Below, piece after piece: positions 1 through 32,334 of a stretch of DNA of 32,334 bases. The translations under genes and the position numbers were made by a program. How positions within the stretch are numbered: position 1 is the stretch's first letter; every line of letters begins with the position of its first letter. The notes beneath the pieces were generated by a model. The model did no database searches and was not told the DNA's origin. It saw only the letters and a program-made list of their open reading frames with translations. The DNA is from Desulfocapsa sp. (GTDB taxonomy: Bacteria > Desulfobacterota > Desulfobulbia > Desulfobulbales > Desulfocapsaceae), in the NCBI GenBank assembly GCA_022712895.1, contig JAFLJS010000074.1, forward strand, positions 1 through 32,334. Reading direction: 5' to 3'.

Positions 1-51
1 ACTCAAGTCTAAGGGGGAGTAATTTTCTAATATATAATTTTGTACGGCCAT
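1..51 (-). CDS. 5' end of an unidentified gene running off the left edge
   Basis: On the minus strand an ATG at 51 is preceded by a near-ideal ribosome binding site (AGAAGGAGG, five bases before the ATG), and 17 open codons run to the window edge (MAVQNYILENYSPLDLS). An extended -10 promoter lies about 50 bases upstream. Start signal, promoter and open frame together support a real gene, but 17 residues are too few to identify a family. Confidence 0.5.
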   Translation of the reverse strand, partial: MAVQNYILENYSPLDLS

Positions 52-99
52 ACGTTCCTCCTTCTTCTTTTGTAGAAAAAACAGGGTATTAATGACCTT

Positions 100-108
100 A
101 TTATACCA
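100..108 (-). promoter_or_regulatory. extended -10 promoter of the left-edge gene
   Basis: Minus strand TGGTATAAT is a perfect -10 hexamer with an extended TGn element. No good -35 is visible, as is common for extended -10 promoters. Transcription would start near 93, giving a leader of about 42 nt before the ATG at 51. Confidence 0.5.
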
Positions 109-453
109 TAAGCTCGATCGTTATGTTATTACGTATATAGGGGAGATATCTTAAGTTTCGTATCGGTGCAAAACAGCATCTGTTTACTAAAACATACAGA
201 GCTTGCCATCATAAAAGGTTATTTTCACCCTGAGGTTCTCCCAAAAAAATCGACCCAGATTGTTTTGTCAATTTGGCCATTCCAAAATGCTTCTTCGCCA
301 ATTTTCCCTTTTGAAGGGTTAAACAAAAAACCTAATGCTCTCAACACTGTAGGCTTTTGAGCATATTAATAATACATATCCTGACATCCTTACATGACTT
401 GTACTTTTTACATATAAGCCATTTAAGCTTCATGATCACTTCAGTTTAAATTA
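109..453. other. AT-rich intergenic stretch between two divergent genes
   Basis: No credible gene. A 64-codon open frame at 166-360 starts without a Shine-Dalgarno sequence and resembles no family I know. A 6-bp inverted repeat (ATGCTC at 335-340, GAGCAT at 359-364) is present without a U-tract. The stretch separates the left-edge gene (minus) from the methyltransferase (plus). Confidence 0.4.
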
Positions 454-483
454 TTGCTTTTCAAATAGAAAAAATGCTATGAT
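454..483 (+). promoter_or_regulatory. promoter of the DNA methyltransferase gene
   Basis: TTGCTT (454-459), an 18-nt spacer and TATGAT (478-483), with an extended TG in front of the -10. The predicted transcription start near 490 lies downstream of the ATG at 483, so it argues for the start codon at 516. Confidence 0.5.
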
Positions 484-515
484 TGGGTACTTTAATTATA
501 TTCGACGAGGAAAAT

Positions 516-1916
516 ATGGACAGTACCCTGCTAGACGTTAAATCGGTCTCTACTATATTAGATATTTCTCTGCAACAAGTTAGAAATTTGTGCCGGGGTG
601 ACAAAATACCAGCCCAAAAAATTGGCGGTGCTTGGATTATGTATGAACAAGATATCAATGAATATTATGATGTTACATCTTGTGGAAAAGCAAAAAACCA
701 AAGTGCACAATACACCTCTATAGACATAGAGTCCACTCAAAAACCAATTGCACTGAGTTTTTTTAGTGGGGCCATGGGGCTTGATCTGGGTCTTGAGCAA
801 GCTGGCTTTGATACTTTATTGTGTTGTGAAATTGATAATGCTTGTAGAAAAACTATCACTAAGAACAAGCCTGACATCGCGTTAATTGGTGACATTCTTG
901 ACTACAACGCAAAGGACATCAGAAAACTTGCAAAGTTACCGAGTGATCGTGAAATTGATTTAGTAGTTGGTGGCCCTCCATGTCAGGCATTTAGTACAGC
1001 AGGAAAAAGAAAAGGATTAGATGATATTCGAGGAAATGTATTTATTAGCTTTCTTGAAATGGCTATTGAACTGAATCCAAAATTTATTGTTATTGAAAAT
1101 GTTCGAGGACTGTTGTCTGCCCCATTAAAACACAGACCACACAACCAACGTGGAGCTGGTTATACTCCACTACTTCCTGAAGAAAAAAGGGGTGGTGTCT
1201 TAAAGTATGTCCTGGATGTGCTCCGGAATGCAGGGTTTGGAGTTAATTTTAATCTCTATAATTCTGCAAATTTTGGCACACCACAAAAGCGTGAACGGGT
1301 TGTCATTTTATGTTCACGGGATGGTGAAAAGCTACCCTTCTTAACTCCGACTCATTCTGAAAATGGGGATTTTGAACTTCCGAAATGGCGTACTTTTAGG
1401 AGTGCTGTCTCGATATTAAAAAATGTTAAGCACGAGCATTTAGAATTCCCCGAAAAGAGACTAAAATATTATAGGATGCTTAAGCATGGACAAAATTGGA
1501 GAAATTTACCAGTTGACCTACAGAAAGAGGCACTGGGGAAAACTTATTATTCGGGAGGCGGTCGAACAGGATTTTTTCGTAGGATCGATTGGAACAAACC
1601 AGCTCCTACATTGGTAACTCATCCAGCAATGCCTGCTACAGACTTAGCACACCCAACAGAAAACAGACCGTTAAGCGTACAAGAGTATAAAACATTACAG
1701 GAGTTTCCATACAGTTGGAAAATAGAAGGGAGCTTGATTGAGAAATACAGACAAATTGGCAATGCAGTTCCTTCTGGCTTGGGACAAGCTATAGGGAGAT
1801 TGCTTATTGCGTATATGACCAAAAAACCAATTATAAATTATGACGGTTTTAAATATTCACGATATAGAAATACCGACACTATTAATTGGGAAAAGGAGAT
1901 ATCAAAACAACATTAG
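516..1916 (+). CDS. C5-cytosine DNA methyltransferase with N-terminal excisionase-like HTH
   Basis: Type II modification enzyme that methylates C5 of cytosine in duplex DNA using S-adenosylmethionine. Visible motifs (numbering from the ATG at 516, 466 residues): I around residues 79-98 (SFFSGAMGLDLGLEQAGF); IV GGPPCQAFS with catalytic Cys156; VI ENVRG near 194; VIII QKRERVVIL near 257; and IX/X near the C-terminus (APTLVTHP, QIGNAVP). The first ~55 residues form a separate MerR/excisionase-type helix-turn-helix (LLDVKSVSTILDIS, then GGAWIMYEQDINEYY), unusual for this family and possibly used for autoregulation. The start at 516 is preferred to 483 because GACGAGG lies just upstream and the promoter overlaps 483. 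It converges with the putative restriction gene five bases away. The target sequence cannot be read from the sequence. Stop is TAG. Confidence 0.93.
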   Translation: MDSTLLDVKSVSTILDISLQQVRNLCRGDKIPAQKIGGAWIMYEQDINEYYDVTSCGKAKNQSAQYTSIDIESTQKPIALSFFSGAMGLDLGLEQAGFDTLLCCEIDNACRKTITKNKPDIALIGDILDYNAKDIRKLAKLPSDREIDLVVGGPPCQAFSTAGKRKGLDDIRGNVFISFLEMAIELNPKFIVIENVRGLLSAPLKHRPHNQRGAGYTPLLPEEKRGGVLKYVLDVLRNAGFGVNFNLYNSANFGTPQKRERVVILCSRDGEKLPFLTPTHSENGDFELPKWRTFRSAVSILKNVKHEHLEFPEKRLKYYRMLKHGQNWRNLPVDLQKEALGKTYYSGGGRTGFFRRIDWNKPAPTLVTHPAMPATDLAHPTENRPLSVQEYKTLQEFPYSWKIEGSLIEKYRQIGNAVPSGLGQAIGRLLIAYMTKKPIINYDGFKYSRYRNTDTINWEKEISKQH

Positions 1917-1921
1917 CAAAA

Positions 1922-2669
1922 TTAGTGACCGAGAGCTTTCAAATCTTCCGTGGTCGTTTTTCCAACTTTTTTAAATATTTCAATCAGTGAGTTATAGGTT
2001 CCAGCCTCCCCAACAAATTCCCAATATTCTTTTCCGATCAGGACACAGGGGTCTAGCCTCATGTTGAAAATTTTGGATGGCACCCCCCCAATTGTAATCA
2101 GTTCGACTTGGCCCACCAGGATTATAATAAAGCCCCAAGTATGTGTGATAGTCAGGAGAATGGGCCTTGAGCAGCAACATGTCTTTCTTGGCAATTTCTG
2201 TTTGGTCAATATTTGGTTTTACAGTCTTGAGAGATATAAAGATTTCAGTGTCACCCCTTTTAATCCATAAGTCAGAGATAACTCGGTGAACAACGTAACC
2301 ACCTTTTTGATGGGCTTCTATTTTCTTTAACTCTTTTTTCCAATCTGGAACAGCATCACCACTTCTCAATGATGCTAAAATCCTTCCTATTTCATCGACT
2401 GCCCCAGTGTTAACGTTTGCCATAGTTTCTTTCTGGCGAACACACATAGCACCACTTGCTTCAGCTAAAATTGCAGAAATTGCTTCCATCGGCCCTTGAC
2501 CAAAAGATGTGGAAAATGACCTTTCAAAAGCTGACGCTTTAATCAATTTCTTGGTCAATAAGGCTTCATGGAATGGTCTCTGTGTGGTATCTTTTCCTAC
2601 TCGCGTTATTGCCCTGTCTACACAATCCTTTAGAATTTCAGTGATTTTCTTACGTGTCGCTTTTTTCAT
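1922..2669 (-). pseudogene. putative type II restriction endonuclease (TdeIII-like), frameshifted in a poly-G run
   Basis: The partner of the adjacent methyltransferase would cut unmodified DNA. The main reading frame (2669 to 1992, 225 residues) begins after AGGAAACATCGTAC-ATG. An N-terminal block with FHEALL and AFERSFSTSFGQG resembles what I remember of the TdeIII family (GGNCC cutters); WIKRGDTEIFISLKTVKPN could be the nuclease core (E and K of a PD-D/ExK fold). After YNWG the frame turns into an unrelated tail, while the -1/+2 frame continues with family-like residues (LIGKEYWEFVGEAGTYNSLIEIFKKVG) and stops at 1922. Removing one G from the seven at 2083-2089 joins the frames into about 248 residues. 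This is an inactivating mutation, a phase-variable tract or a sequencing error. The convergent position beside a C5 methyltransferase supports a restriction-modification pair; the exact family is recalled, not searched. Confidence 0.6.
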
Positions 2670-2700
2670 GTACGATGTTTCCTGTTGTCGAATTCAACTA

Positions 2701-2712
2701 CACTAAATAGTG
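2701..2712. promoter_or_regulatory. inverted repeat upstream of the restriction gene (possible operator)
   Basis: CACTA-AA-TAGTG is a perfect 5-bp inverted repeat 31-43 nt upstream of the restriction gene's ATG. Its position fits an operator for a regulator such as the HTH fused to the methyltransferase, but no second copy was seen at the methyltransferase promoter. Confidence 0.25.
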
Positions 2713-3253
2713 CTTGTTAGATGGAAACAGAAATCCACTGACTTTACAAGAGATATTCCCAAGCTATACGCAACTTGAATTTAAGCTATGGTTTCAGCAC
2801 GTTATACTTTAAGCACGAATAGCGATTGGAAACGGCAAGCCAATTTATGCAGTTTTATTATTTGTCTCTTCACAATTAGAATCGAATACATAAATTGTTA
2901 ATTATATTTAGTTAATATTTTATATACCCGATTCCAATCTCAGCCTTGTGCATAAACAAAACCGACGCTCTACTCTATACGATCTATAGAGAACCAAAGA
3001 AGAAAGAAGATTGTGCACATGGGTAGTACGAGAGAGGGAAAGGTTTGAGGGTACTTAAATTACCCAGGTATTGATCAGCTTCCAGATTTAACCCAATTAA
3101 GCATTGATCCACCGGTTCATTTTGATGACAAGAGATTTTAAAGAGAAAAACCCCCTTGAACATAACCACCTACTCTTGCAATTCAAATCGATCAAGTCAA
3201 AGTTTAAGGGAGAGATGATAACTACAATAAGGCTTAAAAAACCAGCCTCCTTT
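2713..3253. other. intergenic stretch without a recognisable gene
   Basis: About 540 bp, very AT-rich in its first half. The only open frames are 60-80 codons, lack ribosome binding sites and overlap each other on opposite strands. A perfect 7-bp inverted repeat CTCTATA-cgatc-TATAGAG lies at 2973-2991. A short stem AGGCT/AGCCT (3230-3248) lies just after the NYN gene stop and could be a weak terminator for it. Confidence 0.4.
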
Positions 3254-3970
3254 TCAAGTTGTTTTTTTCTTTCGTGCGTCCCTAACCAGATAGGAATTTC
3301 CTTGTCCACGCTTGAGCTCAAACAAGTCAATGGCCTTAAAAAGGCTACTTAGATTTTTATAACCATAATTGCGACTGTCAAAAGAGGTCTTGTTCGATAT
3401 ATGCGAGCCGACTGGACCAAGAGCTGCCCAACCGCTATCTTCCTCGGTTGCTTCAATTGCTTGGCGTAGTAGATTTATAAGTTTGGTATCAGATTTAATA
3501 TTCTTCGATTTTGTTTGTGTGGTACCATCCTTTCTCGGTTCCTGATCTAAAAATAAAAATTTAGAGCATGCGTTCACAAATGGTGAAGGAGCCTTACGTT
3601 CACCGAACCCTAGCACGACCTTACCTTCCGCGAGAGCGCGTGTAACCATTGGAGTAAAATCACAATCGGATGATACGAAACACATTACATCTATATCCTT
3701 GGTATACATCACATCCATTGCATCGATAACAAGAGCAATATCCGAGGCATTTTTCCCTTTTGTAAGATCATATTGCTGCACTGGTTGAATTGCATATTCG
3801 TGTAAAAGCTCTTCCCAAGATTTCAGGGTAGGATTCTTCCAATTTCCATAAGCCTTTCTTATTGTTACAACGCCATACTTTGCGACTTCGCTCAAAACGT
3901 CTTCGAATTTACTTGCGGGTGCATTATCTGCGTCTATAAATAATGCGATCTTTTGTTTTGATTCATTCAT
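3254..3970 (-). CDS. NYN-domain putative ribonuclease with C-terminal OST-HTH/LOTUS domain
   Basis: PIN-like nuclease fold (LabA/DUF88 group). Acidic catalytic-type residues are visible in FIDADN (residues 12-16), ASDIALVIDAMD (76-86) and VSSDCDF (99-105), the usual metal-binding set of NYN domains. A linker near 145-160 leads to a LOTUS/OST-HTH RNA-binding domain (about 160-235, ending NSYLVRD). Such proteins are thought to bind and cleave RNA; the substrate is unknown. The ATG at 3970 is chosen over an in-frame GTG at 3982 because GAGG lies upstream of the ATG and the conserved domain starts right after it; length 238 residues. It follows the FmdB-like gene on the same strand by 127 nt, so the two may be cotranscribed. 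Confidence 0.85.
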   Translation of the reverse strand: MNESKQKIALFIDADNAPASKFEDVLSEVAKYGVVTIRKAYGNWKNPTLKSWEELLHEYAIQPVQQYDLTKGKNASDIALVIDAMDVMYTKDIDVMCFVSSDCDFTPMVTRALAEGKVVLGFGERKAPSPFVNACSKFLFLDQEPRKDGTTQTKSKNIKSDTKLINLLRQAIEATEEDSGWAALGPVGSHISNKTSFDSRNYGYKNLSSLFKAIDLFELKRGQGNSYLVRDARKKKTT

Positions 3971-4097
3971 TTCAAGTTGCACCTCTTTTTTGGATTTACA
4001 GAAGATATACTAACCAGCAGGCCTAGGAGGATTGTCTTATACAAAACCGCTTGTGGGTCGTATGGTGGCTACTCCCCCTCCCGCTACTCGATTACGC

Positions 4098-4262
4098 TTA
4101 ACTTTTTTTTGAGGTAATAGCTTGAAACGATGAAATCTGCCGCTTGACCTTATCGCTTTTGCATTTCGGACAGGTAAAATTTTTCCTTTCATACTCTGAA
4201 AGAGTTACAGCTATGGAAAACTTATGATTACACGTTTGGCACATGAATTCGTATACAGGCAT
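4098..4262 (-). CDS. FmdB-family zinc-ribbon small protein
   Basis: A 54-residue protein: MPVYEFMCQTCNHKFS at the N-terminus, then FTCPKCKSDKVKRQISSF. The two CxxC knuckles (CQTC and CPKC) about 23 residues apart form a zinc ribbon typical of the FmdB/putative regulatory protein family (PxYEF-C-x-x-C signature). Function in most bacteria is unknown; a regulatory role is suggested by the family name only. AAGGAG seven bases upstream sets the ATG. A good promoter lies at 4302-4331. It is divergent from the DUF6172 gene and upstream of the NYN gene. Confidence 0.88.
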   Translation of the reverse strand: MPVYEFMCQTCNHKFSIAVTLSEYERKNFTCPKCKSDKVKRQISSFQAITSKKS

Positions 4263-4301
4263 TGGCAATCTCCTTTTCAGCTAACCATTATTCTTAATTA
4301 A

Positions 4302-4331
4302 ATTTTATGTTATGAGATGGCTGTCTGTCAA
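4302..4331 (-). promoter_or_regulatory. sigma-70 type promoter of the FmdB-like gene
   Basis: Minus strand: TTGACA (4331-4326), 18-nt spacer, TAAAAT (4307-4302). A start near 4295 gives a leader of about 33 nt with AAGGAG before the ATG at 4262. Confidence 0.6.
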
Positions 4332-4362
4332 GGACCAGTATGGTACTTAATGAAAAGATTCT

Positions 4363-4380
4363 GCAATACGACTATATTGC
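4363..4380. repeat. small inverted repeat in the divergent fmdB/DUF6172 intergenic region
   Basis: GCAATA-cgacta-TATTGC, a perfect 6-bp inverted repeat with a 6-nt loop, 67 nt upstream of the DUF6172 start. Could be an operator; no further evidence. Confidence 0.25.
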
Positions 4381-4446
4381 ATTTATGAAGAAGCAAATGA
4401 CACTTGACGGATGTTTTCATATTAAAAAAAGGATAAAAGGATAAAA

Positions 4447-4740
4447 ATGAGAAAAATTTACAAATTGACTCACCCTAAAATTAAAGTCGATAGACTGGTG
4501 GAAGGTATAAGACACGATGTTAAAAAATACGTTAAACGAGAGCGTAAAAAAACATTACCGCAGGGCGTCGATTATTGGGATTTTGACTGTAAATTCGGCA
4601 ATACGGTTGAAACGTTGCAGGAGATTCACCTTGCCGAGATGAATACCTATATTGATCGAGCCAAAGAGCAGGAGCTTGAGTCATTTTGCATTGAAATTCA
4701 AGTACAGCCAGGGCACAGAACAAAAAAGTCTAACACCTGA
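4447..4740 (+). CDS. DUF6172-like conserved hypothetical protein
   Basis: A 97-residue cytoplasmic protein with no signal peptide or membrane segment. The centre HDVKKYVKRERKKTLP-GVDYWDFDCKFG and the C-terminal IEIQVQPGHRTKK match what I recall of the DUF6172 family, small proteins of unknown function found in many proteobacteria. It is rich in Lys/Arg in its first half. Ribosome binding site: a repeated AAAAGGAT motif directly upstream, the nearer copy at a good distance. rsgA follows 58 nt downstream, so they are probably cotranscribed. Confidence 0.75.
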   Translation: MRKIYKLTHPKIKVDRLVEGIRHDVKKYVKRERKKTLPQGVDYWDFDCKFGNTVETLQEIHLAEMNTYIDRAKEQELESFCIEIQVQPGHRTKKSNT

Positions 4741-4798
4741 TGAATTTGTCAGGAGACAAAAGAACAGGGGGAGAACTGGTGAACAGTCAAGGTGGAAA

Positions 4799-5878
4799 AT
4801 GGGTTGTATTTCCATGAAGTTGAAAAAACTTGGAATGAATAGTTGGTTTAAAGACCATGCTCGAAAATCCTGTGCAACTGACCATCAAATAGCCAGGGTA
4901 ATGGTGGTTGACAGGGGGCAGTATACTGTAAGATCTGAGCATGGCGATGTACCTGCAAAGGCAACACGCAAATTCATGAAAGCGACCACGTCGTCCATCG
5001 ATATGGCATGTGTCGGAGATTGGGTATGTATGGATAACCCGGGCTCACAAGAGTATGCGAGCATCCATGCTGTCCTGCCCAGGAAATCATTTCTGCGCCG
5101 TAAATCAGCAGGCAAGGGTACCAAGTTGCAAATGATCGCAGCAAATATTGATGTGATTTTCATTGCCCAATCGTGTCACTACGATTTTAATGTGAGTAGG
5201 CTTGAACGGTATCTGATGATGGCGACTGAAGGCCATGTGGCACCAGTGATTATTCTCACCAAAACGGATCTGGTTACGACAGATGCATTGCAACAACTGA
5301 TAACGGAAATTCGTGACGAAGGGATTACCGCCAGGATCATTGCTCTCAGTAATGTCACAGGGACTGGCTTGAACCAGGTGAAAGAGAGTATGGAATTCGG
5401 AAAGACATACTGTCTTGTTGGTTCCTCCGGAGTTGGTAAGAGTACGATCATCAACCGACTCCGGGGCGATGACACATTGAGAACACAGACAGTAAGTACT
5501 TCCGGAGAAGGGAGACATACGACGGTTCGTCGTCAACTTTTTGTTCTTGAGCAGGGTGCTTTGCTAATAGATACCCCTGGAATGCGAGAGATTGGTATAC
5601 TTGCCGTCAATGATGGGAGGACGGATGATAACTTTTCTGACATCCAGGACCTTGCCTTGCAGTGCCGTTTTACCAATTGCGGCCACAGAAAAGAACGTGG
5701 ATGCGCAGTGTTGCAGGCGATCGAAGAAGGGACACTGCACCTGGAACGTTATCAGAATTATGTAAAGCTCAAGACGGAATCAGAGCACAATGAACATTTA
5801 AGTTCTCATAAAGGCCGAAAAACCAGACCGTCTGGCCATGTTATTCACCATGTAAGGAAACGCACGAGTAAATCATGA
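4799..5878 (+). CDS. rsgA: ribosome small-subunit-dependent GTPase RsgA (YjeQ)
   Basis: Circularly permuted GTPase that acts in late maturation of the 30S subunit. Order seen (numbering from 4799, 359 residues): N-terminal OB fold (about 30-110); G4 TKTD (154-157); G1 GSSGVGKST (208-216); switch I GEGRHTT (236-242); G3 DTPG (258-261); then the zinc knuckle Cys289, Cys294, His296, Cys302. The C-terminal tail is basic (KGRKTRPSG). The open frame extends upstream to 4652 but overlaps the DUF6172 gene; family proteins begin near MKLKKLGMNSWF. The ATG at 4799 follows AAGGTGG; the ATG at 4814 is an alternative. truA follows closely. Confidence 0.93.
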   Translation: MGCISMKLKKLGMNSWFKDHARKSCATDHQIARVMVVDRGQYTVRSEHGDVPAKATRKFMKATTSSIDMACVGDWVCMDNPGSQEYASIHAVLPRKSFLRRKSAGKGTKLQMIAANIDVIFIAQSCHYDFNVSRLERYLMMATEGHVAPVIILTKTDLVTTDALQQLITEIRDEGITARIIALSNVTGTGLNQVKESMEFGKTYCLVGSSGVGKSTIINRLRGDDTLRTQTVSTSGEGRHTTVRRQLFVLEQGALLIDTPGMREIGILAVNDGRTDDNFSDIQDLALQCRFTNCGHRKERGCAVLQAIEEGTLHLERYQNYVKLKTESEHNEHLSSHKGRKTRPSGHVIHHVRKRTSKS

Positions 5879-5924
5879 GGCCTAAAGATTGCCTCAAATC
5901 TTCGACCCGGAACAACCAATAACT

Positions 5925-6710
5925 ATGAGTAGAAAAGACAAGCAACGCCGCTATAGAATAATACTTGAGTATGACGGTACCAATTTCAGCGGCTGGCAGA
6001 AACAAGTGGATGCCCGCACTGTGCAGGGGGATGTACTGAAGGGGGCTGCGCGTGTTTTTGGTAAAGTCCCGATGGATCTTCAAGGCTGCGGGCGAACCGA
6101 TTCAGGAGTTCATGCTCTTGAATATGTGGCCCACCTTGAGGTTGCAGATGATATGGGCCCGCATGAAGTTGCAAGAAAGCTCAATGAAACCCTGCCCAAA
6201 GATATCGCCGTAAAGTCGGTTGAGGCAGCGGGCTTACGTTTTCACGCACGTCATAACTGCATAGCCAGAAGCTATATATATCAGCTGCGCACAGAAAAAT
6301 AGGCCTTTGGCAAACGTTATGACTGGTGGGTTCATGAGAAGTTGGATCTACCAGCTATGCAGCATGCCGGATCGCTTATGACAGGCATGCATGATTTTGC
6401 CTCTTTTGCCGAGAAAAAGGAGCTTAAAAGATCAACCAAATCATTGATTCATAAAGTTGAGGTTTTTACAGAGAAAGAAATTCTCAAGATCCGGGTTGTC
6501 GGGTCTCATTTTCTGTGGCATATGGTTCGACGAATGGTTGGGATTTTGGTCGAGGTTGGCTGTCACCGCCTAACAGAGGCAAATATTAAAAATATACTCG
6601 AAGGGCACTCTGATGTTTTACCATCTCATCATACTGCACCAAGCGCTGGCCTGTTTTTCGAGAAAGCCTTCTATGACAGTGAGGGACTGGCAGATTTTTT
6701 GAAGGAGTAA
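5925..6710 (+). pseudogene. truA: tRNA pseudouridine(38-40) synthase TruA interrupted by an in-frame UAG
   Basis: TruA converts U38-U40 of the tRNA anticodon arm to pseudouridine. The first part carries the active site GCGRTDSGVHA with catalytic Asp. At 6300-6302 a TAG interrupts the frame right after RSYIYQLRTEK; the same frame then continues AFGKRYDWWVHEK to the family C-terminus (GSHFLWHMVRRMVG, TAPSAGLFFEKAFY) and a TAA at 6710. With the amber read as a residue the protein would be 261 residues, normal for TruA. No base is inserted or lost, so a point mutation (for example CAG to TAG), readthrough or a base-calling error are the options. ATG 5925 is chosen by alignment with family N-termini; the frame is also open from a TTG at 5889. 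Downstream of rsgA by 46 nt. Confidence 0.85.
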
Positions 6711-6730
6711 TTTTTGTAATTCAGAACGTT

Positions 6731-6763
6731 TCAAGATAATCATCATAAGTATGATTATCTTGA
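6731..6763. terminator. perfect 13-bp inverted repeat between convergent genes
   Basis: TCAAGATAATCAT, 7-nt loop, ATGATTATCTTGA. It lies between the end of truA (plus) and the end of the ATP-grasp gene (minus). There is no U-tract on either side, so it is not a textbook intrinsic terminator, but its position between convergent ends suggests a bidirectional transcription stop or an mRNA 3'-end stabiliser. Confidence 0.45.
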
Positions 6764-6935
6764 GATCTGACGTGATTGAAAATTATTTCTGAAAAATGGC
6801 CTTGGACAGCAGGCCCAAAGAGAACAAATAGAGTCAAAACCCACTGCTACATACAGTTGCCGCAAATGGACACTTTTCAAAAAACAGCGTAACCTGAGAT
6901 TCGTTTAAACGTTCAGATAACAACCTACAAGATTA

Positions 6936-8213
6936 TTATTCCCTTGTGACACCTAAAGATTTCAATGAATTTTCCAGTTGGCCGATCTGTTTAAGGTTTT
7001 CGGCCATAATCACAATCGCAAAACCACCAGTTCCTGGTAACTCTTTGCAGTTAAGAGGAAATACAGAGTTCAATTTATTACCGTTGTAAATATGTGGTGC
7101 CAAACGATCAACAAGTTCTGGAAAAGAACATGGAGTGGTTTTGGTTTTAATAAATTTCCAGAAAGGCACAGGAGTTGCGGTCAATTGCTCAATGTTGTGT
7201 ACGACCATGTTCACATAGGACGATCCATTAAAACGGGCATTATTTTCCACTGGAAATATCCCCTCTCCTGAGACGATATAATCAAGCCCTACCACACCAC
7301 AATATCCGTTTTCTGCCATATGGCTAACGATACGATGTGAGCTCTCATAAATAACGTCATAGACGTCCTGGTTTGGTTGCTGTCCTTTTACGTTACCAAT
7401 ATGCACCATACCTTGCTCGCATATCTGATCCAACATGCCAAGGTGGTGAATGGCTTTGTCTCGACCTATTACCCATTGATCATTTGGAGTAGAGGTTATG
7501 AAGTTCAAAAACGGTTCAATAAGGACCTGTTTTTCTCCACTGTCAGCGATTTCACGATATAAACTATCCAAATTGGTACCTGTCGTCTTATATAACGACA
7601 TCCCAAACTCACCCAGAGTACCACGAATTATAACTGTTTCATGATCTCTAAGATAGCGTCTGACCATGCTTTTCATTTCCGAGCGATTTGTATTCTCATC
7701 CGGATGAAAAGTAAATGTTCCTCCCTCAATCACCGGAATGGTTAATTCTCGGCATATGGCTTTAAACTCTGCCTTATCGTTATATTTCAGAGAAAGCGCA
7801 TGCGAGGAACCAAAAAGATCAGCGCCAAGAACGTCCGCTGCTTTTACTTCCAAATCTCCACTGAACCATGGCGTATACACTGGTTTCCTGGTCAGCTTGT
7901 TAATGACCTTCAGCACTGGATCTGGATCTTCGATAATTAGCTCAGATAGGCTCTGCTCAGCGGAAGTGGCATTATATTCTACGATATGGTTGGGCCCCAA
8001 ATCACACAAACGGAGCCAATCATAGTAATCCCGGTCCAGTGTGGTTCGCAAAAGCACCAGATCATCAAAACTAGCTGCGGCTAATGCCCTATCGCATTTT
8101 GAACGTACTGAAGCATTACGCCGTGGAAACTGGGAGAAACTATCTGCCCCGTAGATTACCAGTTCTTTTTTATCTTCAGAGATGCACGTTCTAAAAGGTC
8201 GTTGGTCTGTCAT
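6936..8213 (-). CDS. ATP-grasp domain ligase of an amino-alcohol/lipid headgroup operon
   Basis: 425 residues; ATP-grasp enzymes join a carboxylate to an amine or similar nucleophile through an acyl phosphate. Signs: a lysine/acidic block SLKYNDKAEFKAICRELTIP followed by a Gly-rich strand; TVIIRGTLGEFGMSL (ATP-binding strand and loop); VLIEPFLNF; and the C-terminal metal-binding block GVVGLDYIVSGEG-IFPVENNARFNG with E, N, N and R. I cannot name the substrate. Its ATG (8213) overlaps the stop of the CDP-alcohol phosphatidyltransferase as ATGA, so translation is coupled, and it is the last gene of the operon. The frame continues upstream to 8294 but that part overlaps the previous gene. The operon context suggests amino-acid or peptide decoration of the product made upstream. 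Confidence 0.8.
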   Translation of the reverse strand: MTDQRPFRTCISEDKKELVIYGADSFSQFPRRNASVRSKCDRALAAASFDDLVLLRTTLDRDYYDWLRLCDLGPNHIVEYNATSAEQSLSELIIEDPDPVLKVINKLTRKPVYTPWFSGDLEVKAADVLGADLFGSSHALSLKYNDKAEFKAICRELTIPVIEGGTFTFHPDENTNRSEMKSMVRRYLRDHETVIIRGTLGEFGMSLYKTTGTNLDSLYREIADSGEKQVLIEPFLNFITSTPNDQWVIGRDKAIHHLGMLDQICEQGMVHIGNVKGQQPNQDVYDVIYESSHRIVSHMAENGYCGVVGLDYIVSGEGIFPVENNARFNGSSYVNMVVHNIEQLTATPVPFWKFIKTKTTPCSFPELVDRLAPHIYNGNKLNSVFPLNCKELPGTGGFAIVIMAENLKQIGQLENSLKSLGVTRE

Positions 8214-8869
8214 GATATTTTGTCGATATATAATAATTGCCAGCCATATATTACAGTCAGAATCAAGGTGTAAGCCATAAGAGCATAATACCACCGACCA
8301 GTAAATTTTGGAGTACGAATGGGGGCAACGTTCAAGGCAGCCAATGCCACAATTAGGAAATAGAGAGCAACAGTGAATATAGTTGTGTTAATCGTGTAGC
8401 TAAAGAGGAAAAAAAAAGCCAAAATGATAACATTATTATCCAGTGCCAGCCCCATATAAGTTGACTTGCCCACCAAACCGAAAACATTGAAATAACTGAG
8501 CCGAAGCACTCCAGCCGCTATAATCATAAAAGCTCCCGGTAGAAACCAGGGGCTGAAGTGTCCGTAGCTTAACAGGACAATGGCTGGGCAGATACCGAAG
8601 CTAACAATATCAATCAGTGAATCGAGTTGTCCCCCAAACTCCCGCTGTTTATCGTTGCGCCCTTTCAGACGCCGCGCAATAATACCATCTGTCCAGTCAA
8701 AGAATACAGCCCAGATCAAGCCGATCATTGCGGCAGGGAAAATACCGAGAATCGCAAAATAAATCGCCAGCACTGCACAGAAAAGTCCTACCAACGAACA
8801 GATGTTTGGTAAATCTTTGGCAAAAGAGAGTATGGAAACAGGTGAATCCTTCGGATTCGAATTATCCAT
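8210..8869 (-). CDS. CDP-alcohol phosphatidyltransferase family membrane enzyme
   Basis: Transfers a phospho-alcohol from a CDP-activated donor to an acceptor at the cytoplasmic membrane. The family signature is complete: D58-x2-D61-G62-x2-A65-R66, then G79-x3-D83-x3-D87 (numbering from ATG 8869, 219 residues). The acidic residues bind the two metals. About six hydrophobic segments are visible (around residues 22-56, 90-105, 112-125, 145-158, 165-182, 195-212). The spacing between AR and the second Gly is longer than in PgsA and nearer to phosphatidylserine-synthase-like members. Its ATG overlaps the aminotransferase stop (TAATG) and its stop overlaps the ATP-grasp start, so it is translationally coupled on both sides. 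The donor may be the CDP-compound made by the upstream nucleotidyltransferase, or CDP-diacylglycerol. Confidence 0.88.
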   Translation of the reverse strand: MDNSNPKDSPVSILSFAKDLPNICSLVGLFCAVLAIYFAILGIFPAAMIGLIWAVFFDWTDGIIARRLKGRNDKQREFGGQLDSLIDIVSFGICPAIVLLSYGHFSPWFLPGAFMIIAAGVLRLSYFNVFGLVGKSTYMGLALDNNVIILAFFFLFSYTINTTIFTVALYFLIVALAALNVAPIRTPKFTGRWYYALMAYTLILTVIYGWQLLYIDKIS

Positions 8870-9981
8870 TATTTATTCTCCGAACCAATAACGTCGCGTA
8901 ACGTTTTAACCAACCTTTCATTTTCTATCTGGGTGCGACTGGCTATGCGAAGATAACGATCGGATTCGGACATTGTCTTACCTTGGCAGTGCTTTACGTA
9001 GATATTGTGTTGAACAAACAGCTGCTCAGTGATTTCCGGGCCTGACGCAGCATGGTCAGGGAGACGGCAGAAAATATAATTAGCATCGGGCCGATAGACA
9101 ATCATTCCGGGGATCGTTTGAAGTTGTTCATAAAAATGATCCCGATCCACCTTGACCTTGTTACAACTCTCAACAAACTTCGGTTGGTACTGCGGGGCAA
9201 GACGCAGGAATTCTTCTGCAAAACCATTAATATTCCAAATATGGAGGCCTTGCCGAACCTTCGTCGCAAATGCAGCGTTGGCAGTAAGCATGTAACCAAT
9301 TCGAATGCCACAGATACCATAGGCCTTACTCATGCTTTTGAATATGGCAAGATTCTGGTACTTCTCAATTTCATTTTCAAGAGTTTCTTTCTCACGATCA
9401 TTGGCAAAATCAATAAAAGATTCGTCAATAATAAGCATACAATCATGGTTTGCTAATTTCTTTAACAAGCGAATAAGTTCAACTTTTGGAACCAGTAATG
9501 ATGTAGGATTATTCGGGGATACAACCACTGCCAAACCAGCCTGGCATCGAATGGCCTCAGAGGCAAATTTTTCGATATCTAACTGAAATGAGGGTGCCTC
9601 AAGGGCAAATTCAACCACATTTTCAGGAAGCGATGCATTGGCATATTCATTGAAAGATGGAACTGGAACAATCAATTTACGCCCCATCCCGGCAATAATT
9701 TTGATAAGCTCAGCTGCGCCATTACCAACGACAAGATGCTCCGGTGACTGGCCAATTAACGTACCCACCAAACCTGCCAAATCTTTCTGGGCCATTGGAT
9801 AGTTTAATACTAATTGATGTATTTTTTCGCTAAGATGACTGAAGAACTCCTCCGGTGGAAAATAAAGATTGTAGAGATAATTGTGATCGATAAAATCATG
9901 GCGCCAATAACCGCCATGTTGACGTGACACATAATCATAACGTTCCTGATCTGTGGAGTATGGATTAATCATTTTTTTCAT
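8869..9981 (-). CDS. PLP-dependent class I/II aminotransferase (PntC C-terminal-like / CobD-HisC-like)
   Basis: 370 residues, fold-type I PLP enzyme. PLP-binding features: SPNNPTS (155-161), IIDESFIDF with Asp186, and SMSKAYGICGIRIGY with Schiff-base Lys219; a substrate-carboxylate Arg is expected in YLRIASRTQ near the C-terminus. The N-terminal RQHGGYWRHDFIDHNYLYNLYFPP resembles the aminotransferase half of fused PntC-type cytidylyltransferase-aminotransferases, but CobD-like decarboxylases of phosphoserine/phosphothreonine share the fold and cannot be excluded. No Shine-Dalgarno precedes the ATG at 9981. The preceding gene ends with TAG only one codon earlier in the same frame, so expression is by re-initiation or readthrough. 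Confidence 0.85.
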   Translation of the reverse strand: MKKMINPYSTDQERYDYVSRQHGGYWRHDFIDHNYLYNLYFPPEEFFSHLSEKIHQLVLNYPMAQKDLAGLVGTLIGQSPEHLVVGNGAAELIKIIAGMGRKLIVPVPSFNEYANASLPENVVEFALEAPSFQLDIEKFASEAIRCQAGLAVVVSPNNPTSLLVPKVELIRLLKKLANHDCMLIIDESFIDFANDREKETLENEIEKYQNLAIFKSMSKAYGICGIRIGYMLTANAAFATKVRQGLHIWNINGFAEEFLRLAPQYQPKFVESCNKVKVDRDHFYEQLQTIPGMIVYRPDANYIFCRLPDHAASGPEITEQLFVQHNIYVKHCQGKTMSESDRYLRIASRTQIENERLVKTLRDVIGSENK

Positions 9982-9984
9982 ATA

Positions 9985-10926
9985 CTAAATGGGTTGCGAC
10001 ACTATGGGTGGTAACGTTGACATCACTGAAATGGGCACATTTTTATTAGGAGGACAGCGAGTCACTCTTTTGTTTCGGCCAACGGCTGGTAGTCGTATAG
10101 CGGCTTGAAGAAAAGCCGGATCTACTTGATCGTTTAATTCACGACCAGGCAAACGTGCAAATGAAGGCTCATAGCGTTTACATACCAGGCCGGCAGCGAG
10201 TAAATCAGCTCTGGTATCGATTTCATACCAGCGGTCAGCATCAAAGTAAACAGGCTTAAAAGAGAGACGACGTTCTCTGACCATATCCGCAAAAACTGTT
10301 TCGTAGTAGCCATTCACCATATTATTGGAAATATGATAATCTAATCGTTTACGTACCTGTTGCCAGGTCTGAGAGGAAAGGCTGTAAATATTGACAGTTT
10401 TGTAATGGCTGTTATCGGGATGTTGAACGTTCTTTTGAAAAGCATTAACCTGTTGATTGTTGATAGTTACAGTCGTGCCATTCATCCATGGCTGCAATCT
10501 TGATACGGCGATTCGATCCGGCAGAAGCAGACTTCCAAGCATCTCTGGATCAAAAACAAGATCACTTTCAATCAGTAGAAATGGTTCTTCTATTGCTTTT
10601 CTTGCAAGCCACAACGAATAAATATTGTTGGTTGTTTTGTATACCGGACTGGATATATAAACGATCTCCATGCCATAGGCTTTTGTTCCAAGAAAATCAC
10701 GGATAGAGTCGCCCTGGTGCCCTACAACTATGACAAGTTTGTTAAAGTTGTAGGAACGCAAGGCATCAAGCAGGCGCTCAAGAATAGATACTTCATTGAC
10801 GGGGACAAGACATTTGGGCATTTTATCAGTTAGGGGAGCTAAGCGGCTTCCGGTACCTGCCGCCAACAACAGGGCTGTACGTACTTGTTTTCCCCCAAAG
10901 TTTGCACGGCTGGACAGTTTTTTCAT
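9985..10926 (-). CDS. sugar/alcohol-phosphate nucleotidyltransferase (CTP:phosphocholine/aminoethylphosphonate type)
   Basis: 313 residues. The N-terminal LAAGTGSRLAPLTDKMPKCLVPV (21-43) is the nucleotide-binding signature of the family; NNIYSLWLA (100-108), ESDLVF with Asp122, and WYEIDTRADL (233-242) match LicC/PntC-like cytidylyltransferases that activate phosphocholine, phosphoethanolamine or 2-aminoethylphosphonate as CDP derivatives. About 70 residues after position 242 are not family-like. The start has AAGGAA about 10 nt upstream. It is the first gene of a four-gene operon. The stop TAG (9985-9987) is in frame with the aminotransferase gene, to which this domain is fused in PntC-type enzymes. 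No PEP mutase or phosphonopyruvate decarboxylase gene is in the window, so a phosphonate substrate is not proven. Confidence 0.85.
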   Translation of the reverse strand: MKKLSSRANFGGKQVRTALLLAAGTGSRLAPLTDKMPKCLVPVNEVSILERLLDALRSYNFNKLVIVVGHQGDSIRDFLGTKAYGMEIVYISSPVYKTTNNIYSLWLARKAIEEPFLLIESDLVFDPEMLGSLLLPDRIAVSRLQPWMNGTTVTINNQQVNAFQKNVQHPDNSHYKTVNIYSLSSQTWQQVRKRLDYHISNNMVNGYYETVFADMVRERRLSFKPVYFDADRWYEIDTRADLLAAGLVCKRYEPSFARLPGRELNDQVDPAFLQAAIRLPAVGRNKRVTRCPPNKNVPISVMSTLPPIVSQPI

Positions 10927-11044
10927 ATTTCAGTTCCTTTTTTATGGTTATAAGCGGAGATTGGTTAAACGACCACATCGATGATGCTAGGAGGTGAGCG
11001 GAAAGAGACGCACTCTCCTGTCACGTATTTCAAGCGATAAAAAA

Positions 11045-11053
11045 ATAATATCA
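11045..11053 (-). promoter_or_regulatory. candidate extended -10 promoter of the headgroup operon
   Basis: Minus strand TGATATTAT: -10 TATTAT with extended TGn. No good -35 is present, but 17-bp tandem repeats sit exactly where an activator would bind. Transcription would begin near 11037, giving a leader of about 110 nt. Confidence 0.35.
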
Positions 11054-11094
11054 GATGGATATAACGAGCAGATGGATATAACGAGCAGATGGAT
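11052..11094. repeat. 17-bp tandem repeat, 2.5 copies
   Basis: CAGATGGATATAACGAG occurs at 11052-11068 and 11069-11085, followed by a partial CAGATGGAT at 11086-11094. Copies are identical. They lie 126-168 nt upstream of the nucleotidyltransferase start and abut the candidate -10 element. Confidence 0.9.
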
Positions 11095-12124
11095 TAACAA
11101 AAAAACAATTTGGAACATCAAGGCGACGGTGTAGTATACAGGGGAAAAAGGCATGTGTCAATAGCTATGCTGGTTCCGTGCTGCAACCGCCCACGTTAAC
11201 GGGTTGATGTTTTGTTGTTTTTACAATGCCACAGGGCATTGAACGACACGCAGAGTTTGCCAATATCCTTTGAGGATCGAACTGCTTAAGAAAAAATAAG
11301 TGCTTTATTCATCACACCAGCAGCCCTTATTTAATCCGACAATTCTCGCAGAAAGAATTATCTGGACTGCCACGGAGTATGTGGATCACATGGGGTCTAT
11401 TGGGGAGCACTTAGAAGGTACATTATCGTACCTAGACAGTTGATGTAATGTAGGATTAAGACAAAAAAGAACATTCCTGAAAGGTCGAATCAGGCGATCA
11501 AACACCATGGCAGAAGTATCTCAATACAAATCTTAAAAAGAATAAGGGCTTGAGATAAAGGCGTTCCTTCCTCTTACACCACGCACCTAACAGGATGATA
11601 TATAGACGTAATTAAGAGACTGTAAAACGCCTAAATATTACAAAGCAACGACTTATGTAATTCAAACCTTTTAACATGAGGTGGTTACTGAAAGTGAAAA
11701 TTGCGCAAAAGAAAATGCTAGAAAATTTGGTCATCGTAAGAGTCAACCAATTTCAAGTCAAATTTACGACATGTTGGCTAACCTTGACGGCAAAGCATCT
11801 TACAAGAGAGGTACTAAAATAGAACTGACGTGATCCACGTAAAAAAGAACACTTTCCTAAACTGCTTTATTAAAAACCATCATTTTGCAAAACTCTCTCG
11901 GACCGAGACAGTCGACATAAGCGACTGATACCAAACCAGCTAATATTGGCGGGCAGAGACTTCTTCTCCATAGGCCTAAAAGTGGTTAAGAACGAGATAT
12001 TTTGTTATTTCGAATAAATTAAGTGAACGTCTCCTGAATTATGTTCGAGACACAACTATTTCCTCTAAGCATTGCTGTCAAAGAGTAGTCCTAGCCCTGT
12101 ATCTGGAGTTGCCTGTTTCAGCTT
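11095..12124. other. 1-kb region with no convincing gene
   Basis: No open frame of 60 codons or more is present on either strand. The longest noted is a 50-codon plus-strand frame from GTG 11681 to TGA 11833 (containing SQIYDMLANLDGKASY), with no good ribosome binding site and no family I recognise; it may be a gene remnant. A hairpin CAATGCC-acag-GGCATTG lies at 11224-11241, preceded by a U-rich run after a weak stem (CAACC/GGTTG, about 11193-11215). No tRNA, tmRNA, RNase P or SRP RNA signature was seen. Confidence 0.4.
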
Positions 12125-12149
12125 AAAACAAAGAAGGCAATTGACCTTC
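12125..12149 (-). terminator. intrinsic terminator after the Lys-rich small gene
   Basis: Minus strand: GAAGGT-caatt-GCCTTC forms a 6-bp stem with one G-U pair, followed by TTTGTTTT. It lies about 42 nt past the stop of the small Lys-rich gene. Confidence 0.5.
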
Positions 12150-12190
12150 GGGTCGTATGAGAAGATCACTTCCCTGGAAAACACGAAAAA

Positions 12191-12340
12191 CTATTCATCT
12201 TCCTGAGGAGGAAGATTTTCTTTTCCCTCAACAGAAGCTTCCTGCTGCTTTTCAAGCTTACGCTGTTTTTTTTCCTCTTTTTTCTTTTTCTTCGCCAATT
12301 CTTTCTGACGCTTCTCGTATGAATAATTTGTTCTGGCCAA
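12191..12340 (-). CDS. small Lys/Glu-rich conserved protein, TTG start
   Basis: 49 residues starting ARTNYSYEKRQKELAKKKK after the initiator, then a run of Lys/Glu (KEEKKQRKLE) and an acidic tail (PPQEDE). Small proteins with the N-terminal pattern NYSYEKRQKELAKKKK are, as I recall, widespread in Desulfobacterota and relatives and of unknown function; the charged helix suggests nucleic-acid or ribosome association (inference). The start is a TTG with AGGA about eight bases upstream; no ATG is available. It lies downstream of cspA on the same strand, with a terminator between them and another after it. Stop TAG. Confidence 0.65.
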   Translation of the reverse strand: MARTNYSYEKRQKELAKKKKKEEKKQRKLEKQQEASVEGKENLPPQEDE

Positions 12341-12382
12341 GGCGTTTTCCTATTAGTGGTTTATGCTCGAAACAAAATCATT

Positions 12383-12418
12383 AAAAAAAAGACCAAGCTC
12401 AATGCAAGGTCTTTTTTT
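12383..12418 (-). terminator. intrinsic terminator after cspA
   Basis: An 11-bp stem AAAAAAAGACC / GGTCTTTTTTT with a 14-nt loop; runs of A and T on both sides make it work in either direction. It starts 18 nt after the cspA stop codon. Confidence 0.8.
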
Positions 12419-12435
12419 CCTGTCAAAATATTACC

Positions 12436-12636
12436 TTACTCTTTGACAACATTCTCTGCAGCTGGTCCCTTGGGGCCATCAACAATATCAAAGGTCACTC
12501 GTGCGCCTTCATCGAGAGATTTGAAACCGTCACCCTGAATTGCTGAATGGTGAACAAAAACATCCTTTCCGCCCTCTTCTTCAATAAAACCAAAACCTTT
12601 TGCATCATTAAACCATTTAACTGTTCCTTCTGCCAT
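12436..12636 (-). CDS. cspA: cold-shock protein, CspA family
   Basis: 66 residues, a single OB-fold cold-shock domain that binds single-stranded RNA/DNA and acts as an RNA chaperone. RNP1 KGFGFI and RNP2 VFVHH are intact; starts [17 protein letters not shown] and ends [15 protein letters not shown], typical of the family. AAAGGAG lies nine bases before the ATG. A perfect 8-bp hairpin sits about 79 nt upstream in the likely leader. It lies downstream of the DEAD-box helicase gene on the same strand, a pairing with obvious logic since both unwind RNA structure. Which paralogue (cspA, cspC etc.) cannot be told. Confidence 0.95.
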
Positions 12637-12714
12637 TTTGTACTACTCCTTTGTGCTGGTCCACTCAAGAACCTTTTTGTTATAAAACCGAATCGTCAAA
12701 ATACGACCCGGAAA

Positions 12715-12734
12715 CAGTTTTGTTTTCAAAACTG
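12715..12734 (-). promoter_or_regulatory. hairpin in the probable cspA 5' leader
   Basis: CAGTTTTG-tttt-CAAAACTG, a perfect 8-bp stem with a 4-nt loop, 79-98 nt upstream of the cspA start codon. Cold-shock mRNAs of this family often have long structured leaders; here it is only a position-based suggestion. Confidence 0.35.
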
Positions 12735-12844
12735 GATTGATACTACCACGCTACGGTCAGACTCAAAGAAGAATTTCAATTTTCTCTTAGCAGACCTATC
12801 TTTTTGCCAATCCTGAAGGATGGCTATTGTTGTTCTTTTCCTTC

Positions 12845-13981
12845 TCAGGCAGCCTGTCGGGCCACAGCTCTAAGGTTGGACTCTTTTTTATAAACCAGTT
12901 TTTTTCCTAGAGAGCGCTCAAGAGCTCTGGTCATTTTGTAATCGTCTGGTGTTGCAAAGGTGAAGGCCGCGCCGGTACAACTGGCTCGCCCTGTACGCCC
13001 TGTACGGTGGGTATATGTTTCAGGTGTTGCCGGCATGTCAAAGTTAATAACATGGGAAATCCCAGAGACATCTATACCGCGAGCAGCGATATCAGTAGCC
13101 ACCAAGACATTATATGTGCCATTTTTGAATCCCTCCAGAGCCAACTGCCGTTTCTGCTGCGAGAGGTTACCCTGAAGAGAAGTAGCCTTGCAACCTGTTT
13201 TCTGTAGTTGATAGGCAAGATTTTTGGCCTTATGTTTCGTTTTGGTGAAAACAATAGCAGTTGTGATCTCTTTTTGTCGCAGAATCTTTTTAAGCAGGTT
13301 GCTCTTGTTTCTTTGTTCAACCTGATAAAATGAATGGGAGATTGATGCCATCGGTTTGGTATGGTTGATCTGTACGGTGACTGGCTCACTGAGGATATCC
13401 TCAGCCAGGGACCGGATCTCTTTGGGCATAGTGGCAGAAAAGACAAGAGTCTGCCGTTTCCTCGGCACTTTACTTAAAATGCGTCGAATGTCTGGTAAAA
13501 ACCCATGATCAAACATGTGATCGGCCTCATCCAAAATCAGCATTTCCACTGTGGAAAGATTGATGGCCTTCGTGTTTACCAGATCAAGAAGGCGGCCTGG
13601 GCAGGCTACGACGATCTCTGCACCGTTTCGGATCTTATTAATTTGGGACTGTTTACTGACTCCACCATAGATAACTATGCTACGGAGATGTGTCTGTTTA
13701 GCCATTTTACCTATGTAATTATGTGTCTGCTCGGCAAGTTCCCGGGTAGGAGCAATGATCAGGGCTCGAACTTTTCCCTTTGGACCGCTATGAAGACGCT
13801 GCAGGATCGGGAGAACAAAGGCTGCCGTTTTACCTGTGCCTGTCTGGGCAAGGCCGAGAAGATCACGTCCGGCAAGAACCGGAGGAATGGACTTCTTTTG
13901 GATAGGACTAGGTGATACATACCCGCTATTATCAAGGGCATTTTGGATCTGGGGGTGAAACTGAAACTCTGTAAAACTCAT
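12845..13981 (-). CDS. rhlE: DEAD-box RNA helicase, RhlE type
   Basis: 378 residues with both RecA-like domains and almost no C-terminal extension. Seen in order: Q motif (SPSPIQKKSIP), motif I AQTGTGKT (45-52), PTRELAEQ, DEADHMFDHGF, SATMPKEI, IVFTKTKHKAK, VATDIAARGIDV and HRTGRTGRA. ATP-dependent unwinding of short RNA duplexes, probably in ribosome assembly or RNA decay. ATG 13981 is preferred over the open frame up to 14035 because GAAGGAG precedes it and MSFTEFQFHPQI is the family N-terminus. The paralogue name is by overall similarity to RhlE; RNA helicases of this size are hard to separate. Confidence 0.9.
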   Translation of the reverse strand: MSFTEFQFHPQIQNALDNSGYVSPSPIQKKSIPPVLAGRDLLGLAQTGTGKTAAFVLPILQRLHSGPKGKVRALIIAPTRELAEQTHNYIGKMAKQTHLRSIVIYGGVSKQSQINKIRNGAEIVVACPGRLLDLVNTKAINLSTVEMLILDEADHMFDHGFLPDIRRILSKVPRKRQTLVFSATMPKEIRSLAEDILSEPVTVQINHTKPMASISHSFYQVEQRNKSNLLKKILRQKEITTAIVFTKTKHKAKNLAYQLQKTGCKATSLQGNLSQQKRQLALEGFKNGTYNVLVATDIAARGIDVSGISHVINFDMPATPETYTHRTGRTGRASCTGAAFTFATPDDYKMTRALERSLGKKLVYKKESNLRAVARQAA

Positions 13982-14322
13982 TAAAACTCCTTCGGGGAAT
14001 AAATACATAATGGGAAAGTGATTTTCTTTACCCATACTCTACAATACAGCTCGCATGCTGCTGGTGCGTTAACAATTAATTAATAATAATTATCTAACAC
14101 ACAATTAAATTTTTGAATATCGTTTTTGAATGCTTTCGGGAAAATTCTGCCTCTGGAAAATAATTGAAACATTCCAATTTAATCATAGTGCAGGTTATCG
14201 CTGTAGACATATAGTTTTTTCGTAGCTCTTTAGGTAATTAGCAAATAATAGACGATGAGAACAACTTAGGCGGGAAAACGTGAAAAGACATGCTTTTTTG
14301 CGCAAAGTACAACTCAAACCAC
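13982..14322. other. AT-rich intergenic region, possible small RNA locus on the plus strand
   Basis: No protein gene on the plus strand, yet a strong plus-strand terminator follows at 14323. Possible -10 elements include TATAGT at 14210-14215. I cannot define the 5' end. Confidence 0.3.
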
Positions 14323-14354
14323 TTCCACAACATACTTTGTGGAATGTTTTTTTT
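14323..14354 (+). terminator. strong orphan intrinsic terminator
   Basis: TTCCACAA-catact-TTGTGGAA, a perfect 8-bp stem, followed by TG and eight Ts. It works only in the plus direction, where no gene lies upstream (both neighbouring genes are on the minus strand). Confidence 0.75.
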
Positions 14355-14657
14355 CAAGTAAAAAAATAACCAGCTTAACGATTCCTCAAGCAGACGACAG
14401 AAAGCGATGTGATATCGTATTCTTAATGGGTGATCTTTTTTAAATCGCATCTCTTTATTTCTTTGACTCGAATTAAAACTATACCGTAAACACAAGTAAT
14501 CAAAAAACGACCAGGGGAAATCTCTGATATCCATAGCACCGAAATGGTAAAAATACTTCCCAATTAGGCTTTAAAGCTTCTGCCCGTTGCACGTAACAAT
14601 AACCATGCCTTTTCTAAAATCAACATTTTTTCACTTTAAATGTAGGTACCTGAACTT
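14355..14657. other. intergenic region without a convincing gene
   Basis: A 98-codon minus-strand frame (14534-14238) crosses into it and over the orphan terminator; it has no ribosome binding site and resembles no known family. Nothing else seen. Confidence 0.35.
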
Positions 14658-14975
14658 TTACATTTTCAAACCATTGTCTACATCGGTTGCTGCCTGGAAG
14701 GTATTTAGTAAAATGTCTACATTTTCCCTTGAGCTTAATACAAATACTTGGATACCGTGGGATGCGTTCAGCGAGTCATTCCGTTGCAATGGAGTGGGCT
14801 TCTTCCCAGGAGTTTTCACTTCAACATAGAGCACCGTACCACCGGGAGCTGTAATGACACAATCGGGGATACCTTTCTTTTTAGGGCCAGAAAACTTCTG
14901 ACACGCCCAACCTTTCTCAGTACATTTTTTCTTGAGATAGTTTTCAATCTCTCCAATTGTGATTTTCTTTTTCAT
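14658..14975 (-). CDS. VRR-NUC domain nuclease, stand-alone
   Basis: 105 residues. The PD-(D/E)xK core of the VRR-NUC family is visible: GIPDCVI (Asp), LYVEVKTPGKKPTPLQ (Glu-x-Lys, then Gln), plus VFVLSSRENVDILL at the end. Single-domain members are common in phage genomes and are structure-specific DNA endonucleases or resolvase-like; larger relatives include FAN1. No phage genes adjoin it here. No clear ribosome binding site precedes the ATG (AGGA is 15 nt away), so expression may be weak. Family assignment good, role unknown. Confidence 0.85.
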   Translation of the reverse strand: MKKKITIGEIENYLKKKCTEKGWACQKFSGPKKKGIPDCVITAPGGTVLYVEVKTPGKKPTPLQRNDSLNASHGIQVFVLSSRENVDILLNTFQAATDVDNGLKM

Positions 14976-15315
14976 AGTAGAAGGTACTGATCCTGTCTTA
15001 AATTGTTACAAGTTTACTTTCTTCCTGCTCTTCGAATCTTCTTTATCTGGTATGGAGAAGGAATATTAACCGCCCAGAGAGGTACAAAAAAGTATTTCTA
15101 AACTTTTGTTGAGTGGAGAGATTAACAAATACCATCATCCTCAACAGTCCCCGAACAATAACAAATAATCACCGTATGACATTGGCCCGCGAACCATTCA
15201 TGAAACAATTTCCGTACACCTGAACCATGGCATAACTTAACCGAGGAAGAACCGATGGAAAAGTAAAAACACTCCAGAGACGCGACAATTTGCCACATTT
15301 ACAGAGTACAAATCG

Positions 15316-15330
15316 GTGGTACAGTACCAC
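15316..15330. promoter_or_regulatory. perfect inverted repeat upstream of the TonB-receptor operon (candidate operator)
   Basis: GTGGTAC-A-GTACCAC, 7-bp arms around one base, 259 nt upstream of the receptor start. Its symmetry fits a homodimeric repressor or activator site. Confidence 0.4.
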
Positions 15331-15486
15331 ACTGTATGACAACATGTCTGCGATGTCGTCGAGGCATCAAGAACTATTACACAGGTTGACACAGCCTTTC
15401 CAGCATGAAAAGAGCAGTGAAACTACCACACATCTTGTTGTTCTTATTACCTGACAAATTCGTATTTTCACCTGCCATTGCAGCAG

Positions 15487-15498
15487 ACTACATGTAGT
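15487..15498. promoter_or_regulatory. 12-bp palindrome upstream of the TonB receptor
   Basis: ACTACATGTAGT is a perfect palindrome 91 nt before the start codon, just ahead of TTGACA at 15502. Confidence 0.35.
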
Positions 15499-15589
15499 AC
15501 ATTGACATTCATCTACACAATTACACAACCATCGCCATTAACTTATAAATTTTAGAAAATCTTCAAACCGCATCCCAAGGAGAAAATAA

Positions 15590-17641
15590 ATGATCGCTCG
15601 TCCATTATTTATCGCAACACTACTCTTCAGTCCAGCTAATCAGGTTTTGGCAGAGGATGTAAAACAGGAACTGGATGAGGTCGTTGTTACCGCCTCAAGG
15701 GTTGCAGAAAAAATAAAAGAGGCTCCAGTTACCATTAATGTGATTAGTAAACAGGAGATGGAAAAAGTTAAACCCAGGAATGTTGAAGAAGTACTGAAAA
15801 GAATACCAGGTGTTAACTCCAGTAATCTCGGCGGAGAATCTGCGCTCACCTCCATTAGAGTTCCAACTCATTTCACCAACCCATACACCCTTATTCTCGT
15901 CGATGGTGTACCAACTTCCGGTTACGGTTCCGGTGGTGCCAGCAGTTTTAGCGAAATAAACAGTGACAACATTGCAAGTATTGAAATAGTTAAAGGTCCA
16001 GCCTCTGCCCTTTATGGCAGCAACGCCATTGGCGGCATTATTAATATCATCACTAAAAGCCCTTCAGTCGAACCACAAGTCAAACTCTGGACTGAAATCG
16101 GCAGCTACAATCAATGGCATAGCGGCCTCTCAGGAAGTGCCTCTGGTGAAAAAGTAAGTTTCAATGTTGGTCTTAACTATATCAACTCAGACAACTGGCG
16201 CGATCATTCAGCTGTTGACAAAAAAGCTGGTAATCTAAAGCTACAGTACGTCCCCTTTGAACAGTCACTAATAACCTTCAAGCTTGATTATGTTGACTTT
16301 GACAACGAATCCAGCGGCACACTCAAAGGTGATGATTTTGCTGCCGACTGGCGACACAGTTACAATACATTTACTTATTCAAAGCTTGAAAAGGTATCGC
16401 CACTGCTCAGTTACACCCATTTTTTTGATGATGCCGAATTTAAAACAACTCTGGCACTGCGTAATCTGGACCAGGAAGGACTTCCCAGTTATAGCATTCG
16501 ACCACAAGGCCCCGGAATCTATATGGGTAGCTTAACGGAAACTGAGGAAAATGATATTGATTTGCAATTTCTGTACAGTAAGAACCTTAGCTTTCTGCAA
16601 GCAAAAGTCATCACCGGTATTGATTTTGAAAGAGGTGACACAGAGAGTGATACCCATAGTCTTTCGATCACCTGGGACAGATCTGCCAAACAATACACTG
16701 ACTACAGCGAAGGACCGCTGAGCAAGTCTTACGACGTGACAACAAAAGTAGGAGCCCCCTACCTCCAGTTTCAATTCTCGCCCATAAACAATCTTAGCCT
16801 GATCGCTGGCGGTCGTTATGACTCCCTCAAGTATGAAGTGGATGACAAACTGGCAACAGGTGACAGCGGTGACATGGATTTCTCCAATTTTAGCCCGAAG
16901 ATCGGTCTGACCTATGACGTGACACCTTCCGTGAATACTTACGCAAGTTATTCTGAAGGTTTTGTGGTGCCAACCACCAGTCAACTGTTCACCTCAAGCT
17001 GGGCCAGCAGCGATCTGGAACCGGAGCAGGCCGACAACTACGAAATCGGTGTACGCAGCTCATTCTGGCAACAGAAAGTTGCTCTTGATGTGGCACTGTA
17101 TTCCATGGGAATAACAGATAAAATCGTCAGCAAAGATATCAATGCATATGTGAAAAAATATGTAAATGCGGGCGAGACATCACAGCAGGGAGCCGAAATA
17201 ACGCTGGATCTAAAACCCGTTAATTACGCGGGATTAACGTTTGCTTACACCTATGCCCGTAACGAATATGACAAATATATCACCGGTGGTATTGATTACA
17301 GCGGGAATACAATGGAAAGGTCACCTGAGCATCGTCTCAATGCCAGACTTGCCTTTGTGCCCACTGAAGATTTATGGATTGAGCTTGAAATGGATGCCAT
17401 CAGTTCACAATACTCAGACCCGGCTAATCGGCACAAGTATTCCAGACCCACCCTCTTTAACCTGCGAGCCAATTATGATCTGCAGGACTGGTCATTATGG
17501 TGCAACGTCCTCAATGTAACAGATCAAAAATATGCGACCTATGTCAGTTACAGTAGCAGCGATGATGAGACGACTTATTTTTCAGGCAGTCCCCTTACAG
17601 TTATGGCCGGGGTTTCGTATACCTGGGGGAAGCGTAAATAA
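15590..17641 (+). CDS. TonB-dependent outer-membrane receptor
   Basis: 683 residues. Signal peptide of about 21 residues (cleavage after VLA), a TonB box DEVVVTAS at 29-36, a plug domain (INVISKQEMEKVKPRNVEEVLKRIPGV through GPASALYGSNAIGGIINIIT), then a 22-strand-type barrel with characteristic segments (NLSLIAGGRYD, YASYSEGFVVP, YEIGVRSSFW, LFNLRANYDL). It imports a ligand across the outer membrane using TonB energy. Closest in style to CirA/BtuB-like receptors, but the ligand cannot be read. AAGGAG eight bases before the ATG. The C-terminus ends WGKRK instead of the usual aromatic residue. First gene of a nine-gene operon that brings its own ExbB, ExbD and TonB; its stop overlaps the next start (TAATG). 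Confidence 0.95.
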   Translation: MIARPLFIATLLFSPANQVLAEDVKQELDEVVVTASRVAEKIKEAPVTINVISKQEMEKVKPRNVEEVLKRIPGVNSSNLGGESALTSIRVPTHFTNPYTLILVDGVPTSGYGSGGASSFSEINSDNIASIEIVKGPASALYGSNAIGGIINIITKSPSVEPQVKLWTEIGSYNQWHSGLSGSASGEKVSFNVGLNYINSDNWRDHSAVDKKAGNLKLQYVPFEQSLITFKLDYVDFDNESSGTLKGDDFAADWRHSYNTFTYSKLEKVSPLLSYTHFFDDAEFKTTLALRNLDQEGLPSYSIRPQGPGIYMGSLTETEENDIDLQFLYSKNLSFLQAKVITGIDFERGDTESDTHSLSITWDRSAKQYTDYSEGPLSKSYDVTTKVGAPYLQFQFSPINNLSLIAGGRYDSLKYEVDDKLATGDSGDMDFSNFSPKIGLTYDVTPSVNTYASYSEGFVVPTTSQLFTSSWASSDLEPEQADNYEIGVRSSFWQQKVALDVALYSMGITDKIVSKDINAYVKKYVNAGETSQQGAEITLDLKPVNYAGLTFAYTYARNEYDKYITGGIDYSGNTMERSPEHRLNARLAFVPTEDLWIELEMDAISSQYSDPANRHKYSRPTLFNLRANYDLQDWSLWCNVLNVTDQKYATYVSYSSSDDETTYFSGSPLTVMAGVSYTWGKRK

Positions 17642-18663
17642 TGACTGCCAGGGTTTATATTCTAATCTTTCTGCTCATCATGTCAGGAGGAACGATGCCA
17701 GTGAATGCGGCTCTGCAAGTCGAGCCATTGCAGCTATCACTCAACGCCTTTCCTTTCAATGGTGAGGGGTGTGGATATTGTCCGGTTCCGGAAACCATCT
17801 CTGACACTGGCAAGGCCGGTAGACGCTCAAGGCCAGTCCAGGAGTCTGAACATCGTCCCACACCACAAAAAAAATATCATCTCACACGACTTCGTACTTA
17901 CAACAACGTAAAGGCCTTTGTTCGACGCCCAGACGGCACACTTATTGAACCAACGGTCCGGGTTGGTATGAAACCCGGTCTTTCTTTTGCCACTCCCATG
18001 GGGGATGGCCCGGTACATGGCGCCAACAATGTGTATGTCGTGGAACAGAGCGTTACAGAAAACAGATTGCTGGTACGAACAGCACAGTGGATAACCATGC
18101 ACCATAGCTGTGGCTGGGGGCATGATGCTAAATTTGACAGCACCCGAACAACACCTCAAACCCTTGGCTTCATTCCCCTTGAGGTGCACATCGACAAACT
18201 CTGGGATACCAATTTCCATGCCAGCGTAACATCTGGTGAGCAACTGCTTGTCACTGTTCTCTTGTATGGAAAACCGGTTGCAGGTGCCCAACTTACACTC
18301 ACCACCGAACAAGGATGGAGCAAAAAGATAAACACCAACGAAAATGGAACAGCCTCGCTGCAGATGATTCGCGATTACTATCCTTCATCCTGGGACAGAT
18401 TTCGTCGTGGCTACAGAGGGAAATTCCTGCTAACTGCTGAGTATGACGCGGAACAAGCCGGCGAGTACAACAATAAACCTTATGAACAAATCAGTTATAT
18501 TGCATCACTCCCCTGGAAATACTCACCATCCAAGCAAGACTATTCATCTTATCGCTACGGACTCCTCATTGCAGCTCTTACAATGACTGTCTCCGGTATC
18601 GGTATTTACGCCTACCGTGAACGACGCAAGAAACCATATAAAAGGATCTCTTTTGATGAATAA
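17641..18663 (+). CDS. DUF4198-like periplasmic protein with C-terminal membrane anchor
   Basis: 340 residues. Signal peptide (cleavage about 23, after VNA), mature periplasmic part, one C-terminal transmembrane segment (about 307-324) and a basic cytosolic tail. The layout resembles DUF4198-type proteins, often encoded near nickel/cobalt uptake genes: an extended beta domain (VKAFVRRPDGTLIEP; FHASVTSGEQLLVTVLLYGKPVAGAQLTLTT). Potential metal or redox residues: CGYC (44-47) and MHHSCGWGHD (153-162). Start overlaps the receptor stop by one base; end overlaps the polyferredoxin start by eight. I infer a ligand-binding or relay function between outer-membrane receptor and inner membrane. Family placement is moderate. 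Confidence 0.65.
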   Translation: MTARVYILIFLLIMSGGTMPVNAALQVEPLQLSLNAFPFNGEGCGYCPVPETISDTGKAGRRSRPVQESEHRPTPQKKYHLTRLRTYNNVKAFVRRPDGTLIEPTVRVGMKPGLSFATPMGDGPVHGANNVYVVEQSVTENRLLVRTAQWITMHHSCGWGHDAKFDSTRTTPQTLGFIPLEVHIDKLWDTNFHASVTSGEQLLVTVLLYGKPVAGAQLTLTTEQGWSKKINTNENGTASLQMIRDYYPSSWDRFRRGYRGKFLLTAEYDAEQAGEYNNKPYEQISYIASLPWKYSPSKQDYSSYRYGLLIAALTMTVSGIGIYAYRERRKKPYKRISFDE

Positions 18664-19642
18664 GCTGCAAAGAGCAATTAACAATTCACGCATCAGCTCT
18701 TTCCGTTTCATCTTCCAGATTGCGGCTTTTATCCTCCTGGTCTATGGAGGCTCTCTGGCCATTAATATTGGCGATCAGCTCCCGACTTTTGCCTGTGTTT
18801 TTGAAGATGGCCGCGGAGGTTCCTGTTATTTGATGGGGTTTCAGCACCAGATGGCTACTCCTTTCAACAAGCTTTTCAGTGGCAGGGGAATTGGCATAAT
18901 GGTGGGGCTGCTGACGTTTATCGGTTTCTTCATCCTTTTCAATAAGGCTTGGTGCGGCTTTATCTGTCCACTGGGAACGATCCAGGACTGGATTACTAAA
19001 ATCCGTAATCGCTTCGCCATCCGCTACAGCAGTTACCCTGACCCGGTAAACAAGAAACTCAAGCCCATCAAATATGTACTGCTAGCACTCTTGATTTTGA
19101 TCCCCATGGGTATGGGCAACAGCCTGGCAGGTCTGCCCAAACTCAACCACGACTTCTCCGTCCCCTTTTGCATGATTTGTCCGGGGAGAACGGTACTGCC
19201 GCTCTTTGTGGGAGATATCTCTCAGCTGGCCATTGATTTCAGTTCCAAAACCAAAATGGTGCTCACTGCCCTTGGTATGGCGGTGACAGGTCTATTTTTT
19301 GTTGGTTCCTTTGTCAAAAAACGTTTTTTCTGCCTCTTTTGCCCGATGAGTGCTTTTCACTATATCTTTCACAAAGCCGGATTGCTGCGTCTCACAAAAA
19401 ACGGTGACAAATGTACCCGTTGCGGCAACTGTTATCGTGCCTGTGATGTTGGGATTCGTGCCATTGCTGATGATATTGAAAGTAAAAACATCGTCACTGA
19501 TGATTGTATGATCTGTTTAAAATGTGTTGAAGTCTGCCCGGAAGAGGGATGCCTTAAAGCGAGTTTCCTTGGGCTGTCCATATATGAATCAACCGAGGAG
19601 GGATTTTTTAAAAGAATGAAGGAGACAGGCCATGGAAAATGA
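18656..19642 (+). CDS. membrane polyferredoxin (NapH/CcoG-like 4Fe-4S protein)
   Basis: 328 residues, about five membrane segments (around 17-36, 78-95, 139-156, 202-220). Cysteine motifs: C100-x3-C104P, C172-x2-C175P, C226-x2-C229P, and two ferredoxin clusters C253xxCxxC-x3-C263 and C284xxCxxC-x3-C294P. Proteins of this NapH type pass electrons from the quinone pool or soluble donors across/along the membrane. ATG 18656 (overlapping the previous stop by eight bases, AAAGGAT upstream) is chosen instead of 18617. Placed directly before the double-cubane-type reductase gene (11-nt overlap), it may feed low-potential electrons to the activator or reductase (inference). Confidence 0.88.
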   Translation: MNKLQRAINNSRISSFRFIFQIAAFILLVYGGSLAINIGDQLPTFACVFEDGRGGSCYLMGFQHQMATPFNKLFSGRGIGIMVGLLTFIGFFILFNKAWCGFICPLGTIQDWITKIRNRFAIRYSSYPDPVNKKLKPIKYVLLALLILIPMGMGNSLAGLPKLNHDFSVPFCMICPGRTVLPLFVGDISQLAIDFSSKTKMVLTALGMAVTGLFFVGSFVKKRFFCLFCPMSAFHYIFHKAGLLRLTKNGDKCTRCGNCYRACDVGIRAIADDIESKNIVTDDCMICLKCVEVCPEEGCLKASFLGLSIYESTEEGFFKRMKETGHGK

Positions 19643-20906
19643 ACGTAATGCACTGAGACAAAAAACAACCCGTATCCACCTGGCCATGGAAGCCGAGGAA
19701 ACCCTGAGGCGCCTTAAAGCATTTCCCGATCCGCCAGAGGCCATGGATTATTTTTACAATATGTTCCAGGATCGTTTCAGTAATGACTCCATCCTGCCCA
19801 AGGGCAAAAAGATAATAGGCACTATGTGTGTCCAGGTTCCCGATGAACTCATTCACGCAGCGGGTGCAGTACCATTCCGACTCTGTAGCGGAGCTTTTTC
19901 TTATGATCAGATCGGAGCAGAATTTATGCCGGCCAAATCCTGTCCGGTGGTACGAGCCACCTGTGGCATGCTGCAAATTAATGATACTCTTTGGGGAGAC
20001 AAAATAAATGCAGTGGTGATTCCCACAACCTGTGATCAGAAAAAAAAGGCTACAGAGTTGCTTGGTGATTTATCATACAGTGTCTATTCCCTTGAAATGC
20101 CGTCCAGTAAAGAAAGTGATGCGGCAAGATTTTACTGGCAGGAATCGGTGAAACAATTCGCCCTGGACCTGCAACAGATGACCGGACAAAAAATCACAAA
20201 AAAGCGGGTACAGAAGGCCATTGCCAAAAAGACACAAGCTACTGAGCTGTACCGACAGTTACATGAACTGAGAAAAGCTGATCCGGCCCCTCTCTTTGGC
20301 AAAGATATGCTGCTGGTTAGTAATGCATATTTTTTAGACGATATTGACAGTTGGATGCCAGCGGTAAAAAAAATGATCGAAGAAGTTAAGCAGAGGAAAG
20401 CACAAAATTTCTCCGCAGGGAATCGCCATGCTCCACGTATTTTACTCACTGGTTCCCCTCCTATCTTCCCCAACATGAAGATCCCTATACTCATTGAAGA
20501 GTCGGGTGGAATCATTGTTGCCGACGAAGTGTGCTCTTCCTCACGTTTGTTATACGACTCTGTTTCCTATGACGAGAACAGTCTCAACGACATGGTATCA
20601 GCCATCGCAGACAGATATTTAAAACCCTGCACCTGCCCCTGTCTTACCCCGAATACTGACAGGCAAAGAAAACTGCTGGAGATGGCCCATGAGTTTGCAG
20701 CAGACGGCGTTATTTACCAGGCATTCTCAGGCTGTTTACCCTACGAAATGGAACAGAACCAGATTGCCAAAATATTGGAGAAAAAAGGAATCCCCATGCT
20801 CTATGTCGAGACAGACTACAGCCCTGAAGACCATGGCCAACTGTCAACCAGAGTTGAAGCCTTTATTGAATCCATCAAATTTCGTAAAAGAAAAAAGAGA
20901 ATCTGA
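19632..20906 (+). CDS. 2-hydroxyacyl-CoA dehydratase / double-cubane-cluster protein (HgdB superfamily)
   Basis: 424 residues, cytoplasmic. Members bind 4Fe-4S or the 8Fe-9S double-cubane cluster and receive electrons one at a time from an ATPase activator at very low potential. Ten cysteines: 66, 85, 104, 111, 134, 301, 333, 335, 337 and 368, with family blocks MCVQVPDELIHAAGAVPFR, EVCSSSR and YQAFSGCLPYE. A single-subunit gene directly followed by its activator, without acyl-CoA genes, fits the double-cubane-cluster protein (DCCP/YjiM) branch, whose known member reduces small molecules such as acetylene, better than an amino-acid fermentation dehydratase. AAGGAGA precedes the ATG. The physiological substrate is unknown. 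Confidence 0.88.
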   Translation: MENERNALRQKTTRIHLAMEAEETLRRLKAFPDPPEAMDYFYNMFQDRFSNDSILPKGKKIIGTMCVQVPDELIHAAGAVPFRLCSGAFSYDQIGAEFMPAKSCPVVRATCGMLQINDTLWGDKINAVVIPTTCDQKKKATELLGDLSYSVYSLEMPSSKESDAARFYWQESVKQFALDLQQMTGQKITKKRVQKAIAKKTQATELYRQLHELRKADPAPLFGKDMLLVSNAYFLDDIDSWMPAVKKMIEEVKQRKAQNFSAGNRHAPRILLTGSPPIFPNMKIPILIEESGGIIVADEVCSSSRLLYDSVSYDENSLNDMVSAIADRYLKPCTCPCLTPNTDRQRKLLEMAHEFAADGVIYQAFSGCLPYEMEQNQIAKILEKKGIPMLYVETDYSPEDHGQLSTRVEAFIESIKFRKRKKRI

Positions 20907-20907
20907 C

Positions 20908-21729
20908 ATGCAATATTTCGCTGGAATAGATATTGGCTCCACAAGTATAAAAATTGCATTGATTGATGCAGAGAAAAACTTAAAAAGCAGTTCTGTCTGT
21001 CCCACTGGCAGTCTCTTTCACAAAAACACCCTTGCAGCATTTGAAGAGCTTCTTGAGCAGGAGAATATGCAACGAGAGGATATCAGCTATATATTCTCCA
21101 CCGGCTACGGAAGAAAGCTTTTCAAAGAAGCCGATGAGTCCATCAGTGAAATAACTGCCAACGCCATAGGTGCCAGAGAAGTTGGAGTGAAAGCGGGAAA
21201 GGTTAAAACGATCATTAACATTGGCGGCCAGGATGTAAAGGTCATCAGCCTGGACGAGGATGGCCATGTTAAAAATTTTGTTATGAACGATAAGTGCGCC
21301 GCAGGTACTGGTCGCTTTCTTGAAATGACAGCACGGAACCTTGAGGTGGAAGTAGATGAACTTGGTACCTATCATCAACGCTCAACGGCTGTTCCTCTGA
21401 CTATTAATAGTACCTGTACAGTTTTTGCCGAATCTGAGATTATCGGATTACTGGCCAATGACAAAGGAAAATCTGAGATTATTGCCGGTATCCATTACTC
21501 CATTGCCAAAAGGGTTGCCCGTCTGACCAGACGCTGCGGAACAATTGACGATGTTGTTTTGTTCGATGGTGGGCCAGCCTTGAATAGCGGCCTTGTTACT
21601 GCCATTGAAAATGAGTTGATGCGTAAAGTTCTGGTACCTGAGAAACCTGAGATAACCACAGCCTACGGGGCAGCACTCATTGCCCTTGATACGCATCTTT
21701 ACTGTGAAGACGAGGTCATCAATGCATGA
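20908..21729 (+). CDS. ATPase activator of the dehydratase/reductase (HgdC/YjiL family)
   Basis: 273 residues, BadF/BadG/HgdC ASKHA-fold ATPase. Seen: GIDIGSTSIKIALID (phosphate-1), INIGGQDVKVI (phosphate-2), MNDKCAAGTGRFLEM with Cys130 and NSTCTVFAESEI with Cys170, which in homodimeric activators hold one 4Fe-4S cluster between the subunits, and FDGGPALNSGL (adenosine motif). ATP hydrolysis drives single-electron transfer to the adjacent HgdB-type protein. The ATG lies one base after the previous stop, so the pair is translationally linked. An upstream in-frame extension to 20689 overlaps the dehydratase gene and is not used. Confidence 0.93.
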   Translation: MQYFAGIDIGSTSIKIALIDAEKNLKSSSVCPTGSLFHKNTLAAFEELLEQENMQREDISYIFSTGYGRKLFKEADESISEITANAIGAREVGVKAGKVKTIINIGGQDVKVISLDEDGHVKNFVMNDKCAAGTGRFLEMTARNLEVEVDELGTYHQRSTAVPLTINSTCTVFAESEIIGLLANDKGKSEIIAGIHYSIAKRVARLTRRCGTIDDVVLFDGGPALNSGLVTAIENELMRKVLVPEKPEITTAYGAALIALDTHLYCEDEVINA

Positions 21730-22330
21730 TGCCGTGAGTTTGATACTGCTGGGGATGGCATACGGCGCCACGATATGTAGCTTTACATGCATGCCCTACC
21801 TGGCACCATATCTGATGGGTACGGGCAAGGGGTTTAAAGACGGACTGGCCTCTTCACTGGCTTTTTTTTTGGGGAAAATATGTACTTATGGTGCGTTGGG
21901 TGGCCTTGCAGCACTGTTTGGCCAGGCACTCACCCTGGATCATTCTTATAACAAAATTATGGGAATCGCCCTTCTTTGTGTCGCCACAAGTCTGCCTCTT
22001 GTTACGCGGCGAGGTTGTAAAACCCGATGTCAGGTGGTTGGCAAGCGAGGCTCTTTGTTTGTCCTTGGTATTGCATCAAGCCTTGTGCCCTGCCCCCCTC
22101 TGGCAGCCATATTTGTACTGGCAGCCAACAAGGGATCATTGCTGGTCGGGACTGCATATGGCCTTTTATACGGGATCGGCCTGATGCTCTCACCCATGCT
22201 CATCGCCGGGGGAGGATTGGCCATGATTTCTGGGAAAATCAAACAAGAAGCAACAGCTTTTGTCCCGTATATGCAAGGGATATCAATGCTTGTTATGGCC
22301 ATGATGGCAATAAATATGATACGGGCTTAA
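21722..22330 (+). CDS. CcdA/UreH-like polytopic membrane protein
   Basis: 202 residues with about six transmembrane segments. Two Cys/Pro motifs, CSFTCMPYLAPYLMG (Cys19, Cys23) and SSLVPCPPLAAIFVL, sit in pseudo-symmetric positions as in the CcdA/DsbD transmembrane and UreH_2/TauE-like families. CcdA-type proteins carry reducing equivalents from cytosolic thioredoxin to periplasmic thiols; UreH-like members are linked to metal handling. Either fits the operon, which also encodes a periplasmic protein with a CxxC. A further CysxxxCys (RRGCKTRCQ) lies in a loop. ATG 21722 has GAGG six bases upstream and overlaps the activator stop by eight bases. Confidence 0.7.
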   Translation: MHDAVSLILLGMAYGATICSFTCMPYLAPYLMGTGKGFKDGLASSLAFFLGKICTYGALGGLAALFGQALTLDHSYNKIMGIALLCVATSLPLVTRRGCKTRCQVVGKRGSLFVLGIASSLVPCPPLAAIFVLAANKGSLLVGTAYGLLYGIGLMLSPMLIAGGGLAMISGKIKQEATAFVPYMQGISMLVMAMMAINMIRA

Positions 22331-22347
22331 CAGAAGGAGAAACCACT

Positions 22348-22782
22348 TTGGAATGGCTTAAATACACTATTGATTACGGAATCATCGGCCTGTTGATACT
22401 CATGAGCTTTGCTGCAGTAGCCATTGGTATAGAACGCAACCTGTCCTATAAAAAACTGAAAATTGATAGTTTTCAGGATAAGAAGAGCCTTGAGCTTGAA
22501 CTCACCAAAAAGCTGCATCTCATAGCCACCATCGGCAGTAATGCCCCCTACATAGGGCTGCTTGGCACAGTACTTGGCATCATGTTGACTTTTCACACCA
22601 TGGGCACAAATGGATTTATGGATACTGGGCAAATTATGATTGGCCTGGCTTTGGCACTGAAGGTTACTGCTGTTGGGCTGCTGGTGGCTATCCCGGCGGT
22701 CACCATTTACAACCTGCTGCTTCGTAAAGCAAAGGTTATGATCATGGAATGGGAGGTGCTCAATGGATCAGAACGGATTTGA
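22348..22782 (+). CDS. exbB: ExbB/TolQ/MotA-family proton-channel protein (short form), TTG start
   Basis: 144 residues, about 100 shorter than E. coli ExbB. One N-terminal membrane helix (TIDYGIIGLLILMSFAAVAIGIE, split here: residues 7-18 and onward) and two C-terminal helices, with the family segment APYIGLLGTVLGIMLTFHTMG and a final ALALKVTAVGLLVAIPAV. It lacks most of the cytoplasmic domain, like the short ExbB of some epsilon- and deltaproteobacteria. Forms the proton-driven motor with ExbD and TonB for the receptor at the start of the operon. The start is a TTG preceded by GAAGGAG at seven bases; no other start covers the first helix. Ends 20 nt inside exbD. Confidence 0.85.
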   Translation: MEWLKYTIDYGIIGLLILMSFAAVAIGIERNLSYKKLKIDSFQDKKSLELELTKKLHLIATIGSNAPYIGLLGTVLGIMLTFHTMGTNGFMDTGQIMIGLALALKVTAVGLLVAIPAVTIYNLLLRKAKVMIMEWEVLNGSERI

Positions 22783-23143
22783 TTCTATAAACGTCGTTCC
22801 ACTGGTGGACGTCATGCTGGTACTGCTCACCATAGTACTCACCACCTCAACTTTTGTGGCGACAGGGGCAATCCCTGTGGCCCTGCCAAAAGCAGAAAAC
22901 AGTATTACTGAAACACTGCCCTCCACCACCATTGAAATTGACCGTCAGGGAAATATCTACCTCGACACAACTCCTTCGTCAATAATTCACCTCAGGACTA
23001 CCCTGATGCGTTTTCAACGATCTAATCCTATTTTAATCCGGGCTGACAAAGATATCAGCTTGCAAAAATTTGTAGATGTCATGGACATTGTAAAAGGATT
23101 GGGATTTAGAACAGTCAGCCTACAGACCAAATCATCCAGGTAA
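22763..23143 (+). CDS. exbD: ExbD/TolR-family protein
   Basis: 126 residues. A short cytosolic N-terminus (SINVVPLVDVMLVLL) with the conserved membrane Asp16 needed for proton conduction, one transmembrane helix (about 14-34) and a periplasmic domain (IEIDRQGNIYLD, ILIRADKDI, KGLGFRTVSLQT). GGGAGGTG four bases before the ATG. Overlaps exbB by 20 nt and is followed by tonB after five bases. Confidence 0.93.
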   Translation: MDQNGFDSINVVPLVDVMLVLLTIVLTTSTFVATGAIPVALPKAENSITETLPSTTIEIDRQGNIYLDTTPSSIIHLRTTLMRFQRSNPILIRADKDISLQKFVDVMDIVKGLGFRTVSLQTKSSR

Positions 23144-23148
23144 AAGAA

Positions 23149-23976
23149 ATGGGCTACGAAGCAGCGTTACAGGTTTCCACTATCGGGCAGATTGCTGCAA
23201 CGGAGAAAGATCATAAACTTTGGGGCGTGGGAATCTCTTTTTTCCTTCATATGCTGGCTGTTAGTTCTGTTGTGGCCATGAGTAGTGTTTTTTCAAGTCT
23301 TACCCCGCCCTTACGAATTGATTTCAGCATGCATAAGCCGTACACAGTCACAAAAGTTAAAAATGTAACAGCTACCACTGCCCGTATGCCAGAGCGTGCA
23401 ACTGTCCTGTCACAGCAAGTGACTCTACCGCCAGAACCTGCGCCTGAGAAAGTACAAGAAGCGGTACCTGTGAAAATCACGCCACTGCTGACTAAAAAAA
23501 AGATACCCGTAACAGCCGCCTCACTGGTAGTAAAAGAAGAGCCTATTCCCCCAAAAAGCGTGGAAGCTCCATCCCAGCCAATGGCTGAAATCGTCCATGA
23601 CCAGGGAATACCGCACGAAGAATCAGTAGTTAATAATAGCATTATCCAGACTGCGGCCCCCGAGCAGAAAGGAGTTGTGTCAGTCATGTCACAAGAAAAG
23701 CAGTACCTGAAAGAGCATTTTCTTTATATCAAGGACAGTATTCAGGGCAATATTTCTTATCCCCGCATAGCGCGAAAGATGGGCTGGCAAGGCAGAGTCC
23801 TTATTTCATTTATTATCTGTAAGGACGGTTCGGTGAAAGATATACGAATAATCGAAAGCTCAGGCGTTAAAGCATTAGACAACAATGCGGTGAAAGTGAT
23901 TCAGAAGATAGCTCCATTTCCAAAACCTCCTGTGGCCGCTGAGCTTATCATTCCCGTGACATATAAGCTGAGCTGA
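23149..23976 (+). CDS. tonB: TonB energy-transducing protein
   Basis: 275 residues. N-terminal membrane anchor (about 24-46) containing the S-x3-H signature (Ser30, His34) that couples to ExbB/ExbD; a Pro/Lys/Glu-rich periplasmic spacer (about 80-150, with PPEPAPEKVQ and KEEPIPPKS); and the C-terminal TonB domain (about 197-275: YPRIARKMGWQGRVLISF, GSVKDIRIIESSG, LDNNAVKVI, IPVTYKLS) that binds the TonB box of receptors. Last gene of the nine-gene operon, so probably dedicated to the receptor at 15590. Convergent with the AAA-SPOR gene, 17 bases apart. Confidence 0.95.
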   Translation: MGYEAALQVSTIGQIAATEKDHKLWGVGISFFLHMLAVSSVVAMSSVFSSLTPPLRIDFSMHKPYTVTKVKNVTATTARMPERATVLSQQVTLPPEPAPEKVQEAVPVKITPLLTKKKIPVTAASLVVKEEPIPPKSVEAPSQPMAEIVHDQGIPHEESVVNNSIIQTAAPEQKGVVSVMSQEKQYLKEHFLYIKDSIQGNISYPRIARKMGWQGRVLISFIICKDGSVKDIRIIESSGVKALDNNAVKVIQKIAPFPKPPVAAELIIPVTYKLS

Positions 23977-23993
23977 GATGGAAAACCCTTTTT

Positions 23994-25658
23994 CTATTCT
24001 GCGCGAGATTTCTCCACCGCGCCCCGTACTGAAACCGGGTAGGGATGACGGTCCCTAAGAAAAATAGGCATATTGTTTCTGGCATTTCTAGCAGCAGCCA
24101 TATCGGGATAAATCCCATAAAAGAGCATTACAACAGGGGGATCTGACGGTCGCTTCAGCATCACAAGCTTGCTAAGCACATTTTGATAGTCAGGTTCTGC
24201 AAGTATCCGTTTAAGGTTTTCTTCTGCCTGCTCAGACTGCAGGGCCATCAGCTGAATACTGAAACTGGTCATTTCTTTACCCGCTAACCACCTGTCACCT
24301 GCAATCACAAGGTTTGCAAGCGCAGGATCAACCGAATAAGACGCTTTAACCGGAGCAGCGACTACCACCTTCACAGGTGTTTCCGGTTCTATTGGAACAT
24401 TCTTTTCAGGCTGCAAGACCATACGCTTTGTCTTGTCCACAGAAATTTTACTTTTCCTCGTAAGCTGTGGGAGCACCACTTTTGTCTCTTTTTTTTCCAC
24501 AATCTCAACTGGAGATATAGCCACGGGATATCGCGGTGTTTCATCCTCATCCTTCACCGTTTCCTGCTCAGAAACAGTAGGCTTTGCAGTCAAGACTTCA
24601 GTTAACCCATCAACAGCAGCTACAACTACAGAGCTCGGAGGGGCTTCCGCCTCTTTCAGCAAGGGCTTTGGAATATCTATAATTACAATTTCTTCTGTGA
24701 GGAAATTATCTTCCTCCACCACGCTGATCTCCTCCTCATCACTGCCCAAAAACACAATCAGCAGCAAGAGAAAACAGACAACTATTCCAGCAAACAGAAA
24801 CTTTGGCGGAAAAGGAAGTCGCCCCAATAATCCGTTGGAAACAGGCAACAAAACCTCTTCCACACCATCATCACGTACATGATCGAGGAGTACCAGGAAA
24901 GAAGTATCCGCACTGGACGACTTCAGCGATTCTTCTGCAAATACGTTAATTAGACATAGATTCCCACGCCCCATAGATGCAATTTTACCAGCAGCTTCTC
25001 TTGTAAAAACTTCTTGCGCCGTTTCACCACGTAAATCCTGCACACAGAAATTCAAATATTCCCATGTCTCATTATCATCCAGTGTCGAAAGAAAAAACTG
25101 CTTTTCACGAACCTCATTAAATTCACATAGTTCCAGCTGATCAATATTTGTGCGAAAGCTCTTTCTTCCTGCAAAAAGAAGTTGCAAACCTCCCCCATCC
25201 TCTGTCACATCATCAAGGATTTTCCGCAGACGTTCAAGGGTCGCAAGGTACATATTTTCAGCTTCATCACTGATAATAAGTATTTTTTCTCCCCTTGACC
25301 GCAGAGCTGCCGCAAGATCGAGAAAAATTCTCCTGGCATCAGCCCGGTTGGTTTCCGCCGGATATTCGACACCACATACTTGAGCGGCTACCCGGACAAT
25401 GGCCTCAAAAGATCCAACAATTTGTGGCAGGTAAATTACCTTATACGAGCTTGCCAGTTGTTCCTGCAACATTTTGCAAAGCATAGTTTTCCCGCTTCCC
25501 TCTTCACCGATTAAGGTGACGATATCCACAGGCTCAGCCAAGGCTGCCTTCACATCATCAAGAACTGCGCCTCGTCCACCCCCAGTAAAAAAACGGGCAG
25601 TATTGCACTCTTCCGGAAACGGGGCTGGCCCCCCGCCATCTTGTTCCACATCAATCAT
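23994..25658 (-). CDS. AAA ATPase with transmembrane segment and C-terminal SPOR domain (DamX/ExeA-like)
   Basis: 554 residues. N-terminal AAA/ExeA-type ATPase: Walker A GEEGSGKT (51-58) and Walker B ILIISDEAE (Asp131, Glu132). One transmembrane helix (286-305), a long acidic/Pro-Lys linker (306-460) and a SPOR domain (about 470-548, starting TSFSIQLMALQS), which binds denuded peptidoglycan at the division site. This layout matches DamX-like or GspA-like proteins; a cell-division or envelope-machinery role is inferred. Start ATG 25658 follows AAGGT plus a run of A. It is divergent from the TauE-like gene and is not part of the tonB operon. Stop TAG. Confidence 0.85.
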   Translation of the reverse strand: MIDVEQDGGGPAPFPEECNTARFFTGGGRGAVLDDVKAALAEPVDIVTLIGEEGSGKTMLCKMLQEQLASSYKVIYLPQIVGSFEAIVRVAAQVCGVEYPAETNRADARRIFLDLAAALRSRGEKILIISDEAENMYLATLERLRKILDDVTEDGGGLQLLFAGRKSFRTNIDQLELCEFNEVREKQFFLSTLDDNETWEYLNFCVQDLRGETAQEVFTREAAGKIASMGRGNLCLINVFAEESLKSSSADTSFLVLLDHVRDDGVEEVLLPVSNGLLGRLPFPPKFLFAGIVVCFLLLLIVFLGSDEEEISVVEEDNFLTEEIVIIDIPKPLLKEAEAPPSSVVVAAVDGLTEVLTAKPTVSEQETVKDEDETPRYPVAISPVEIVEKKETKVVLPQLTRKSKISVDKTKRMVLQPEKNVPIEPETPVKVVVAAPVKASYSVDPALANLVIAGDRWLAGKEMTSFSIQLMALQSEQAEENLKRILAEPDYQNVLSKLVMLKRPSDPPVVMLFYGIYPDMAAARNARNNMPIFLRDRHPYPVSVRGAVEKSRAE

Positions 25659-25853
25659 TTTTTTTTACCTTGCAATAGTATTCCATATTGTATTTAAGAA
25701 ACAAAAACACAGTGGAATAGAATCAGTTCCGACATGGCTATGAGAAACATTCCTCTCAATGATATACGGGCTCTCATAAACTCAGCTGATAAATTACTTT
25801 ATTATAATGGAAATGTATACAGAACAGAACCACTGTTCAAGGATTTTATAGAC

Positions 25854-26567
25854 ATGCTCACTCCTTTTCTTATCTCAATCATTTTTCTACTCGCTGGATT
25901 CATTCAGGGAATGACTGGCTTTGGCTCAGCCCTTGTCGCCATCCCTCTGCTCAGCCTTTTTCTGGACATCAAAAGTGCAGTACCGCTTTGTATCCTGAAC
26001 AGCCTTGTCATCACAACCTATTTATCACTCAAAATGCGTAAGAATCTGGATAGAAAAAAGATCCTTCCTCTCTGTATTGCCGCAGTTCCAGGTATTATCG
26101 TTGGCTCGACACTCCTTAAACAGGTTGACTCCGACATTATCAAACGCACTCTAGGGGCCTCACTGGTCGGCTACTCTCTGTACAGCCTTTTCTTCACTCC
26201 AAAAACTCGTAAACTTCACAACTTCTGGTCATATTTTGCCGGATTCTCTTCTGGTGCCATAGGCGCGGCTTTCAGCGCCGGTGGACCTCCCACCATAATA
26301 TATACAGCGATGAATGATTGGAAAAAAGACAGTATAAAAGCGACGCTGAGTGGATTTTTCCTGTTTAATTCTTATCTTATAGCTACGGTGCATGCAGTAA
26401 GTGGGCTAACCACCATTGAAATATTCACCTATTTTATGATCTCAGCACCAGTTGTCCTTTTAGGTACTGTTTTGGGAAATATCTGTTATGGAAACATTCC
26501 TCATGCCCTGTATCTAAAGATCATCTTTGCCTTTTTAACCTTAATGGGTATCATGATGATTGTATAA
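25854..26567 (+). CDS. TauE/SafE family membrane permease (sulfite/sulfonate exporter-like)
   Basis: 237 residues with about eight membrane segments. The duplicated family motif is visible: FIQGMTGFGSALVAIPLL near the N-terminus and FSSGAIGAAFSAGGPPTIIY in the second half. Members export sulfite, sulfoacetate or other small organic anions; the substrate here is open, though the neighbouring ThDP enzyme could produce or use a small keto acid. ATG 25854 with AAGGA ten bases upstream is preferred; the frame is open from 25734, but those 40 extra residues are not family-like. Confidence 0.88.
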   Translation: MLTPFLISIIFLLAGFIQGMTGFGSALVAIPLLSLFLDIKSAVPLCILNSLVITTYLSLKMRKNLDRKKILPLCIAAVPGIIVGSTLLKQVDSDIIKRTLGASLVGYSLYSLFFTPKTRKLHNFWSYFAGFSSGAIGAAFSAGGPPTIIYTAMNDWKKDSIKATLSGFFLFNSYLIATVHAVSGLTTIEIFTYFMISAPVVLLGTVLGNICYGNIPHALYLKIIFAFLTLMGIMMIV

Positions 26568-26600
26568 GCAACTCAGGTGGCGTATCTCCCTTAGTTGCCT
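26568..26600 (+). terminator. possible terminator/attenuator hairpin after the TauE-like gene
   Basis: GCAACT-c-AGG ... CCT-t-AGTTGC (26568-26598), a 6+3 bp stem with one mismatch. The U-run comes only 27 bases later, so the stop function is uncertain. Confidence 0.3.
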
Positions 26601-26669
26601 GTGCCCACTTACCCCTTTTTGTTGTTTTTGAGGCCATTATAAATGGCTAACTTTTACTTTGGAAGACTC

Positions 26670-28310
26670 ATGAACGGAGCTGAACTGCTGGTAAAATGTC
26701 TGGAAAACGAAGGTGTTGAAATTATTTTTGGAATTCCTGGCGAAGAGAATCTGGTGTTCCTTGAAGCACTTCGCAATTCTACAATCCGTCTTATCCTCAC
26801 CCGCCATGAGCAGGCAGCTGGCTTTATGGCAGCTACATATGGTCGCCTTACCGGAAAGCCCGGGGTCTGCCTCTCAACCCTGGGCCCTGGTGCCACAAAC
26901 TTTGTGACGCCTGCGGCTTATGCGCTTCTCGGAGGAATGCCTGTCCTTTTTATCACAGGGCAAAAACCGATCAAAAAAAGCAAACAGGGACGATTCCAGA
27001 TCTTAAATGTGGTTCGCATGATGGAGCCCCTGACAAAATTCACCAAGCAGATTGTCAACAGTGGGACCATTCCCTCCATTATCAGAGATATTTTCCGTAT
27101 TGCCGTAAATGGAAAATCAGGCCCTGTCCACATAGAATTACCAGAGGATATTGCAGCAGAAGAGGTGGATGCGAAACCATTTCCCGTGCAGGTCCCAGAC
27201 TATCCAGTGGCAAACGCTGAGACTATCAACCACACGGCAGAACTACTCAAGCACTCCAAATATCCCCTCTTCCTTTTTGGCGCAGCTGCCAACAGACACC
27301 TGATTTCTCCTGTGGCCAAAAAGCTCATCGATAAAACTGGTATACACTTTTTCACAACCCAGATGGGCAAAGGAGTAATCGATGAACACTCTCCACGATG
27401 CCTTGGCACTGCCGCCCTTTCAGATCATGACTATCTGCACTGTGCCATAGACCGGGCTGATCTTATCATCAACGTCGGATACGACGTGGTGGAAAAGCCA
27501 CCATTCTTTATGAATACTGGCAACATGAAAGTTGTCCACCTTCATTTTGCACCTGCTGATATTGATGAAATCTATTTTCCACAACATGAAGTAATAGGTG
27601 ATATTCGCCATTCTTTAGTTGCCTTGCTGGATGCGCTATCAGATATGGAAAAGAGGGATAACGAGTATTTCCATAGAATCCACATCGAAATACTACAGCA
27701 TGTCTTTACATCACACGGCCATAATTCCTTCCCCAGCACACCACAGAATATTGTCAGCGATATTCGTCAAGCAGTAGAAGATGATGCCATTGTTTCCCTG
27801 GATAATGGTATGTACAAAATATGGTTCGCCAGAAACTTCAAAGCAACCACAATCCATTCACTTCTTCTCGACAATGCACTTGCCACAATGGGTGCTGGCT
27901 TCCCGGCAGCCATTGCCGCAAAGATTGTCCATCCTGAAAAACAGGTTATTGCCGTTTGTGGTGACGGAGGATTCATGATGAACTCACAGGAAATGGAAAC
28001 TGCCGTCCGACTCGATTTACATATTGTTATCATTATCTTACGGGATGATGGTTACGGAATGATCAAATGGAAACAGAAAGGAATGAATTTTCCTGATTTT
28101 GGCCTTGATTTTAATAACCCGGATTTTATACAATATGCTGAGAGCTACGGAGCTCAAGGGTACCGAATCACGGAAAATGGAACTTTCAGCAAACTTCTTT
28201 CACACTGTCTGAACGAACCCGGTATACATCTCATTGAAGTACCTGTTGATTATTCTGAAAACGAAAAAGTTTTTCTTGAGGAATTGAAAAACAAAACCTG
28301 CCTATTATAG
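26670..28310 (+). CDS. thiamine-diphosphate enzyme, acetolactate synthase (AlsS)-like
   Basis: 546 residues, three-domain ThDP fold. Catalytic Glu in TRHEQAAGFMA; GPGATNF and the middle domain (YPLFLFGAAANRHL); the C-terminal ThDP/Mg motif CGDGGFMMNSQEMETA ending in ILRDDGYGMIKWKQ, where the usual Asn pair reads RDD, as in some AlsS-like enzymes. Condenses pyruvate-type keto acids to acetolactate, or performs a related decarboxylation; anabolic AHAS would have an ilvN-like subunit gene nearby, and none is seen. MNGAELLVKCLENEGV is the family N-terminus, so the ATG at 26670 (GGAAG upstream) is chosen; an in-frame ATG at 26643 is possible. Between a TauE-like exporter and a heme sensor kinase. 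Stop TAG. Confidence 0.87.
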   Translation: MNGAELLVKCLENEGVEIIFGIPGEENLVFLEALRNSTIRLILTRHEQAAGFMAATYGRLTGKPGVCLSTLGPGATNFVTPAAYALLGGMPVLFITGQKPIKKSKQGRFQILNVVRMMEPLTKFTKQIVNSGTIPSIIRDIFRIAVNGKSGPVHIELPEDIAAEEVDAKPFPVQVPDYPVANAETINHTAELLKHSKYPLFLFGAAANRHLISPVAKKLIDKTGIHFFTTQMGKGVIDEHSPRCLGTAALSDHDYLHCAIDRADLIINVGYDVVEKPPFFMNTGNMKVVHLHFAPADIDEIYFPQHEVIGDIRHSLVALLDALSDMEKRDNEYFHRIHIEILQHVFTSHGHNSFPSTPQNIVSDIRQAVEDDAIVSLDNGMYKIWFARNFKATTIHSLLLDNALATMGAGFPAAIAAKIVHPEKQVIAVCGDGGFMMNSQEMETAVRLDLHIVIIILRDDGYGMIKWKQKGMNFPDFGLDFNNPDFIQYAESYGAQGYRITENGTFSKLLSHCLNEPGIHLIEVPVDYSENEKVFLEELKNKTCLL

Positions 28311-28337
28311 GACATAACTACCGAATATACCTGACAT

Positions 28338-30383
28338 ATGACTAAACTGTTCTCTCATTATCGCCTCCTTGCCTTTAACATCTGGCTCCTGGCTGTTGTC
28401 TGCTCACTTGCCTGGAATACTGTCGATAACATCCGTGAACGTGACTCCATTGCCCATGAAACAGCCCGGGCTTTTTACAAACAGATCCTGGCCGCCCGCC
28501 AGTGGAATCTGCTCCATGGAGGAGTCTACGTCTACACCACAGAGCATAGTCCACCGAATCGCTACCTGCCTGTAGATAAACAAACGATACAAGACAGCAA
28601 CGGGAAATCCCTAACCCTTATCAACCCTGCCTATATGACCAGACAGATTGCTGAGATAAACGAGGAGAAAGGCCCCGTTCAGTTTCATATTACCAGCTTG
28701 ACCCCTCTTCGTGACGAAAATGCACCCTACCCCTGGGAAATTCCTTGGTTACAATCCTTTAATAGAGGAGAAAAAGAACAGGGAGCGTTCGTAATAGAAA
28801 ACGGTCAAGAGATTTTTCGCTACATGGCACCCCTTGCCTTTACAAAATCCTGCCTCCCCTGCCATACAACCCCAGAGCCCCCTGACACCATACGTGGTGC
28901 AATCTCTGTCAGTTTCCCCACCCCTTTTAAAAAATCACCCTGGCCACTGCTCCTCAGCCATTTATTTGTGGGACTGACAGGTCTTGCTTTTATCTTCTTC
29001 TTTGGTGGCCGACTGGCTGAAAGCAGGAGAAATATCCTGCGAAGCAACAGGGAACTGGCAAAAGAAATTGAGGAACGCAAAGAGACAGAAAAAGAACTAC
29101 TCTCTGTAAAAGAAAACCTGGAACAGACTGTTACTCACCGTACTGGTGAGCTCCTGGAGATCAACACCACCCTTGACAAGAGAATCCGGGAGCAACAACG
29201 CGTTGAGGCAGCTCTGGTCTCTATCAATGACGAATTTATTCAGATTTTCAACAGTGCTCCTGACGGCATGCATGTCATTGACAGGGACTACAATGTTATT
29301 CGTGTTAACCACGCATATTGCAAATTGGTTGGCAAGAAGCAAAACGAAATTCAAGGTCACAAGTGTTACGATGTTTTCACCGGAAAACTCTGTCACACGG
29401 AACAGTGCCCTCTCACCCAGATCAGTAAAGGTGCAAAAAGGGTGGAAGTTGACGCAAGAAAAACCAGAGCTGACGGTGAAATCATTCCCTGCGTTGTCAC
29501 TGCCACACCTTTCCGTGACCCCGGTGGAAAGCTCACAGGAATCATCGAAGTTACCAGGGATATCAGTGACTGGAAAGACATTGAACGTTCCCTGTCTGCC
29601 ACCGCGAAGAACCTGCGCCTTCGAAACACAGAGCTTGAGGATTTTGCTCACGTTATATCACATGACCTACAGGAACCCCTAATGCTCATCCAGGCATTCA
29701 GCGAAAGGATACGAAAGAAGTGCTCCACGGAGCTTCCAGAACGGGGCCATGATTACCTGAAACACATTGAACATTCCACCCAGCGCATGAAGAGCCTGAT
29801 TGATGGTCTGCTCCTCTACTCCAGAGTCAGCAGTAAAGCCAGCCCATTTGAATCGGTTAATCTGCTAAGTATAACCAATTCAGTCCTTGATGATTTAGCC
29901 CTGAGGATTGAGAAACAAAATGCCATTCTATGTGTGGATCCCAATCTGCCATCCATTGAAGCCGACCCCCTGCAAATGCGGCAGCTCTTTCAGAATATTA
30001 TTGGCAATAGCCTCAAATACCACCATCAGCAACACAAACCCGAAATTTCCATCGAGTATAAACCCTTTTCAGATCCTACCCACGACCAAAGTTACATTCG
30101 CATAACCATCAAAGATAATGGCATTGGCTTCGAAGAAAAATATCAACATCAGATCTTTGATATTTTCCGACGTCTGCATACCAGGAAACAATTCCAAGGG
30201 ACGGGGATAGGACTCTCCATTTGTAAAAAAATCGTTGACCGGCACCGAGGAACGATAACTGCACAGGGCACCCCCAAAAAAGGAGCCGCATTCACTATCA
30301 CCCTTCCCCGAAAACAACAGACCCATAACACTGACCCCTTCAGTGACAATAGCCTGGTAAACAGTATCATCAACAGACGCTAA
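28338..30383 (+). CDS. heme-c-binding (Tll0287-like) PAS sensor histidine kinase
   Basis: 681 residues. A membrane helix (about 8-26), then a periplasmic Tll0287-like/DUF3365 sensor (RAFYKQILAARQWNLLHGGVYV split around 45-66; INPAYMTRQI) ending with a c-type heme site SCLPCH (CxxCH at 172-176), a second membrane helix (203-222), a coiled coil (226-295), a PAS domain (about 296-415, Cys343/352/357), HisKA with phospho-accepting His442 (ISHDLQEPL), and HATPase motifs (QNIIGNSLKY, DNGIGF, GTGIGLSICKKI). Likely senses redox state, NO, CO or another heme ligand in the periplasm. No response regulator adjoins. The only visible ribosome binding site is poor. Confidence 0.92.
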   Translation: MTKLFSHYRLLAFNIWLLAVVCSLAWNTVDNIRERDSIAHETARAFYKQILAARQWNLLHGGVYVYTTEHSPPNRYLPVDKQTIQDSNGKSLTLINPAYMTRQIAEINEEKGPVQFHITSLTPLRDENAPYPWEIPWLQSFNRGEKEQGAFVIENGQEIFRYMAPLAFTKSCLPCHTTPEPPDTIRGAISVSFPTPFKKSPWPLLLSHLFVGLTGLAFIFFFGGRLAESRRNILRSNRELAKEIEERKETEKELLSVKENLEQTVTHRTGELLEINTTLDKRIREQQRVEAALVSINDEFIQIFNSAPDGMHVIDRDYNVIRVNHAYCKLVGKKQNEIQGHKCYDVFTGKLCHTEQCPLTQISKGAKRVEVDARKTRADGEIIPCVVTATPFRDPGGKLTGIIEVTRDISDWKDIERSLSATAKNLRLRNTELEDFAHVISHDLQEPLMLIQAFSERIRKKCSTELPERGHDYLKHIEHSTQRMKSLIDGLLLYSRVSSKASPFESVNLLSITNSVLDDLALRIEKQNAILCVDPNLPSIEADPLQMRQLFQNIIGNSLKYHHQQHKPEISIEYKPFSDPTHDQSYIRITIKDNGIGFEEKYQHQIFDIFRRLHTRKQFQGTGIGLSICKKIVDRHRGTITAQGTPKKGAAFTITLPRKQQTHNTDPFSDNSLVNSIINRR

Positions 30384-30427
30384 CTAGGCAGTTTCCCTGA
30401 AAAACTAGTATTAATACCTATTGCCCC

Positions 30428-30459
30428 ACAGGCGGTAATCTTGTAGAGTGGGAGCCTGT
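30428..30459. repeat. inverted repeat between the histidine kinase and PilZ genes
   Basis: ACAGGC and GCCTGT, 6-bp arms around a 20-nt loop. No U-tract; possible operator or weak terminator. Confidence 0.25.
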
Positions 30460-30516
30460 CTATATGAAAAAAACAATTGTTACATGTTACAACCCTTTAT
30501 CCGATGAAGGTTGGAA

Positions 30517-30909
30517 ATGATGCCACGACTCAAACGACGCACGACCACAACTCTTCCCAACAACACCAAAGAACGACGTAAATTCACTAGATTTACCCCC
30601 AAAAATGGAACAATGGCTGTGACCAGTCACGCTCTCGGACCTGTGATTGATATCAGTATGGGAGGGCTATCTTTCCGGTATATGGACGACAAGAGCGAAA
30701 ATACCATGACAGATTTCCTGGGTATTTTTCTTGGTTCAGACAACATCCTGATCGATAGAATTCAAAGTCAGGTGGTATCCGACAAAGTTACAACTCAGGG
30801 TACTTCTTTTTTGCAAACCAGATCCCGGCAGCGCTCAATTCAGTTTATCAGCCTGACACCGGATCAGCAAAAAGAGATTGAAAGCTTCATCCTCACCAAA
30901 ACTCAATGA
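30517..30909 (+). CDS. PilZ-domain protein (c-di-GMP receptor type)
   Basis: 130 residues. The c-di-GMP binding signature is present: RRKFTR (20-25, RxxxR) and DISMGG (45-50, DxSxxG), followed by the beta-barrel strands. Single-domain PilZ proteins relay c-di-GMP levels to motility, exopolysaccharide or attachment systems; no partner is evident. ATG 30517 with AAGG six bases upstream; the frame is open from TTG 30511. Downstream of the histidine kinase by about 130 nt. Confidence 0.85.
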   Translation: MMPRLKRRTTTTLPNNTKERRKFTRFTPKNGTMAVTSHALGPVIDISMGGLSFRYMDDKSENTMTDFLGIFLGSDNILIDRIQSQVVSDKVTTQGTSFLQTRSRQRSIQFISLTPDQQKEIESFILTKTQ

Positions 30910-30935
30910 GTTACCTGATAAACACCTTGAGCTGA

Positions 30936-30964
30936 TTGACAAGTCTGCCACACCTAAGTAGACT
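30936..30964 (+). promoter_or_regulatory. sigma-70 type promoter abutting the aat start codon
   Basis: TTGACA (30936-30941), 17-nt spacer, TAGACT (30959-30964). Transcription would start at about 30971, which is the A of the aat ATG. Confidence 0.5.
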
Positions 30965-30970
30965 TGCGAC

Positions 30971-31642
30971 ATGGCAATTTTCCAACTGAACGATACCTGC
31001 ATCTTTCCTAACCCAGAACTCGCAGAAAAAAATGGTTTGCTTGCCATCGGTGGAGATCTCTCCGTAAAAAGGTTGCTGTCTGCTTATTCTCAGGGTATTT
31101 TCCCCTGGTACTCAGAGGGAGACCCCCCTCTCTGGTGGTCCACCAACCCCAGACTGGTTCTCTTCCCGGACGAATTTCACGTGTCACGACGCTTGCTCAG
31201 GACATTACGCAATACTGACTTCCAGACAAGTATTAACAGAGATTTTGCGGCAGTTATACACTCCTGTGCTGATGTACGGATGAAAAACCATGAAGGAACC
31301 TGGCTCAGCTCGGCTATGCAAGAAGCCTACATCGAACTTCACCATGCTGGTTACGCCCACTCCGTGGAATGCTGGCTGCATGATGAACTCGTCGGCGGCC
31401 TCTACGGTGTGCAGCTAGGCGGTATCTTTTTTGGTGAATCCATGTTTACCCGTAGGAGTGACGCTTCCAAAGTGGCACTTGTTACTCTGGTCTCACATGT
31501 ACAGAAACAGAATATACAAGTTATCGACTGCCAAATGACAACCGAACACTTGCTCAGCTTTGGTGCCCGTGAGATCAGTGGTCCCACATTCCGCCATCTC
31601 CTCGACAAACACATACAACAATCAGACTACGAACAATTATGA
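30971..31642 (+). CDS. aat: leucyl/phenylalanyl-tRNA-protein transferase
   Basis: 223 residues. Transfers Leu or Phe from aminoacyl-tRNA to N-terminal Arg/Lys of proteins, marking them for ClpS/ClpAP degradation (N-degron pathway). Family blocks are all present: FPNPELAEKNGLLAIGGDLS, YSQGIFPWY, WWSTNPRLVL, EGTWLSSAMQEAY, VGGLYGVQLGGIFFGESMF and DCQMTTEHLLSFGA. No Shine-Dalgarno sequence precedes the ATG, and a promoter sits so close that the mRNA may be leaderless. Overlaps the next gene by ATGA. Confidence 0.96.
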   Translation: MAIFQLNDTCIFPNPELAEKNGLLAIGGDLSVKRLLSAYSQGIFPWYSEGDPPLWWSTNPRLVLFPDEFHVSRRLLRTLRNTDFQTSINRDFAAVIHSCADVRMKNHEGTWLSSAMQEAYIELHHAGYAHSVECWLHDELVGGLYGVQLGGIFFGESMFTRRSDASKVALVTLVSHVQKQNIQVIDCQMTTEHLLSFGAREISGPTFRHLLDKHIQQSDYEQL

Positions 31643-32193
31643 CAAAAAAAAATAATGATGTGCCTTGCGACGGTTGTGGAAAAGTAGCAGACCTCCAACA
31701 AACCCACGGTAATGAGTTCTGTAGAGATTGCCTGGAACTGGCAACAGCAATACAGGAGAAGCCACAAACCATCAAACGAATTTGCAGTTTGGTAAAATCT
31801 GACCTGTACCAGAAAACAGACCCGAATGAAGGTGGCGGTTGTCAGGAAAACAAACTCAAAGATCTTCCTGAAGTCCTTGATGCAGTACGGTTTAGAACAA
31901 GAGACAGGGAAAGAAACACATGGTATGTTTCAGTTAGTGAATTGGAAGGTGAGCCCGTGGAGATATTCGCCTCCACTGCCTTTGACAGAGACGACCAGCT
32001 CCAGTCACGTATCTCCAACCTCACGACCATTACCAGACTGGTGTCTCTGATCCTTCGCAATGTTTTTCTAGGCGAGGTACTCACGCTTGAAAAAACAATC
32101 AAACAACTCAAAAGAAGTTCCAGACAGAAAAATGACCTGCCGGATATGCTGACTACGGTTTTACAGAGTTACAGAAAGGATATGGCCGAATAG
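31639..32193 (+). CDS. zinc-finger protein with a TSCPD-like domain (ribonucleotide reductase C-terminal type)
   Basis: 184 residues. The N-terminal CDGC-x14-CRDC (Cys10, 13, 28, 31) looks like a zinc ribbon. The middle (about 90-150) has the pattern of TSCPD domains found at the C-terminus of class II ribonucleotide reductases (NrdJ) and in stand-alone proteins: TWYVSVSELEGEPVEIFAS, then QSRISNLTTITRLVSLILRN. The cysteines that name the domain are not conserved here. Function unknown; could be a nucleotide-metabolism regulator. Start overlaps the aat stop (ATGA), so the two are coupled. Stop TAG, followed by a terminator. Confidence 0.65.
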   Translation: MTKKNNDVPCDGCGKVADLQQTHGNEFCRDCLELATAIQEKPQTIKRICSLVKSDLYQKTDPNEGGGCQENKLKDLPEVLDAVRFRTRDRERNTWYVSVSELEGEPVEIFASTAFDRDDQLQSRISNLTTITRLVSLILRNVFLGEVLTLEKTIKQLKRSSRQKNDLPDMLTTVLQSYRKDMAE

Positions 32194-32263
32194 CAGAAAG
32201 GAAAGAAAACCACCTCAAAACAAAATTTACTTACGCACACGTTACATCCATACGATTTTTTAC

Positions 32264-32290
32264 AACCCCATCCTGTTTCTGGGGTTTTTA
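32264..32290 (+). terminator. intrinsic terminator after the aat operon
   Basis: AACCCCA-tcctgtttc-TGGGGTT, a 7-bp GC-rich stem followed by a run of Ts; 71 nt after the stop codon of the TSCPD-like gene. Confidence 0.85.
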
Positions 32291-32334
32291 TGAGTTTATC
32301 AAGTTTTAAACTAAGATCTTTTCACAGTGAAAAA

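Follow-up and report, generated by a model that had tools for sequence, protein, structure and literature searches.

The window, i.e., the whole stretch of 32,334 nucleotides analysed from Desulfocapsa sp. (contig JAFLJS010000074.1), carries nine genes between positions 15590 and 23976, all on the plus strand (Table 1). All nine genes of the plus-strand operon that an earlier note had described as having overlaps or small gaps were found, and every junction is an overlap or a gap of at most 17 bases. As the genes are co-directional and tightly packed, they represent a real nine-gene operon as judged by gene order.

Table 1. Genes and predicted regulatory features of the operon
Feature	Position	Strand	Basis
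RegA/RegR-like predicted operator, 1 mismatch to relatives' motif TGCGACAATTTGCCACA	15281..15297	+	motif match
Degenerate copy (4 mismatches) of second palindrome TACCACACCGTGGTA	15307..15321	+	motif match
TonB-dependent outer-membrane receptor (TBDR)	15590..17641	+	Pfam, NCBIfam, solved-structure comparison
DUF4198-type exported protein, C-terminal helix	17641..18663	+	Pfam sub-cut-off, alignment, AlphaFold2 model
NapH-type membrane polyferredoxin	18656..19642	+	Pfam, family profiles, alignment
Single-subunit double-cubane-type reductase (HgdB-type, DCCP subgroup)	19632..20906	+	NF040772, cysteines, tree, fold
HgdC/BadF-type ATP-dependent activase	20908..21729	+	Pfam, family profiles
DsbD_2/UreH-like membrane protein	21722..22330	+	Pfam, invariant cysteines
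ExbB, TTG start	22348..22782	+	Pfam, family profiles
ExbD	22763..23143	+	Pfam, family profiles
TonB	23149..23976	+	Pfam, family profiles

All components of import energised by TonB, ExbB and ExbD are there, i.e., a receptor with both barrel (162 bits in Pfam) and plug (91 bits), MotA_ExbB (97 bits), ExbD (94 bits) and TonB_C (68 bits). The receptor reached no cut-off among the 25 families listed; its top NCBIfam score was for TonB-siderophore (216 bits, just below the cut-off of 223.5). Its nearest solved structure, like that of the L157 receptor, is the PQQ receptor YncD/PqqU, as would be expected if the reductase acted on another imported organic cofactor or quinone-like molecule (e.g. PQQ-like) and not on a metal complex. 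We regard this as improbable, as the window receptor scored 166 bits with the PqqU equivalog (cut-off 1200) and as the links to CobN, DUF4198 and a riboswitch presented below would be left unexplained. Assignment as a heme receptor by curated score was also rejected, as no cut-off was reached among the families listed, and the FRAP/NPNL histidine, a motif of heme-type receptors, was not seen in the window receptor on inspection by eye. H581 is the one largely conserved histidine (12 of 14 receptors). The top scores of receptors from two operon variants were for tetrapyrrole receptors, namely for heme (G056; 241 bits, under the cut-off of 317) and for B12 (L090; 224 bits, under the cut-off of 600), which fits a tetrapyrrole ligand.

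The HgdB-type protein scored 379 bits with NF040772 (cut-off 350), which classifies it as a double-cubane reductase, and its best PDB match, by sequence and by fold, was DCCP/DCCP-R (6eno, 7yyl, 7yzm). It shares with these proteins the family, an adjoining activase gene and six cysteines (C66, C104, C134, C301, C335 and C368), which are invariant in all 60 homologues (counted after dropping duplicates and sequences <300 aa) and which we take to be the double-cubane ligands. Pfam scores were 338 bits for the reductase (HGD-D) and 186 bits for the activase (BcrAD_BadFG). In a midpoint-rooted tree, 23 subgroup rows, including the window protein, were separated from 37 canonical DCCP rows with support of 100/99, with a program warning of long branches meeting; a quick second tree, from which L091 (second HGD-D) and L018 had been removed, gave the same split. 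With NF040772, three of eight other subgroup members pass (357, 361 and 385 bits) and five fall short (313-348 bits), while two canonical proteins scored 508 and 515 bits. Most subgroup reductases carry one inserted residue, and 22 of 23 have a PCxCP motif, which is not strict; the L157 protein lacks it. Overall, these comparisons place the window reductase in a distinct DCCP subgroup, apart from the canonical DCCPs.

The fold is also related to that of the class II benzoyl-CoA reductases (BzdNO, MbdON), which likewise use ATP-driven low-potential logic. Identity with these enzymes or with 2-hydroxyacyl-CoA dehydratases was rejected, however, as the window genome has one HGD-D match as compared to the two subunits of such enzymes, and as the protein scored at most 115 bits against equivalog cut-offs of >420. 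The placement that the earlier note had put forward for checking therefore came out on the side of the double-cubane reductases and not of the amino-acid dehydratases. To our knowledge, the natural substrate of double-cubane reductases has not been established.

Conservation of the neighbourhood, a further check proposed earlier, was evident and far beyond chance, and neither of these two checks thus refuted the earlier note. In all 17 order members found, the genes for the DUF4198 protein, NapH, reductase and activase follow one another directly, and the receptor gene is kept in all 15 that could be assessed; neighbourhood profiles were built from these 17 members, such that absence elsewhere means no recognisable relative. 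Within 1.5 kb of the reductase gene, 21 of 21 subgroup loci have a NapH-type polyferredoxin gene, as compared to none of 35 canonical loci, and a polyferredoxin gene adjoins the reductase gene in all 24 members mapped. No receptor was found around the four canonical DCCP loci mapped over 16-20 kb. The operon core also occurs outside the order in the same phylum (L089 and L090) and in Pseudomonadota (L035, L036 and L157). Subgroup members are rare in the class and phylum of the L035 genome (1 of 240 and 2 of 398 genomes, respectively, its own included). Of 395 genomes sampled in the window's phylum, 48 matched at E 1e-70; loci were obtained for the best 30, and among these only G259 and G266 were placed in the subgroup from outside the order. 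In agreement with the earlier note, searches of open-licence papers listed no published system that combines these genes, and six terms sought as traces of expression data were all absent from the main text of a paper on cable bacteria (PMC13047784).

The second protein scored 20.4 bits with Pfam DUF4198, short of the cut-off of 34. Its AlphaFold2 model is of low confidence (mean pLDDT 62.6); the first nine PDB matches of the model were all either metal-bound Zcp (E 1.3e-8; TM 0.40 by query length) or a DUF4198 protein with bound Ni (E 1.9e-6; TM 0.34), and the DUF4198 label is thus likely to be correct at the fold level. An HHxCxWGH motif is found in all 16 order members that hold this stretch of the protein (it is cut in L044) and is absent from five aligned DUF4198-type members outside the order. 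The polyferredoxin (Fer4_5, 45 bits; Fer4_10, 42 bits) has 16 cysteines that are invariant in all 22 members aligned, and the UreH-like membrane protein (DsbD_2, 52 bits) has invariant cysteines of its own (C33, C37 and C138, numbered from the ORF start at 21680).

Several of these operon parts are also compatible with uptake of nickel, cobalt or iron. For Ni/Co, the receptor would take up a complex, the DUF4198 protein bind the ion and the UreH-like DsbD_2 protein import it, with the redox proteins reducing or unloading the complex; the available part of PMC12537917 describes DUF4198 as a secreted Ni-binding family found beside TonB receptors and NikR-type regulators, and the fold matches Ni-, Co-, Cu- and Zn-bound proteins. 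Nevertheless, we consider this explanation rather unlikely, as it is not apparent what an ATP-driven reductase of very low potential would do in ion uptake and as no histidine was seen by eye at the likely mature N-terminus of the window protein, where 79% of the Ni-binding family have one (same part of PMC12537917). Somewhat more doubtful still is that the operon takes up iron reductively from a ferric chelate, as the anaerobic equivalent of ferric-reductase loci with PepSY and DUF4198. The consulted portions of two reports place DUF4198 genes within a Fur regulon (PMC3751524) and in a Caulobacter PepSY locus proposed for ferric iron reduction (PMC11870441). The latter resembles the window operon in combining DUF4198 with membrane redox proteins; conversely, the window operon has no PepSY gene, and that portion of PMC11870441 names no DCCP. 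PepSY_TM neighbours do occur at L035 and L036, and the TonB-siderophore score of the receptor also fits iron. An ATP-driven double cubane, however, would be unnecessary for ferric chelates, and Fur control was rejected, as the scores of a 19-base Fur consensus in 14 upstream stretches did not exceed those of shuffled sequences (the stretch of the window reached only to -300, and two were mis-anchored).

A predicted operator that may be of the redox type starts 309 bases before the first gene; it was likened to RegA/RegR sites in the available part of the published descriptions. This box, which is new here, was recognized where the operon begins in 13 of the 14 loci compared, a non-independent count as the motif was defined on those promoters (L044, L048 and L053, cut by contig ends, were outside the count), and it fits transcription as a single unit. 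The called receptor frames of L040 and L045 begin slightly ahead of the box and thus include it, and their true starts must be later; a second match in L041 may belong to a divergent gene. In several relatives a second palindrome follows the first box at a start-to-start distance of 27 bases; the distance is 26 in the window, where 2 of 100 shuffles of the stretch were equally good. The first box also precedes a RegBA-like pair in the window genome, of which the sensor is best named ActS/PrrB/RegB (208 bits, below the cut-off of 350) and the regulator ActR/PrrA/RegA (173 bits, below the cut-off of 250). A looser pattern with 2 mismatches showed no excess in the window genome (11 and 10 strand-hits versus 6 and 14 for the control), G056 or G266 and hardly any in G055, which speaks against a clean regulon.

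A search for the box gave 38 strand-hits, i.e., 10 operon sites and 28 non-operon sites. We fetched 34 site loci (20 of the 28 non-operon sites and 14 more picked by eye among the matches listed in another search), six of which carry genes of one similarity cluster; two tested members are NosL by Pfam. As the polyferredoxin also recalls CcoG-type cupric reductases, copper handling tied to redox state might be invoked, but a common box shows co-regulation at most and the window receptor reaches no better than E 0.001 against the copper receptor OprC, which makes this explanation highly improbable.

Other clues came from variants of the operon. A cobalamin riboswitch lies at the receptor gene in G055 (108.6 bits) and G056 (102.5 bits), where this gene heads a same-strand run of receptor, radical SAM, CN hydrolase, CobN, DUF4198, DUF4198b, NapH, DCCP, activase and DsbD_2 genes; this riboswitch could equally serve cobalt uptake. 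RF00174 was found neither in the window, where riboswitch control of the operon was thus rejected, nor in eight further loci searched. CobN is absent from 6 of 10 genomes searched (the window genome, G109, G185, G219, G259 and G266), and the window genome (G000) has no PF02514 match and thus no CobN/HmuS-type protein. Against solved structures, the CobN-type neighbour in L035 is closest to HmuS (460 bits, as compared to 364 for ChlH and 353 for CobN), while NCBIfam names it CobN (1162 bits, cut-off 1248); the L036 protein is equally close to CobN and HmuS, and that of L054 is closer to CobN. The L035 protein keeps HmuS His-538, which is non-discriminating because the site is common to the chelatase superfamily (PMC12583661). 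An HmuS-like methionine-rich insertion was not counted for L035, as its M/G-rich stretch (217-256) lies elsewhere than in HmuS.

Overall, import combined with a reductase, as the earlier note had proposed with a dedicated TonB motor, is supported by the gene set, and we infer that the reductase acts on the ligand. The best explanation is a module that imports and reduces a metal complex, for which a metallo-tetrapyrrole of corrinoid or heme type is the most likely candidate (probability approximately 0.45). The riboswitch and CobN in two variants, the HmuS-like neighbour in a third and the metal-binding DUF4198 fold favour this reading, and they give the metal chelate or corrinoid suggested by the earlier note circumstantial support. 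Conversely, the missing CobN in the window genome, the missing riboswitch in the window and the similarity of the window receptor to YncD/PqqU count against a tetrapyrrole, as do the lack of any evident inner-membrane carrier for so large a ligand and the fact that reduction of heme iron alone requires no such low potential.

In such a module, the receptor would bring the ligand to the periplasm, where the DUF4198 protein would hold it or its metal. The polyferredoxin would link the quinone pool with cytoplasmic iron-sulfur partners, and the activase would spend ATP to drive single electrons onto the double cubane, which would reduce the metal centre or macrocycle such that the metal is released or the cofactor becomes usable. 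Transfer of metal, or of electrons from thiols, through the inner membrane would fall to the DsbD_2 protein, and a RegBA-like redox two-component system would set expression. A close parallel is the heme uptake system hmuYRSTUV (PMC12583661), one operon that combines a TonB receptor and an ExbB/ExbD-like motor with a small membrane protein and reductive tetrapyrrole processing by the de-chelatase HmuS; the window genome lacks CobN/HmuS, and the double-cubane reductase would be the processing enzyme. BtuB-TonB-ExbBD-BtuFCD, for corrinoid uptake, likewise pairs a TonB receptor with a dedicated motor, but the window operon lacks BtuFCD-like genes. G185 has both systems, with a separate riboswitch-headed cluster of receptor, ExbB, ExbD, TonB and BtuFCD-like genes, and its DCCP operon is therefore not its standard B12 importer. 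A bolder version, which we consider unlikely, is that the double cubane reduces the macrocycle or metal of the imported tetrapyrrole in an ATP-driven, Birch-like reaction, releasing the metal in a way that needs neither oxygen nor a CobN-type chelatase; if true, this would be the first physiological DCCP substrate and a new anaerobic route of heme or corrinoid breakdown in genomes without HmuS.

An operon conserved in a sulfur-cycling anaerobe and its relatives thus appears to couple import of a probably metal-containing molecule to an ATP-driven reductase, and its redox-type promoter box would offer a handle on when it is on. If the ligand is a tetrapyrrole, the system would reveal a way for anaerobes that lack HmuS-type chelatases to open such cofactors. 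Because gene order links the subgroup to outer-membrane import, the receptor ligand points directly to the substrate, and the question of what DCCPs reduce narrows to a small set of binding and growth experiments.

As the earlier note had claimed, nine genes follow one another tightly on a single strand; as read from the sequence, the gaps at their junctions are at most 17 bases. Matches in Pfam and NCBIfam confirm the receptor, the polyferredoxin, the HGD-D protein, the BadF-type activase, the DsbD_2 protein, ExbB, ExbD and TonB. The assignment of the remaining gene product as DUF4198-like was borne out in part: its DUF4198 sequence score falls below the Pfam cut-off, but the top solved-structure matches of its low-confidence model are Zcp with bound metal and a DUF4198 protein that carries Ni. 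The TauE/SafE-type protein encoded downstream had no match beside the operons of other members of the order on the locus maps.

Coordinates and gene order of features in the window and in related loci
Locus	Position	Strand	Feature
Window	15281-15297		RegA-like box
Window	15590-23976	+	nine-gene operon
Window	25734-26567		TauE/SafE-type membrane protein
Window	28338-30383		histidine kinase with Tll0287-like and PAS domains
L188 (window genome, contig 29)	9954-10141		strong cobalamin riboswitch; feoB on opposite strand; no same-strand gene in following 3 kb of map
L089 (genome G259)	169-1988		ABC permease and TOBE-domain ATPase (presumably molybdate-like) upstream of DUF4198b-NapH-DCCP-activase core
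L090 (window's phylum, other order)		single	ExbB-ExbD-TonB-receptor-DUF4198-TPR-DUF4198b-NapH-DCCP-activase-DsbD_2
L157 (Pseudomonadota search)			receptor-DUF4198b-NapH-DCCP-activase-DsbD_2; divergent DUF3450-ExbB-ExbB-ExbD-TonB-TPR set adjoins core
L035 (MAG labelled Alphaproteobacteria)			core with nearby CobN-type and PepSY_TM proteins
L036 (MAG labelled Methylocystaceae)			core with nearby CobN-type and PepSY_TM proteins
L093, L094, L054 (G055); L095, L096, L055 (G056)			CobN-rich islands with cobalamin riboswitches
Promoters of L039, L041, L042, L043, L050; also L124, L144	begins 27 bases after RegA-like box start		second palindrome TACCACACCGTGGTA, 0-3 mismatches

The reductase, the only HGD-D match in its genome, scores 379 bits against the double-cubane model NF040772, whose cut-off (350) runs through the subgroup of window-type proteins (three of eight other tested members pass). 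It scores far under the cut-offs of the NCBIfam benzoyl-CoA-reductase and dehydratase equivalogs, and double-cubane cluster proteins (DCCPs) are its closest solved structures both by sequence and by fold (model pLDDT 69). These data place it on the DCCP side rather than with the dehydratases, in agreement with the earlier note. Six cysteines are unchanged in all 60 homologues. In a 60-row tree (midpoint root, with a long-branch warning), it falls within a 23-row group apart from 37 canonical rows (support 100/99), and a quick tree with L157 added and L018 and L091 omitted gave the same split; the PCxCP motif is present in 22 of the 23 subgroup rows. To our knowledge, the natural role of DCCPs has not been established; in vitro reductions are known.

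Among 257 genomes of the order, 112 carry a match at E 1e-20 and 17, including the window's, one of at least 47% identity. The DUF4198, NapH (polyferredoxin), DCCP and activase genes are consecutive in all 17 loci. A receptor was found in 15 (the other two loci end at contig edges; L046 has it 3' of tonB, and that of L041 is split across two frames), ExbB in 16, ExbD in 15, TonB in 15 (with an additional weak match in L053) and DsbD_2 in 14, none being detected at L045, L046 or L053. Within 1.5-kb flanks, NapH accompanies 21/21 subgroup loci as compared to 0/35 canonical DCCP loci, and DUF4198 19/21 as compared to 0/35. The neighbourhood is thus conserved in other genomes, and the first of the refuting conditions in the earlier note does not hold.

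Of 14 loci examined, all but L038 carry a 17-base motif, TGCGACAATTTGCCACA, where the operon begins (13 of 14). With up to two mismatches it gave 14 matches in 274,463 bases, all at operon starts (two in L041); the reversed motif gave none, and 30 shuffled motifs averaged 0.03 on one strand. As the motif was defined on these same promoters, independent evidence must come from other sites. A near-identical pattern gave 38 strand-hits in ten relatives' genomes, of which 10 are operon sites, and the reversed control gave a single one; in the genome of the window, a looser pattern was no more frequent than its control. By similarity, with family names checked on representatives only, 34 retrieved site loci include kinases resembling the window genome's RegB-like kinase at seven, NosL-containing cluster genes at six and a split-Soret-type cytochrome cluster at five. 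In the window genome (L122), a one-mismatch box precedes a RegBA-like pair; the RegB-like and RegA-like proteins of this genome both score below curated cut-offs. Published sites resemble the box: by eye, an R. capsulatus RegA peak at cydA matches it at 12 of 15 bases and the RegR sequence GNGRCRTTNNGNCGC is two positions off (PMC5359404, PMC5506826). We infer that RegA binds the promoter box. The site loci L122-L155, in the window genome and in relatives, may form a redox-type regulon of small size that takes in the RegBA-like pair, NosL-family proteins, a split-Soret-type cytochrome c and additional receptors. The second palindrome, which is perhaps the site of a ligand-specific regulator, also occurs at further TonB-receptor genes (L124, and L144 with a fragment of a receptor).

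Our main reading, to which we assign a probability of 0.45, is that the operon imports and reduces a metallo-tetrapyrrole. A cobalamin riboswitch (108.6 bits in genome G055, 102.5 in genome G056) lies at the 5' end of a receptor gene that starts a same-strand run finishing in the DCCP core; the G055 riboswitch overlaps the receptor frame as called, the real start probably being later. Four CobN matches surround the G055 core in ~41 kb and two the G056 core in ~21 kb, the G055 stretches also carry CbiZ and FecCD genes, and each genome has 13 cobalamin riboswitch matches. The L035 CobN-type protein, named CobN by NCBIfam at a score below cut-off, is closest among solved structures to HmuS (460 bits; ChlH 364, CobN 353); that of L036 is equally close to CobN (437) and HmuS (430), and that of L054 closer to CobN. 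HmuS removes iron from heme in an NADH-dependent manner (PMC12583661). There is a precedent, with other proteins, for activating a nickel tetrapyrrole enzyme by ATP-driven reduction: the MCR activation complex (PMC12176620).

Several observations count against a tetrapyrrole in the window. CobN was absent from the window genome and five others of the ten searched, no cobalamin riboswitch was found within the window or at 8 further loci, and genome G185 has a separate riboswitch-headed receptor-ExbBD-TonB-BtuFCD-like cluster. The window genome has two riboswitches, both away from the operon, one preceding a ThiC-type gene. The closest match of the window receptor is YncD/PqqU, which likewise counts against a tetrapyrrole; an organic cofactor is a rival ligand. 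Uptake of Ni/Co is another rival, as DUF4198 proteins are described as secreted Ni binders close to TonB receptors and NikR-type genes (PMC12537917). Family members also occur in Fur-controlled and iron-reduction loci (PMC3751524, PMC11870441), and ferric chelates are a further rival, as is copper.

The sequences establish the gene set, the protein families, their conservation and the promoter box. In the proposed mechanism, the ligand would be passed after import to the DCCP, electrons would follow a path starting at the polyferredoxin, and the DsbD_2 protein would have a part in the process. No description of a double-cubane cluster protein with a TonB system was found in the open-licence literature searched, wider searches included. 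Operons that combine uptake with a dedicated processing enzyme are already known; the difference here is that the enzyme is an unusual and testable one.
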